In this document: in pieces, positions 1 to 51,062 of the stretch | How positions within the stretch are numbered: the stretch's first letter is position 1 | Layout: each line of letters starts with the position of its first letter | DNA from: Dehalococcoidia bacterium | GTDB taxonomy: Bacteria; Chloroflexota; Dehalococcoidia; DSTF01; JACRBR01 | DNA length: 51,062 nucleotides | Assembly (NCBI GenBank): GCA_040902535.1 | Contig: JBBDXD010000026.1 | Span: 11,603-62,664, forward strand | Reading direction: 5' to 3' | Translations under genes and position numbers: made by a program | Notes under the pieces: model-generated | Databases searched by the model: none | What the model was told of the DNA's origin: nothing | What the model saw: the letters and a program-made list of their open reading frames with translations, nothing else

Positions 1-310
1 CGCTTCGCTCTGAATGACGGGCGCGCCGCGGTTTGATGGCGGTGCGTTGCATGACAGGATTTTTCGCTGCGCTCAGAATGACGGGCGAATCGCGATTCGT
101 GCGCGTGACGGCGTCTGACCCGCCAGGAGATTCTTCGCTTCGCTCTGAATGACGGGCGCGCCGCGGTTTGATGGCGGTGCGTTGCATGACGGGATCCTTC
201 GCTTCGCTCAGAATGACGGGCGAATCGCGATTCATGCGCGCGACCGCGTCTGATCCGCCAGGAGATTGTTCGCTTCGCTCTGAATGACGGGTGATCGGGC
301 GGTGCGATGC
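1..310. repeat. 135-bp tandem intergenic repeat
   Basis: The stretch CGCTTCGCTCTGAATGACGG recurs at 1, 136 and 271, so the unit is 135 bp and about 2.3 copies are visible. Each unit holds two variants of the motif TTCGCTTCGCTCTGAATGACG separated by a GCGAATCGCGATTC-like palindrome. The same motif recurs at 8489-8530 and 10434-10627 and in variant form at 37250-37670. I see no coding signal here; open frames through it are by-products of the repeat. Confidence 0.8.
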
Positions 311-320
311 GTGATCCCGC

Positions 321-1295
321 CTACTTGATGGCAAGCGCGTTCGGCGGTGAGCCGACGCCGCCCCGGATGTGCATGGGCGCGGTGGTGAACATGAACTCGT
401 AGACGCCGTCCTCGGCGCAGTCGGCGGCGAGCGGTTCGAGTTCCCACATCTCGCCGAGGTTCATGCCGAACAGCGTGATGAGCTGGATGTGGAAGAAGCC
501 GCGCTCCGGCGTGATCACCGGCGGCCACGCCTCGACGGCGACGACGTCGGTGCCGATCGCGGCGATGTGCATGTTCCACAGGTACTCCGCCATCTCGCGC
601 CCCGCGAGCAGTCCCGGCGCGACGAGATGCTCCGCCAGTTCGTTCAGTTCATTCGCCGGAAGCGCGTTCAGCCACTTCAACCATCCCGTCCGGAAGATCA
701 GCATGTCGCCGGGCTCGATCTCGACGCCCTGCGCCTTGCGGCACGCTTCGAGCGTCGCGACGTCGAAGGTCTGCGAACTCTTGAAGTCGATCGGCGTGCC
801 CTGCGACTCCAGGTAGCGGCCGAGGTCGAGCAGCACGCCGCGCGTGGCGGCGCCCCGCTTCGCGAGGTTCTGGATGCCGAGCACCTCGCTGCCCGGGGCG
901 AGCACCGCATCGTGCGTGACGCCGTTGTAGAACCCGATCGCCGGGTGACAGACGTGGCGGTGGCCGTCCCACTGGCTCGACGACTGCGGACAGAAGTTGT
1001 CGATGTACTCGTCGTACGAGATCCGCAAGCCGCCGCTGCAGTCGAACATCGTGCGACGCGGCGCGGCGCGGAACCAGAACAGACCTCGCCCGGGCGCATC
1101 GATCGGCGCGTTCAGCCCGAAGGTCCTGCCTGTGCGCACGAGCGCCGCCGCCTCGACGGTTTTTTCCGGCGTGACGAGATTCCACGTGCCGAGTTCGTCG
1201 TCGTCGCCGAAGAGTCCCCACGCCGAACCCTCCGGCGCGCCGGCTTTGACAGGAAGCTGTTCGAAGCTCGGCAGGCTCTTGAGATCGACCGTCAT
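321..1295 (-). CDS. cyclase family protein (kynurenine formamidase-like metal hydrolase)
   Basis: The 324-residue product resembles the cyclase/kynurenine-formamidase superfamily, cytosolic metal-dependent hydrolases that open cyclic or amide substrates. A histidine-rich motif at residues 109-117 (WDGHRHVCH) stands where the family's metal-binding HxGTHxD motif is expected, but it is divergent. The motif GDMLIFRTGWLKW and the closing GVYEFMFTTAPMHIRGG fit the long form found in Actinobacteria and Chloroflexota. I chose the ATG at 1295 because GGAAGG precedes it by about 8 nt; a longer frame begins at 1325. It is monocistronic and convergent with the repeat at the left edge. The substrate cannot be told from sequence. 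Confidence 0.8.
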   Translation of the reverse strand: MTVDLKSLPSFEQLPVKAGAPEGSAWGLFGDDDELGTWNLVTPEKTVEAAALVRTGRTFGLNAPIDAPGRGLFWFRAAPRRTMFDCSGGLRISYDEYIDNFCPQSSSQWDGHRHVCHPAIGFYNGVTHDAVLAPGSEVLGIQNLAKRGAATRGVLLDLGRYLESQGTPIDFKSSQTFDVATLEACRKAQGVEIEPGDMLIFRTGWLKWLNALPANELNELAEHLVAPGLLAGREMAEYLWNMHIAAIGTDVVAVEAWPPVITPERGFFHIQLITLFGMNLGEMWELEPLAADCAEDGVYEFMFTTAPMHIRGGVGSPPNALAIK

Positions 1296-1355
1296 CACGC
1301 TCACCTTCCACGCCCGTGGCCGCACAATCGGCGACGAGCACGCTGCGTTTCTCGT

Positions 1356-1384
1356 TTGTGAGGCAGATTAGCCGCGGCTATAAT
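1356..1384 (+). promoter_or_regulatory. sigma-70 type promoter for the gene at 1422
   Basis: TTGTGA at 1356-1361 and a perfect TATAAT at 1379-1384 are separated by exactly 17 nt, pointing at the small membrane-protein gene whose start codon lies 37 nt downstream. It is one of the few consensus-quality promoters in the window. Confidence 0.7.
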
Positions 1385-1421
1385 CAACGGCAATTTGCCG
1401 CATGGCTTTCAGGAGAATCAT

Positions 1422-1844
1422 TTGCCCAGGCAGAATCGACACCTCGTCCGCGATGGCCGGCTCCAGGCCGGCAAGAAGAAGCGCACCGACCGCAGCTACC
1501 TCGGCGGCGACGCCGGATCGACGACCGCCGAGCCGGCCGTTGAAGAGGAGTCATTCCGTCCCGTCGACGAGGAGGTGGAAGGGGATGCCCCGGCCGCGCC
1601 GCTGCCGGCGGAACTCGCCGCCGCAACAGCGCCCGCCGAGCAGACGGCGCGCGGCACGACATCCACCCGGTTGCCGACCAGCGCCCGCGCCCTCCAGCGC
1701 CAGGGCGTCCGCCGCCGCGAGCTTGACGTCGATGCGCTCGCCGAGCGTGACTCGCGGTACGCGCTCCACGAACTGCGTCGCATTCTCATCCTTACGTCGA
1801 TCGTGGTGATCACGCTGATCGTGCTGGGGATCGTCCTGCGCTAG
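1422..1844 (+). CDS. hypothetical single-pass membrane protein, basic N-terminus
   Basis: This 140-residue protein has a basic N-terminal segment with a KKKR cluster, an acidic and Ala/Pro-rich middle that looks disordered, a helical Arg/Glu-rich stretch and one C-terminal membrane segment of about 20 residues (ILILTSIVVITLIVLGIV) ending in LR. It is therefore probably tail-anchored with the bulk in the cytoplasm. TTG at 1422 is preferred because AGGAG lies 6 nt upstream; an in-frame TTG at 1395 has no such site. A good promoter lies at 1356-1384. I do not recognise the family. The basic N-terminus could bind nucleic acid, but that is speculation. Confidence 0.65.
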   Translation: MPRQNRHLVRDGRLQAGKKKRTDRSYLGGDAGSTTAEPAVEEESFRPVDEEVEGDAPAAPLPAELAAATAPAEQTARGTTSTRLPTSARALQRQGVRRRELDVDALAERDSRYALHELRRILILTSIVVITLIVLGIVLR

Positions 1845-1904
1845 TCCAGGCGCCCGCCACAGCACCACCGACCCCGTCGCTGCTCATTCCTTTTCATCGA
1901 CCGT

Positions 1905-2399
1905 TCACCGTAACCGTCCCGCGGCAATGAACGCTGCCAGCGTGACGGCGATCAGCCCCGGCAGATCGACGCGCACGTCGTCGAAGATCCAGTCGCCGAC
2001 GGTGAACAGGAACGCGACGCGCACGAGATATGCGAGCGCCACGCCGCCGACGGCCATCGCCTGCAGTGGCGGTCCGGCGCGCCGGTTCGTCGCCAGCGAC
2101 ACGATCTCGCCGACGCCGTAGCCGACGCCCAGTCCGATCAGCACGCCGAAGAAGAAGTAGGTCAGCGGATTGAAGATGCCCCAGACGACGCCGAGCGCGG
2201 CGCCGCCCGCCAGCGCTCCGCCGATCGCGCGCACCAGCACATCGGTCGACGTGTTGTAGGTGGGGATGCGGCGCACGTTCGCGCACTCCCGGCAGCGCGT
2301 GCCGACGGGCGTGTACACGAGGCATTTCGGGCAGATCGGCTTGCCGCAGCGGCTGCAGCCAAGCTCGGTTTCGATGTCAGCGTGGGTTGCGCATTGCAT
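1905..2399 (-). CDS. zinc-ribbon/B-box-like membrane protein
   Basis: The 164-residue protein begins with a compact zinc-binding segment: Cys and His at residues 3 and 6, then CSRCGKPICPKC and a later CREC pair, a spacing like the B-box-type finger found ahead of rhomboid-like domains. About four hydrophobic segments follow, several of them glycine-rich (for example VLIGLGVGYGVGEIVSLA). The expected layout is a cytosolic zinc finger on a multi-pass membrane domain. The rhomboid Ser-His dyad (GxSG) is not visible, so I do not call it a protease. The upstream 100 bp are a degenerate GTCAGTC-type repeat. Confidence 0.7.
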   Translation of the reverse strand: MQCATHADIETELGCSRCGKPICPKCLVYTPVGTRCRECANVRRIPTYNTSTDVLVRAIGGALAGGAALGVVWGIFNPLTYFFFGVLIGLGVGYGVGEIVSLATNRRAGPPLQAMAVGGVALAYLVRVAFLFTVGDWIFDDVRVDLPGLIAVTLAAFIAAGRLR

Positions 2400-2400
2400 C

Positions 2401-2458
2401 GTTAGTCGATCAGTCCGTCCGTCTTTCGGTCGTCAGTCGTTGAGTCAGTCTGTCCACA
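2401..2458. repeat. degenerate GTCAGTC-type short repeat
   Basis: Loose reiterations of GTCAGTC/GTCGTCAGT type words fill the space between two genes. Related stretches occur at 8450-8480, 25489-25522, 31068-31098, 34784-34812, 47364-47390 and 48069-48100, nearly always just after a stop codon or beside an RNA gene. Confidence 0.55.
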
Positions 2459-2497
2459 CCGGCCCTCTCGAAAGCTGAGATCTCAGACACGAAGAAG

Positions 2498-2511
2498 GGG
2501 GCCGCAGCCCC
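2498..2511 (-). terminator. weak hairpin downstream of the PHP gene
   Basis: On the minus strand GGGGC-TGCG-GCCCC forms a 5-bp stem with a tetraloop, followed by CTTCTTCG. It lies about 50 nt beyond the stop of the PHP phosphoesterase and would end the rny-ymdB-PHP transcript. The T tract is poor, so the call is tentative. Confidence 0.4.
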
Positions 2512-2561
2512 TCTGTTGTCTCACCTATTCAGCTTAGCAGTCGATTTCGTACGAGACAGAC

Positions 2562-3422
2562 TCACTTCACCAGTTCGTGGTTCGGGAGCGTCGATGCCAG
2601 TTCGAGCAGCCGCTCGATCGACGCGTCCGGCACGGGCGTCCACTGCTCGCCCGGCAGGGGCTCGGTCGGGCCGAAGATGCCGTGGTAGTCGCTGCCGCCC
2701 AGCGCCAGCAGGCCGTGCGTCTCGGCGGCAATGCGCAGCCGTTCGACGGTGGCCGGCGCATAGTCCTTGTAGTAGACCTCCATGGCGGCCATGCCGGCAG
2801 CCTTCAGTTCGGGGAGCAGCGCATCGAGCACGAGCAGGTCGGCGGGATGTGCGATGCAGGCGAGGCCGCCGCGCTCGACGATGCATTGCACCGCCTCGAC
2901 GGGCGTCATCTTGTCGCGCTCCACGTACGCAGGCCCGTTGCGGCCGATGTACTTGTCGAACGCCTCGGGCAGGCTCTTCACGTAGCCCTTCTCGAGGATC
3001 GCCTGCGCGACGTGCGGCCGCCCGACCGACGCTTCGCCGGCGATCGCTTGCACGCGTTCCCACTCGATCATGACGCCGAGTTCGGCAAGCTTGCGCACGA
3101 TGCCCTCGCCACGTGCGATGCGGCCTTCGCGCAGCTTGGAGAGCAGTGCCTGCAGTTCGTCGTCCTCCGGGAACAGGTACAGACCGAGCATGTGCACCTC
3201 GGCACCCTCGATGTCCGTGCCCATCTCGACGCCCGGGATCAGCGTGTACTTGGCGTGCTTCGTCGCGGCGCGGCGCGCCTCGGCGATGCCCTCTGTCGAG
3301 TCGTGGTCGGTGATCGCGTGGTAGCGTACGCCCTGCCCCGCGACGAGGTCGACCAGTTCCGTCGGCGTCAGGCGCCCGTCGGAGGCGGTGCTGTGCGTGT
3401 GAAAGTCACCCCTGCTCACCAT
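2562..3422 (-). CDS. PHP domain phosphoesterase (TrpH/YciV-like)
   Basis: This 286-residue protein has the four PHP metal-binding motifs: HTHSTASDG at residues 8-16, ITDHDSTEG near 37, a central GVEMGTD with CIAHPADLL, and the C-terminal GGSDYHG. Characterised relatives of this length (E. coli YciV/RNase AM type) hydrolyse 3',5'-nucleoside bisphosphates or trim RNA 5' ends. The ATG at 3422 begins just before the first HxH motif; a longer frame from 3479 would add a basic tail lying inside the upstream gene. It overlaps the 3' end of the ymdB-like gene by 17 bp, so translation is probably coupled. Association with rny suggests RNA turnover, which is inference. Confidence 0.85.
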   Translation of the reverse strand: MVSRGDFHTHSTASDGRLTPTELVDLVAGQGVRYHAITDHDSTEGIAEARRAATKHAKYTLIPGVEMGTDIEGAEVHMLGLYLFPEDDELQALLSKLREGRIARGEGIVRKLAELGVMIEWERVQAIAGEASVGRPHVAQAILEKGYVKSLPEAFDKYIGRNGPAYVERDKMTPVEAVQCIVERGGLACIAHPADLLVLDALLPELKAAGMAAMEVYYKDYAPATVERLRIAAETHGLLALGGSDYHGIFGPTEPLPGEQWTPVPDASIERLLELASTLPNHELVK

Positions 3423-4194
3423 CTTGCATCCACTCTCTATCGACGCGCTCGATCGAGCGCGCCTTGCCCGTCTGATCATCGATGTCGATCAGGACGGAGT
3501 TGAACTGTACGGCCCGCGACTTTTCGGCGACGACGAAGCGCGCGGGCATGCCCGTCAGGAACTTCTGGATCGGGCCAGCAGGGTCGACGCCGATGATCGA
3601 GTCGCGCGGTCCGCACATCCCCAGGTCGGTCACGTACGCGGTGCCGCGCGGCAGCAATCGCGGATCGGCAGTGGGGACGTGGGTGTGCGTGCCGAACACA
3701 GCCGACACGCGCCCATCGAGGTACCAGCCCATGCCGGCCTTCTCGCTCGTGGCTTCGGCGTGCATGTCGACGACGATCGGGGCGTCCGGCGCGACGCTTT
3801 CGAGCAGCCGGTCGGCGCACCGGAAGGGGTCGTCGATCTCGTACATGAACGTGCGCCCCATGAGGTTGATGATCGTCAGCCCTCGAAACTGCACCATGCC
3901 CCGTCCCGGCACGCCTTGCGGATAGTTCGCGGGCCGCAGCACGGGCGCCTCGCTGTCCAGGTAGGGGACGATGTCCTTCTGGTCCCAGATGTGGTTGCCG
4001 GACGTGATCACGTCGACGCCGCCTTCGAAGATATCCTTCGCGGTGTTGATCGTCAGCCCGCGGCCGGCGGCGGCGTTCTCCCCGTTGGCGATGACGACGT
4101 CGAGTTGCAACTCACGTCGCAGGGCCGGCACGAGCGCCGCCACGGCCCTGCGGCCGGGCTTCCCCACTACGTCGCCGATCGCCAGGATTCTCAC
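3406..4194 (-). CDS. ymdB: YmdB-like metallophosphoesterase (TIGR00282 family)
   Basis: The 262-residue product matches the YmdB family of calcineurin-like phosphodiesterases, which hydrolyse 2',3'-cyclic nucleotides in Bacillus. The family motifs are all present: GDVVGKPGR at residues 7-15, NGENAAAG, SGNHIWDQ, the late histidine motif VDMHAEATSEK, and GTHTHVPTAD. The gene follows rny, as in Bacillus where rny (ymdA) and ymdB are adjacent, and it overlaps the next gene. That supports a role in RNA metabolism or nucleotide signalling. Start ATG at 4194 begins directly with the MRILAIGD motif. The whole family signature is intact, so the assignment is firm. Confidence 0.92.
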   Translation of the reverse strand: MRILAIGDVVGKPGRRAVAALVPALRRELQLDVVIANGENAAAGRGLTINTAKDIFEGGVDVITSGNHIWDQKDIVPYLDSEAPVLRPANYPQGVPGRGMVQFRGLTIINLMGRTFMYEIDDPFRCADRLLESVAPDAPIVVDMHAEATSEKAGMGWYLDGRVSAVFGTHTHVPTADPRLLPRGTAYVTDLGMCGPRDSIIGVDPAGPIQKFLTGMPARFVVAEKSRAVQFNSVLIDIDDQTGKARSIERVDREWMQDGEQG

Positions 4195-4211
4195 GGGGCC
4201 TCACCCCCCGG

Positions 4212-4238
4212 CCCCCTCTCCGTCAAGCGGGGAGGGGG
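4212..4238. repeat. palindromic CCCCCTCTCC...GGGGAGGGGG element
   Basis: An imperfect inverted repeat sits directly upstream of the ymdB-like gene, preceded by TCACCCCCCGGC. Elements of this appearance are scattered between genes in many GC-rich genomes. With the hairpin at 4312-4343 it separates rny from the downstream genes, which argues against simple full read-through. Confidence 0.55.
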
Positions 4239-4311
4239 AGCTTTGCGTGGGCGGTTTGAAGGGAGCCGCTCGGGGTAAGTGACGAAATGATGTCGCATAA
4301 ACTGCTCTAAC

Positions 4312-4343
4312 GACGGGGCGCGCCATCCCGGCGCGCCCCCGTC
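4312..4343 (-). terminator. strong hairpin after rny
   Basis: GACGGGGCGCGCC, then a 5-nt loop, then GGCGCGCCCCCGTC gives a near-perfect stem of about 13 bp with one extra C. It starts about 25 bp beyond the rny stop. No U tract follows on the minus strand, so it may act as an mRNA 3' barrier as much as an intrinsic terminator. Confidence 0.65.
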
Positions 4344-4367
4344 TCATCCTACACGGGTCGCTGATGC

Positions 4368-5900
4368 TTACCGCGCGTACTCCGACGCACGCGTCTCGCG
4401 GACGACGGTCACCTTGATCTGGCCCGGGTACTCCATCGACTCTTCGATCTTCTTGCTGACGTCGCGGGCGAGCCGCATCGAATCCAGGTCGTCGATCTCG
4501 TCCGGCTTTACGAGGATGCGGATCTCGCGTCCGGCCTGGATGGCGAACGCCTTGTCGACGCCCTTGAAGCTCGTCGCGATGCTCTCCAGCGCTTCCAGGC
4601 GCTTGATGTACAGCTCGAGCGTCTCGCGGCGCGCGCCCGGCCGGCTGCCGCTGATCGCGTCGGCGATCTGCACGACGACGGCCTCGACCGTCTCGACCTC
4701 GATCTCCTCGTGGTGCGCCTCGATGCAATGGACGACGGCCGGGCTGACGTTGTAGCGCTTCGCCAGTTCGCCGCCGAGCATGGCGTGCGTGCCCTCGATC
4801 TCGTGGTCGATGGCCTTGCCGAGGTCGTGGAGCAGGGCGCCCCTGCGCGCCACGTTGACATCGGCGCCGATCTCTTCGGCGATCATGGCGCCGATGAACG
4901 CCGACTCGACGGCGTGCTTGAGTTGATTCTGCCCGTAGGACGTGCGGTACTTGAGCTTCCCGAGCGTCCGCAGGATCTCCGGGTGCAGGCCGGGGCAGCC
5001 AGCCTCGATCGCCGCCTGCTCGCCGGCCGTCTTGACGCTCTGCTCGACCTCGTGCCGCGCCTTGTCCACCACCTCTTCGATGCGCGTGGGGTGAATACGG
5101 CCGTCCAGCACGAGCTTCGTGAGCGCCACGCGGGCGACCTCGCGGCGGACGGGGTCGAACGCCGAAAGCGTGACGGCGTCGGGCGTGTCATCGATGATCA
5201 GGTCGACGCCGGTCGCCGTTTCCAGCGCGCGGATGTTGCGCCCCTCGCGGCCGATGATGCGGCCCTTCATGTCGTCGCTGGGAATCGGGACGACGGAGAC
5301 GGTGGTCTCGGTGACGACGTCGGCCATCAGCCGCTGCATCGTCGTGGCGAGGATCGTGCGGGCGCGTGAGTCCGCCTCCTCCTTCGCCTCGGCTTCGAGC
5401 GTCCGCACGAGGCGGTTGGCGTCTTCGCGGATCTCCGCTTCGACCTCGCGCAGAAGCTGCTCGCGCGCCTCTGCGGTCGTCATGGCGGCGACGCGCTCCA
5501 CTTCGGAAAGTTTCGCCTTGCGGAGCTCATCGAGTTCGAGCCGGGTGGCTTCCTGCTGGTGTTCGCGCTCGGCGAAAGATGTCTCTCGCCGCTCGAGCGC
5601 ATCTAGCTTGCGATCGAGGTTCTCTTCCCTGTTAGCAACACGCTGCTCAAGCTTGAGTACTTCATCACGGCGTACCTTCGACTCGTTTTCTGCCTGAGCC
5701 CGGACTTGAATCGCCTCCTCTTTGGCTCCGAGGAGGATTTCCTTTCCCTTTGCCTGTGCTTCAGCCAGGATCCGGTCGGCCTGCTGCTGTGCCTCGAGTT
5801 CCTGATCCCTGGTGGCGTTGCGCTTCAGCGCGTAGCCGAGAAGAGCCCCGATCGCCAATCCCACAATGACGCCGATGACGGCGCCCAGGATGGCGGCCAT
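4368..5900 (-). CDS. rny: ribonuclease Y
   Basis: Ribonuclease Y is the membrane-anchored endoribonuclease that starts mRNA decay in many bacteria lacking RNase E. The 510-residue length is typical. In order there are an N-terminal membrane anchor (AILGAVIGVIVGLAIGALLG), a long charged coiled coil to about residue 190, a KH domain with GRIIGREGRNIR, and an HD domain with the metal motif HDLGKAIDHE and a later HCIEAHHEE. The C-terminus PGQIKVTVVRETRASEYA is the usual RNase Y ending. The start ATG at 5900 puts the membrane segment at the extreme N-terminus as expected. It is followed by a strong hairpin, then the ymdB-like and PHP genes. Confidence 0.97.
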   Translation of the reverse strand: MAAILGAVIGVIVGLAIGALLGYALKRNATRDQELEAQQQADRILAEAQAKGKEILLGAKEEAIQVRAQAENESKVRRDEVLKLEQRVANREENLDRKLDALERRETSFAEREHQQEATRLELDELRKAKLSEVERVAAMTTAEAREQLLREVEAEIREDANRLVRTLEAEAKEEADSRARTILATTMQRLMADVVTETTVSVVPIPSDDMKGRIIGREGRNIRALETATGVDLIIDDTPDAVTLSAFDPVRREVARVALTKLVLDGRIHPTRIEEVVDKARHEVEQSVKTAGEQAAIEAGCPGLHPEILRTLGKLKYRTSYGQNQLKHAVESAFIGAMIAEEIGADVNVARRGALLHDLGKAIDHEIEGTHAMLGGELAKRYNVSPAVVHCIEAHHEEIEVETVEAVVVQIADAISGSRPGARRETLELYIKRLEALESIATSFKGVDKAFAIQAGREIRILVKPDEIDDLDSMRLARDVSKKIEESMEYPGQIKVTVVRETRASEYAR

Positions 5901-6040
5901 AGGGTGTGCCTCTCTTTCCGGTTGGTAATCTCCCTCGCACCGCGAAAGCCTGTCGTTTGGAAGCTTCCGCGTTACGTTCGCATCATACGGGCGGCCTGAT
6001 CAGGGGGTCAAGAATGACCGGCGGGGCGGTCTGTTGGGGG

Positions 6041-6203
6041 AAGCGGGAAGCGGGAGGCGGGAGGCGGGAAGCGGGAAGCGGGAGGCGGGAGGCGGGAGGC
6101 GGGAAGCGGGAAGCGGGAAGCGGGAAGCGGGAAGCGGGAAGCGGGAGGCGGGAAGCGGGAGGCGGGAAGCGGGAGGCGGGAGGCGGGAGGCGGGAAGCGG
6201 GAT
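6041..6203. repeat. 7-bp tandem array (GGGAAGC / GGGAGGC)
   Basis: About 23 head-to-tail copies of GGGAAGC or GGGAGGC lie between rny and the next gene. The period of 7 is not a multiple of three, so frames through it give repeating nonsense (PPASRFP-type). Related arrays occur at 34849-34947 and 40824-40895. The 5901-6336 interval otherwise shows no gene. Confidence 0.9.
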
Positions 6204-6336
6204 GCTGGAAGCGTGGAAATGGGAAGTCGGACGCGCAGTCCCTTGCCTTCCAACGGGGCTGCTCGGGTGCTAACGTAGCCTGCTGCCGCCCTCGGCCTGG
6301 CCGGGAGCGCTGGCACGCAACGTCAGGAGGATGCAC

Positions 6337-6801
6337 ATGGCTAGTCAGGGTGACCCGAAGCTACTTAGCGACCCGGTGGCGCAGACGCTGCTCTCGTCGA
6401 CGATTCCGGCGCGGCTGGCGTACAACTGGACCGACGGCACGCCGCGCGTGGTGCCGATCTGGTTTCATTGGGACGGGTCCGCGTTCATCCTCGCGTCGCC
6501 GCCGAAGGCGCCGAAGCTCAAGGCGCTTCGCGCCAATCCCGACGTGGCGCTGACGATCGATAACAACGAATTTCCGCACAAGGTGCTGCTGATTCGCGGC
6601 ACCGCGCGCGTCGAGATGTGCGAGGGCGTCGCGCCGGAGTACGCGCTATCGGCGCGCCGCTACTTCGGCGAAGAGCAGGGCAACGCCTGGGTCGAGAACA
6701 TGCGTGGCATGGTGTCCGAGATGGGCCGCATCGCGGTCACGCCGACGTGGGTCGCGATCTTGGACTTCGAGACGCGTTTCCCGAGCGCGCTTTCGGCGTA
6801 G
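6337..6801 (+). CDS. pyridoxamine 5'-phosphate oxidase family protein (FMN/F420-binding split barrel)
   Basis: The 154-residue protein has the hallmarks of the split beta-barrel flavin-binding family: an early RLAYNWTDGTPRVVPIWF strand pair, then FILASPPKAPKLKALRANPDVALTID, the classic phosphate-contact region in which a substrate or cofactor is bound by basic residues. Members use FMN or F420 to oxidise or reduce small molecules, or bind haem. ATG at 6337 is chosen over ATG at 6331 because AGGAGG abuts 6331 but lies 7 nt before 6337. It is a single gene after the heptamer array. The exact substrate is not readable. Confidence 0.85.
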   Translation: MASQGDPKLLSDPVAQTLLSSTIPARLAYNWTDGTPRVVPIWFHWDGSAFILASPPKAPKLKALRANPDVALTIDNNEFPHKVLLIRGTARVEMCEGVAPEYALSARRYFGEEQGNAWVENMRGMVSEMGRIAVTPTWVAILDFETRFPSALSA

Positions 6802-6833
6802 TCCCCGGCGGGCGTGCCGAGTGGGACCAGTTC

Positions 6834-7760
6834 TCACCGGAGAGGCGGGCTGTCGCCGCGCAGGACCGGCCCGCGCAGGATCTTCTCGACGGCGTCATCG
6901 ACCTCTAGCTGGTCATCGTGCTCGATGGCCCAGGCAAGGCCGCCGAACTCACGCGCATGGTGGAAGCGTCGCGCGCGATACTCATCACTGACGTCGAGCG
7001 GCGCGCCGGCGGCACGATAAGCGGCGATCAACTTCACCATGAACCCCTCCCCGAAATAGACCGGTGCCGCGAAGTCGTGGGAAGGGTCGCCGATCTCGAC
7101 GTGAGCCATGTCGAGGACGCCGGAAAGCCGGCCCGATCCCGAGCGGAGGAGGTTGTCGTGCCAGAGATCGTGGTGGCACACCGCTCGCCGGGGCGAGCGC
7201 ATGCGTTCGTCGGCGCCGAAGGCTGCCCACCACGCTTCAATGCGCGCGAGCGCATCGCCGTCCAGCCGCGCGGACAGCACGGGCATGACGACGTCCCTGG
7301 CGCACAACACGCGAGCGTACGAGTCCACGTGAGGCAGCCCGGATGCGCGGGCTTCTTCGACGGAGAGGCGGTGCAAGCTCGCCATGAACGCGCCGAGGTC
7401 GCGCGCGAATGCCCTGCCCGGATCGACGCCCCAGAGGGGCGTGGCGCCCGGTAACTTCCGATATCCCAGGGCGCCGTGCGGGAACTCGGTGCAGGGCCCC
7501 ACATACCAGGCCGGCTCGGGCACGACGCTTCCCAATCGCCGCGAAAGGAACTGACCTATGCGCCACTCCTTCGCGTAGTCTTCAGCTGCATCGGACGACT
7601 GCCCGACTCTCACCACAACGCCGCCCGCCGTCTCGAAAGCCACGCTGCGGAAGCCTCGTCCCAGCGGGCGCAGCGGCGATACGGGGGCCAGATCCGGGAA
7701 ACACCGCTCGATGGCGGACGCGATCGCCTCTAATCCGCCCTCCGAGGACTGATCGTTCAC
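6834..7760 (-). CDS. aminoglycoside phosphotransferase-family kinase
   Basis: The 308-residue product carries the APH/choline-kinase fold signature. VCHHDLWHDNLL is the catalytic loop and GVLDMAHVEIGDPSHDFA holds the metal-binding Asp. An N-terminal lobe with RSVAFETAGGVVVRVG precedes them. The family phosphorylates antibiotics, sugars, choline or homoserine; substrate identity cannot be inferred. I place the start at GTG 7760 because a -10-like TAGACT (7772-7767) ends exactly 6 nt upstream, as in several neighbours with leaderless-looking starts. A TTG at 7766 is the alternative. It is divergent from hisH, with about 80 bp between start codons. Confidence 0.85.
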   Translation of the reverse strand: MNDQSSEGGLEAIASAIERCFPDLAPVSPLRPLGRGFRSVAFETAGGVVVRVGQSSDAAEDYAKEWRIGQFLSRRLGSVVPEPAWYVGPCTEFPHGALGYRKLPGATPLWGVDPGRAFARDLGAFMASLHRLSVEEARASGLPHVDSYARVLCARDVVMPVLSARLDGDALARIEAWWAAFGADERMRSPRRAVCHHDLWHDNLLRSGSGRLSGVLDMAHVEIGDPSHDFAAPVYFGEGFMVKLIAAYRAAGAPLDVSDEYRARRFHHAREFGGLAWAIEHDDQLEVDDAVEKILRGPVLRGDSPPLR

Positions 7761-7842
7761 AGGCAAAGTCTACTTCCGCGTGCGGGCGGGACGGCGCGTC
7801 CGCGTCTCGCGTCTCGCTTCCCGCGTCCAATACACTGACGGC

Positions 7843-8463
7843 ATGCCACCACGAGTCGTCATCGTCGACTACGGCGCCGGGAACCTGCGGAGCGTCGCGC
7901 GGGCGGTCGCGCACGCCGGCCACGAGCCGACCGTCACCGACGATCCGGAGCAGGTGGACGCCGCCGACGCGCTGATCGTCCCGGGTGTCGGGGCGGCGGC
8001 CGATACGATGCGGAACCTGCGCGAGCATCGCATGGTCGAGCCGATCCGGGAGTACATCGCTTCGGGACGGCCGTTCTTCGGGGTGTGCATGGGGCAGCAG
8101 GCGCTACTTTCCATAAGCGAAGAGGGCGGCGAGCACGAGTGCCTCGGGATCATCCCCGGGCGTGTGAAGAAGCTCGATGTCGCGGACGGCCGCAAGGTGC
8201 CGCACATGGGCTGGAACAACGTGCGCCAGAAGTCCGCGCACCCGATCTTCGACGGCATCCCCGACGACGCGTACTTTTACTTCGTGCACAGCTACTACCC
8301 GCAGCCAGAGGACCCGGACGTCGTGATCGGCGAGACGGACTACGGCGTCACGTTCGCGTCGGTGCTGGCGCGCGACAACATCGTCGCGACGCAGTTTCAT
8401 CCGGAGAAGTCGGGTGAGATGGGGCTGCGGATGTATGCGAATTTTTTGAGTTTTAAGTTCTAA
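7843..8463 (+). CDS. hisH: imidazole glycerol phosphate synthase, glutaminase subunit
   Basis: HisH releases ammonia from glutamine and passes it to HisF in histidine biosynthesis. The catalytic triad is visible: nucleophile Cys82 in GVCMGQQ, and the His-Glu pair in TQFHPEKSG. IVDYGAGNLRSV at the N-terminus and HMGWN are family hallmarks. The start ATG at 7843 lies 6 nt after TACACT, suggesting a leaderless transcript. The last codons run into an AT-rich TTTTAAGTTCTAAGTTTTCAG repeat, so the FLSFKF ending may have been remodelled by it. hisA lies 2.2 kb downstream, separated by an insertion sequence. hisF is not in the window. Confidence 0.96.
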   Translation: MPPRVVIVDYGAGNLRSVARAVAHAGHEPTVTDDPEQVDAADALIVPGVGAAADTMRNLREHRMVEPIREYIASGRPFFGVCMGQQALLSISEEGGEHECLGIIPGRVKKLDVADGRKVPHMGWNNVRQKSAHPIFDGIPDDAYFYFVHSYYPQPEDPDVVIGETDYGVTFASVLARDNIVATQFHPEKSGEMGLRMYANFLSFKF

Positions 8464-8488
8464 GTTTTCAGTTTTCAGTCCGAGGACA

Positions 8489-8587
8489 TTCTTCGCTTCG
8501 CTCTGAATGACGCGTGGTTCGCTCTGAATGACGCTAGGGCGACGCATTTGGCTGCGCGACTGACGTTGTCGCGCGAGGAGATTTTTC
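8489..8587. repeat. left flank of insertion: dispersed repeat copy
   Basis: This holds TTCTTCGCTTCGCTCTGAATG followed by a stretch of about 60 bp (GCATTTGGCTGCGCGACTG and onward) that is repeated almost exactly at 10468-10512, on the other side of the insertion sequence. The copy ends in GATTTTTC at 8580-8587, the left target duplication. The layout means the insertion landed inside a pre-existing tandem array of this repeat. Confidence 0.8.
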
Positions 8588-8628
8588 GGAAATTATTTAC
8601 TTCACGCAAGTTGGAGTAAGATCGCCCT

Positions 8629-8976
8629 ATGTCCAAATCAGCAATTGGTGTGGTTTCCAGCGCCCTTTTTGGCATCGCCTCACTCTTTCTCGGACTCGGG
8701 GTTGATTTGAGCCCCTACGAGAACACCCCTCTTGCACTAGCACTGGCCTCGTTTGGGGTTTTCCTCCTTTTGGTTTGCTCTGCCCTTCTGATCTACTTAT
8801 GGCTTCATCGTCACGATGATGACAAGGTCGGGATCGAAACGGTCGGCTTCGACCTGGAAGATAGTATCGTCGATGGTGAAGACACTCTGATTGAAGGGAT
8901 GGATACGGCGTTTAAGGGTAAGCGCAACCGATTGCGTCTTAAGGGCACCAAGATCAAGAAGGACTCTTCTTCTTGA
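8629..8976 (+). CDS. IS passenger: small two-helix membrane protein
   Basis: The 115-residue protein has two hydrophobic helices (about residues 5-24 and 35-59, the second LALASFGVFLLLVCSALLIYLWL) followed by HRHDDD, an acidic stretch and a lysine-rich tail ending KKDSSS. It lies just inside the left inverted repeat and reads inward. TAAGAT ends exactly 6 nt before the ATG, so the transcript may be leaderless with its promoter partly in the terminal repeat. Its end overlaps the convergent gene at 8954 by 23 bp. I do not recognise it; a role in holding transposition in check or in helping the host would be a guess. Confidence 0.65.
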   Translation: MSKSAIGVVSSALFGIASLFLGLGVDLSPYENTPLALALASFGVFLLLVCSALLIYLWLHRHDDDKVGIETVGFDLEDSIVDGEDTLIEGMDTAFKGKRNRLRLKGTKIKKDSSS

Positions 8977-9331
8977 CGTGCATTCGGTCGGTAACAAACC
9001 CTGCCCTTCTTCCGCGTACACCAGTTTTCCCTTCTGGCACCTCTACATCAACGTTGGAAAACACGACCGTCTCATCTTCGACGTTGACCAGAACGGGGTT
9101 ATCCGGATGGCCGAAGAAGGTTACGTTCTCCCAAATGAACTGCTTCGCTTGCGGACCACTAATCGAGAGTGCGGCGATGCGGACGCTCTCGCGGCTGGCC
9201 CCAATGACTCGCACCGTTGGTCTGTTCGTTCGCAGCAGTTGTCTCGCCGGTGGCTTCGGGAACAGATCAATATTTAGTTCCCACATACGCATTCGGTCAT
9301 CGATCAGGTTGACCAAGCAATGGCGACACAT
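8954..9331 (-). CDS. IS passenger: hypothetical protein downstream of the transposase
   Basis: This reading frame of about 125 residues has a beta-rich core (for example QFIWENVTFFG, VLVNVEDETVVFSNVDVEV) and a lysine-rich end. It follows the transposase on the same strand. A TTG at 9364 would overlap the transposase stop by 17 bp, whereas ATG at 9331 leaves 16 nt; ATG at 9295 or 9289 is also possible. No clear ribosome-binding site decides between them. An opposite-strand frame over the same DNA looks less protein-like. The segment GPQAKQFIWENVTFFG suggests a small beta-sandwich, but I know no family to name. Confidence 0.5.
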   Translation of the reverse strand: MCRHCLVNLIDDRMRMWELNIDLFPKPPARQLLRTNRPTVRVIGASRESVRIAALSISGPQAKQFIWENVTFFGHPDNPVLVNVEDETVVFSNVDVEVPEGKTGVRGRRAGFVTDRMHVKKKSPS

Positions 9332-9347
9332 TCGCGGGGGTGACGAC

Positions 9348-10235
9348 TTACGCGTGGGCTTCAATCAATTCCGCATAGCGCAGCGTCTCGGCATTGAGCA
9401 GCCGGAGCAACGTGTCCCTGAAAAGGTAGGGGTTATCGCGGTTGTTGAACCGAAAACTCATTTCATCGAGGTATGCGGGAAGGTGCTTGGCCGACAGTTG
9501 GTGATAGGAATCCACAACAGACCGCTTGAGCAGGCTCCAGACGCCCTCAACGGTGTTCGTGTGAACGTCGCCCCGCACCCATTCCTCGGCGCGGTGTTCA
9601 ACCGTCTCATGGCGTGTGTTGTGGTCGCCTACGCCCCAGTAGCCGGGGTGCTCGTCGGTGTGGATCGCGGTTGCGTCTGGCGAGACAACCGACGTGATGA
9701 ACTCGCCGAGTTGTTTCTTGTTGTTGCGCGTCACCGTGCGGATACGCACGTCACCACCGCGAGCGATGGCACCCACAACGATGCTCTTGTTCTTGCGGTA
9801 GCCCTTGCCCTTGCCGCGCACCTTGCCACCGATGAACGCCTCATCGACTTCCACGATGCCCGAGAGCAATTCGGCGCTCTCGTCTTTCATCGCGGCGCGG
9901 ATGCGATGCGAGAGGAACCATGCGGTTTTGTAACTGACACCCAACATGCGCTTGAGCTGGTTGGAGCTGACGCCCTTCTTCGATTCGCAGATGATGTACG
10001 TTGCAAGCATCCATTTCGCGAGCGGAAGGTGCGTGTCACTGAACACGGAACCGACCAGCACAGAGAACTGGTAGCGGCATGAGTCGCAGTCGAACTGGTT
10101 ACGCTTCACGATCTTGGAGATTTTCGTTAACTGACAGCGAGGACACGCGATGCCATCCGGCCAGCGCAGCCCTTCGAGATATGCGCGGCACTTATCCTCA
10201 GATCCATACTTGTCGATCAGTTCAGGAAGGTTCAT
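9348..10235 (-). CDS. IS1595-family (ISXO2-like) transposase
   Basis: The 295-residue transposase has the standard layout. An N-terminal zinc ribbon carries CPRC (residues 32-35) and CDSC about 20 residues later. A helical linker follows (KRMLGVSYKTAWFLSHRI). The ISXO2-like catalytic domain has GIVEVDEAFIGG for the first Asp, HTDEHPGYWGV for the second, and HTNTVEGVWSLLKR for the third acidic residue. All three catalytic carboxylates appear present and no stop or shift is seen, so the enzyme is probably active. The start ATG at 10235 gives MNLPELIDKYG, the usual beginning. It is only 3 bp from the divergent small gene at 10239. Confidence 0.94.
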   Translation of the reverse strand: MNLPELIDKYGSEDKCRAYLEGLRWPDGIACPRCQLTKISKIVKRNQFDCDSCRYQFSVLVGSVFSDTHLPLAKWMLATYIICESKKGVSSNQLKRMLGVSYKTAWFLSHRIRAAMKDESAELLSGIVEVDEAFIGGKVRGKGKGYRKNKSIVVGAIARGGDVRIRTVTRNNKKQLGEFITSVVSPDATAIHTDEHPGYWGVGDHNTRHETVEHRAEEWVRGDVHTNTVEGVWSLLKRSVVDSYHQLSAKHLPAYLDEMSFRFNNRDNPYLFRDTLLRLLNAETLRYAELIEAHA

Positions 10236-10238
10236 GAC

Positions 10239-10400
10239 ATGCCCCGCAAGAAGAAGAAGCCGCCGCAGGAAATGACCAGCGAAGAAGCGATCGAATCGCT
10301 GTTTCCTAAGCGCGTGATCGAGGAAGTAAAACGCGAGCTAGACCAGCAAGAGGAACAAGCGAAGCGGTGTGACACGTCCATCAATCACGATGTTAACTGA
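10239..10400 (+). CDS. 53-residue charged protein divergent from the transposase
   Basis: The frame opens with ATG at 10239 and ends with TGA at 10400, beginning MPRKKKKPPQEMTSEEAIES and continuing with LFPKRVIEEVKRELDQQEEQ. It is basic at the start and then strongly helical and charged, like a small DNA- or protein-binding adaptor. An excellent AGGAAGG site lies 8 nt upstream, inside the first codons of the divergent transposase. It sits wholly within the insertion sequence, ending about 30 bp before the right terminus. It could be an auxiliary transposition or antisense-linked control factor, but nothing proves that. Confidence 0.6.
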   Translation: MPRKKKKPPQEMTSEEAIESLFPKRVIEEVKRELDQQEEQAKRCDTSINHDVN

Positions 10401-10431
10401 GTTCAGCCTTGTGTCAAGTATACAATTCCCC

Positions 10432-10630
10432 GATTCTTCGCTTCGCTCTGAATGACGCTGCGACGGCGCATTTGGCTGCGCGACTGACGTTGTCGCGCGA
10501 GGAGATTCTTCGCTTCGCTCTGAATGACGGGTAATTCGCTCTGAATGACGCATGCGGAGCGGTGCGTTTCACGACGGGATTCTTCGCTTCGCTCAGGACG
10601 GGATTCTTCGCTTCGCTCTGAATGACGTGA
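10432..10630. repeat. right flank of insertion: tandem copies of the dispersed repeat
   Basis: Five copies of TTCGCTTCGCTC or a shortened TTCGCTCTGAATGACG occur here, beginning with the right target duplication GATTCTTC at 10432. The stretch 10468-10512 duplicates the left flank of the insertion. A CTCTGTTGTTTGTTGTCTG microsatellite follows at 10638-10667, just before the hisA promoter. Confidence 0.8.
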
Positions 10631-10692
10631 ACGGCGCTCTGTTCTCTGTTGTTTGTTGTCTGTTGTAGCGCCGCAGGCGCTATCCTCCCCCC

Positions 10693-11451
10693 ATGGACAT
10701 CATTCCGGCGATCGATATTCGCGGCGGCAAGTGCGTGCGGCTCGTGCAGGGGGACTACGACCGCGAGACCGTCTTCGGCGTCGATCCTGTCGCGATGGCG
10801 ATGCACTGGGCGGGGCAGGGTGCGAAGCGCCTCCACGTCGTCGACCTGGACGCCGCGCGCGACGGACGGCCGCTGAATGAAGCGGTCGTCAGGCGGATCG
10901 TCAGCGAAGCGGGCGTGCCGGTGCAGGTGGCCGGCGGCGTCCGCACGCACGACGCGATTCACCGCTGGGCGGAGGCCGGCGCCGACCGCATTGTCGTCGG
11001 GACCGCAGCCGTCGAACAACCCGCGATGATCGAGAAGGCGATGGACAAGCACCGGGAGAAGATCGCGATCTCCGTCGACGCGCGGGGCGGCAAGCCCGCT
11101 ATCAAGGGCTGGCTCGAGACGGCGGACATCACCGTCGAAGACTTCATGCGGCAGATGGCGGGCTTCGGCGTGCGGCACTTCATCTTCACCGACATCGACC
11201 GCGACGGCGCCATGGAGCACGTGAACACGGACCTCGTGCAGCCGCTCGTCGACCTGCTGCGCGGTCTCGCGGGCACAGAGCGCGACGAGCCGGCGCCGCT
11301 GATCTTTGGCGGTGGCATCACATCGATCGACGACATCGTCGCGCTCGCGCGGTTCGACATCGAAGGCGTGATCACGGGCCGCGCGCTGTACGACGGGCGC
11401 ATCGACCTGCGGGCGGCGCAGCAGTCGCTGGCGGTGGGGGATGATTGGTGA
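10693..11451 (+). CDS. hisA: phosphoribosylformimino-AICAR phosphate isomerase
   Basis: HisA catalyses the Amadori isomerisation of ProFAR to PRFAR in histidine biosynthesis. The 252-residue TIM barrel has both catalytic aspartates in context: IIPAIDIRGGK with Asp8, and the ISVDARGG and FTDIDRDGAM region holding the second Asp. Two phosphate-binding half-barrel motifs, VAGGVRTHDAI and FGGGITSIDD, are clear. The ATG at 10693 sits 6 nt after TATCCT with only Cs between, pointing to a leaderless start. hisH lies upstream across the insertion sequence, so the two genes need separate transcription now. Confidence 0.96.
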   Translation: MDIIPAIDIRGGKCVRLVQGDYDRETVFGVDPVAMAMHWAGQGAKRLHVVDLDAARDGRPLNEAVVRRIVSEAGVPVQVAGGVRTHDAIHRWAEAGADRIVVGTAAVEQPAMIEKAMDKHREKIAISVDARGGKPAIKGWLETADITVEDFMRQMAGFGVRHFIFTDIDRDGAMEHVNTDLVQPLVDLLRGLAGTERDEPAPLIFGGGITSIDDIVALARFDIEGVITGRALYDGRIDLRAAQQSLAVGDDW

Positions 11452-11514
11452 CTGGTCGCTAGTCGCTGGTGGCTGGTCGCTGGTTGGTGGTTGCCCGCCT
11501 TCGTTCTCGGCGGG
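11452..11514 (+). terminator. microsatellite plus weak terminator after hisA
   Basis: Directly after the hisA stop come reiterated CTGGTCGCTAGTCGCTGGT words (11451-11493). A hairpin CCCGCC-N9-GGCGGG (11494-11514) follows and is trailed by TTGAG rather than a T run. It could end the hisA transcript, but the evidence is thin. Confidence 0.35.
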
Positions 11515-11558
11515 TTGAGACGGGCTGGTTTGGGCCGATCCGTCAAGAATAAGCATAT

Positions 11559-11596
11559 ATCTGCCTATTGACAGATTAGCTTCGCCATACGACAAT
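11559..11596 (+). promoter_or_regulatory. PadR promoter with overlapping operator palindrome
   Basis: TTGACA (11568-11573) and GACAAT (11591-11596) are 17 nt apart; the GTG start lies 7 nt beyond. A perfect ATCTG-N8-CAGAT palindrome (11559-11576) covers the -35 hexamer. Its geometry resembles known PadR operators (ATGT-N8-ACAT), so autorepression is likely but unproven. Confidence 0.65.
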
Positions 11597-11603
11597 CGCG
11601 CTC

Positions 11604-11963
11604 GTGAGACGCAAAGCAGGCATCCTCCTTTCCATCGAGATCGCGATCCTGCAGGCAGGCGTCGGCCTGATGCGCACGGGCACGTCCGAGTTCTACGGGT
11701 ACGCGATCGCCAAAGAGATCCGCGACCAGGAGGCGGCGCGGCGCCTGACGGCGCACGGCACGCTGTACCGCGCGCTGGAGCGGATGGAAAAAGCGGGCCT
11801 GCTTGCCTCTCGCTGGGAGGACCCGTCGGTCGCGGCGAGCGAAGAGCGCCCACGCCGGCGACTCTACACCCTGACGGCAGAGGCGGAGACGGCGCTCCAG
11901 GGCGCGCTCGAGCGGGCGCCGGAGCCAACGAAGCCGCTGAAGCGCGGGCTGGCGCCATCATGA
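11604..11963 (+). CDS. PadR family transcriptional regulator
   Basis: The 119-residue protein has the PadR winged-helix layout: an N-terminal helix, EFYGYAIAKEI, the wing and recognition region TLYRALERMEKAGLLASRW, and RRRLYTLTAEAE. Such regulators repress adjacent genes, often membrane proteins, until a ligand binds. The GTG at 11604 follows the -10 by 7 nt, implying a leaderless mRNA. It overlaps the next gene by the ATGA arrangement at 11960, and a third small gene is coupled in the same way. The short C-terminal helix puts it in the class of compact PadR proteins. Confidence 0.9.
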   Translation: MRRKAGILLSIEIAILQAGVGLMRTGTSEFYGYAIAKEIRDQEAARRLTAHGTLYRALERMEKAGLLASRWEDPSVAASEERPRRRLYTLTAEAETALQGALERAPEPTKPLKRGLAPS

Positions 11964-12931
11964 GCGGCATTGCACTCACAGCATCGCGGATTGTTTGCTG
12001 GTGGGCGGCGACGTACACGCTCGGCCTGGCGTCGTCGGTGCGCGACGCACGTCGTACCGAGATCGCATCCGACACCTGGGAGCAGCATCACGACGAGTCC
12101 GATGCCGGACAGGGCCGCAGACGCATTGCGTCGAGCATGCTGGGCCGCATGTTGCGCGGCGTGCCGGCGGATCTCTTGTGGAGAGTCAACGTGGAGGGAC
12201 CAAAGGTGGACATCAACATCCCGTTCCAACGCATCGCGGGAGGCCTGTTGCTGGCCCTGATCGTGATGCTTCTGGTAACTACGTCAATCAGCGGCTACGA
12301 CACGGGCCGCGAAGGTTTCGAGGGAGAGCTCACGAGGCTCGCGGACCTGAGCGCAATGGCCGATAACGGCAACGCCTTCTTCCGGGCGTTCACGGCGTTC
12401 GGGCTGATCGGCGCCGCAGCGGGGCTGTACGTGGCGCTCCACCAGCGCTCGCAGATACTGACGACCATCGCGGCGTTCGGACTTTTGTCTGCGGGCGTGC
12501 TCGCGCTCGTCGCCGGCGCGCTGCAGATCGTGTTCGTGGATCTCGCTGAGCAATACGTGTCCTCCACCGGCTCCGAGCAGGAATCAGTCCTCGTGACCGC
12601 TCGCGCGGTCGGCCTCACTGTCGACCGCGTGACCGGCGCGTCATTCATGTCGATGGTGCTCAGCACCTACGTGCTCGCCATCCTGCTCGGCCGCGAGAGC
12701 CTTGTGCCACGCTGGCTCATCGGTATTCCCGTCATGAGTGCTGGCATCGTGGCCGGCAGCCTCATTGCCGAGGCATCCGGCGTATTCGACGACGGCATGT
12801 GGTTTGTCCTCATTTCAGGGATGCTCCTGAGCGTCGTATGGCTCCTCATCGCTGGCCTGTACCTGTTGTTCTCGTCGCAGGACAGCCAGGCAACGTCCGC
12901 CTCGACCGCGGTGCAAGGGGCAACGCCATGA
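11960..12931 (+). CDS. multi-pass membrane protein of a PadR operon
   Basis: This 323-residue protein has a cytosolic N-terminal segment of about 80 residues and roughly six to seven hydrophobic helices, including RIAGGLLLALIVMLLVTTSIS and WLLIAGLYLLFSS near the end. Its start overlaps the PadR stop, and its stop overlaps the next start, so the three genes are translationally coupled. Genes in this position often encode membrane proteins sensing or altering cell-envelope stress, but I recognise no specific family. The N-terminal YTLGLASSVRDARRTEIASD resembles a motif seen in other PadR-linked membrane proteins, from memory only. Confidence 0.75.
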   Translation: MSGIALTASRIVCWWAATYTLGLASSVRDARRTEIASDTWEQHHDESDAGQGRRRIASSMLGRMLRGVPADLLWRVNVEGPKVDINIPFQRIAGGLLLALIVMLLVTTSISGYDTGREGFEGELTRLADLSAMADNGNAFFRAFTAFGLIGAAAGLYVALHQRSQILTTIAAFGLLSAGVLALVAGALQIVFVDLAEQYVSSTGSEQESVLVTARAVGLTVDRVTGASFMSMVLSTYVLAILLGRESLVPRWLIGIPVMSAGIVAGSLIAEASGVFDDGMWFVLISGMLLSVVWLLIAGLYLLFSSQDSQATSASTAVQGATP

Positions 12932-13029
12932 GCGAACAATCGAAAAACGCGACCGTCGCCATCCTGGTAACCATGGGCATCATCGCGATGGTCGTCGTTG
13001 CGGTGCTCGGTCTGCGCGCGATCGCTTGA
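12928..13029 (+). CDS. 33-residue single-helix membrane peptide
   Basis: An ATG at 12928 shares bases with the stop of the upstream membrane protein and encodes MSEQSKNATV followed by one hydrophobic helix (AILVTMGIIAMVVVAVLGLR). It is the third gene of the PadR operon. Translational coupling and a clean membrane helix make it more likely real than chance. It could be a regulatory subunit of the larger membrane protein. Confidence 0.6.
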   Translation: MSEQSKNATVAILVTMGIIAMVVVAVLGLRAIA

Positions 13030-13156
13030 TAGCGACGCCCGCACAGAGGCTTACAGATCGGCCGGGGAGGCTAGAGTCAGCGCCTTAGACGATGAGCATT
13101 GGCAGTCGGCGAACGAGGCGATAGGTATCGCCGTTCACCGGCGCGAAGTCCGCGTT

Positions 13157-13870
13157 TCATGCCCCTCCACCAACCCGCCGGCGGCGCTGTGCGGCCATCG
13201 CCGCCTCTAGCGGTGCGTAGCGGCTGCGGTCACTCCACGACGGGAACGCGCGCGCCAGTCCGCGGGGGCCATCGATCGACACGTGTCCGGCACGCAGGAC
13301 CGCGGCCCAGCTTAGCTGCCCCATGTACCAACGCACGAACGCTTCCGTTTCGGCGCTCACGATGAGGTCCGGCGTGAAACCAGGATCACTGACGCATAAC
13401 TCGATGTCGCCGCGATCGAGCACAAGCCAGTAGTGCCGATTCTTGAGTGGCTGATCGATGAAATCGAGTTGCACCGTCACGTGGCCGGTCGGTAAACGCT
13501 CCGTCTGCGCCCCCTGTGTGAAGCTCCAGAGGACGATGTACGGATCGAGGTGCAAGGGTGCGGCTTCGAGCCAACGCGTGCCCCAGCGGCCAAGCGCGTC
13601 GCAGACGTCCCACAACTCCCGCCCCGCATCGGTAAGCAGGTAGCGGGAGCCTCGCCCATGCGGTTTCGCGACACGCGCAACGACGCCGATCTGCTCGAGC
13701 AGGCTCAAACGCTGTCGGAGGAGTGAGCGCGGGATGCCCGGCGCACCGGCCTGGATCGCGGAGAACGTTTCACAGCCAAGGAAGACGTTGCGCACGATGA
13801 GCGGTGTCCAGCGCTCGGCGAACACCTCCGACGCGCGGGCGATCGGGCAGTACTGCCCATAACTCTTCAT
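13157..13870 (-). CDS. HxlR-type winged-helix regulator with C-terminal ligand domain
   Basis: This 237-residue protein begins MKSYGQYCPIARASEVFAER, the HxlR opening with a conserved Cys (Cys8) that often senses electrophiles or redox state. The winged helix follows (IPRSLLRQRLSLLEQIGV, then HGRGSRYLLTDAG). The C-terminal half resembles the SCP2-like sterol-carrier extension found in long HxlR proteins. ATG at 13870 is chosen over 13885 because family proteins start M-x-x-Y. It is divergent from the flavin oxidase at 13972 with about 100 bp between, so it probably regulates that gene in response to its substrate or product. Confidence 0.88.
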   Translation of the reverse strand: MKSYGQYCPIARASEVFAERWTPLIVRNVFLGCETFSAIQAGAPGIPRSLLRQRLSLLEQIGVVARVAKPHGRGSRYLLTDAGRELWDVCDALGRWGTRWLEAAPLHLDPYIVLWSFTQGAQTERLPTGHVTVQLDFIDQPLKNRHYWLVLDRGDIELCVSDPGFTPDLIVSAETEAFVRWYMGQLSWAAVLRAGHVSIDGPRGLARAFPSWSDRSRYAPLEAAMAAQRRRRVGGGA

Positions 13871-13971
13871 GGCGTCAGTCTGCATCCGTCCGCACCGCTT
13901 GCCAAGTCCATTTCTTGCCCTTCACGACGCGGGGGTCGCGTGTCACGCTGGCCGAAGAAAGGGGGTACGCG

Positions 13972-15354
13972 ATGGCAACGGAGATTCCAGGGTTCCGCGG
14001 TTTGGTGCTGGCCCCGGGCGATGCGCCCTATGACGAGGCTCGGCGCATCTGGAACGGGGCGATCGATCGCCGGCCCGCCGCGATCGCGCGCGGCCTCGAC
14101 CACAGCGACGTGGCGGCGGCGATCCGGCACGCACGCGAGAACGATCTTGCGATCGCCATCCGCGGCGGCGGGCATGGCGTTGGTGGGGCAGCCACGGTCG
14201 ATGACGGGCTCGTCGTCGATCTCTCAGCGATGCGCGGAGTGTACGTCGACGTGCGCACACGACGCGCGTGGGTTGGCGGCGGTGCACTGTGGGGAGACGT
14301 CGATGCGGCGACTCAGGCTCAAGGGCTGGCCACCGTTGGCGGCATCGTGACCCATACGGGCGTGGGGGGACTGACTCTAGGCGGGGGTATCGGATGGTTG
14401 ATGCGCGCGCATGGCCTCGCCGTCGACAACTTGCGTTCAGTGCGCCTGGTCACCGCCGATGGCGAGGCGCTGGCCGTCAGCGAAGCAGAGCATCCTGAGC
14501 TGTTCTGGGCGCTGCGCGGCGGGGGCGGCAACTTTGGCGTGGTGACCTCGTTTGAGTTTGGCCTTCACCCGCGCGGGCCGGTACTCGCCGGCCCGCTCGT
14601 TTGGCCGCTGGAAGACGCGCCGGGGCTGCTGCGCCACTACCGTGACATCATCGACCGCGCGCCAGAGGAGCTGGCCACGATCGTGGTGCTGCGGCAGGCG
14701 CCGGCGGCGGCCCCGCTGCCACCGTCGATTCACGGGCGGCCCGTCTGCCTGATCCTCGTCTGCTGGACGGGTGAGCACGAAGCAGGCGAACGGGCGATTG
14801 CTCCGCTGCGCCGCTTTGGCCGGCCGCTCTTCGACGGCATCGCCGCGAGACCCTACGTCGAGCTGCAATCGGCGCTGGACGCCGGCGCACCGCACGGCTG
14901 GCACTCCTACTGGAAGTCGTGTCAGTTGCCAGATCTCACCGACCAGACGATCGACCTGCTGAGCGAGCACGCGCACCGCATCGAGTCGCCGCGTAGCTAC
15001 ATCATCATGTTCCATATGGGAGGCGCTGTCGCACGCGTCCGCGAGGAGGCGACCGCGTACTCGCAGCGGGCGGCGGTTCACAACGTGAACATCGACGCGG
15101 TGTGGCTGCCGGCCGAGGATTATCGCGCTGAGCGGGAGCCATCCTGGGCGAGAACAGCATACGAGGCGCTTGCGCCGCACCAGCTCGGCGTGTACGTGAA
15201 CTTCCTTGGTGACGAGGGGCAGGAGCGCGTGCGCTCCGCGTACGGTGAAGCGAAGTATCGAACGCTCGCGGAGATCAAAGCCAAGTACGACCCGGAGAAC
15301 GTCTTCAGACTGAATCAAAACATCAGACCAGCGGTGCCGCTGACGCGTGCGTAG
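13972..15354 (+). CDS. FAD-binding oxidase, berberine-bridge-enzyme type
   Basis: The 460-residue enzyme has the PCMH flavin fold. AIRGGGHGVGG (His at about residue 65) is the covalent-flavin histidine motif, VGGGALWGDVD follows, and GGIVTHTGVGGLTLGGGIGW is the FAD pyrophosphate loop. WALRGGGGNFGVVT comes next, and the C-terminus carries the BBE segment YGEAKYRTLAEIKAKYDPENVF. Such enzymes oxidise sugars, alcohols or secondary metabolites with oxygen. The second attachment Cys of bicovalent members is not evident, so attachment is probably through His only. The AAAGGGGG site before ATG 13972 fixes the start. The divergent HxlR gene is the likely regulator. Confidence 0.9.
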   Translation: MATEIPGFRGLVLAPGDAPYDEARRIWNGAIDRRPAAIARGLDHSDVAAAIRHARENDLAIAIRGGGHGVGGAATVDDGLVVDLSAMRGVYVDVRTRRAWVGGGALWGDVDAATQAQGLATVGGIVTHTGVGGLTLGGGIGWLMRAHGLAVDNLRSVRLVTADGEALAVSEAEHPELFWALRGGGGNFGVVTSFEFGLHPRGPVLAGPLVWPLEDAPGLLRHYRDIIDRAPEELATIVVLRQAPAAAPLPPSIHGRPVCLILVCWTGEHEAGERAIAPLRRFGRPLFDGIAARPYVELQSALDAGAPHGWHSYWKSCQLPDLTDQTIDLLSEHAHRIESPRSYIIMFHMGGAVARVREEATAYSQRAAVHNVNIDAVWLPAEDYRAEREPSWARTAYEALAPHQLGVYVNFLGDEGQERVRSAYGEAKYRTLAEIKAKYDPENVFRLNQNIRPAVPLTRA

Positions 15355-15563
15355 CTGGTCGTGTCGATACGTTGCGCATTTCACGTTCAGTAACGAACGT
15401 CGTGGGGGCGGATGATCTGGATCGCTACCGAACAGGTGAGAGCGAGGTGACGAGCTGCTCGACGACGCCCAGCAGCTTGTCATCGGTGCAATTTCGAACG
15501 ATCCCGTGTACTGCTGATCATCTGTCCCTTCGGTAAGTCATCGACTCTATCGCGTGCCTCGCG

Positions 15564-15773
15564 TCAGTTCGCGCGCCACAGCAGCAAGAGCGACGGCAGC
15601 ACGAGCGCCACGATCACGAGCAACGATACGCCGAGCAGCACCGGTAGCGGCACGGGCCAGTCGCGGCGTTTGGGATCCCACATGTAGCCGTGTTGCTCCG
15701 AGAGATCGTAGTCCGGATCGCCGGGTCCGAACTCCTCTTCTTCCTCGTCCTTGTCGTCCCACTCGTTCGTCAT
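15564..15773 (-). CDS. small acidic single-pass membrane protein
   Basis: The 69-residue protein begins MTNEWDDKDEEEEEFGPGDP and ends in a single membrane helix (LPVLLGVSLLVIVALVLPSLLLLW). Its ATG overlaps the true stop of the upstream dienelactone hydrolase in the ATGA arrangement, showing that the two were a coupled operon. Because that hydrolase is frameshifted, the present sequence instead gives an unbroken frame fusing the hydrolase N-terminus to this membrane protein. I do not recognise a family. Confidence 0.7.
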   Translation of the reverse strand: MTNEWDDKDEEEEEFGPGDPDYDLSEQHGYMWDPKRRDWPVPLPVLLGVSLLVIVALVLPSLLLLWRAN

Positions 15774-16460
15774 TGCAGCGTCCGGCGGAAGAGATCGAGC
15801 GCGTGCTCCCAGGCATCTGCGGCCGCGGCGGGCCGGTAGCTCGGCTTCGTGTCGTTGAAGAACGAGTGCGGCGCGCCCTCGTAGACCTTGACGACGGCGT
15901 TCTTCCCCTGTGAGCGCAGCGTCGATTCGAGCTCCTGTACTTTTTTCGAGCGGGATGCCTGCGTCGTCGGCGCCGAACGCGCAGAACAGCTCCGCCTCGA
16001 TCTTCGCGAGCTGGTCAGGCGGCGGCATGAAGCCGGCGTAGAACGGCGCGCCCGCAGCGATTTTCGGGTGCTCGGCGGCGAGCATCAGCGTCATGCTGCC
16101 GCCCATGCAGAAGCCGATGCAGCCGGCTTTCTTCGGCGCCACGGCGTCGAGCGCGAGCACATAGTCGACGGCGCCCCTCAGGTCCGCGCTCGCCCGCTCG
16201 CGGTTCATGTTCATCGCGAGCTTGCGCGCCTCGTCCGGCTCGCTCGCGGTCTTGCCGTGGTAGAGGTCCGGCGCAAGCGCCACGAAGCCCTCGCGTGCGA
16301 AGCGGTCGGCGACGTCGCGGATATGCGCATCGAGCCCCCACCATTCCTGGATGACGATCACGCCGGGGTGCGGCGCCGCGTCGTCGGGCTGCGCCAGGTA
16401 GCCCATGCAGCGATCGCCGTTGGCGCCGTACTCGATGTCGCTGGTCTTGATGTCCGGCAT
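15770..16460 (-). pseudogene. dienelactone hydrolase family protein with a frameshift at an A6 run
   Basis: Dienelactone hydrolases cleave lactone or ester bonds with a Cys-Asp-His triad. The first about 170 codons are normal: VIVIQEWWGLD, the nucleophile motif GFCMGG, and FGADDAGIP with the Asp. At 15941-15946 a run of six A (minus strand) shifts the frame. In the alternative frame the family ending continues (VQELESTLRSQG, VYEGAPHSFFND with the catalytic His, DAWEHALDLF) to a TGA at 15770-15772. With five A the gene would be intact. It may be a real mutation, an assembly error or a slippage site. The start ATG at 16460 follows an MBL gene by 9 bp. Confidence 0.85.
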
Positions 16461-16469
16461 TGTCGCCTC

Positions 16470-17336
16470 CTACGCCATCGCGTCGAGTTCGCCGCGAAAC
16501 TCCTGGTAGCAGCGCGCGACGTTGGGCGCGATGCGCTCCGCGTCGACCCACTCGGCGTACTCGCCGAGGTCGATCGATCGTATCGCCTCCTGCTCGGACG
16601 CGCCCGCATCGAATGCACGCCGTCCGCGGTCGTGGACGAGCTGCAGATACGAGAGCATCGCGCGCCAGTCGTCTTTGGCGCCGACGGGGCCGTGGCCGGC
16701 GACGATAACGTCCGCGTCGACCTCATCGAGGATGCGTTCGACGATCTTGATCCAGTTGCCGATGTGGCCCTCGTGCGCGAGCGGCGTTACGTAGAAGAAC
16801 GCGAGGTCGCCGGCGAAGAGCACGCGCTCGCCGGGCAGGTAGACGATGACGTCGCCGCGGGTGTGGCCGGTGCCGTAGTGCAGCAGGTGCAGGCGTCGTT
16901 CGTCGATGCTCAGCTCTGTCGCCGCGCCGTCGAACGTCTCGTCGGGAAGGCGCGCCTCGATGCCGTCGAGCCGACCGGCGAAGTGCGGCGCCAGGCGCTC
17001 GATGATGGGCAGCGCGCCCAATCCGACGCGCTGCATCTCGGCCTTCGCCTTCGCGTGCGCGACGATCCGGGTGTCGCGCGGAAACATCGCATTGCCGAGC
17101 GTGTGGTCGACGTGATGGTGCGTGTTGATCAGCCGATCGATGTGCTTGCCGCTGACGCGTGACGCCTCATCGAGCAGCGCGCGCGTCATCGCCGGCGCGA
17201 AGAGCGCGTCGACGGCGGTGACGGCGTCGCGGCCAGCGATCAGGCCGGCGTTGGCGATGCACAGGCCGCCGTTCGCCTGCACGTAGGAGAAGACGCCTGG
17301 CGCGAGTTCAGTGGTCGCGGTAGGCCATGCGCGCAT
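16470..17336 (-). CDS. metallo-beta-lactamase fold hydrolase (SoxH/quinoprotein-type)
   Basis: This 288-residue protein has the MBL zinc motif NTHHHVDH at residues 71-78, then HYGTGHTRGDVIVYLP for the third His, LFAGDLAFF for the bridging Asp and IVAGHGPVG for the last His. The long C-terminal helix region resembles relatives that act on thioesters or on quinoprotein-linked substrates. ATG 17336 lies 7 nt after a TACCCT hexamer, a leaderless-type start. It precedes the dienelactone hydrolase by 9 bp, so both were probably cotranscribed. The physiological substrate is unknown. Confidence 0.88.
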   Translation of the reverse strand: MRAWPTATTELAPGVFSYVQANGGLCIANAGLIAGRDAVTAVDALFAPAMTRALLDEASRVSGKHIDRLINTHHHVDHTLGNAMFPRDTRIVAHAKAKAEMQRVGLGALPIIERLAPHFAGRLDGIEARLPDETFDGAATELSIDERRLHLLHYGTGHTRGDVIVYLPGERVLFAGDLAFFYVTPLAHEGHIGNWIKIVERILDEVDADVIVAGHGPVGAKDDWRAMLSYLQLVHDRGRRAFDAGASEQEAIRSIDLGEYAEWVDAERIAPNVARCYQEFRGELDAMA

Positions 17337-17345
17337 GGGATGAAG

Positions 17346-17660
17346 GGTAACGGGTGGAGGCTGGTGGCTGGACCGAGGAACCACAGATGACACAGATGAC
17401 ACAGATTGGGACGGTGTGCGTATTTTTCGTCGCTGCGCGACGGGACAGGCGAGGGCGCCTGTCCTCCACGCTTCGCGTACGGCGGCACTGTGCGTGGTGC
17501 GTGCGACGCTTGGCGCTGAGCGCTGCTGTCCGGGCGCACGGTCTGTGCGCCCCGACGAGTCGCATGAGCGATCTTCACGCGTTTGGATCAGGGCGACAGA
17601 CCTCCCGTCACCCTGAGCAAGCGGAGCGCGGCGAAGGATCTCCTCGCGGCGACGAACTGC
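17346..17660. repeat. intergenic repeat cluster with hairpin element
   Basis: There is CACAGATGACACAGATGACA at 17385, then a hairpin GGACAGGCG-N4-CGCCTGTCC at 17443-17464 followed by CTCCACGCTTCGCG. At 17605 comes CACCCTGAGCAAGCG with GAAGGATCTCCTCG, a reverse-orientation copy of the TTCGCTTGCTC repeat. The hairpin with its GACG prefix recurs at 47517-47547. No coding region is supported between 17337 and 17744. Confidence 0.75.
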
Positions 17661-17744
17661 GCACGTGGCGCCAAGCGTCGCAAGCGCACAACAGAACAAC
17701 GTGCGGGCGTTCGCGCTTGGCGTGCCAGGACTAGGATTCCACGA

Positions 17745-19361
17745 TTAACGCGCCAGCACAGCCTGGACGGTTTCGCGGACGTCGCGGAGGCGGAAGGGCT
17801 TCGACAGCACGGGGTTCTGCACGCCCTGTAGGAACGCGCGCGTCTCGGCGGCGACGGTGTCGCCGGTCACGAAGATCATGCGCGTCGCCAGCGGGTGGCT
17901 TTCGTCGTGCAGGCGCTGGTACAGCTCCGCGCCGCCCATCACGGGCATCTTGATGTCGCTGATGATCAGGTCGAACGCCTCCCGCCGCACGAGCTCGAGC
18001 GCTTCGCGGCCGTTGCTCGCGAGCACGACGCGGTGGTTGTCCATCTCGAGCACGTTCGTCAGTAGTTCCTTGATGCTCTCTTCGTCGTCGACGACGAGCA
18101 CGCGCCGTCCGGTGTCGCCCGGTGCTGATACCCGGACAGCAGGTGCTTCCGGCGCCGGCGCCGGAGCGCTGCCGCCGCTGAGCATCGGCAGTTCGATGAA
18201 GAACGTCGTGCCGCGGCCGATCTCGCTCTCCGCCCAGATGCGTCCGCCGTGGTCTTCGATGATGCCGTAGCTGATCGTGAGGCCGAGGCCGGTGCCTTCG
18301 CCGGCGTCCTTCGTCGTGAAGAACGGATCGAAGATCCGCCGCAGCGTCTCGGCGTTCATGCCGGGGCCGGTGTCGGCGAACGACGCGACGATGACGCCGC
18401 GCTCCGCTTTGGTGCCGATGCGCAGGTGTCCTTCGCCGCCGTCGCCGCGCATCGCCTGCTCGGCGTTGATGATGATGTTGAGCAGCACCTGCTGCACCTG
18501 GTTGGTATCCAGCATCGTCTCGGGCAGCGCCGCATCCATCGCGCTATCGATCTCGATGTTTCGGACGCGGAGGTCGTAGTTGCGCAGTTCGAGCACGCGT
18601 TCGATGAGCGTATTGAGGTTCGCCAGCTCCTTCTGCGCCTTGCGGCGGCGCGCGAATGTCAGGAGGTTCGAGACGATCTTCGAAGCGCGCTCGGCTTCGG
18701 AGTAAATGGTCTCGACATGGCGTCGCTCGACGTCGCCCAGGTCGCGCAGCAGCAGGAGTTGCGCGAACCCCATGATGCCGGTGAGGGGGTTGTTGAGTTC
18801 GTGCGCGACGCCGGACACGAGTTGCCCGACGCTCGACATCTTCTCCGACTGCAGCAGGCGCTCCTGCACTAACCGTGTCTGGGAGCGCTGGGCGTCGAGC
18901 CGCTCGATCGCCTTCGAGACGTCGCTTGCCATCGCGAAGTAGAGCCGGCGTTGCTCCTTGTCGAGCGGGCGCGGCGTGCTGACGCGCAGCATCCCCGCGA
19001 CGGCGCCGGCGACGACGAGCGGCGCATCTTCATAGGCCTCAGGTTCGGTCAGCGGCCGTTCGTCGCCGCTGAGCGGGATCACCGTCGCGTCGTCCATCGG
19101 CCACGATGCGTGGTCGCTGCCCGCCAGTTCGACGAACGCCGCCAGCGCCTGGACGTGTACGCCCTCGACGGCAGCGGGCGCCAGGACGCCGGTCGCGTAG
19201 ATCGGCACGACGTGGCGGCCGTCCTCGCACAGCACGGCGACGGCGACGTCGAAGTCGAGCGACGGGCGCATGCCCTGTAATACAAGCTGAAGCAGGTCGA
19301 CCGCGCCAAAGGTGCGTTCGGTGTCGGTGACGGAGTGCCCCGGGCTCTGAGGAAAGAGCAT
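17745..19361 (-). CDS. hybrid sensor histidine kinase/response regulator
   Basis: The 538-residue soluble protein has, in order, a GAF-like sensor region (about 15-150), a coiled-coil linker, a HisKA domain with H187 in VAHELNNPLTG, a HATPase_c domain (NIIINAEQAM, FADTGPGMN, GTGLGLTISYGI), a Pro/Ala linker and a receiver domain with VLVVDDEES and the phospho-acceptor Asp in DLIISDIKMPVMGG. There is no membrane segment, so it senses a cytosolic signal. TATAAT at 19377-19372 lies 10 nt before the ATG, giving a very short leader. It is divergent from the sigma-factor gene across 273 bp that show no other gene. Confidence 0.93.
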   Translation of the reverse strand: MLFPQSPGHSVTDTERTFGAVDLLQLVLQGMRPSLDFDVAVAVLCEDGRHVVPIYATGVLAPAAVEGVHVQALAAFVELAGSDHASWPMDDATVIPLSGDERPLTEPEAYEDAPLVVAGAVAGMLRVSTPRPLDKEQRRLYFAMASDVSKAIERLDAQRSQTRLVQERLLQSEKMSSVGQLVSGVAHELNNPLTGIMGFAQLLLLRDLGDVERRHVETIYSEAERASKIVSNLLTFARRRKAQKELANLNTLIERVLELRNYDLRVRNIEIDSAMDAALPETMLDTNQVQQVLLNIIINAEQAMRGDGGEGHLRIGTKAERGVIVASFADTGPGMNAETLRRIFDPFFTTKDAGEGTGLGLTISYGIIEDHGGRIWAESEIGRGTTFFIELPMLSGGSAPAPAPEAPAVRVSAPGDTGRRVLVVDDEESIKELLTNVLEMDNHRVVLASNGREALELVRREAFDLIISDIKMPVMGGAELYQRLHDESHPLATRMIFVTGDTVAAETRAFLQGVQNPVLSKPFRLRDVRETVQAVLAR

Positions 19362-19634
19362 AGACGCGGCGATTATACCCGAGGCCGGTGGCGCCCGTAT
19401 CAGCGTTTCCCCGACCCGCGCCGAAGCGGGCTTCGCTGCCGGCGCGCGGCGCTGCGCGCTGCGAGGGGTGGCGGCACGAGTGGGGCATCAGGGTTTTCCT
19501 TGGCCCGGAATGCGGGCAGAAGCGGCGAGCAATCAGGACGCCCCGCATGTGACGCGGTGCCTGCCGCCTCAATACTGCAACCACCTTGAACCAGGCGCCG
19601 GCGAGGCCGGGCAACTTGTTACGTGGAGGACGAC

Positions 19635-20471
19635 TTGCCCAACGCACCCATCTCTCGCCGAGCACCCAAACGCGCCAGTGCAAGCAACGAGCAAACAACG
19701 CCTCCCGCAGCCGTCCCGGTCGAAGAAGAAGAAGACAAGTTCTCCGACGCGAGCCTCACTAAAGTGATCAAGGACTACATGCCGCTTGTCCGGCACGCGG
19801 TGAACCGGATCGCCGTCGGCAGCGCCAATGGCGGCATCCTCCAGTACGAAGACATGGTCTCCTGCGGCGTGCAGGGCCTCATCGAGGCCTATTACGCCTT
19901 CGACCCCAACAAGGGCGCGAAGTTCTCCACCTACGCCCTGCCGCGCATCCGCGGCTCGATCCTGGATTCGATACGCGCGACGCACCCGCTGCCTCGCTCG
20001 CTGCAGAAGTTCGGCTCGGACCTCGAGAAGGCGACGTCGGCGCTGCACGTGAAGCTCGGCCGCGCGCCGACCCGCGACGAACTCGCCGAACTGATGGGCA
20101 TCGCGCCGCGCGACTTCATGGCGTCGCTGCGGACCAGCAACGTGCGCGTCGTGTCGCTGCAGGGACTGACCGAAAGCGCCGGCAGCAGCGGCAGCGACGA
20201 GAAACTCTGGGAAATGGCCGACGACGACCCGAACATCGACCCCGACTCGGTCGCGGAGGAGACGATGGTGCGTGCGAAGCTCGCGGAGGCCGTCGAACTG
20301 CTGCCGGACCGCGAGCGGACGATCGTGCGGCTGTACTACATGAAGTCACAGTCGCTGAAGAGCATCGGCGAAGCGCTGGGCATTTCCGAGTCGCGCGCAT
20401 CGCAACTGCGCCACCGCGCGATACGACGTCTGCGCATGGTGCTGTCGCAAGAACTGCAGGACGCCGCCTGA
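19635..20471 (+). CDS. FliA/WhiG-type alternative sigma factor
   Basis: The 278-residue sigma-70 family protein keeps regions 2, 3 and 4: YMPLVRHAVNRIA, region 2.2-2.4 (YEDMVSCGVQGLIEAYYAF, KFSTYALPRIRGSILDSIR), region 3 (LGRAPTRDELAELMGI) and the region 4 helix-turn-helix SLKSIGEALGISESRASQLR. The IRGSILDSIR and SRASQLRHRA signatures fit FliA/WhiG, which direct flagellar or sporulation-type genes. TTG 19635 is preferred because GGAGG sits 5 nt upstream; an in-frame GTG at 19623 would make the site coding. It overlaps the next gene by one base, and csrA lies just beyond. Flagellar control is plausible but not shown. Confidence 0.9.
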   Translation: MPNAPISRRAPKRASASNEQTTPPAAVPVEEEEDKFSDASLTKVIKDYMPLVRHAVNRIAVGSANGGILQYEDMVSCGVQGLIEAYYAFDPNKGAKFSTYALPRIRGSILDSIRATHPLPRSLQKFGSDLEKATSALHVKLGRAPTRDELAELMGIAPRDFMASLRTSNVRVVSLQGLTESAGSSGSDEKLWEMADDDPNIDPDSVAEETMVRAKLAEAVELLPDRERTIVRLYYMKSQSLKSIGEALGISESRASQLRHRAIRRLRMVLSQELQDAA

Positions 20472-21526
20472 TGGACGCCCCTCGCACGACGATCGCCATC
20501 GCCGGCGCCGGCGCCGATGCCGAACAGGCCGCGCGCGCACTTCGCGGCGTCGCCGGCGTCGAGGTCACGCGCATCGCCGGCGGATCCGAAGAAGGACTGC
20601 TCGAAACGCTGGCCAGCGATGACATCGAGGCGATCGCCTTCGTCGCGCCCTGCGCCGACCTTGCGGGCGCGGTCCGGCGGACGCTGATGGCGAACCGGCA
20701 CGCGCTGATCCTCGGTCCGGCGGCGCTCAGCGCCAAGCAGCTGATCTCGCTCGACGAACTGGCGCGTCGCCGTTCGCGCGTCGTGTACTTCGATACGGGC
20801 TACGCCGATGATGAGCGACTCGCGTTCATCCGCAAGATGACGGCATCCATAGAAGCGTTGTGGCGCCCGCGCTACGTGCGCGCGGTGCGCGTCAGCCCCG
20901 AGCGCCGCAGCGTCGACGACCTGGCGATCGCCGAGATCGCGTGCGTGCTTTCGATCATGGGCGCCGCTCCTTCGCACATCAGCGCGGTCGCGCCGCGGAT
21001 CGACGATGAGTCCGGCCACGCCGACGCCGTGATGCTCGCGATGACGTTCGATGGCGGCCCCGTTGCCACCGTCGACGTCAGCCTCATCGAGCCGATGCCG
21101 CGGCAAGAGATGATCGTCGTCTGCGACGGCCGCACGATCCTGATGGACGGATACGACAAGCGCGCGCCGCTCCAGATCCTGGCGGCCGGCAGGCACGGCG
21201 GCCCGCAGACGGGTCGTGCCTGGAGCGAGACGGTCAGCGAATATCCCGCATCGACGGTGCTCGATCGCGATGCCGCCGTCGCTTCGACGTTCGTCACCGC
21301 GGTGCGGTCGCGCGACGTCTCGGCGATCAATGTGCGCGAGGTGGCAGTCGCCGCATCGGCGTGGGAGGCGGCGCGTGAGTCGATCGCTCGTGGCGGCGAG
21401 CTGCGTGAGCTGTCCGAGGACGCGGGCGCGGGCCGGCCGGCGTTGCAGGTGATCCACGGCGGCGGCAAGACGCAGCCGCTCGCGATGCCGCCGGACCTCA
21501 CGCTCGTCCGACGCCGCAACGGCTAA
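20471..21526 (+). CDS. Gfo/Idh/MocA-like protein, divergent
   Basis: The 351-residue product begins with a Rossmann-like strand (TIAIAGAGADAEQAARAL), then LASDDIEAIAFVAPCA and HALILGPAALSAKQL, a pattern like the NAD(P)-binding half of the oxidoreductase family. A C-terminal beta-rich region follows (VMLAMTFDGGPVATVDVSLI). The glycine motif is weak and the typical EKP signature is replaced by LGPAA, so it may have lost dehydrogenase activity. The start overlaps the sigma-factor stop by one base, so they form an operon. A link to sigma-factor control is possible. Confidence 0.65.
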   Translation: MDAPRTTIAIAGAGADAEQAARALRGVAGVEVTRIAGGSEEGLLETLASDDIEAIAFVAPCADLAGAVRRTLMANRHALILGPAALSAKQLISLDELARRRSRVVYFDTGYADDERLAFIRKMTASIEALWRPRYVRAVRVSPERRSVDDLAIAEIACVLSIMGAAPSHISAVAPRIDDESGHADAVMLAMTFDGGPVATVDVSLIEPMPRQEMIVVCDGRTILMDGYDKRAPLQILAAGRHGGPQTGRAWSETVSEYPASTVLDRDAAVASTFVTAVRSRDVSAINVREVAVAASAWEAARESIARGGELRELSEDAGAGRPALQVIHGGGKTQPLAMPPDLTLVRRRNG

Positions 21527-21597
21527 TCGCACCGGCGCTTCGGCAGGCAGGCGCGGCGGATTACGGACAGTCGCCTCTTTCGTAGGAAAACGAAGAA

Positions 21598-21616
21598 CCG
21601 CCCGAAAATCGGGCGG
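21598..21616 (-). terminator. intrinsic terminator between convergent genes
   Basis: CCGCCCGA-AAA-TCGGGCGG is a perfect 8-bp stem with a 3-nt loop, 22 bp past the csrA stop. On the minus strand it is followed by TTCTTCGTTTTCC, on the plus strand by CTCGCCGTG. It would end csrA and possibly the opposing operon. Confidence 0.75.
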
Positions 21617-21638
21617 CTCGCCGTGTCGTGGCGGCTGC

Positions 21639-21860
21639 TCAGGCAGAGGCGGCTTTCGCGCCTTCGTCGCTGCCCGTGCTGTGGTCCTTCTTGTCGAACG
21701 AGCCCTCGGGCCCGTGCCACAACTCCTGGCGCAGCACGGTCACCTCGACGGGCGCGCTGATGCCGATCTTCACGCGGTCGCGCTCGACGCCCAGCACCCG
21801 GACGAGGATATTCCCCGAGATCACGATTCCCTGGTCGACCTTCCTGGTGAGAATAAGCAT
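21639..21860 (-). CDS. csrA: carbon storage regulator CsrA
   Basis: CsrA is a small RNA-binding homodimer that blocks or stabilises target mRNAs at GGA motifs. The N-terminus MLILTRKVDQGIVISGNILV and VKIGISAPVEVTVLRQEL are typical; the RNA-binding Arg after LT is at residue 6. At 73 residues it has a longer, acidic and Ser/Gly-rich tail than usual. AAGGAGA lies 10 nt before the ATG at 21860. It converges with the sigma-factor operon. In bacteria with flagella, csrA often sits with fliW, which I do not see here. The stretch 21861-22112 upstream shows no recognisable gene. Confidence 0.95.
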   Translation of the reverse strand: MLILTRKVDQGIVISGNILVRVLGVERDRVKIGISAPVEVTVLRQELWHGPEGSFDKKDHSTGSDEGAKAASA

Positions 21861-22112
21861 CGCCGAGCGTCTCCTTCGCCATCGCGAGTGCGGTCAATAG
21901 CGCTGCGGCCCCGTTTGATATACGGCGCCTCGCTTCTCATGTATCGGCAGGGCGGGGCGAGCCGCGCATTGCGAGGCCGTTGCAGTCACCAAGAAGGGGG
22001 GCGGGCACCTAAACAGGCACCGGGCGTCGGAAGCCGGGCACGTCCCAGGCAGCCGTGCCACGGCAAGCTCTCGCTGCGCCCGAAGAGAGTTCGCTTGCGG
22101 ATGGGTGTCGGA

Positions 22113-23090
22113 TCAGCTCCGGATGCGGAGCACGATCTTGCCGGTCGCGCGCCGGCCTTCGATGGCGCGCAAGGCGTCGGCACCCCGCTCGAGCGGAAAC
22201 ACCTCGCCGACGATCGGCCGGACGTGCCCGCTATCCCATAGCCGCTGCAATCCGAGGCTCACGTCGGCCGGGGTCTTCGGGTGATTGCGCACCCACTCCG
22301 GCCACGCCACCCCGATGACGGACGTGTTATGCAGCAGCAGCCGGTTCACCTTGACCTGCGGGATGGCGCCGCCAGCGAATCCCACGACGAGGAGGCGCCC
22401 GCCGTGGCAGAGCGACCGGAGACTGTCCGTGAAGCGCTCGCCGCCGACCGGGTCGTAGACGACCTCGACGCCGCGGCCGTCCGTGAGCGCCCTGGTGTCT
22501 GTGAGCCAATCGCCGTCGGCGTCGAGCGTGTGCCGCGCGCCGGCATCGGCCGCGATGCGGCGCTTTTCGTCGCCCTGGGCGACGGCGATCACCTCGGCGC
22601 CAAGCCCCGTGGCGATCTGCACCGCCGCCGTCCCGACGCCTCCCGCGGCGCCATGCACCAGCACGCGTTCGCCCGCTTGCACTTCGCCGCGGGTCACCAG
22701 CCCGAAGTAGCCCGTCTGGTAGTTGATGAGCGACGTTGCCTGCTCGAAGGTCATGCCGTCGGGGATGGTGAATGTCGATGCGGGCACTGCCGCCGCCACT
22801 TCCGCCCAGGCGCCGAAGCCGGACGCCGCGACGCGGTCGCCGCTGCTGAAGCCGCTCTCCGGGGGTGCCCTTCGGACGACGCCGGCGATGTCCGACCCCG
22901 GCACGAACGGCGGTTCGGGCCGAAACTGGTACTGGCCGCGCGTCATCAGCAGGTCGGCGAATGCGACGCCCGCGGCGTACACGTCGATCAGCACGGCGTC
23001 CGGGCGGTCGGGCACCGGCACATCGGCCATCTCCAGGGCGCCGGGTCCGTCCAGCCGGGTCAGCCGCAGGGCACGCATCAACTCGGGCAT
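22113..23090 (-). CDS. NADPH:quinone oxidoreductase-type medium-chain dehydrogenase
   Basis: This 325-residue MDR enzyme lacks zinc ligands, as in quinone reductases and enoyl reductases. It has GVAFADLLMTRGQY, FVPGSDIAGVV, the nucleotide-binding motif VHGAAGGVGTAAVQIA and YDPVGGERF. The C-terminal VFPLERGADALRAIEGRRATGKIVL closes the family pattern. GGAGGTG lies 10 nt before ATG 23090; the alternative ATG 23078 is closer to the usual MRAL start. A tRNA gene lies 40 bp upstream on the same strand, so it may be cotranscribed with it. Substrate specificity is not readable. Confidence 0.92.
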   Translation of the reverse strand: MPELMRALRLTRLDGPGALEMADVPVPDRPDAVLIDVYAAGVAFADLLMTRGQYQFRPEPPFVPGSDIAGVVRRAPPESGFSSGDRVAASGFGAWAEVAAAVPASTFTIPDGMTFEQATSLINYQTGYFGLVTRGEVQAGERVLVHGAAGGVGTAAVQIATGLGAEVIAVAQGDEKRRIAADAGARHTLDADGDWLTDTRALTDGRGVEVVYDPVGGERFTDSLRSLCHGGRLLVVGFAGGAIPQVKVNRLLLHNTSVIGVAWPEWVRNHPKTPADVSLGLQRLWDSGHVRPIVGEVFPLERGADALRAIEGRRATGKIVLRIRS

Positions 23091-23133
23091 CGCGGCAGGC
23101 CACCTCCATCGGAAGCGTGATGCGCGGCGGTCG

Positions 23134-23208
23134 TGGTGGGCCCGGCAGGATTCGAACCTGCGCGCCTCCGGTTATGAGCCGGGTGCTCTGCCACTGAGCT
23201 ACGGGCCC
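23134..23208 (-). tRNA. tRNA with CAT anticodon (Met, or Ile2 with lysidine)
   Basis: The minus strand folds into a complete cloverleaf: acceptor GGGCCCG/CGGGCCC, D-loop AGCTCAGTGGCAGAGC, anticodon stem CCGGCT-CAT-AACCGG and T-arm GTTCGAATC, with encoded CCA at 23136-23134. The GGCTCATAACC anticodon region resembles bacterial tRNA-Ile(CAU) as much as elongator Met. The presence of tilS in this window (48936), which modifies the Ile2 anticodon, makes that reading attractive but not decisive. Confidence 0.93.
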
Positions 23209-23326
23209 GTCGCGTCGATTCTATCAGCGAGGGGGCAGTCGGCGGAGCATCGGTGGCGATTGAGCCATCGCCGGACGGTCTCCGACGGAATTTGCAGCCT
23301 GTTTACGGGCGACGGGGGTTTATGCG

Positions 23327-23366
23327 TTGACAGCGACTTCCCACCGAATCAGAATGAACCGCATTC
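23327..23366 (+). promoter_or_regulatory. TetR-gene promoter with GAATG-N5-CATTC operator
   Basis: TTGACA (23327-23332) and CAGAAT (23350-23355) are 17 nt apart. A palindrome GAATG-AACCG-CATTC (23352-23366) overlaps the -10. FadR-type TetR regulators bind related TGAATGA...TCATTCA sites, so the product of the next gene may repress itself here. Confidence 0.6.
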
Positions 23367-23381
23367 AGTGGAGATCGTCTT

Positions 23382-23996
23382 TTGACCGCATCCGTCGTTG
23401 ACCGCGCCCAACGCGCAGAATTGGCCAAGGCCGCTCGCCGCGAGGAGATCCTCGGGGCGGCGCGACGCGTCTTCGCCGAGCGCGGATTTCGCGGCACGAC
23501 GATCGCCGACATCGCCGAAGAGGCGAAGATCGCGCTCGGCACGATCTACCTGTACTTCTCGTCGAAGGAAGACGTCTTTGCGGCGCTGAACCAGCGCTTC
23601 AACGAAGTGATCATGCAAGCGACGCGCGATATCCCGGTGGGCCGCACGGTCGCCGAGACGACGCGCCGCTACGTCGAGAGCGTGTTTCAGGCGTGCGCCG
23701 AGAACCGCGATCTCATCCGGCTTGTAGTACTGAATACGGATCCGGAGAGCGACGTCGCCAAGCGCATGCGGAAGGCGGACACGGACCGGAACCGGCCGCT
23801 GACCACCGCACTTCGCAGGGGCATGCAGGCGGGCACCGTGCGTGAAGGAGTGCCGGGCATCATGGCGAACCTCGTGCGGGGTGCGGTGAGCATGGCCGTG
23901 TACCAGGCCTTTGTAGTTTCGGACGGGACGGACGCGCAACAGTATCGCGACGCATGCGGAGACATGCTGAGCGCATACCTGACGCCGTCCGCGTAA
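23382..23996 (+). CDS. TetR family transcriptional regulator
   Basis: The 204-residue protein has the standard TetR DNA-binding N-terminus: AARREEILGAARRVFAERGF, then TTIADIAEEAKIALGTIYLYFSSKEDVF with the recognition helix. The C-terminal ligand domain is helical with no family-specific signature I can name. TTG 23382 is the start, preceded by a GTGGAG site. A promoter with a palindromic operator lies just upstream. It is followed after 40 bp by the His-rich membrane protein at 24037, which it probably controls. The operator similarity hints at an acyl-CoA or fatty-acid ligand, but this is weak. Confidence 0.9.
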   Translation: MTASVVDRAQRAELAKAARREEILGAARRVFAERGFRGTTIADIAEEAKIALGTIYLYFSSKEDVFAALNQRFNEVIMQATRDIPVGRTVAETTRRYVESVFQACAENRDLIRLVVLNTDPESDVAKRMRKADTDRNRPLTTALRRGMQAGTVREGVPGIMANLVRGAVSMAVYQAFVVSDGTDAQQYRDACGDMLSAYLTPSA

Positions 23997-24036
23997 GAGC
24001 AGGGCGCGGGATGCAGGGAAGAACAAGGAGCAGCGC

Positions 24037-25275
24037 ATGGGAACGGTAGACAGATTCGGCAGCGCCGAACATCCCGACGAGCGGTCGGCGCGCGGCGTCA
24101 ACCTCGGCGTGTTCAGCGAGCCGATGACATGGTTCGGCATCGCCGTGATCGGCATGGTGATCGTCTTCGTCGGGCTTGGCGTCGATGCGTGGCGTCATAA
24201 CAACGGCGCCGAAGAGGAAACGCTGCTCAGCCTGGGCAATCCCGGGCACCTGATCGCCGGCATCGGCCTGGTGCTGACGTCGTTCGCCGCGCTGGCGGGC
24301 TTCAGCGTGAGCGCGCTGAAGGGCGTCGATACGGTGCAACTGGCGATTCGCCGATTCGTGCCCGTGACGGCCGCCTGGGCGATCGTCGCTGCGGTAGGCA
24401 TTTCGTCGGTGACGTACATCGGCGCGACGGGCGTGACGGTCGGGCACGAGGACGGACATGAGTCGGTAGTGGCAGACCCCGCACCCGACACGGGTGACGA
24501 AGCGAGACTTGCCGGTGCGCTGGTCGAAGAGGGCATCGACCCCAGCGCCGGGGCGCGCGACCCATCGACGGTCGCGGGCGCCCTCACCGAGGGCCAGGGC
24601 GCCGATGGCGACCACACGCAGCACGACCAGGGCCTGCAGCCGACCTTCACGCAGTGGGACTCCATGGGCAACGACGAACTGTTGCCGCTGTTCCCCGAAG
24701 GCACGGTGAGCGCCGAAGATCTGCCTGCGTTGCGCGAGCAGATTATGACCGTGCGCGAAGTCGCGCTGAAGTTCCCGACGACGGAGGCGGCAGAAGCCGG
24801 CGGCTATCGCAACACGACGAGCGACGTGCCCTTCATGGGCATGCACTACCTGAACTTCGACATGGTCCGAAAGGGCACGTTCGAGCCCGATAAGCCGACC
24901 GGGCTGCTCTTCAGCAAGGTCGATGACGGCCCGCCGAAACTCGTCGGCGTGTGGTTCTTGCTGCTGCCGGGTGTCGGCGGCAACACGCGCGAGGCGGAGC
25001 CCGCCGGCTTTGCAGGCGATCTCGATCTCTGGCACGCGCACGTCGGACTGTGCCTCGTCGGCACGTCGGGCGCGAGCGAAGGCGAGACGCGCGAGAGTTG
25101 CGACGCCAAGGGCGGCAACTTCACTGCGGACCTGCGCTGGATGATGCACGTCTGGGTGGCGCCGGAGTTCGACAACCCGCAGGGCGCATTCGCCTACCTG
25201 AACAACGACCTCTACGAGCAGCAGGTCGCTGCGAAGGAAGCCGGCGACGCGCCGTCGGGGACGATCGGCGACTAG
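24037..25275 (+). CDS. membrane protein with conserved His-rich extracytoplasmic domain, unknown family
   Basis: The 412-residue protein has three hydrophobic helices in its first 130 residues (WFGIAVIGMVIVFVGLGV, HLIAGIGLVLTSFAALAGFS, VTAAWAIVAAVGISSVTYIG). An acidic, His-containing linker follows (GHEDGHESVV, DGDHTQHDQG), and then a globular domain of about 190 residues. That domain contains MGMHYLNFD, LVGVWFLLLPG, DLWHAHVGLCLVG with a Cys, and WMMHVWVAPEF. The repeated His, Trp and Asp cluster suggests metal or haem binding outside the membrane. I do not know the family. It follows the TetR gene by 40 bp, has a GAACAAGGAGCA site, and ends at a strong terminator. Confidence 0.75.
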   Translation: MGTVDRFGSAEHPDERSARGVNLGVFSEPMTWFGIAVIGMVIVFVGLGVDAWRHNNGAEEETLLSLGNPGHLIAGIGLVLTSFAALAGFSVSALKGVDTVQLAIRRFVPVTAAWAIVAAVGISSVTYIGATGVTVGHEDGHESVVADPAPDTGDEARLAGALVEEGIDPSAGARDPSTVAGALTEGQGADGDHTQHDQGLQPTFTQWDSMGNDELLPLFPEGTVSAEDLPALREQIMTVREVALKFPTTEAAEAGGYRNTTSDVPFMGMHYLNFDMVRKGTFEPDKPTGLLFSKVDDGPPKLVGVWFLLLPGVGGNTREAEPAGFAGDLDLWHAHVGLCLVGTSGASEGETRESCDAKGGNFTADLRWMMHVWVAPEFDNPQGAFAYLNNDLYEQQVAAKEAGDAPSGTIGD

Positions 25276-25299
25276 CGTCGCCGAGTGTTGAGGACACAG

Positions 25300-25323
25300 G
25301 AAGGGCTCCGCATGGAGCCCTTC
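25300..25323 (+). terminator. intrinsic terminator after the His-rich membrane protein
   Basis: GAAGGGCTCC-GCAT-GGAGCCCTTC is a perfect 10-bp stem with a tetraloop, followed by TTCGCGCTC. It lies 25 bp after the stop codon and upstream of the tRNA-Val gene. Confidence 0.78.
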
Positions 25324-25404
25324 TTCGCGCTCACTGTGCTTCGCGCAACGCCTCGTTCGTTGACTTGCGGCGGGAGCGCTCGCTACGATGCGTAGCACCT
25401 CTGT

Positions 25405-25481
25405 GGGCGGTTAGCTCAGCTGGTTAGAGCGCCACGTTGACATCGTGGAGGTCACTGGTTCGAGTCCAGTATCGCCCACCA
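25405..25481 (+). tRNA. tRNA-Val (GAC anticodon)
   Basis: The cloverleaf is complete: acceptor GGGCGGT/ATCGCCC, D-arm AGCTCAGCTGGTTAGAGC, anticodon stem CCACG-TTGACAT-CGTGG with anticodon GAC, T-arm CTGGTTCGAGTCCAG, and encoded CCA at 25479-25481. Transcription runs in the same direction as nuoI; 222 bp of repeats and a promoter lie between. Confidence 0.97.
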
Positions 25482-25488
25482 CTTCTTC

Positions 25489-25627
25489 CGGTCGTCAGTC
25501 GTTCGGTTTTCAGTCGTCGGGGCCAATCGTTGGCGCCCAACCCGCGGCAACAAGGTTCCCGGCCAGCGACTATCCACACACCGTTCTCTCGACCGGACTC
25601 TCACCGACGACCGACGACCGACGACTG
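25489..25627. repeat. GTCGTCAGTCG and CCGACGA short repeats
   Basis: After tRNA-Val come GTCGTCAGTCGTTCGG and TTTTCAGTCGTCGG, and about 100 bp on an inverted counterpart of tandem CCGACGA words (25607-25627). The inverted pair could fold into a long hairpin. No gene is supported. Confidence 0.55.
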
Positions 25628-25638
25628 GCCATCGCTTG

Positions 25639-25666
25639 TTGTCCCGAAAGTGAAAACTGTTACAAT
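25639..25666 (+). promoter_or_regulatory. possible promoter of nuoI-nuoG
   Basis: TACAAT (25661-25666) is preceded at 16 nt by TTGTCC (25639-25644). The start codon of nuoI lies 37 nt beyond. The -35 match is only fair. Confidence 0.4.
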
Positions 25667-25703
25667 CGATCCGACGGCGCTCCCTTCAGTCACGAGAGCA
25701 AGC

Positions 25704-26231
25704 ATGTACGGAATCGGCATTCTGAAGGGCATGACGGCGACCCTCAAGCGCATGGTCATGCCCGTTGCCACGATTGAATTTCCCGAGGTGACGAGGCCGA
25801 TGTCGCCGCGCGCGCGCACGAACCTGCTCTGGTTCGACGAGCGCTGCACGGGCTGCAGTACGTGCGCGCAGGCCTGTCCCGACGGCTGCATCCTCGTCGA
25901 GACGGAGCCCAATGCCGATGGCACGCTCAACAAGCTGCGCTACGAGATCGACTTCCGGCTTTGCATGTACTGCGGGCTCTGCGTCGAAGCATGTCCGTAC
26001 CAGGCGATCCAGTCCGGCGGCGTCTTCGAAGATGCGGTCTACGAGTTCGACAGCATGTTCAAGGACAAGCACGACCTGACGAAGCTGGCGCATGAGCACC
26101 TGCGCCGCAACGACTACCTGTACCCGCACGGTCAGCGCGCGCCGCACGATGTCATCGAGCTGATCGAGCTGGAGGCGCGGCGACCTGTCTCGAAGGGCGA
26201 ACGCGTCGTCGAGGCGAATACGCGTGGCTAA
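25704..26231 (+). CDS. nuoI: NuoI-like 2x[4Fe-4S] ferredoxin subunit
   Basis: The 175-residue protein has two classic [4Fe-4S] motifs: CTGCSTCAQACP and CMYCGLCVEACP, about 50 residues apart, as in NuoI of complex I. The first 50 residues form an amphipathic segment typical of NuoI. It would relay electrons to the quinone site or to a partner iron-sulphur protein. It overlaps the following nuoG-like gene by 8 bp, so translation is coupled. No other nuo genes are nearby, so this pair may serve a partial or alternative complex. No strong ribosome site precedes ATG 25704; an upstream promoter-like TACAAT is at 25661. Confidence 0.88.
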   Translation: MYGIGILKGMTATLKRMVMPVATIEFPEVTRPMSPRARTNLLWFDERCTGCSTCAQACPDGCILVETEPNADGTLNKLRYEIDFRLCMYCGLCVEACPYQAIQSGGVFEDAVYEFDSMFKDKHDLTKLAHEHLRRNDYLYPHGQRAPHDVIELIELEARRPVSKGERVVEANTRG

Positions 26232-28827
26232 GCTCCGGCTCAACGGCGTCGAGATCGAAGCCGCGGATGGCGCGCCGCTCGTCGAAGTGATCAAGGAAGC
26301 GGGCGTCTGGGTCTCCAACCTCTGCTACATCGATGGCCTGCCGCCGTACGCGGGTTGTCGCACGTGCCTGGTCGCGATCGAAGGCGCGCGCGGGCTGCAG
26401 CTTTCGTGTACGACGCGGGTCGCCGACGGCATGGTCGTGGAGACGGAGCAGGCCGACGTCAAGCACGCGCGCCAGGAAGTGCTCGCGATCATCAATGCGA
26501 ATCACTCGGATCGCTGTCTGACGTGTCACCGGCGCGTGAAATGCATGCCCGGCGACATCTGCCTGCGTGACGACGTCGTGACGCACCGCTGCGTCACGTG
26601 TTCGAAGAATTACCGCTGCGAACTGCAGACGACGAACGAACTGCTCGATATGGGCTTCGAAAACGTCGAGCCGTGGGCGGCCGAGCCGCGCACGTACTAC
26701 CAGTTCCCCGTGCCCGATCCCGACCGCGCGAATCCGTTCCTGGAGTTCGACCCGCAGATGTGCATTCTCTGCACGCGCTGCGTCCGCGCCTGCGACGAGA
26801 TCCGCCACACCAGCGCGATCACGCTCGCCGGGCGCGGCTTTCCGACGCGCATCGCGTTCGGTGCGGGCGGCGCCGTACACGAGTCCAACTGCGACTTCTG
26901 CGGCGCCTGCATCGATGTCTGTCCGACGGCGACGCTCATGGAGAAGCCCAACAAGTGGATCGCGCGGACGGAAGATTGGACGACGACGACGTGCAATTCG
27001 TGCTCCGTCGGCTGCACGATCAGCATCGGCACGCGCGCGGGACGAGCGGTGATCGTCAAGCCCGATCCGGTGAACCCGGTGAGCGCGGACCAGATCTGCG
27101 TGCGCGGCCGCTTCCATTACGACGCGATACCCGACAAGCAACGCTTGCAGCAGCACTTCGTGCGGCGAGGCCCGGCCGGTACGCCGCAGTTCCCGGCGCA
27201 CTGGGGCGAACTCGTCGAGTACGCGGCATCGCAGCTCAAGGACCTGATCGCGAAGCACGGTGCAGAGTCTGTCGGCGTGCTCGGGTCACCATTCAACACG
27301 AACGAAGAGAATTACCTGGCGCAGAAGCTGGCGCGCGAGGTCATCGGCACGCCGCACGTCGACTTCGCGGCGGCGGCGCCGAACCGCGCCGCCGCGAACG
27401 CGATCGAAGCGGCGTTCGGCACGGAAGCGTTGCCTTCCGACATGCTGCAGTTCTCGCAGAGTGACGTCGTCATCCTGATCGCCGATGATCTTGAGTCGAG
27501 CCACAACGTGGCGGCGCTGCGACTGAAGGACGGCATCGTGGGCAATCCTGCGGCGCCGCGCGACGGCCGGTTGCTGCTGGTGTCTTCGATCTGGGGGGAG
27601 ATGGCTGACTTCGCCGACCCGTACGGCGGCACGTGGTTGCAGTCAACGCCCGGCGGCGAGCCGGCGCTCGTCGATGCGCTCGCGAAGCGTGCGTCGGGCG
27701 CAGCGGCGCCGCTGAGCATCGTCACGGGCGATGAAGCGCGCGCCGCGGACGTGCTTACGGCCGCCAAGGATCCCGCGAAGGTCGTATCGATCGTGTACGC
27801 GCCGTCGCCGGCCGACGCGATCGCTGCGGGCGAGGGCGCGAAGGCCGCGGCAAACCTGGCGATCGCGCTGCGCGGCGAGAAGGCGGCCGCGTCGTTGTTC
27901 GTGCTGCCGACCGAGGCGAATGTCTACGGCGCGCGCGATATGGGCGTCGACCCGGAGAGGGCGCCGGGGCGCGTGCCCGCGTCGAAGGCGGGCATGAGCT
28001 TCCGGCAGATGATGGATGCTGCAATTGACGGGACGCTCAAGGCGATGATCATCGTCGGCGACAATCCGTTGATGTTCGCGCCAGACCGCGCGCGCGTCGA
28101 GCAGGCGCTGTCGTCGCTGGACCTGCTGGTCGTGATCGAGAGCGCGCTGACGGACACCGCGAAGATGGCACACGTGCTGTTCGCCGACGTGCCGGCGTAC
28201 GCGAAGACGGGCTCCTTCACCAGCGGCGACCACCGCGTGAGCCGCATGCACGCGGCGCTCGACGCGCTGGGGGATGCGCGGCCGGCGCTGCTGGCACTGA
28301 CTGACCTGGCGGGCGCGATCGGCGACGCGGGCGCGTGGTCGTACGCGCATCCCGACGCCGTCACCGACGAGATCGCCGAGCGCGTGTCCGGTTACGAAGC
28401 CTTTCGCTCCGGTTTCAACCGCTGGAGCAAAGCACGCGCATCCGGCGCCGCGTCGAAGGCCGAACGGCAGGCCGTCGCCGATACGACGGTGGCCACGGCG
28501 GGCGGTCACGTGCTGATGGTGACACGCACGCTGTACACGAGCCTCGAGGGCGCGGCGATCCACTCCGCGGACGCCGACAAACTGCACCGCGAAGAGTTCG
28601 TCGAGATTCACCCGGCCGATGCGGCGGCGCTGGGTATCGGCGATGAGGATGCGATCACACTCTCGACGGACCAGGGCGAACTCGAGATTCGCTGCAAGAT
28701 CTCCGCGCGCGTCGCTGAGGGCGTGTTGCACATCCCGGCGTACTACGACGGCGGCGCGGTCATGCGGTTGCTGGCCGCGGATGGGCGGCCGGCGGCGGTG
28801 CAGATCCGGGTCGGCGCGACCGCCTAG
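26224..28827 (+). CDS. nuoG: NuoG-like NADH-quinone oxidoreductase subunit / molybdopterin-type iron-sulphur protein
   Basis: The 867-residue protein starts with a [2Fe-2S] domain (Cys in NLCYIDGLPPYAGCRTC and LQLSC). The Cys-rich segment CLTCHRRVKCMPGDIC follows, with a further CVTCSKNYRC. Next come two [4Fe-4S] motifs (CILCTRCVRAC and CDFCGACIDVC), then CNSCSVGC of the molybdopterin N-domain, the large oxidoreductase domain, and a C-terminal dinucleotide-binding domain (EFVEIHPADAAALGIGDED). In complex I NuoG has lost the molybdenum; the layout also fits a formate-dehydrogenase-like enzyme. GTG 26224 overlaps nuoI. The extra CLTCH cluster is unusual and worth checking. The gene ends 8 bp before a parS-like site. 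Confidence 0.85.
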   Translation: MAKLRLNGVEIEAADGAPLVEVIKEAGVWVSNLCYIDGLPPYAGCRTCLVAIEGARGLQLSCTTRVADGMVVETEQADVKHARQEVLAIINANHSDRCLTCHRRVKCMPGDICLRDDVVTHRCVTCSKNYRCELQTTNELLDMGFENVEPWAAEPRTYYQFPVPDPDRANPFLEFDPQMCILCTRCVRACDEIRHTSAITLAGRGFPTRIAFGAGGAVHESNCDFCGACIDVCPTATLMEKPNKWIARTEDWTTTTCNSCSVGCTISIGTRAGRAVIVKPDPVNPVSADQICVRGRFHYDAIPDKQRLQQHFVRRGPAGTPQFPAHWGELVEYAASQLKDLIAKHGAESVGVLGSPFNTNEENYLAQKLAREVIGTPHVDFAAAAPNRAAANAIEAAFGTEALPSDMLQFSQSDVVILIADDLESSHNVAALRLKDGIVGNPAAPRDGRLLLVSSIWGEMADFADPYGGTWLQSTPGGEPALVDALAKRASGAAAPLSIVTGDEARAADVLTAAKDPAKVVSIVYAPSPADAIAAGEGAKAAANLAIALRGEKAAASLFVLPTEANVYGARDMGVDPERAPGRVPASKAGMSFRQMMDAAIDGTLKAMIIVGDNPLMFAPDRARVEQALSSLDLLVVIESALTDTAKMAHVLFADVPAYAKTGSFTSGDHRVSRMHAALDALGDARPALLALTDLAGAIGDAGAWSYAHPDAVTDEIAERVSGYEAFRSGFNRWSKARASGAASKAERQAVADTTVATAGGHVLMVTRTLYTSLEGAAIHSADADKLHREEFVEIHPADAAALGIGDEDAITLSTDQGELEIRCKISARVAEGVLHIPAYYDGGAVMRLLAADGRPAAVQIRVGATA

Positions 28828-28834
28828 CCACGAT

Positions 28835-28850
28835 TGTTTCACGTGAAACA
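28835..28850. promoter_or_regulatory. parS-like ParB binding site
   Basis: TGTTTCACGTGAAACA is a perfect 16-bp palindrome identical to the classic bacterial parS consensus (Bacillus parS differs at one position). It lies in the 170-bp gap between nuoG and the PAP2 gene, not inside a gene. ParB loads here to organise the chromosome near the origin, so the window may be origin-proximal. No parA or parB is visible. Confidence 0.8.
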
Positions 28851-28998
28851 TATGTACTGATTCTGGGGCGGAACGGCTGTTGAGCTGGGCGGCGTAGGAG
28901 CAGCCTCTCGGCGCCTCCGGGGTCCCGAAACGAAGGCCGGCTGACCGGCGCGCTAGGTCTGTGAATCCTGGCCTCGTGGCGCAGAGAGGGTGGCCTGC

Positions 28999-29703
28999 GT
29001 GAATGGCTTCGATACCAGCATCATCGAGTGGCTGAACCAGTTCGCCCGTGAGTCGCGCACGTTCGACGAGGGTGTCGTGCTGCTCACGAACGTCGAGCTG
29101 GTCAAGGGCGGGGTGGTGATGGCGGCGCTCTGGTGGGCGTGGTTCCGCGACAAGGCTGCGAACCGTGAAACGCGGTCGATGGTCATCACGGCGATCGGCG
29201 CGGCCGTGGTGGCGATCCTCTTTGGGCGCTTGCTGGCGCACGCCCTGCCTTACCGCGAGCGTCCGTTCAATGCTTAGGAGTTCTCGTTCGAGCTGCCGTA
29301 CTCGGCAGACCCCGCCTTCTTCTCCGGGTTAAGTGCCTTCCCCAGCGACCACGCGGTGCTCTTTTCTGCGTTGGCGTTGAGCATGTTTTTCATCTCGCGG
29401 CCGCTAGGGATCGCCGTCGCCGTATACAGTTGCGTCTTCATCTTCATGGCGCGGCTGTACGTGGGGTTGCACTGGCCGACAGACATCATGGCGGGCGTGA
29501 TGCTGGGTGCTGGGATAGCGTGGGTGGCGATGTTGCCGCGCATGCGGGAGCTGTTCAGCCGTCCAGCGTTCTGGGCGCTGGACCGGTATCCCGGGCTATT
29601 CTACACCGGCGCATTTGTGGTGACGTACCAGGTTGCGGTGCTCTTCGGCGATCTGCGGCGCTCGCGCGCCTATGTCGTGAACGCACTCGAGCGTGTGGTG
29701 TAG
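28999..29703 (+). pseudogene. PAP2 phosphatase interrupted by an in-frame TAG
   Basis: PAP2 enzymes of this type are membrane phosphatases such as undecaprenyl-pyrophosphatases. The two open parts read in one frame from GTG 28999, separated only by TAG at 29275-29277 (codon 93). Motif 1 is truncated as HALPYRERPFN just before the stop. Motifs 2 and 3 lie after it: SAFPSDHAV and ARLYVGLHWPTD. Several hydrophobic helices are present on both sides. GAGAGGG 8 nt before GTG 28999 fixes the start. The TAG could be a recent nonsense mutation, a sequencing error or a read-through stop. TTAGGAG at the stop looks like a ribosome site but has no start codon. Confidence 0.82.
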
Positions 29704-29715
29704 ATCGCGACGGGG

Positions 29716-30372
29716 TTACCGAGTGTCGGCCGGAGATTCTTCGAGGCGACGCGCCACGATGGCTGCCAGTCGGGAGTGGGCGGGAAGCACGCCTGCGATC
29801 GCGTGAATCCAGATTAGTAGGTCGTCATCGGCGGCGGGAACGAGCGCCGGCAACGACGAGACATCGATGCCGTGAAGGCTCAGCCACACAAGATGCTCGC
29901 CTAATTCTCGCGCCACCTCCACTGTTCCAGCAGGTGTGCGATCTCGCTTCAAGACGCCAATGGCATACAGCAGAGGGCTCCACGCGCGGCAGGGAGCGTC
30001 GTGTGGAGTCTGCTGATCGCCGCGCCACACGGGACGTTCTGTCCCACGGACGTCACGCTCAGCGACAAACCAGTCGATCTGGAGTCCGTTGTCGAGGATC
30101 GAATACACGATCGCCTGACGATCGAACGGGTCGACGGTGACGCAGACGGTCTCGCGCAAGCCGCGTGCGACCTCGACGACGACATCACGAACCTTCGCGC
30201 CTTCACCTTGCGTGGCGATAGCGAGGATGTCCAGATCCGAGTATGGCGGCTGGTGCGTGCGGGCCGCGTAAGAGCCGACGCAGCGCGCCTCGACGCCGCT
30301 AGAGCTAAGCGCAGCGAGAGCGTCCCCGGCTGCAGAGTCGTAGTCGTCAGGGGTCGGCCAGACGCGTGTCAT
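29716..30372 (-). CDS. nucleotidyltransferase-fold protein
   Basis: The 218-residue protein has the polymerase-beta-like signature: GSYAARTHQPPYSDLDILA (about residues 33-51), where the GS and SDLD motif binds nucleotide and metals. QIDWFVAERDV supplies the likely third acid (IDW). The rest is helical. Such proteins add nucleotides to RNA, proteins or antibiotics; the acceptor cannot be guessed. GTG 30378 and ATG 30372 are both possible; GAGGG lies 10 nt before the latter. It converges with the PAP2 pseudogene, and the LON-domain gene lies 21 bp upstream on the same strand. Confidence 0.8.
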   Translation of the reverse strand: MTRVWPTPDDYDSAAGDALAALSSSGVEARCVGSYAARTHQPPYSDLDILAIATQGEGAKVRDVVVEVARGLRETVCVTVDPFDRQAIVYSILDNGLQIDWFVAERDVRGTERPVWRGDQQTPHDAPCRAWSPLLYAIGVLKRDRTPAGTVEVARELGEHLVWLSLHGIDVSSLPALVPAADDDLLIWIHAIAGVLPAHSRLAAIVARRLEESPADTR

Positions 30373-30393
30373 TCGCACGTTGCCCTCGGTTGC

Positions 30394-31041
30394 CTAGTTG
30401 AGCACGCCGAAGCCGGATGTCTTCTGACGGAGGCGGACTTCGAGGCGGAGTTTCATGTCCGGCAGCGCTTCGGTGATCGCTTCGAGCTGACTGCGGAGGC
30501 GCGTCTCCGGCGACAGTTCCTCGAGCCACTGCTGCTTGAGTTGGGCCGAGGCATCGGTGCGGGCGGCGATATAGTCGGCGGCTTCGCCGGGGTCGTCGGG
30601 CAAGGCGACGCCGCGCGTCCACTGGTCGGCGAGCGCGAGGTAGGTGCGGAAGTACTCGTTGAACAGGTCGTGTGCCGGCGGCAACAGCGCGCGCGCGTCC
30701 TCGGTCACAGGTGCGGCTTCGACGTACTCGACCTCGCCGGAGAGGTAGTCGCGCGATGTGTCGAGTCGCACGATGCGAAAGCGCCGCTCACCCATCGCGA
30801 AGATGTTCATGCGGCCGTCGTCGAGGTACTCCACCTGGTTGATGCGTGCGGTCGTACCGATGCCGTACGGGACGGCCGCGCCACCGACTTCGGCGCCGAC
30901 GCGGATCAGCAAGACGCCGAACGGCGCGTCGTCTTCGATGCAGTCGCGGATCATGGTCTTGTAGCGGTCTTCGAAGATGTGGAGCGGCATGCGCATGCCG
31001 GGGAAGAGCACGGATTGGAGCGGAAACAGGCGCAGCAACAT
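30394..31041 (-). CDS. LON N-terminal substrate-binding domain protein
   Basis: This 215-residue protein is a stand-alone LON substrate-binding domain: LRLFPLQSVLFPGMRMPLHIFEDRY, then FGVLLIRVGAEVGG and RRFRIVRLDTSRDYLSGEVEYVE. A C-terminal helical region follows. Single-domain relatives lack the ATPase and protease parts and may bind misfolded proteins or modulate Lon. ATG 31041 gives MLLRLFPLQ; TATCAT lies 10 nt upstream and no purine-rich site is visible. It precedes the nucleotidyltransferase on the same strand. The assignment to the domain is firm, the role is not. Confidence 0.9.
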   Translation of the reverse strand: MLLRLFPLQSVLFPGMRMPLHIFEDRYKTMIRDCIEDDAPFGVLLIRVGAEVGGAAVPYGIGTTARINQVEYLDDGRMNIFAMGERRFRIVRLDTSRDYLSGEVEYVEAAPVTEDARALLPPAHDLFNEYFRTYLALADQWTRGVALPDDPGEAADYIAARTDASAQLKQQWLEELSPETRLRSQLEAITEALPDMKLRLEVRLRQKTSGFGVLN

Positions 31042-31067
31042 CGCGGTACGGATGATAGCAGGGGAGG

Positions 31068-31230
31068 TTGGTCGTCGGTCGTCAGTCGTCGGTCGTGGGG
31101 GTTATCCGCAGATGGACGCAGATGGCGCAGATGGGGATGGGGTGGACGGGGAGATTCGCTGCCGGCGAGCGTTGGAGCTGCGGGAGTGTCGCCGTGAGGA
31201 GATCCGTCCCGGCGCTTCGCTTGCTCAGGA
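31068..31230. repeat. intergenic repeat cluster
   Basis: There are GTCGTCGGTCGTCAGTCG words at 31068, then CGCAGATGGACGCAGATGG at 31111 (a third, shorter unit CGCAGATGGGG follows). At about 31175-31225 comes GAGTGTCGCC followed by GCGCTTCGCTTGCTC, a copy of the array module at 37234. No gene is supported between 31042 and 31254. Confidence 0.7.
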
Positions 31231-31254
31231 ACGGGTCCTCACAGTCTCCACATA

Positions 31255-32844
31255 TCACGCGCCCGACTGTGTGGCTGCCAGGGCCGCCATCTTCTCTTTG
31301 TAGCCGGTATTGCAAAATGGATGTGTCGGCTGAGCGTTGTCCAACTCGCCTATTCCGCCATCGTCCTTTCGTAGGTCGTGGTCGATGCTGATCGATTTGA
31401 GGTGGAGCCGCGCCCCACAAATGTTGCAACGCACCGGACTATCGATGGCCTTGCGGATGAACGCCTGGGACTTCGTTTCCTTCGAAAAGTCGCGACCAAC
31501 CTCTGTTTTCGTGATCGGTTTCGCCGCGAGGAAATCGAACACCGGATTGGTCAGGACAGATGCACGGATCTTGCTTTCCGACTTCCCCGCAATGACTCCA
31601 TCGAGGATCAGTCGGTACAGATCCTTTAGTTTGTCGAAGCCTTTGAGCCCACTGCCCCACTTCCCGACGACCTGAATGGTCCAACCTTTGTGCTTCAACA
31701 GGAATTCCTCAAAATCCCTTCGGTGCGTGGTGAAGGTGTGAAACAGGTTTTCCTTGTCGAACGACTTTACTAAGCTAATGACTGCCAGGAATGATGTCGG
31801 TTGAAATCGACCTTCGACGCTGTAGAAGTACACGACGGGATGCAACCCCAACGATGAGGGATGAGCTCCCGCAATCCGATCAGAGATCTTCCGCACTCCC
31901 TTCATGAATTTGATTGTCTCAACGCCGCTGAGATCGTCGCCCAACACGTTCCCGTTGTTGTGGTCGTTCGCCACATTCACCAACTCGAAGACAAGCGGCA
32001 ATGTCTGTGACGAGTAACTCTGTCCGGCCACCGGCAGATCAAGAGTCTTGATAGGCGTACTGAGCAGGGGCGTAAAAAGGTTTTCGTGAATCTCGCGCGC
32101 GAGAGATTCGATCTCTTGCTGCTTTCCGCCATCGAAGCCCGACCAATACTTGTGGCCGGTTCCCGCGCGAATAATCGCACGAGCCGCCAGAGCATTGGGA
32201 TGGTTGCGCGCTTTGAGTAGACGAAGTTCCGTCTTGTCGATCGGCACGGCCTCCTGATTAATCTTGAAGAAAGAGGCTTCGGCCTTCGCGGAATTACCGC
32301 TCACCCATTGCAAAGCTACGGAGATCTGTCCGAGGAGCTTGGCCCGCTCGGCTACCGCAGGCTTGGACTTTTGCGGGTTGTGCAACGCGAACTGGTGATC
32401 CTTATAGGACCCGACTTCGGCCTTGATCATGCGCCTCGTCCGCTCCGCCACCTTCTCTTGCGTCGGGACAATCAAGTGCGTGAAGAAATCTCTAGAGATC
32501 TCGCCGTCACCGTAGTCCTCATTGACCCATGCGATGAGTGCACTTAGTCGGTGAGAGCCATCGATCACGAAAGTGTGCCCAGGCGCGCGCCAAAGGATGA
32601 TCGCAGGGATCAGATCGCCAGTGACGAACGTTTTGATGAAGTCGGTTACTTTCTGAGGCGACCAACTTGCTGTTTCGCGCTGAAAATCTGGCTTCCGCAG
32701 CGTGGCAAAGAAGAATCCAGTGCCGCGCTCAAGATCGCGGATCGTCATGGTTGACGGCGGCTGCGACTGAGATGCGTTCTCAACACCGAGAATGTCGAAG
32801 TCCGCCCTAGGGATCAGTGCATCAAGGTTGACGTTGACAGCCAT
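31255..32844 (-). CDS. DUF262-type protein with C-terminal HNH nuclease motif
   Basis: The 529-residue protein starts with a DUF262/ParB-like domain. FVIDGSHRLSALIAWV (DGSHR at 95-99) is the DGQQR-type nucleotide-binding motif and KPDFQRETASWS is the usual leader. The C-terminus has an HNH-like zinc nuclease: RCNICGARLHLKSISIDHDL and HPFCNTG. Such two-domain proteins include type IV restriction enzymes (GmrSD-like) and phosphorothioate-sensing SspE-type effectors, so defence is likely. The gene is visibly more AT-rich than its neighbours and stands alone with AGGAGG at the start ATG, suggesting acquisition. No methylase or DndB partner is nearby. Confidence 0.82.
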   Translation of the reverse strand: MAVNVNLDALIPRADFDILGVENASQSQPPSTMTIRDLERGTGFFFATLRKPDFQRETASWSPQKVTDFIKTFVTGDLIPAIILWRAPGHTFVIDGSHRLSALIAWVNEDYGDGEISRDFFTHLIVPTQEKVAERTRRMIKAEVGSYKDHQFALHNPQKSKPAVAERAKLLGQISVALQWVSGNSAKAEASFFKINQEAVPIDKTELRLLKARNHPNALAARAIIRAGTGHKYWSGFDGGKQQEIESLAREIHENLFTPLLSTPIKTLDLPVAGQSYSSQTLPLVFELVNVANDHNNGNVLGDDLSGVETIKFMKGVRKISDRIAGAHPSSLGLHPVVYFYSVEGRFQPTSFLAVISLVKSFDKENLFHTFTTHRRDFEEFLLKHKGWTIQVVGKWGSGLKGFDKLKDLYRLILDGVIAGKSESKIRASVLTNPVFDFLAAKPITKTEVGRDFSKETKSQAFIRKAIDSPVRCNICGARLHLKSISIDHDLRKDDGGIGELDNAQPTHPFCNTGYKEKMAALAATQSGA

Positions 32845-33140
32845 AGCCCCTCCTAGCAGCAAGACCCGCGTGGCCGGGCCATAGTACGCTGGGAACCGCT
32901 CACAGTCACGATCCGAAGCACAGTTATGAGTCATAACAGGCGCTCTCGGGGTGGGTCCGTTGCGTATAGATGGGTAGAGCCCCGCTGAAGTTAGGGACCT
33001 CCATTCCAGGAATATGGGTTGTGTGATATCGCTCACGGCCGGCGTGGCGCATCGAACGATAGGCATCGCCTTGACGCTGCGAGACGGGCGGGCGGATAAT
33101 CAGACCCCTGTCTGAACTGCGGTGACTGAGGAGGCATAAC

Positions 33141-33581
33141 TTGGCAGAAGCACCGACCGCGGAGAAGCCGCAAGAGAAGACACAGAAACCGATCGTCCCC
33201 TTCCTGAGAATCCCGGCTGACGGTGGCAAGCCGTACCTGCAAGGTTCGCGCTGCAAGGACTGCGGCGCGACGTATCTTGGCGGCCGCATGGCGTGCAGCA
33301 AGTGCTTCTCGACGGAGCCGATGGAGGACATCAAGCTCAGCGACAAGGGCGAGTTGCACGTCTTTTCGATCGTGCACCAGTCGGCGCCCGGCGTGCCGAC
33401 GCCATACGTGGCCGCGATCGTCGACCTGCCGGAAGGCGTGAGCGTGCGCTGCAACATCGCGGGCGTCGAGCCGGACCCGCAGAACCTGAAGTTCGGCATG
33501 CCGGTGCAGATGACGACGGAGACGATCCGCACGGACCGCGAGGGCAACGACGTCGTCGCGTTCAGCTTTCGCCCGGCCTGA
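33141..33581 (+). CDS. DUF35 zinc-ribbon/OB-fold protein (acyl-CoA associated)
   Basis: The 146-residue protein has the DUF35 pattern: a zinc ribbon (CKDCGATYLGGRMACSKC) then an OB-fold beta barrel (ELHVFSIVHQSAPGVPTPYV, VDLPEGVSV). Such proteins bind acyl-CoA and pair with SCP2-type thiolases in lipid, steroid or aromatic degradation. TTG 33141 is preceded by GAGGAGG at 6 nt. The thiolase gene begins 60 bp downstream, so they form an operon. The stretch 32845-33140 upstream shows no gene. Confidence 0.9.
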   Translation: MAEAPTAEKPQEKTQKPIVPFLRIPADGGKPYLQGSRCKDCGATYLGGRMACSKCFSTEPMEDIKLSDKGELHVFSIVHQSAPGVPTPYVAAIVDLPEGVSVRCNIAGVEPDPQNLKFGMPVQMTTETIRTDREGNDVVAFSFRPA

Positions 33582-33641
33582 TCGGCTGCGAGGGACCAGT
33601 GCCCGGCCGGAGGTTCCGCCGCGGCGAAGAGGAGACAAGAC

Positions 33642-34784
33642 ATGCGTGACGTAGCAGTTATCGGCGTCGGAATGATCAAGTTCGGGCGCTACCCGGAGAA
33701 GACGGTCCCCGAGCTGGCGGCGCAGGCGATCTTGCTCGCGCTGAAGGACGCCGGCGCGACGATGAAAGACATCGAACTGATGACGAGCGGGAACCTGTAC
33801 CAGTCGAATGCGATGATTGGCCAGCGCATTTTGCAGGTTATTGGCCAGACGGGTATTCCGATCATCAACGTCGCGAACGCGTGCGCGACGGGATCGACGG
33901 CGTTCCGCGAAGCGTACATGTCCGTGGCATCAGGCGCGTATGACATGGCGCTGGCGGTCGGCTCCGAGCAGATGGGCAAGATGGGGCTGCTCGGCGGAGG
34001 CGGCGGGGGCGGCGACCCGGCGTACAGCACGGAAGGAGTGCTGGGCTCCGGGCTGATGCCGGCCGTCTTCGGCATGGCGGGCGTCGAGCACATGCGCAAG
34101 TACGGCACGACGCAGGAGCAGTTCGCGAAGGTGTCGGTCAAGAACCACAAGCACTCGATGCACAACCCGTACTCGCAGTACCAGACGGAAGTCGGGCTCG
34201 AGGACGTGTTGAACGCGCGCGTCGTCTCGTGGCCGAACACGCTGTACATGTGTTGCCCAACGGGCGACGGCGCGGCGGCGGCGATCGTCTGTTCGATGGA
34301 TAAGGCACGGCAGTTCACGACGAAGCCGATCCGCATTGCGGCATCGGTGTTGACGAGCGACCCGTGGACGCAGCGCGACCTGACGATGCCTGACATCAAC
34401 ACGCTGACGCGCAACGCCGCGAAAGAAGCGTACGAGAAGGCGGGCATCACGCCGGAGGACCTGGACCTGATCGAACTGCACGACTGCTTCGCGACGGCCG
34501 AGATCCTGCACTACGAGAACCTCGGCATCTGCGGCGAAGGCGAAGCCGGGCGGATGATCGATGAAGGCGCGACGACGGTCGGGGGCAAGATCCCGGTGAA
34601 CGCGAGCGGCGGCTTGCTGTCGAAGGGGCACCCGCTGGGCGCGACGGGCGTCGCAAACGTGTGCGAGGTGGTGTGGCACCTGCGCGGCGAGGCGGGCAAC
34701 CGGCAGGTCGAAGGCGCGAAGGTCGGACTGGCGCACGTGATCGGGCTGGGGTCGGCGTGCACGATCCAGGTGTTGGAGAAGTAG
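33642..34784 (+). CDS. SCP2-type thiolase / lipid-transfer acetyl-CoA acetyltransferase
   Basis: The 380-residue thiolase-like protein has the reactive Cys in VANACATGSTAFREA, a GGGGGG-rich loop, LIELHDCFATAEILHYENLG, and the closing NASGGLLSKGHPLGATG that supplies the His; a Cys-bearing SACTIQVLEK ends it. The lack of the usual CxG second Cys motif marks the nondecarboxylating thiolase or SCP-x type, often acting with a DUF35 partner to cleave beta-keto acyl-CoA. It follows the DUF35 gene with GAGGAGA before ATG 33642. It probably takes part in lipid or side-chain degradation. Confidence 0.9.
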   Translation: MRDVAVIGVGMIKFGRYPEKTVPELAAQAILLALKDAGATMKDIELMTSGNLYQSNAMIGQRILQVIGQTGIPIINVANACATGSTAFREAYMSVASGAYDMALAVGSEQMGKMGLLGGGGGGGDPAYSTEGVLGSGLMPAVFGMAGVEHMRKYGTTQEQFAKVSVKNHKHSMHNPYSQYQTEVGLEDVLNARVVSWPNTLYMCCPTGDGAAAAIVCSMDKARQFTTKPIRIAASVLTSDPWTQRDLTMPDINTLTRNAAKEAYEKAGITPEDLDLIELHDCFATAEILHYENLGICGEGEAGRMIDEGATTVGGKIPVNASGGLLSKGHPLGATGVANVCEVVWHLRGEAGNRQVEGAKVGLAHVIGLGSACTIQVLEK

Positions 34785-34814
34785 TCAGTCGTCAGTTCAC
34801 AGTTGTAAGTCAGG

Positions 34815-34843
34815 GGCCGCTCGGAGACGGGCGGCCTCTCTGT
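34815..34843 (+). terminator. possible terminator after the thiolase
   Basis: GGCCGC-N10-GCGGCC (34815-34836) is followed by TCTCTGTTTGG. It lies 30 bp past the thiolase stop, after a GTCAGTCGTCAGT repeat. Confidence 0.5.
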
Positions 34844-34982
34844 TTGGAAGCGGGACGCGGGATGCGGGAGGCAAGATTGGACCTGGTGTGGTGAAGGAGA
34901 CGGCGGCGGTCTGTTTGGAAGCGGGATGCGGGATGCGGGAGGCGGGATTGGACCTGGTGTGGTGAAGGAGACGGCTGCGGAC
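34841..34982. repeat. 71-bp tandem duplication at the amidohydrolase start
   Basis: TGTTTGGAAGCGGGA begins at 34841 and 34912, so two 71-bp copies abut. They hold GGGATGC-type heptamers and the same GACCTGGTGTGGTGAAGGAG. The second copy carries the amidohydrolase start GTG GTG AAG GAG; the first contains the same start, but its frame reaches a stop. 71 is not a multiple of three. Confidence 0.85.
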
Positions 34983-36581
34983 CTGATCATACGTGGGCGG
35001 GTCATCACGGTTGATCCGCGGCGACCGCGGGCTGAGGCCGTTGCGGTCAGGGACGGGCGGATTGCGGCGGTCGGGGCGTGGAGCGAGGTGGAGGGGTTGT
35101 GCGGCGCGGGGACGCGCGTTGTTGACGTGGGTGATGGATGCGTGATGCCGGGGTTCATCGAGGCGCACGGGCATCCGACGACCGAAGCGATCATGCTCGG
35201 CCGCGTCGTCGACATCCGGCCCGTGACCATTTCCGATGCGGCTTCAGTCATCGAGACGATCCAGCGCACGATCGGGGAGCGCGGCGCAGACGGGGCGTAC
35301 TTCAACGGGTGGGATGCGCTGTTGCAGGAGGGTTTGCCGCGGCCGACGCGGGCGTGGCTCGACGAGTTGGCCCCTGAGACGCCGCTCGTCATCCTGCACA
35401 ATTCCGGGCACTCGGCGTACTTCAACACGAAGGCTGCGCAGGTCGCCGGCGTCTCGCGGGACACGCCCGATCCAGAGGGCGCGTCGTTCGAGCGCGATGT
35501 GGACGGCGAGCTTACGGGCGTGGCGTACGAAACGGCGGCGGTCGTGCGCGTCATGACGCCGGGCGTGCGGCTGCGCGGCGGGCTTTCGGGGGCGCTCGCC
35601 GCGGAGTGCGCGCAGCTCAATCGCGCTGGCGTAATTGCGTGCAGCGACATGGCGTTTAACCCGGCGAGCCGCCATGGACTGCAACGCGCGCGCGATCATG
35701 GCGCAATCACGGCGCGACTCCGCCTGTACGAGGCATCGACGCCGCAGATGGCGAGCGACAGCACGCCGGGTGCGGGTGACGACCTGGTGCGCCAGATCGG
35801 CATCAAGCTGTGGGCGGACGGCTCGCCGTGGATCGGCAACATCGCGACGTCGTTTCCGTACCTCGATACGCCGCAGACGCGCATGCTCGGGCTTGCGCCG
35901 GGGCACCACGGCGCCATGAACTATCAACGTGACGAGATCGCGCGCATCTCCGAGGCCTATTTTGGCGCCGGGTGGCAGATCGCCTGTCACGCGCAGGGCG
36001 ACGTGGCGATCGAGGCGGTGCTCGACGCGTGGGAGGAGATGCTCGAGCGGTCGCCGCGGCGAGACCACCGCATGCGGCTCGAGCATTGCGGCGCGATGAC
36101 ACCGGCGCAGTTCGAGCGCGCCGCGCGGCTGGGCGTCGCGTGCAGCATCTTCATCGACCACCTGTGGTACTGGGGTGACGTGCTCGTCGACGGACTGTTC
36201 GGCGAAAAGCACGGGGCGCACTGGGCGCGGGCCGGGTCGGCGTTTCGGGCGGGGGTGCGCACGTCGTTTCACAACGACGGCGGCGTGACGCGAATCGAGC
36301 CGCTGCGCAACATGCAGGTTGCCGTGACGCGCAGGAGCCGTAGCGGTCGATCGCTGGCACCGGAGGAGTGCGTGAGCGTCGAGGAGGCGATCCGGGCGCA
36401 GACCATCGATGCGGCGTATCAGTTGTTCATGGACGACATCGTGGGTTCGGTCGAGGTGGGGAAATATGCGGACCTGGTGGTGCTGTCGCGCGACATAACG
36501 AGCGTGCCTGTGGAGCAGATCGCGGACGTTGAGGTGGTGGCGACGTTGCTTGCGGGGCAGGTGGTGTCGGGGGAGTTGTGA
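34959..36581 (+). CDS. YtcJ-type amidohydrolase family protein
   Basis: The 540-residue enzyme belongs to amidohydrolase family 3. The metal motif near the start is GFIEAHGHPT, and the later metal-ligand segments include IACHAQGDVAIE, MRLEHCGAM and TSFHNDGGVT. GKYADLVVLSRDI is the conserved closing segment. Members hydrolyse amides, imides or cyclic ureas; the substrate is unknown. The start is GTG 34959 or 34962, lying inside the second copy of a 71-bp duplication. No clear ribosome site is visible because the preceding DNA is the repeat. It has no operon partners. Confidence 0.88.
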   Translation: MVKETAADLIIRGRVITVDPRRPRAEAVAVRDGRIAAVGAWSEVEGLCGAGTRVVDVGDGCVMPGFIEAHGHPTTEAIMLGRVVDIRPVTISDAASVIETIQRTIGERGADGAYFNGWDALLQEGLPRPTRAWLDELAPETPLVILHNSGHSAYFNTKAAQVAGVSRDTPDPEGASFERDVDGELTGVAYETAAVVRVMTPGVRLRGGLSGALAAECAQLNRAGVIACSDMAFNPASRHGLQRARDHGAITARLRLYEASTPQMASDSTPGAGDDLVRQIGIKLWADGSPWIGNIATSFPYLDTPQTRMLGLAPGHHGAMNYQRDEIARISEAYFGAGWQIACHAQGDVAIEAVLDAWEEMLERSPRRDHRMRLEHCGAMTPAQFERAARLGVACSIFIDHLWYWGDVLVDGLFGEKHGAHWARAGSAFRAGVRTSFHNDGGVTRIEPLRNMQVAVTRRSRSGRSLAPEECVSVEEAIRAQTIDAAYQLFMDDIVGSVEVGKYADLVVLSRDITSVPVEQIADVEVVATLLAGQVVSGEL

Positions 36582-36612
36582 CGGGCAGGCAGTTGGCAGT
36601 GGGCTAGGTGGT

Positions 36613-37140
36613 TTAAGGTCGCAGATCGTAGCGCGTCCATGTTGGCGCACGCGGGGCGGGAACGAGGCAGACGTTCGACAGGAGCGGGCGCCAGGTGAAG
36701 TCGCGGCGCGCGAGGACGGCCATGATGGCGTCGATGTGCTGTTCTTCGATGACGCCCGAGATGATGCGGATGTGCGGCGCCCAGGTATCCGGCGCGTAGG
36801 CGGGCCTGGCATCGGCGGCGAGCGGTGCGACGGCTTCGGCGACGTGTTCTTGAAACTTCAGGAGCGCCTCCGTGCGCGTCACTTCGAGCGCGATGACGAC
36901 CCTCGGCCCGCGAAACACGCCGACGCGCCCGGTTTCGAATGGGAACGATTGCGTCGAGCCGGCGATGCGGGCGAGCGCTGCGTCGATGGCGTCTTCGTAG
37001 CGGTCGGCGACGTGCAGTGTGAAGTGGGGATGCGTGGCGGCGGCGAGATCTTTGCGGCCGCTGACGGCTTTGATCTCGCCTGCGGCCTCTTCGATCCGCT
37101 CGCGATGAGGTTCGTCGAGGGCGACGACGATGGATTGCAT
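36613..37140 (-). CDS. 2'-5' RNA ligase / cyclic phosphodiesterase family protein
   Basis: This 175-residue protein has the two HxTx-like motifs of the 2H phosphoesterase superfamily: HFTL at about residue 39 and HIRI near 123. The second is HxRx rather than HxTx, a substitution worth noting. The family includes ThpR, which ligates or hydrolyses 2'-5' linkages in RNA. ATG 37140 lies 7 nt after a TATCCT hexamer, indicating a leaderless transcript. It faces the amidohydrolase tail to tail, and the large repeat array begins about 90 bp upstream of its start. Confidence 0.8.
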   Translation of the reverse strand: MQSIVVALDEPHRERIEEAAGEIKAVSGRKDLAAATHPHFTLHVADRYEDAIDAALARIAGSTQSFPFETGRVGVFRGPRVVIALEVTRTEALLKFQEHVAEAVAPLAADARPAYAPDTWAPHIRIISGVIEEQHIDAIMAVLARRDFTWRPLLSNVCLVPAPRAPTWTRYDLRP

Positions 37141-37229
37141 GGGGTGGAGGATAGCGTGGCGGTGGTTGGCGGCTCGCATTGGCATGGAGCAGCCGGGCTG
37201 TCGTGCTACGCGTGCGGCGCGGCGTCGTG

Positions 37230-37880
37230 CTGATGTTGGAGAGTGTCGCCGGGAGAGATTCTTCGCGGCGCTTCGCTTGCTCTGAATGACGGGGTGTGGG
37301 AACGTCCCGCCAGTCCGAGCGTTCGATGTCGTGATGGAATAGCCGGGGCGGCTGTTCTCCGCCTGCGGTGCGGGTGGGGCCGTGCTTGAGGTTGGAAAGT
37401 GTCGCCGCGAGGAGATTCTTCTCGGCGCTTCGCTTGCTCTGAATGACGGCAGGGGGCGGCGCGCCAGTCCGTTCGATGTCGCGACGGAACAGCCGGGGGC
37501 GGCTGTTCTCCACCTGCGGTGCGGGTGGGGCGGCGTGAGTGCGTGAGGACGGAACAGCCGGGGGCGGCTGTTCTCCACCTGCGGTGCGGGTGGGGCGTGC
37601 TTGATGTTGGAGAGTGTCGCCGCGAGGAGATTCTTCGCGGCGCTTCGCTTGCTCTGAATGACGGCAGGGGACGGCGCGCCAGGCCGAGCGTTCGATGTCG
37701 TGACGGAACAGCCGGGGGCGGCTGTTCTCCGCCTGCGGTGTGGGTGGTGCGGCGTGAGTGCGTGAGGACGGAATAGCCGGGGGCGGCTGTTCTCCGCGTG
37801 CGGTGTGGGTGGTGCGGCGTGAGTGCGTGAGGACGGAACAGCCGGGGGCGGCTGTTCTCCACCTGCGATGCGGGTGGGGG
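37230..37880. repeat. mosaic repeat array of two modules
   Basis: Module A (GAGTGTCGCC then GAGGAGATTCTTC and GCGCTTCGCTTGCTCTGAAT) occurs near 37234, 37391 and 37600. Module B is a hairpin GAACAGCCG-N4-CGGCTGTTC followed by CTCCACCTGCGGTGCGG, at about 37336, 37486, 37551, 37705, 37770 and 37835. Neighbouring B copies are 65 bp apart. The order is A-B-A-B-B-A-B-B-B. Some B copies have GAATAGCCG. There is no gene between 37141 and 37929; long frames on either strand are repeat by-products. Confidence 0.92.
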
Positions 37881-37929
37881 GTGATTGGCGGCTTTCCTGA
37901 GTGCGCGGGTGCTGATAGCGTTGTGAGCT

Positions 37930-38643
37930 ATGGCTGAGGATGCGAACGGAAGCGCGCCATACACGCTGATCCGCGACCTGCCGGCGACGGACCGGCCGCG
38001 CGAGCGTCTGCGCGACTTCGGGGCGCATGCGCTCTCGGAGGCGGAGTTGCTCGCGATCTTGCTGCGCACGGGAAACGCCCGGGAGAGCGCGCTCGCGCAG
38101 GCGTCGCGGCTGCTGGCGCGCTATGGCGGCGTGTACGGACTGGTGCGGGCATCGTTCGCGGAGTTGTGCGCGGAGCATGGGCTCGGAGAGGCGAAGGCGT
38201 CTCAGATCAAGGCGTCGCTCGAACTCGGCGTTCGTGCGAGCCGAGAGCAGAACGAGCGCACGATCATCAAGTCGGCGAAGGACGTTGAAGATCTGCTGTG
38301 CACGGAGATGTCGCTGTTCGATCAGGAAGTCGTCAGGGTGCTCGTGCTCGACACGCGCAACCACGTGATCGCGACGAAGGACGTCTATCGGGGGAGCGTA
38401 CACACCGCGCACATCCGCATCGCCGAGTTGCTGCGGGAGCCGATCCGGGCGAACGCATCGGCGGTGATCGTGGTACACAATCACCCGTCGGGCGACCCGA
38501 CGCCTTCGGCCGCGGATATCTCAATGACGAAGATGCTGGTCGAGGCGGGCAAGCTGATGGACATTGACGTCTTCGACCACATGATCATGGCCGGTGGCAA
38601 GTCAGTCAGCCTGCGAGAGTTGGGACTGGGCTTCGCACCGTGA
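37930..38643 (+). CDS. radC: RadC family JAB/MPN protein
   Basis: The 237-residue RadC-like protein has an N-terminal UPF0758 helix-hairpin-helix region (HGLGEAKASQIKASLELG) and a C-terminal JAMM metalloenzyme motif, VVHNHPSGDPTPSAAD, with His183, His185 and Asp196. RadC homologues are widespread; a direct repair function is disputed. GTG 38640 of the next gene overlaps the stop, so the two are coupled. ATG 37930 lies shortly after the repeat array; TAGCGT is 8 nt upstream, a possible leaderless start. Confidence 0.93.
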   Translation: MAEDANGSAPYTLIRDLPATDRPRERLRDFGAHALSEAELLAILLRTGNARESALAQASRLLARYGGVYGLVRASFAELCAEHGLGEAKASQIKASLELGVRASREQNERTIIKSAKDVEDLLCTEMSLFDQEVVRVLVLDTRNHVIATKDVYRGSVHTAHIRIAELLREPIRANASAVIVVHNHPSGDPTPSAADISMTKMLVEAGKLMDIDVFDHMIMAGGKSVSLRELGLGFAP

Positions 38644-39452
38644 CGGAGCGGAGGCGCGTGCGGCTCGTCGCGCTCGACCTCGACGGGACGCTGCTGACCC
38701 GTGGCAATACGGTGAGCGACGGCAACGCCGATGCTGTGCGGGAGGCCGTCGCGGCGGGCGTACACGTGGTGTTTGCGACGTCACGCTGGTACCTGCTGGC
38801 GAAGCGCACGGCCGACCTGCTCGGCGTCACGTCGCCGATCATCTGCCACAACGGCGCCATGATCCGCAGTCCTATCGATGATGCGCGGCTGCTGCAGCTT
38901 GATATTCCGGCCGATGCGGCAGTGGAGATCGCAGCGATCGCGGATGCGCAACGCTTCGAAGCGATGGTGACGGTCGACGACGTGACGTACATGATCACGA
39001 AGCGCGCCGACGTCGACCCGAAGCGGCTGCCCGGCGGCATGCAGCTCACCGATCGGCTGTCCGACCACGTGGGCGATGGGGCGGAGGGCTTTCTCGCGTT
39101 CGGGCAGGATGCCGTCGATGGCATGCGCGCGCAACTTGGCGATCGCTTCGACGGTGTGCTGAACGTAGCGTCGGGATACAGCGAGACGTTTCCGCCGTAC
39201 GTGAACATCGTCCACGCGGCGGCGGACAAGGGACGCGCGCTGCATCTCGTCTGCGAGCACGTCGGCGTGCCGATCGGCGAGGCGATGGCCATCGGTGATG
39301 CGGCGCCAGACCTGGAGATGATGCGCGTGGCGGGCGTGAGCATGGCGATGGGCAACGCGCCGAATGACGTCAAGGCGCAGGTCGATGTGGTAGGTCCGAG
39401 CAACCTGGATGACGGCGTCGCGTGGGCGATCCGCGAGTTCGCGCTGGGCTGA
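38640..39452 (+). CDS. HAD-superfamily Cof-type phosphatase
   Basis: The 270-residue enzyme is a Cof-type HAD phosphatase, acting on sugar phosphates or flavin intermediates. Motif I is ALDLDGTLL (nucleophile Asp at residue 13), motif II is FATSRW, the cap is the large C2 insertion, and motif IV is AIGDAAPDLEMM with ADKGRAL before it. GTG 38640 overlaps the radC stop, so both are translated from one transcript. The substrate is unknown. Confidence 0.9.
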   Translation: MTERRRVRLVALDLDGTLLTRGNTVSDGNADAVREAVAAGVHVVFATSRWYLLAKRTADLLGVTSPIICHNGAMIRSPIDDARLLQLDIPADAAVEIAAIADAQRFEAMVTVDDVTYMITKRADVDPKRLPGGMQLTDRLSDHVGDGAEGFLAFGQDAVDGMRAQLGDRFDGVLNVASGYSETFPPYVNIVHAAADKGRALHLVCEHVGVPIGEAMAIGDAAPDLEMMRVAGVSMAMGNAPNDVKAQVDVVGPSNLDDGVAWAIREFALG

Positions 39453-39522
39453 GCCTTCGGCATTCCAGGCGCGACCTAACCCTGTGACCGAAACTGATCT
39501 CACCTGATCTTTCCGCGCGCCC

Positions 39523-40032
39523 GTGACGGATCCTTTACATGCCGTCTGCCATGCTCTGATCGTCGGAGGAGGCGGGGTGCCGTCTGCGGCATCGGAGCGG
39601 TTCTGGGCCGCGTTGACAGACGAGGCCAGGCGCCGAGGGCGGGATCGGAGACTTGACGTGATGCGCCGTCAGAAACCGCAGCGAGAACCGACTATGCAGA
39701 TGCGGCGGCGAGAAGGCGCTCGCGATGTGCCCTCGCGGACGCCGGCCGTCGCCCCTGATGCAGTCCGAGAAGACGCCGAGATGCTGGGAATCAGAGGCTC
39801 GATCGATACGAGCGCCGTGGCGGTGCGGAACATGCACGCCGGGATGTACCGGCGGCTGCGCCGGCACATGGAACTGCACCGCAGCATTTTGACGGAGGAG
39901 GCGTGGAAGCTCCTGACGCGGGTAGCGTTCGCGCTCTACGTCGATAGCCTGGAGACGCTCGAGATGGAGCCGCTGCCGCGCGAGGCGACGGAGCCGGCGC
40001 GGAGTCTGCGGGTCCCGGCGCGGCGGCGGTAG
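39523..40032 (+). CDS. hypothetical basic protein
   Basis: The 169-residue frame begins at GTG 39523 (no strong ribosome site) and ends in an Arg-rich tail. The C-terminal half is helical and protein-like (MHAGMYRRLRRHMELHRSIL, WKLLTRVAFALYVDSLETLE), while the first 80 residues are Arg-rich and uneven. The true start may be internal, for example the ATG encoding MQMRRREGAR. No family is recognised. It stands alone between the HAD gene and a repeat cluster. Confidence 0.5.
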   Translation: MTDPLHAVCHALIVGGGGVPSAASERFWAALTDEARRRGRDRRLDVMRRQKPQREPTMQMRRREGARDVPSRTPAVAPDAVREDAEMLGIRGSIDTSAVAVRNMHAGMYRRLRRHMELHRSILTEEAWKLLTRVAFALYVDSLETLEMEPLPREATEPARSLRVPARRR

Positions 40033-40033
40033 G

Positions 40034-40300
40034 GATGCTGGATGCTGGATGCTGGGCCTACTCGTCGAGGGTCTTATCCGCAGATGGAGCAGATGGGGAC
40101 GGATTTAGGATGGGTGGGCGGAGGTGATGCTCCGCAGCTACATTTTTCGGGGTGTTGTCGTAAGCTGCGGGTCCGCGGTTTCGGGTGAATGTCTCGGGGC
40201 CGGTTTGTCCGCAGATGGAGCAGATGGGGACAGATTGAAGGTGGAGTGGGCGGAGCTGAAGCTCCGCGGATACGTTTTTCGGGGGTGTTCGCGCTGCATC
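40034..40300. repeat. paired ~95-bp repeats with GCAGATGGAGCAGATGG and hairpin
   Basis: GGATGCTGGATGCTGGATGC at 40034 starts the cluster. Two diverged copies then follow, at about 40076-40170 and 40202-40300. Each has CCGCAGATGGAGCAGATGGG, then GGCGGAG(C/G)TGA(A/T)GCTCCGC, a hairpin, then TTTTTCGGGG. They may be mobile miniature elements. No gene is supported in 40033-40351. Confidence 0.75.
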
Positions 40301-40351
40301 CCCTAAGGGAAGCACGTATGACGGCCGATCTTCCATGGAGGGGGTCGGCCT

Positions 40352-40822
40352 TTGCGCACGTTCCTGATTTCGACATTCGTGATGTTCGCGTTTGCGGGCG
40401 GGCTGGCGGCGAGCTGGTGGGCGATGAACCACTACCAGCCGGGTTCGATCGGCACGCCGGCGCATGCGGGCGCAGTCTCGAACGGGAAGCCCGAGGAGTG
40501 CACGAACGTTTCGTTCAACGTCGGGCCGCGGTCGAAGACGGAGCGGACAGTCATGCTTGAGACGGGTGAATTGCTGCGCGGCACGTTCGAGGCGAACGGC
40601 GGATTGGGGCGCGTCGATATTTTCCTGCGGGTGCGCAACCCGCAGAACGAGGAGATCCTGGCATCGCCGCGGGCAGCGACGTACGACTTCAACTTTCCGG
40701 CGCGGAATCGCGGGGAGTACGTGTTCATTTTCGACAACCGGTTTTCGCTGTTCACGTCGAAGGGCGTGGCGTTGTTCTATTGCATCGACAAGCCGGTGCG
40801 GGCGGCGCCGGTGGCGCCGTGA
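40352..40822 (+). CDS. secreted or membrane-anchored protein with GOLD-like domain
   Basis: The 156-residue protein starts with a signal anchor (MRTFLISTFVMFAFAGGLAAS), then a beta-rich domain. The segment YDFNFPARNRGEYVFIFDNR with FSLFTSKGVALFYC resembles emp24/GOLD-domain proteins, in which a Cys-linked beta sandwich binds partners. Cys49 and the Cys in LFYCIDKP may form a disulphide. TTG 40352 has GGAGGGG about 9 nt upstream and is preferred to frames that read across the leader. It lies between two repeat clusters. Function is unknown; GOLD assignment is by pattern only. Confidence 0.7.
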   Translation: MRTFLISTFVMFAFAGGLAASWWAMNHYQPGSIGTPAHAGAVSNGKPEECTNVSFNVGPRSKTERTVMLETGELLRGTFEANGGLGRVDIFLRVRNPQNEEILASPRAATYDFNFPARNRGEYVFIFDNRFSLFTSKGVALFYCIDKPVRAAPVAP

Positions 40823-40823
40823 G

Positions 40824-40895
40824 GTGGGAGGCGGGAAGCGGGATGCGGGATGCGGGAAGCGGGAAGCGGGATGCGGGAAGCGGGAAGCGGGAAGC
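40824..40895. repeat. 7-bp tandem array (GGGAAGC / GGGATGC)
   Basis: Ten heptamer units of GGGAGGC, GGGAAGC and GGGATGC follow the GOLD-like gene stop. They match the arrays at 6041-6203 and 34849-34947. Confidence 0.85.
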
Positions 40896-40905
40896 GGTTG
40901 GAGCA

Positions 40906-41172
40906 CTGTAGCGACGCTGCCGCGACGTAAAGGCGGAGCGGATCTCGGCGTGGCGAAGCGGCTTTGGCGCTGAGCCGCGCGGGCTGAAGCCCAGCTTGAT
41001 CCTTGATTGTGTGCATTGACGCGCACGGACGCAGCTAAAGCTACGTCCCTACGTTCCCGTGTTGGCGTCTTGTTGGCGAAGTCGTGGCTGTCGAGTTCCA
41101 CGACGATCTCGCGAAAATGTTGTTCGCGGAATGCGGGCGGTCGATTTCCCAATGTTCCTGTGTCGAGTTCGG
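40906..41172. other. intergenic region with short palindromes
   Basis: After the heptamer array come GCGCGGGCTGAAGCCCAGC (40977) and GACGCAGCTAAAGCTACGTC (41028), two short palindromic words. A related GCGGGCTTTCAGCCCGC is at 47429. I see no gene or RNA here. Confidence 0.5.
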
Positions 41173-41907
41173 TCAGACGGTGATGGTCTTGAGGTCGTCG
41201 GCGACGAGGATGCCGGCGTCGAGGAGCGCTTGCGGGGTTTCGCCGCCGCCGATGTGCGTGAGGATGAATTTCGTATCGAGGCTGATGCGTTCTCGCAGTT
41301 CGAGGATGTTCTTGGGGTTGAGGTGGGGGCCGCAGTTCTCACCCCAGCATGAGCACTCGACGACGAAGACGTCGGCACCATCGGCGAGGGGCACGAGCGG
41401 CGGGCACATCACGGTATCGCCGGAGTAGGCGATGATGCCGTCGGGCGTGGTCACGCGATAGCCGAAGGCGCGCAGGTTGGGGACGTGCTCGACTTCGAAC
41501 GCTTCGAACGAGCAGGATGCGATGGTTTTGCCCTTGCCGTGATTTGCCTCGATGAAGTCGAGGTGATAGCCGCGGTCCTTGCGGAAGACGTTGGAGAACG
41601 CGAGGTCCGTAACGGTCTGCATGCGCTTGGCGATGCCGGGCGGCCCGACGATCGTCAGGTCCGTGGACCTTGGCGCGAGTTCGGCGTACTCGAGGAGCAA
41701 AAACGGCAGGCCAAAGTAGTGGTCGCCGTGAAAGTGACTGATGAAGATGACCTCGATCGCGCCGGCGTCCTTGCCCAGCTTCTTGAGATGGGGAAGGAGC
41801 GTCGGCGGGGCGTCGAACAGGTAGCGGTCGTTCGCGAGGAACGAACTCCAGTAGCGCGTCGGTGCGAAGGCGTTGCCGGTGCCGATGAACGTGAGGTCAA
41901 GGGCCAT
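41173..41907 (-). CDS. RNase Z-like metallo-beta-lactamase fold hydrolase
   Basis: The 244-residue protein has the motif SHFHGDHYFG (His58-His63), the fold's zinc site, with YSGDTVMCPPL and THIGGG later. TFIGTGNAFAP at the start and VVECSC near residue 185 fit the ribonuclease Z or arylsulphatase-like group, but the long exosite arm of RNase Z is absent. ATG 41907 shares bases with the stop of the CADD-family gene, so they form one operon. Substrate is unknown. Confidence 0.88.
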   Translation of the reverse strand: MALDLTFIGTGNAFAPTRYWSSFLANDRYLFDAPPTLLPHLKKLGKDAGAIEVIFISHFHGDHYFGLPFLLLEYAELAPRSTDLTIVGPPGIAKRMQTVTDLAFSNVFRKDRGYHLDFIEANHGKGKTIASCSFEAFEVEHVPNLRAFGYRVTTPDGIIAYSGDTVMCPPLVPLADGADVFVVECSCWGENCGPHLNPKNILELRERISLDTKFILTHIGGGETPQALLDAGILVADDLKTITV

Positions 41908-42587
41908 CAGGCGGCGACGTACTCACGGTGGACGCCATCGAGGAAGCGCCACAGCGCGCCGGCGCACTCGCGCGCCGTGCCCAGCACCGCTTCGCGCTCC
42001 GCAGCATCGTCCGTGTGCCGCCGCACCATGCCGGCGCCGACTTCTGCGTGGATCTCGTCGGCGCCGATGTGTACCTCGAAGAATTGCAGGCTGCGCTCAT
42101 CTTCGATGCCGTAGAACTGCTTGAGGCCAGCGATCTTCGTCTTCGCGACTTCGGGGACCTGCGACTCGTACACGTAGAGCGCCGCGCAGGCCTCGGCGAA
42201 GGAGCGGTTCATCGTGGCATCGCGAAACGTGCCGACGAGGCTCGTGGTTTCGGCGAGCGGCGCCGACGTCTTGATGGCATCGCGATCGGCGCCGACGCCT
42301 TCGCCGAAGCGAAGCCAGAGTTCTGGGTGGTTCTCATCGCCGCGCTCTTCTTCGATGAGGTTTTCGAGCAGCTCCTGGCGGTCGGGCTGATTCGGACAGA
42401 TGGCGTGGGCGGCGCTCACGTATTGCGGGAAGGCGAGCACGTGGTGCCAGTACTGGGAGGCGTAGCCGCGCAGGTGGTCGAGCGTGAGATCGCCTTGCTG
42501 CCAGGCCTGGTAGAAGGGGTGCTTGAGCAGGTTGCGCTCTTCGATGATCTCGCGGATTTCGTCGATGATATCTGCGGTGGCGACCAT
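41907..42587 (-). CDS. CADD-family para-aminobenzoate (folate) biosynthesis protein
   Basis: The 226-residue helical haem-oxygenase-like protein matches the CADD/TenA-PqqC group. Chlamydial CADD makes p-aminobenzoate from its own tyrosine at a diiron site. Here Tyr26 in KHPFYQAWQQGDLT aligns with CADD Tyr27, and SQVPEVAKTKIAGL contains the matching Lys. Metal ligands are suggested by QYWHHVLAFPQYVSA, LIEEERGDENHPELW and HIGADEIHAE. So it is probably a self-sacrificing pABA synthase, giving folate without pabC. AAGAGGA lies upstream of ATG 42587. It overlaps the next gene, and its promoter faces the restriction gene. Confidence 0.85.
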   Translation of the reverse strand: MVATADIIDEIREIIEERNLLKHPFYQAWQQGDLTLDHLRGYASQYWHHVLAFPQYVSAAHAICPNQPDRQELLENLIEEERGDENHPELWLRFGEGVGADRDAIKTSAPLAETTSLVGTFRDATMNRSFAEACAALYVYESQVPEVAKTKIAGLKQFYGIEDERSLQFFEVHIGADEIHAEVGAGMVRRHTDDAAEREAVLGTARECAGALWRFLDGVHREYVAA

Positions 42588-42647
42588 GGCGTCCTCTTTC
42601 GTTCGTCGTGGCTTCCCGGACAGGGGTGTTATAGGGGAAATCCTCGC

Positions 42648-42715
42648 TTGGCACGAGGCAGTGCCAAACGCCGAACGACTGCGCCTGCCCCATCATTTGA
42701 TCGTACAATTGGCAC
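42648..42715 (+). promoter_or_regulatory. promoter and palindromic operator of the restriction gene
   Basis: TTGGCAC-N6-GTGCCAA (42648-42667) is a perfect palindrome, and a third TTGGCAC half-site is at 42709-42715. A -10-like TACAAT (42704-42709) abuts the third half-site. The start ATG at 42724 is 14 nt downstream. The regulator that reads these sites is not seen in this window. Confidence 0.6.
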
Positions 42716-42723
42716 CAACTGAA

Positions 42724-43707
42724 ATGACGAACAACCCGACAACACCCGAAGCTGACCCTGCATTCCACTACCCGCCCGACCTACTCAACCTCCTGGTTGA
42801 CGCTATTCGGCGTCTCTGCCGTTCCAAGTCCGACGTCTTGGTCTTCTTCAGCGGAGCTGGAACTCCGACTTCTCTGACCGTCGATCTCGCCGCCCAAGTC
42901 GCTACGGATAAGGACAGCATCTCGAAGGCTGAGATAGCCCGAATGATCCTCACACGACTCAACGCGAAGGGAGATGTGTTTCTGAGGCAGCGCCGGGAAA
43001 TCTTGAAGCGCGTGACTCAATGGGAAGACTTCTCGACCTGCTGGGAGACCGACCGATTGGAAGCGATGGGACTTGTCAGCAGCGTCAGACGGGTTGTCAA
43101 TGTGCACGACTCATTCACTCGAATCAATATAGAACGGGAGCAGGAACAAAGGGCGCGTCGGGCCGAACAGCGCATTCGACAGGAGCAAGCCGAGGCTCGG
43201 CTTGTGGCTCTCCGCGAAACATCCCGAGATTTGGCCGCACTCTTCCGGATAGATGATGCGCACAAGCGCGGAAAGGACCTTGAAGGCGTCCTAAATCGTC
43301 TCTTCAAACACAGCGGAGTCCTCGTGCGAGAGGCTTTCACGCTGCGCGGGTGGAACGCCGAAGGCGTAATCGAGCAAATCGATGGCGTGGTTGAAATCGA
43401 CGGTGAGATTTACTTGGTGGAAATGAAGTGGCTGAACCATCGCGTCGACAAGGCTGATGTTTCTGAGCAACTGGTGAGGGTTTTCAGTCGCAGCGATGCG
43501 CGCGGATTGATTATTTCAGCTTCGGGATTCACGGATCCGGCGATTACGACCTGTCGCGAAGCACTTCATAACCGCGTTGTCGTGCTGTGTGAGCTGGACG
43601 AGCTAGTTCATGTATTGGAAGCCGAGCGCGACGTTAGGGAGTTGCTGAAATCTAAAGTCAACGCCGCGATATTGGACAAGAATCCGCTTCATCGACCGCT
43701 CGTGTGA
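42724..43707 (+). CDS. Mrr-like restriction endonuclease
   Basis: The 327-residue protein has an N-terminal helical region and a charged coiled coil (about 138-170), then a C-terminal PD-(D/E)xK nuclease. RGKDLEGVLNRLF precedes it, Asp220 lies in IEQIDGVVEID, and the catalytic E-x-K (233-235) is in IYLVEMKW. Mrr-type enzymes cut modified DNA and act alone without a methylase, as here. ATG 42724 has no strong ribosome site but sits near a TACAAT promoter with TTGGCAC palindromes. The gene is more AT-rich than its neighbours, suggesting horizontal acquisition. Confidence 0.85.
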   Translation: MTNNPTTPEADPAFHYPPDLLNLLVDAIRRLCRSKSDVLVFFSGAGTPTSLTVDLAAQVATDKDSISKAEIARMILTRLNAKGDVFLRQRREILKRVTQWEDFSTCWETDRLEAMGLVSSVRRVVNVHDSFTRINIEREQEQRARRAEQRIRQEQAEARLVALRETSRDLAALFRIDDAHKRGKDLEGVLNRLFKHSGVLVREAFTLRGWNAEGVIEQIDGVVEIDGEIYLVEMKWLNHRVDKADVSEQLVRVFSRSDARGLIISASGFTDPAITTCREALHNRVVVLCELDELVHVLEAERDVRELLKSKVNAAILDKNPLHRPLV

Positions 43708-43817
43708 TTGCCGCCCCTCAAACGATTCGTCGTATTTGCAAGCCTTCGATTCGGCCTTGTTGCAGTCGCGTGAGCACGGTCTCGATACCGTAGGTCGAGA
43801 AGATAGCGGAGGTTGGC

Positions 43818-43997
43818 ATGGGCGGGAAGCTCCCGATCGACCGGGCACGTGAGTCGCAGCATGACCCGCGACAGCTCGAAGAGCAGAAGCAGAAGCTCGC
43901 GGAGAAGGAAGCGAAGTTGCAGCGCAAGGCGCGCGAGTATGACGACGAAACGCCGGCCGACGAGGGCGCGCGGCCGCCGGATGAGGACGAAGCGTAG
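43818..43997 (+). CDS. 59-residue charged coiled-coil protein
   Basis: This small gene begins MGGKLPIDRARESQHDPRQL and continues EEQKQKLAEKEAKLQRKARE, a strong coiled coil, then an acidic tail ending EDEA. GGAGG lies 6 nt before ATG 43818. Its TAG directly abuts the ATG of the baeRF-type gene, so the two form an operon. I do not recognise the family; it may be a partner of the next protein. Confidence 0.7.
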   Translation: MGGKLPIDRARESQHDPRQLEEQKQKLAEKEAKLQRKAREYDDETPADEGARPPDEDEA

Positions 43998-45044
43998 ATG
44001 AACGATCTGATCCACAAGCTTGCGGAGGTGGACGCGGGCGCGCTGCCATTTCTGAGCATCTACCTGGACGTGCGGCCGGAGGCGACTGGACAGAAGCCGC
44101 AACTACGAGAGGGCCTGCTGGTGTTGGAAGATCGGCTGCGGGAGATCCGCCGCACCTTCTTGCCGCGGGGTGAGGATCTCGACTCGTTCGACGCGGACGC
44201 GGCGAGCATCAACAGGTTCGTCGAAGAGGAGATGCAGGCATCGACGGAGGGGGTGGCGATCTTCGCGTGCAACGGGCTGGGCGTGTGGGAGGCCGTCGAG
44301 GTGGGGACGCCGTTCGAGATCCAGGTGACGGTGGCGTCGCGGGCGGACCTGTACCAGTTGGCGAAGTTGGAAGATGAGTTCGAGCGCGCGGTCGTCGGCG
44401 TGATCGACACGAATACGGCGCGGCTCTACGCGTACGAGTACGGCGCGCTCGTCGAAGCGGGCGGACCGGACGATGATCCGGTGCACTATCGGAAGCGCGC
44501 CACGGGCGGCTGGTCGCAGGCACGGTATCAGCGGCACATCGACAAGCACCGCAAAGACTTCACGGAAGAGATCGTGCAGGCGATCGACGACCTGGTGGCG
44601 CGCGAGGACGCGCATCATGTCGTGCTCGCGGGAGACGAAGTCGTGATGTCGCACCTGAACCGTGCGATGCCGAAGCGGCTCGCGGAGAAGGTGACGGGCG
44701 TGTTCCAGGCGGACATCCGGGCGAACGTGAACGAGATCGCGGCGGAAGTGGCGCCGATCATGGAACAGGCGGAGCGCGAGTCGGGGATGTCGGCCGTCGA
44801 GCGGCTCGTGGGGGAGGTGCGGCGCGGCGGGCTGGGTATTGCGGGCGTAGCAGCGACAGGGCGCGCGCTCGAGAACGGGCAGGTGGACACGCTGGTGATC
44901 GACGAGCAGACGTTGGGCCCTACGGAGCGCAAGGAGATGGTGCGGCTCGCGGCCACCACGGCGGCGGAGGTCGAGGTGGTTCAAGACGCCGCTCCGCTGG
45001 CGGAGATGGAGGGCGTGGGGGCATTGCTGCGCTATCGCCTGTAG
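43998..45044 (+). CDS. bacterial eRF1-like (baeRF / Vms1-like) protein
   Basis: The 348-residue protein has a C-terminal region resembling archaeal/eukaryotic release factor eRF1 domains 2 and 3. Gly170-Gly171-Trp-Ser-Gln174 (GGWSQARYQRH) takes the place of the catalytic GGQ loop, as in Vms1 and the baeRF family; here a Trp and Ser intervene. ASVEVA-like helices follow with HHVVLAGDEVVMSHLNRAMP. Such proteins are thought to cleave peptidyl-tRNA on stalled ribosomes. ATG 43998 follows a 59-residue coiled-coil gene without a gap. The gene ends at a bidirectional terminator. Confidence 0.82.
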   Translation: MNDLIHKLAEVDAGALPFLSIYLDVRPEATGQKPQLREGLLVLEDRLREIRRTFLPRGEDLDSFDADAASINRFVEEEMQASTEGVAIFACNGLGVWEAVEVGTPFEIQVTVASRADLYQLAKLEDEFERAVVGVIDTNTARLYAYEYGALVEAGGPDDDPVHYRKRATGGWSQARYQRHIDKHRKDFTEEIVQAIDDLVAREDAHHVVLAGDEVVMSHLNRAMPKRLAEKVTGVFQADIRANVNEIAAEVAPIMEQAERESGMSAVERLVGEVRRGGLGIAGVAATGRALENGQVDTLVIDEQTLGPTERKEMVRLAATTAAEVEVVQDAAPLAEMEGVGALLRYRL

Positions 45045-45095
45045 CGAGCGGCGCCGGCAATGGTGCAGCGAGTACAGAGGCGGATACAACACGAA

Positions 45096-45116
45096 GGGCG
45101 GCCTGTGTGGCCGCCC
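45096..45116. terminator. bidirectional terminator hairpin
   Basis: GGGCGGCC-TGTGT-GGCCGCCC is a perfect 8-bp stem flanked by ACGAA and CTCGTTG, between convergent genes ending at 45044 and 45147. Confidence 0.72.
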
Positions 45117-45146
45117 CTCGTTGCGCGTACGGATTGTGCTGGCCGC

Positions 45147-45941
45147 TTAGCAGGCCGCCGGGTTCGGCGTCTTCGTCGCGGTCGCGGTTACCGGCGTCGA
45201 GGTGTTCGTCGCCGTCGCCGTGGCGGTCGAAGTGCCGGTGGGCGTGGCGGTGTTCGCCGTGCACGCGTCGACGTCTTCGGCCTGGGATACGGGCTTCGTG
45301 AACTGGTCGTTCTCATCGGCGTTGACGGCGTCGGCGACGACGAGGACGCGGTCGCTGTCGTCGTCGTCGTCGGTCACGCCGACCGTGACGCTGAAGCTTT
45401 GCGAATCATCGGAGTCGAGGTCGAACTCGTCCTCCAGCACGACGATGACGACGTCGTCCTGGTCGTTGAAGATGACGATGCAGACGATGACATCTTCGTA
45501 GTCGTCGTTACCGTCGTTCTTGACGGTGCCCGTGACGCGGACGTCGTCGCCGTCGCGGACCGCGACGACGTTCGAGATCTCGAGGTCGCTGGCGAGCGCG
45601 ATGCCGAGCTTGAGGCCGCTATCGATGATCATGCGGCTGAGGACGACATCGACGTCATCCGGGTCGACGCCGCTGTCGGCGGAGTAGTAGTTGGACGCGT
45701 TCGCCTGCATGGTGCGCGAGCACTGGGTGGCGTTCTTGGTGTTGATGACCTCGCCGTCGTCATCGATGAAGCCGACGAGGAAGCGGTGGTTGAGCATGTT
45801 GAGCGTGGTTTCGTTGCGCATCTCCGCGCCGTAGACGAGGTCGCCATCGATCTCGGTCTCGCCGACGTTGCGAATGACACAGGTGGCCGCGAACGCCGAG
45901 AGTCCGGCGAGCACGAACACGAGTACTGCAAGCTTCTTCAT
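45147..45941 (-). CDS. secreted Asp-rich protein with Thr/Pro tail
   Basis: The 264-residue protein has a signal peptide (MKKLAVLVFVLAGLSAFAAT) followed by Cys21 and then an acidic beta domain with many Asp runs (GVTDDDDDSDRVLV, DEFDLDSDDSQSF). The C-terminus is a Thr/Pro-rich linker (TATPTGTSTATATATNTSTP) ending in PAAC, the style seen in Chloroflexota surface proteins. VRVTGTVKNDGNDDYEDVIV resembles the FxLYD-type beta sandwich. It may bind calcium. AGGAGGG lies 13 nt before ATG 45941. It is not clearly linked to the neighbours. Confidence 0.8.
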   Translation of the reverse strand: MKKLAVLVFVLAGLSAFAATCVIRNVGETEIDGDLVYGAEMRNETTLNMLNHRFLVGFIDDDGEVINTKNATQCSRTMQANASNYYSADSGVDPDDVDVVLSRMIIDSGLKLGIALASDLEISNVVAVRDGDDVRVTGTVKNDGNDDYEDVIVCIVIFNDQDDVVIVVLEDEFDLDSDDSQSFSVTVGVTDDDDDSDRVLVVADAVNADENDQFTKPVSQAEDVDACTANTATPTGTSTATATATNTSTPVTATATKTPNPAAC

Positions 45942-46087
45942 GTCGCTGAGTGTTCCCTCCTGGTGATGTATCGCGGGCCGACCGGCCCGCATGGGGTGGA
46001 TGAATGCCGTTCAGACGTGAAACGCACGAATGCGGTCAAAGGTTAACCGCGGGAGAGCGCAATGTCCCAAACATAGACGCATACGCT

Positions 46088-46480
46088 CTACTGCTGGTTT
46101 TGAGCGGCCGCGAAGCGACCGACATCGATGACGGCGCGCTCGTGGACGCCTTCGCCGATTTTCACACCGTCCTCGTTGTGCACCTCGAAATCAAAGATGC
46201 AGCGCCGCCCGTTGACTTCGCGGAGCTGCACCTTCGAGGTGACCTGCTTGCCGACGACCGTGGGCGCAAGGTGCTTCACATCGACCCGGAAGCCCACGGA
46301 CTGCTCCCCCGGTTCGACGTAGCGGCTGATCAGCCGCACGCAGGTGCCTTCGATGAGCTGGACCATCGAAGGCGTCGAGTACATCGACGGGACGTCCGGT
46401 CCCAGGTGCGTGATGCCCATCTCGGGGGTCGTCGTGATGGTCATCTCGTCGGAGATACCGGGGACGAACGCAGGTTTCAT
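46088..46480 (-). CDS. hotdog-fold thioesterase (FlK-like)
   Basis: The 130-residue protein has the FlK-like hotdog pattern: MVQLIEGTCVRLI, EPGEQSVGFRVDVKHLAPTVVG and IFDFEVHNEDGVKIGEGVHERAVID. FlK hydrolyses fluoroacetyl-CoA; general relatives hydrolyse acyl-CoA. Thr, Glu and His residues for catalysis are plausible from STPSMVQLIEGT and VKHLAP. AAAGGAG lies 8 nt before ATG 46480, so the shorter start is preferred over 46501. It is a single gene. Confidence 0.88.
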   Translation of the reverse strand: MKPAFVPGISDEMTITTTPEMGITHLGPDVPSMYSTPSMVQLIEGTCVRLISRYVEPGEQSVGFRVDVKHLAPTVVGKQVTSKVQLREVNGRRCIFDFEVHNEDGVKIGEGVHERAVIDVGRFAAAQNQQ

Positions 46481-46703
46481 GGGCGGCTCCTTTCGCGGCA
46501 CCCTGCCGGGGCGGATGTTATCACATGCGATCTTGTCGAGGGACGTTGGAGGTACGAGGATTGTTCCCGGGGCAGCGCGTTTTTCACAATTTAGGTTGTG
46601 CTAAGCTAAGGCGATTTGCGGTTGTCATTCGTCGGGAGCGCGTTGCGGACGGCATTACCATGACTGCGCAGCGCGCGGACCTTGTGCCGCGGGAGGCAAC
46701 GCG

Positions 46704-47024
46704 ATGACGCGCATCCGCATCCTCCCGCTGGACATCGAGATCGAGGCTGATCGCGACGAGACGGTGATGGGGGCGGCGCAGCGGGCCGGCTATTACTGGC
46801 CGACGACGTGCGGAGGCGAGGGGCGGTGCACGACGTGCGCCTGCGAAGTCACCGAAGGATTGGAGTCGCTGACGGCGATGGGCCGGGCGGAGCAGCGGTC
46901 GCTGGTGTACGAGCGCGGCGAGAGCGTATTGCGGACGCCGACGCGGCTGGCATGCCAGGCGCGGGTGGCAGGCGAGGGCGCGGTCGTGGTGAGGAAGCCC
47001 GGCGTGCGGAGGCCATCGGAGTAG
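46704..47024 (+). CDS. [2Fe-2S] ferredoxin
   Basis: The 106-residue ferredoxin has the plant-type motif CGGEGRCTTC with Cys36, Cys42 and Cys45 (an extra Cys47 follows), and a fourth ligand in LACQARV near residue 85. It probably carries electrons for an oxygenase or P450, or for a hydroxylase. It lies 37 bp before a 7Fe/8Fe ferredoxin on the same strand, so they may be cotranscribed. GGGAGGC precedes ATG 46704. Confidence 0.92.
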   Translation: MTRIRILPLDIEIEADRDETVMGAAQRAGYYWPTTCGGEGRCTTCACEVTEGLESLTAMGRAEQRSLVYERGESVLRTPTRLACQARVAGEGAVVVRKPGVRRPSE

Positions 47025-47061
47025 GCGCGTCGATCCCGTGGGATCGCGGCGGAGGGTTGCC

Positions 47062-47352
47062 ATGACGTACGTCATCACCGAGCCGTGTATCGGCACGAAG
47101 GACGCGTCCTGCGTAGACGTCTGCCCCGTCGACTGCATCTACACGCGCGACGAGGACCAGCAGTACTACATCGACCCGGACACGTGCATCGACTGCGCGG
47201 CCTGTGAGACGGTGTGCCCGGTGACGGCGATCTTCTTTGAAGAGGACGTGCCGGCGGACTGGAAGCAGTACACGCAGATCAACAAGGACTTCTTCAAGGA
47301 TGTGCCGGCGGAGGAGCGGACGTTCCGGCCGCGGACGGAGCGGACGAGCTAG
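47062..47352 (+). CDS. 7Fe/8Fe bacterial ferredoxin
   Basis: The 96-residue ferredoxin has a first cluster motif with Cys9, Cys17, Cys21 and Cys25, and a second, CIDCAACETVCP, with Cys42, 45, 48 and 52. The wide spacing of the first motif (CIGTKDASCVDVCPVDC) is typical of the FdxA type with one [3Fe-4S] and one [4Fe-4S] cluster. It is a low-potential electron carrier. GGAGGG lies before ATG 47062. It follows the [2Fe-2S] ferredoxin. Confidence 0.95.
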   Translation: MTYVITEPCIGTKDASCVDVCPVDCIYTRDEDQQYYIDPDTCIDCAACETVCPVTAIFFEEDVPADWKQYTQINKDFFKDVPAEERTFRPRTERTS

Positions 47353-47363
47353 GGCGGGCGGTC

Positions 47364-47560
47364 TGTCAGTCGATCAGTCTGTCAGTCGGGGGTGATGGAA
47401 CCACAGAGGCACAGAGGTTGTTTGTAGAGCGCGGGCTTTCAGCCCGCGTTCTTGTGTTGCGGCCTTGTTGTCGCGATGGGTGATCGGCGTGCGTCGGGAT
47501 GATGACGGTGGCGTAATCGACGGGACAGGCGAGGGCGCCTGTCCTCCACCTGCGGTGCGG
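47364..47560. repeat. repeat cluster with hairpin elements
   Basis: GTCAGTCGATCAGTCTGTCAG, then CCACAGAGGCACAGAGG, then hairpin GCGCGGGCT-TTC-AGCCCGCG (47427), then GGACAGGCG-N4-CGCCTGTCC (47523-47544) followed by CTCCACCTGCGGTGCGG. The last tail is the same as in module B of the 37-kb array. No gene is supported in 47353-47633. Confidence 0.78.
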
Positions 47561-47633
47561 CCGCGTCGAATTGGTGCGACATAACATCGCTTGAGTTACG
47601 GATCATAACTAGACACGTGATCTGCGCGCGTGT

Positions 47634-48071
47634 ATGGTGGCTGCGGGCGGCGGGATTCATCTGGAGGGCGCATCTAGCGTGCCAGGGTTCTCGCGTCTGC
47701 AACTCCTTCCCGCGGTCATCGGCGCCGCGATCATTGTGATTGTCTACCTGGTGTTCACGACGGGCAACTACGTTGTCCACTACTACCAGTTGCGCAGCGA
47801 CGAGCGTGAGCTGCGCCAGGAGATCGTCGATCTCGGCGCCGAGCAGGAGCAACTGACTGCGGTGCGCGACTACCTGGAGTCCGACGAGTACGTCGAGGAG
47901 GTGGCGCGCCGGACGCTGGGGCTAGTGCGGCCGGGCGAGACGCTGGTGATCGTCTCGGGCACGGATGCGTTGCCGTCGGCGACGCCCGCGGCGACGGCGG
48001 TTGCCGGTGCGGTACACGACGAGGACTGGTGGAAGGCGTTGTTCGTGCCGACGGCGACTGCGTCGCCGTAG
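47634..48071 (+). CDS. FtsB/DivIC-like septum formation initiator
   Basis: The 145-residue protein has one membrane helix (VIGAAIIVIVYLVFTTGNYV), a coiled coil (YYQLRSDERELRQEIVDLGAE), and DYLESDEYVEEVARRTLGLVRPGE, a typical FtsB/DivIC ending, then a Thr/Pro-containing tail. It would work in the divisome, bridging FtsL and FtsQ in the periplasm. ATG 47634 or GTG 47679 could be the start; the second has a GGAGGG about 12 nt upstream. A GTCAGT-type repeat follows it. Confidence 0.85.
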   Translation: MVAAGGGIHLEGASSVPGFSRLQLLPAVIGAAIIVIVYLVFTTGNYVVHYYQLRSDERELRQEIVDLGAEQEQLTAVRDYLESDEYVEEVARRTLGLVRPGETLVIVSGTDALPSATPAATAVAGAVHDEDWWKALFVPTATASP

Positions 48072-48134
48072 TTGTCAGTTTTCAGTTGTCAGTCCTAAGC
48101 GTTGTTGGGTCACCGGTTGTGCCGAGCGTTTTTC

Positions 48135-48914
48135 ATGAGTGACGATGTGCGTGCGCAGAACGAGGCATCGCGCGGCGCGTGGGACGCGAACGCTGCGTTC
48201 TGGGACGATCGCATGGGCGACGGGAACCGGCTCGTCGAGACGGCGCTGTGGCCGGTTACGGAGCGGCTGCTGGCGCCGCAAGCCGGCGAGCGCATACTCG
48301 ACGCGGCGTGCGGCAACGGGTTGTACGCACGGCGGCTGTCGGCGCTCGGGGCATCGGTCGTTGCATTCGACTTCGTCGCGTCGCTCGTAGAGCGCGCGGC
48401 GGAGCGTGGCGCTCCGGCGCCCGGCTCGATTGCGTATCACGTCGTTGATGCAACCGACGCTTCGGCGATCGTGTCGCTGGGTAACGCCGGATCGTTCGAT
48501 GGCGCCCTGTGCGCGATGGCATTGATGGACATGCCGGTCATCGAACCGCTGATGCGCGCGGTACACACGTTGCTACGGCCGGGTGGACGCTTCGTCTGGT
48601 CGATCATGCATCCCGCGTTCAATCAATCGCGCGCGATGGAGGCGATCGACGAGGGGCAACAAGGCGCGGTGGTCATGAAGGTGTCGGGCTATCTGACATC
48701 GATCGTAAGTAGCGGACAGGCGATCGTTGGCCAGCCGCGCGAGCAGCCGTACTTTGAGCGCCCGATCTCGGCATACGTGACGGCTGCCGTGGACGCCGGC
48801 TTCGTCATCGATGCGATGGAGGAGCGATCGCCAAGCGGTAGTGCGAACGCGGGGCGGGACAGGCTCGAGGCTGAGTTCCCGATGGTGCTCATCGTGCGGA
48901 TGCGGCGATTGTAG
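48135..48914 (+). CDS. class I SAM-dependent methyltransferase
   Basis: The 259-residue protein has the SAM-binding motif ILDAACGNGLYARRLS (motif I), VVAFDFVASLVERA (motif II acid) and SFDGALCAMALMDMP (motif IV), ending with RFVWSIMHPAF. The acceptor substrate is unknown. ATG 48135 is preferred over an upstream frame from 48102. It precedes tilS by about 20 bp and may be cotranscribed. Confidence 0.88.
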   Translation: MSDDVRAQNEASRGAWDANAAFWDDRMGDGNRLVETALWPVTERLLAPQAGERILDAACGNGLYARRLSALGASVVAFDFVASLVERAAERGAPAPGSIAYHVVDATDASAIVSLGNAGSFDGALCAMALMDMPVIEPLMRAVHTLLRPGGRFVWSIMHPAFNQSRAMEAIDEGQQGAVVMKVSGYLTSIVSSGQAIVGQPREQPYFERPISAYVTAAVDAGFVIDAMEERSPSGSANAGRDRLEAEFPMVLIVRMRRL

Positions 48915-48935
48915 CCGCGACCCTATCATGTGACC

Positions 48936-50270
48936 GTGAACATTGCACTGATCGAGCAGCGGTTCATCGCGTATTGGCGCGAACGGGCGTTGGGCTTCGA
49001 GGACGCGACGCTTGTGGTCGCGATTTCGGGCGGCGGCGATTCGTGCGCGCTGCTCGCGTTGGTGTGCGAAACGCAGATCGTGCCGCGCGACCGCGTCGTG
49101 GCGGCATATTTCGACCATCGGCTGCGCGGCGAAGATGCGTCGCGCGAGGAGCGTCGGGCGGTCGAGGCGCTGTGCGACCGCTACGGCGTGCGGATGGAGA
49201 CGGGAGCGTGGCTGGCGCCGGCGCGGTCGGAGGCAGCGGCGCGTGAGGCGCGCTACGCGTTCCTGGCGGATGTCGCGCGAAGGCACGGAGCGGAGGGCGT
49301 GGCGACGGGGCACACGTCGGACGACCAGGTGGAGACGGTGCTGATGCACGCGTTGCGCGGCGCAGGGCTGTACGGGCTTGCGGGGATGGCGGCGTCGTCG
49401 CTCTGGCCGTTTGCGGCGCAGGGAGGACCGCGGCTCGTGCGCCCGCTGCTTGCGCTGACACGCGGGGATACGCGTGCATATTGCGACGCGCGCGGCTTCG
49501 TGTACGTCGACGATGCGTCGAATGCGGACCGGGCGTTTCTGCGGAACCGCGTGCGCAACGAGTTGCTGCCGGCGATCGATGCCGTGGCGCCGGGCGGGCG
49601 TCATGGGATCCTGCGGTGGTCAGACGATGCGCGGGCCGGCGTTGAGGCGATTGGCTCCGTGGTCGACGCGCTCGTGATGGATGACGGCGAGGGCTGCGTG
49701 CAGTTGTCGCGCGCGGCGATGCGCGCCGTTCCATCGGGGCTGGCGCCGCACGTGTATCGGCGCGCGCTTGTCCGGCTGCTGGGCGACGCGCGTGACTTCG
49801 GGCGCCGTCATTACGGGATCCTGGCACGCGCGCACGACGCATCGACGGGGTCGGTGTTCGAGCTGCCGCGGGGCGTCGTCGCGACGGTCGATGCGGACAT
49901 CGTCGTGCTGTCGGTCGGTGCGCTGAAGGCGGCGTGCATCGACGCCGGCGCGGAGTACGCGTTGCCGTTCGCAGGGACAGTGGGCGGGTGGCGGATCGAT
50001 GTGACAGCTGCCGACGGCGAGGAGGCGTTACGCCTGCCGGCGGGCGCGGTGGTGCGGGGGCGGCGGCCGGGCGATCGCATGCAGCCGCGTGGTATGCGCG
50101 GGCACAAGAAGTTGCAGGACTACTACATCGACCGGAAGGTGCCGCGACGCGAGCGCGATGCGGCGCCGGTGATCGCGGTCGGCGGCGACGTATTGTGGAC
50201 GCCGTTCGGGGGGGCGTCGGCGTGCGGCGAGGGGTTGTGGTACACAGTGCTGGGGGTGCGTGCGGATTGA
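48936..50270 (+). CDS. tilS: tRNA(Ile)-lysidine synthase
   Basis: TilS converts C34 of tRNA-Ile(CAU) to lysidine using ATP and lysine, so the tRNA reads AUA. The 444-residue protein has the PP-loop SGGGDS at residues 31-36, HRLRGEDASREERRAVE, TGHTSDDQVETVLMHALRG and the C-terminal domain (RRPGDRMQPRGMRGHKKLQD). GTG 48936 lies 6 nt after TATCAT, a leaderless-type start; GTG 48930 is the alternative. A CAT-anticodon tRNA lies at 23134, a possible substrate. The rRNA promoter follows. Confidence 0.93.
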   Translation: MNIALIEQRFIAYWRERALGFEDATLVVAISGGGDSCALLALVCETQIVPRDRVVAAYFDHRLRGEDASREERRAVEALCDRYGVRMETGAWLAPARSEAAAREARYAFLADVARRHGAEGVATGHTSDDQVETVLMHALRGAGLYGLAGMAASSLWPFAAQGGPRLVRPLLALTRGDTRAYCDARGFVYVDDASNADRAFLRNRVRNELLPAIDAVAPGGRHGILRWSDDARAGVEAIGSVVDALVMDDGEGCVQLSRAAMRAVPSGLAPHVYRRALVRLLGDARDFGRRHYGILARAHDASTGSVFELPRGVVATVDADIVVLSVGALKAACIDAGAEYALPFAGTVGGWRIDVTAADGEEALRLPAGAVVRGRRPGDRMQPRGMRGHKKLQDYYIDRKVPRRERDAAPVIAVGGDVLWTPFGGASACGEGLWYTVLGVRAD

Positions 50271-50369
50271 CGTTTCGGCGCGAAGTCGCTATACATCGCT
50301 AGTTAGCTGCTGGTGGCCGATGCGATGGCTGCGGGAGCGGCGCGGCGAATGTTTGTGGCTGCTTGAAAC

Positions 50370-50399
50370 TTGACTTCGCAGGGGGATTGTCGATAGTAT
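50370..50399 (+). promoter_or_regulatory. rRNA operon promoter
   Basis: TTGACT (50370-50375) and TAGTAT (50394-50399) are 18 nt apart, about 345 bp before the 16S 5' end. It fits an rrn P1, though the spacing is one longer than ideal. Confidence 0.6.
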
Positions 50400-50432
50400 C
50401 GGACTGACGAACGAGTGACTGGGTAACGAGAG

Positions 50433-50475
50433 AGACCCGATGTCCGGTGGCCCGTCGATTAAGACGGGTCTTTCC
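50433..50475 (+). promoter_or_regulatory. rRNA leader with alternative hairpins (possible attenuator)
   Basis: CCCGTC-GATTAA-GACGGG (50451-50468) is followed by TCTTTCC, like a terminator. AGACCCG (50433-50439) could instead pair with CGGGTCT (50465-50471). The two folds share bases and are mutually exclusive, so transcription through the leader may be switched. A second hairpin, CTCGC-GCAA-GCGAG, lies at about 50720 before the 16S start. Confidence 0.5.
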
Positions 50476-50744
50476 TACGCCGGACGGGCGACGCGAAACG
50501 CCCCCACTGCACGTCGTGTGCGGTGCGCAGCGAATCAGTCGTAGCGCCTTTCCAAGTCAACACGAGAGCGAACGGGATCGTTGTGCGACGCGCAATGCGT
50601 TTGACACTGCGCCGAAGTGCTCGATAGACTCTCTCGCCGTGTCGCAGGGCGGCGCGGGCACCTTAACAATTGGATAGCGGTAAGAAGAACGCGTGTGAGG
50701 GTTCTCCGTAAGAACTTGGGCTCGCGCAAGCGAGTGTTGAGGAA

Positions 50745-51062
50745 TTGTCGGAGAGTTTGATCCTGGCTCAGGATAAACGCTGGCGGCGTGCCTTATGCAT
50801 GCAAGTCGTACGAGGTCAGGGCTTCGGCCCGAAGCCTAGTGGCGAACGGGTGAGTAACACGTACGTGACCTGTCCAGAAGTGGGGAATAACCAGCCGAAA
50901 GGTTGGCTAATACCGCATACGGTCACCGCTTGAAAGCGGATGACGAAAGCCGCAAGGCGCTTTTGGAGGGACGTGCGGCCGATTAGCTAGTTGGTGTGGT
51001 AACGGCGCACCAAGGCGATGATCGGTAGCTGGTCTGAGAGGATGGTCAGCCACACTGGGACT
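50745..51062 (+). rRNA. rrs: 16S ribosomal RNA, 5' part (runs off the window)
   Basis: AGAGTTTGATCCTGGCTCAG at 50752 is the universal 16S start region (E. coli position 8), so the 5' end is near 50745. The following bases include TTATGCATGCAAGTCG, GTGGCGAACGGGTGAGTAAC, GAAAGCCGCAAGGCGC and GGTCTGAGAGGATGGTCAGC. They resemble Chloroflexota, probably Dehalococcoidia-related. Only the first 318 bases are in the window. Confidence 0.97.

Follow-up and report, generated by a model that had tools for sequence, protein, structure and literature searches.

Between hisH and hisA of a Dehalococcoidia bacterium (contig JBBDXD010000026.1) lies a mobile DNA element of the IS1595 family, within a 51,062-nucleotide stretch of DNA that was analysed as a whole and is called the window here. 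An initial annotation had placed an 1844-bp element at this locus, and its coordinates, ends and flanking 8 bp were all confirmed (Table 1).

Table 1. Features of the element and its flanks (window positions)
Feature	Position	Strand	Remarks
hisH, one flank of the element	about 7843-8463
Dispersed intergenic repeat unit hit by the insertion, left part	8518..8587	+	93% identical to 10442-10512
Target duplication, left copy, GATTTTTC	8580..8587	.	compared with repeat copy at 10498-10520
Whole IS1595-subgroup element, 1844 bp	8588..10431	.	supported by its ends and 8-bp duplication; homologous elements are built alike
Inverted repeat, slot-gene side (right end in transposase orientation), GGAAATTATTTACTTCACGCAAG	8588..8610	+	diverged from subgroup pattern
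Slot gene, 115-aa protein, two predicted membrane segments	8629..8976	+	starts 41 nt in from the end, where relatives have their slot genes
Doubtful ORF, 136 codons	8954..9364	-	TTG start; ATG alternatives at 9331 and 9289; no homologue
IS1595-family transposase, 295 aa, intact	9348..10235	-	NF033547, PF12762, PF12760
Divergent conserved microprotein, 53 aa	10239..10400	+	start codon 3 nt from transposase start codon; 32/32 elements
Promoter-like TTGACA (10412-10417), 16 nt, TAACAT (10390-10395), inward to transposase	10390..10417	-	same arrangement in 31/32 elements
Inverted repeat, transposase side (left end), GGGGAATTGTATACTTGACACAAG	10408..10431	-
Target duplication, right copy, GATTCTTC	10432..10439	.	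compared with repeat copy at 10498-10520
Target repeat, right continuation and next uninterrupted copy	10440..10520	+
hisA, other flank of the element	10693-11451

The IS1595-family element and its target site

The transposase matches NF033547 (E 6e-60, 202.7 bits against a cut-off of 75) and contains both a DDE_Tnp_IS1595 domain (PF12762, 124.9 bits, cut-off 27) and an N-terminal zinc-ribbon (PF12760, 52.8 bits, cut-off 25.4), the CxxC pairs of which are invariant in the alignment; such a zinc-ribbon is expected in all IS1595 groups but IS1016. The original description of an intact ISXO2-like transposase in an IS1595-type element with defined ends and passengers is supported, and the two transposase domains, the terminal inverted repeats and the 8-bp duplication are all common to the element and the family (DDE_Tnp_IS1595 / ISXO2-like). 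The named ISfinder groups of this family are ISNwi, ISPna2, ISSod11, ISNha5, ISH4, IS1595 and IS1016; passenger-carrying members are known, and a single gene is not a strict requirement. According to PMC8101967, members usually have one transposase gene, whereas the window element and its relatives add a divergent microprotein gene between the left end and the transposase, conserved in 32/32 elements, plus a slot gene. Two further IS1595-type transposases of the same genome (G000:C19:82348-83217 and 293437-294327) are 41% identical and belong to another subgroup.

In transposase orientation the two ends are similar, with one gap, and form imperfect inverted repeats; both fit the subgroup pattern, the right one having diverged. 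The near-identical 8-bp flanks, taken from the outset as a target duplication, match at seven of eight positions. The insertion struck one copy of a dispersed intergenic repeat, such that the left flank follows the repeat through the 8 bp and the right flank resumes at the same 8 bp and runs on. The duplication is regarded as real because an uninterrupted repeat copy (10498-10520) reads straight across GATTCTTC and represents the unfilled form. Three genomes of the same family have no element here, and their hisH and hisA adjoin directly, which in terms of gene order is an empty site. Repeats with GATTCTTCGCTTCGCTCTGAATGACG units occupy intergenic DNA near the element (129-160, 8491-8540 and 10432-10630), and nine copies of their core, TTCGCTCTGAATGACG, are present in the window, every one on the + strand. 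Another element, L078, likewise has GAAGAATC as its target, but outside that repeat, and a target preference for the host repeat is not claimed.

The suggestion in the initial annotation that the insertion was recent is weakened by the single mismatch in the duplication, where many relatives have a perfect 8/8, by the diverged right end, and by the finding of no second close copy of the whole element in the genome. The best other transposase copy there (L064, close to one end of contig C3 and accompanied by a left end and a small gene) is 61% identical at the protein level. The mismatched duplication and the decayed right end argue against a very recent insertion, and with its right end decayed the window copy may no longer transpose.

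A conserved divergent gene in a subgroup with a common plan

Relatives were sought in three ways. The transposase was searched for in 393 genomes of the class; a profile of the small protein was run against 400 genomes of the phylum and against 396 from a second one, the phylum to which the Acidobacteriota genome with locus L019 belongs; and IMG/VR was searched with the transposase alignment. In total, 32 elements allowed both ends to be located, the window copy included (22 curated and 10 from IMG/VR); they come from the window's phylum, Acidobacteriota and IMG/VR contigs and have transposases about 52-67% identical to the window's. The ends were picked by best pattern match and individual ones may be off, with no duplication in two of the ten IMG/VR elements (L095, L102) or in L071. 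The elements are about 1.6-3.1 kb long, with left ends that resemble GGGGATTATATACTTGACACAGG and 8-bp duplications that are mostly perfect (8/8), and they follow a common plan: a left end with an inward promoter-like motif, a divergent gene of about 50 codons, the transposase, and a slot with a convergent gene.

All 32 elements have the divergent gene, placed between transposase and left end. Its product has the consensus MPKKKK...EMTxEELAKxxFPKKVxxxLK, with F22 invariant and E16 near-invariant in the alignment. The 53-codon gene of the window was thus rightly called in the initial annotation, being conserved in relatives, but it is a component of the whole transposase subgroup and not the passenger it had been taken for. 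The idea that all four genes of the element occur together held for the transposase and the small gene, which are always found together, and failed for the other two, which were found in no other element.

Passenger-carrying insertion sequences are known, having been discussed with reference to the 2009 IS1595-family paper (PMC3129680), and the slot genes are variable, both of which would suit an ordinary IS1595 element with unrelated hitch-hikers, as in 'transporter IS', and nothing specific to a subgroup. We consider this very improbable, since the small gene is present in 32/32 elements at one position and was undetected at more distant IS1595 loci or in the named controls. The latter, relatives of IS1595, ISCsp2 and ISRhtr1 reached on plasmids, lack the microprotein and are only about 32-33% identical. 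Among IMG/VR loci, none of which was used in building the small-protein profile, the gene is present in 12 of 12 with a transposase at least 53% identical, and it is absent from the remaining IMG/VR loci and from the distant loci of the genome searches, where all transposases are at most 46% identical. Moreover, in a maximum-likelihood transposase tree a clade of 38 rows (support 100/95) takes in the 36 carriers of the small gene. The other two rows, which lack it, group as sisters of the Acidobacteriota member, and one of them (L104) shows a short divergent ORF with a basic product in the corresponding position. In the genome scans of the two phyla, every profile match with E < 1e-5 (11 in the window's phylum and 4 in the second) adjoins a transposase of the same clade, so that at this threshold no small gene was found away from it; two marginal matches do not adjoin a clade transposase.

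The small gene is under purifying selection, with a dN/dS of about 0.11-0.38 in close pairs with computable dS. The AlphaFold model of the 53-aa protein has two helices (residues 14-21 and 24-45; mean pLDDT 77), for which no PDB fold match was found, and no Pfam or NCBIfam family fits; family searches likewise matched no DNA-binding family. In four or five elements there is no ATG start and a GTG or other start was assumed. The start codons of the small gene and the transposase are often about 12 nt apart (3 nt in the window), and in many elements they are separated by an AGGAG-N-CTCCA-like sequence that could be a ribosome site for either gene.

The left end carries TTGACR (TTGACA or TTGACG), N16-18 and TAnnnT in 31 of the 32 elements, against an expectation of 0.03 in shuffled DNA, and this motif faces the transposase across the small gene, in antisense. 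Some of the more distant IS1595 elements (L185, L190) likewise have a TTGAC-like sequence immediately ahead of the transposase, and a promoter in the end may therefore be a wider family trait, behind which the small gene may have been inserted. An extended -10 motif was seen in the right end of 18/32 elements, but the same pattern occurs in 12/32 left ends, and hence this motif is not claimed.

One could also suppose that the small gene encodes no protein and that what is conserved is an RNA, a regulatory RNA or antisense leader belonging to the transposase message, with the open frame as a side effect. The left-end promoter would give a leader to which the small gene lies exactly antisense, the start regions of the two genes overlap, and no promoter of its own scored above chance (best score 7.22, against 7.21 in shuffled DNA). 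This explanation is nonetheless quite unlikely, as the amino-acid pattern, including F22 and E16, is conserved while the nucleotides diverge (dS 0.9-1.9 against dN 0.12-0.44 in the computable pairs), and as the profile detects the gene at the protein level in a second phylum. A protein-coding gene is thus the preferred reading, and its presence in all related elements examined makes a part in the workings of these elements probable.

Contents of the variable slot

The slot lies between the transposase and the right end, and the start of its longest convergent ORF is usually 30-80 nt in from that end. Under a neutral choice of ORF, 26/32 slot ORFs have an N-terminal hydrophobic segment, compared with 43/191 background ORFs (22.5%; p = 3e-12), a p-value that overstates independence, the background being flanking ORFs and the elements being related by descent; the membrane segments are hydropathy predictions. 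An all-against-all comparison of 24 slot ORFs gave only three credible related pairs, and no family matches were found for the slot proteins. The contents of the slot thus vary between elements and are mostly unrelated membrane proteins. In the window, the two-helix membrane protein of the initial annotation sits exactly where relatives have their slot gene and in that respect fits the plan, but it was found in no other element, and searches for homologues returned none. Such slots provide a ready list of uncharacterised membrane proteins repeatedly carried by mobile DNA.

The gene said to overlap the end of the transposase fared worse. Homologues of the 136-codon ORF were found neither in plasmids nor in viral contigs, and 294 genomes of the class gave only two marginal, unrelated-looking matches. 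An opposite-strand ORF of 128 codons covers the same DNA and is of equal quality, the two scoring alike in codon log-odds and GC by codon position, and a single-sequence structure model of the last 111 residues of the 136-codon ORF had a mean pLDDT of 39. A kinship of this ORF with the C-terminal domain of two other slot proteins was tested and failed. About 370 bp are left beyond the window's slot gene, and L088 also has a same-strand ORF in the corresponding position, for which reason the 136-codon ORF may be a second slot gene; it may also be no gene, and a frameshifted longer slot gene in the window is possible. The three extra genes can consequently no longer be seen as one passenger set, the small gene being a subgroup component, the membrane gene an occupant of a variable slot and the third gene doubtful.

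Several slot ORFs of relatives merit mention. In L066 (G054:C8), a second convergent ORF of 91 aa (MTMYLVSYSLTPKRDIDALLNEF...) lies downstream of a 138-aa membrane gene; it has no Pfam match, and we take it to resemble SinR-type small proteins. The same-strand ORF that follows the transposase in L088 (G678:C86) encodes 85 aa (MGGYEMADYPDIYADGFSVSAGQFGVALTLNR...), has no Pfam match at E 0.05 and presumably recalls DUF3467. Finally, the slot proteins of L089 and L091, from different genomes, have a common C-terminal domain with FxDCxIxGPA-like repeats, and their remainders do not align.

The small gene and the slot gene share a strand, slot products are usually membrane proteins, and other IS1595-type elements adjoin annotated toxin-antitoxin genes (VapC/PIN, RelE with CopG). 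It is therefore conceivable that the two products form a pair, such as an antitoxin and a membrane toxin, and that the element is kept by addiction and not by transposition control. A specific antitoxin would, however, be expected to vary with its toxin, and the small protein is conserved where the slot proteins are mostly unrelated, which makes such pairing unlikely. The extra genes, moreover, gave no significant match to a toxin or antitoxin family in Pfam, NCBIfam, PHROGs or PADLOC, nor to defence and phage families.

A tentative model of transposition control

Taken together, we give a probability of about 0.72 to the whole anatomical account, in which the window element belongs to a distinct, recognisable IS1595 subgroup, a 'transporter IS' with a conserved accessory microprotein and a variable membrane-protein slot; within this account, an action of the small protein on transposition is a step that we infer. 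As in 'transporter IS' elements, extra genes lie inside the inverted repeats; in contrast to them, one extra gene is constant and not a passenger, and the slot recurrently holds N-terminally membrane-anchored, unrelated proteins. The subgroup is a variant of a known family, and its clade-wide divergent small gene is apparently undescribed, none having been found for IS1595 in the open-access literature, a scope outside which Siguier et al. 2009 (Res Microbiol) falls.

In the mechanism we propose, the transposase would work as it does in other IS1595 elements, recognising the ends of about 23 bp and joining the element to its target with an 8-bp stagger. The left end, with TTGACR and TAnnnT at normal spacing, would double as the transposase promoter, and the first part of the transposase message would then be antisense to the small gene. 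The small protein, with its basic N-terminus and two helices, would most likely influence how its own element transposes, either by regulating the transposase or by partnering it. Judged by position and co-inheritance, we lean somewhat towards its acting on transposition in one way or another, the remaining probability going to the alternatives above and to other functions. Antagonistic expression is suggested by the head-to-head start codons, which share a region of about 12 nt with a ribosome-site-like sequence for both genes. The slot gene would be a passenger, read inward from the right end. That an N-terminal membrane anchor recurs while the rest of the protein is unrelated suggests a function with rapid turnover, serving the host or a conflict with other mobile DNA. 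More speculatively, and with the odds rather against it, this could be a previously undescribed IS1595 subgroup in which the overlapping head-to-head arrangement of the two genes lets a dedicated protein of about 50 aa control the transposase, and in which membrane-anchored conflict proteins are exchanged through an expression slot at the other end.

Transposition control by antisense or small regulators is familiar from the RNA-OUT of IS10 and the InsA of IS1. The comparison is one of working principle, a small product or antisense leader beside the transposase start, and no sequence relationship is claimed. In the present subgroup, a second gene follows one transposase clade through no fewer than two phyla, which makes it a concrete candidate for an accessory or regulator of transposition.

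On plasmids of Roseomonas, Methylobacterium and strain NT-25 (L185, L186 and L188), more distant IS1595-type transposases adjoin PIN/VapC or RelE/CopG genes, which are possibly toxin-antitoxin passengers of other subgroups. The Roseomonas and Methylobacterium neighbours (L185, L186), known from the transposase neighbourhood, share with the window subgroup a transposase followed by other genes and, in L185, the upstream TTGAC-like sequence; they differ from it in having no microprotein, and the genes that follow are a same-strand hypothetical gene plus PIN/VapC.
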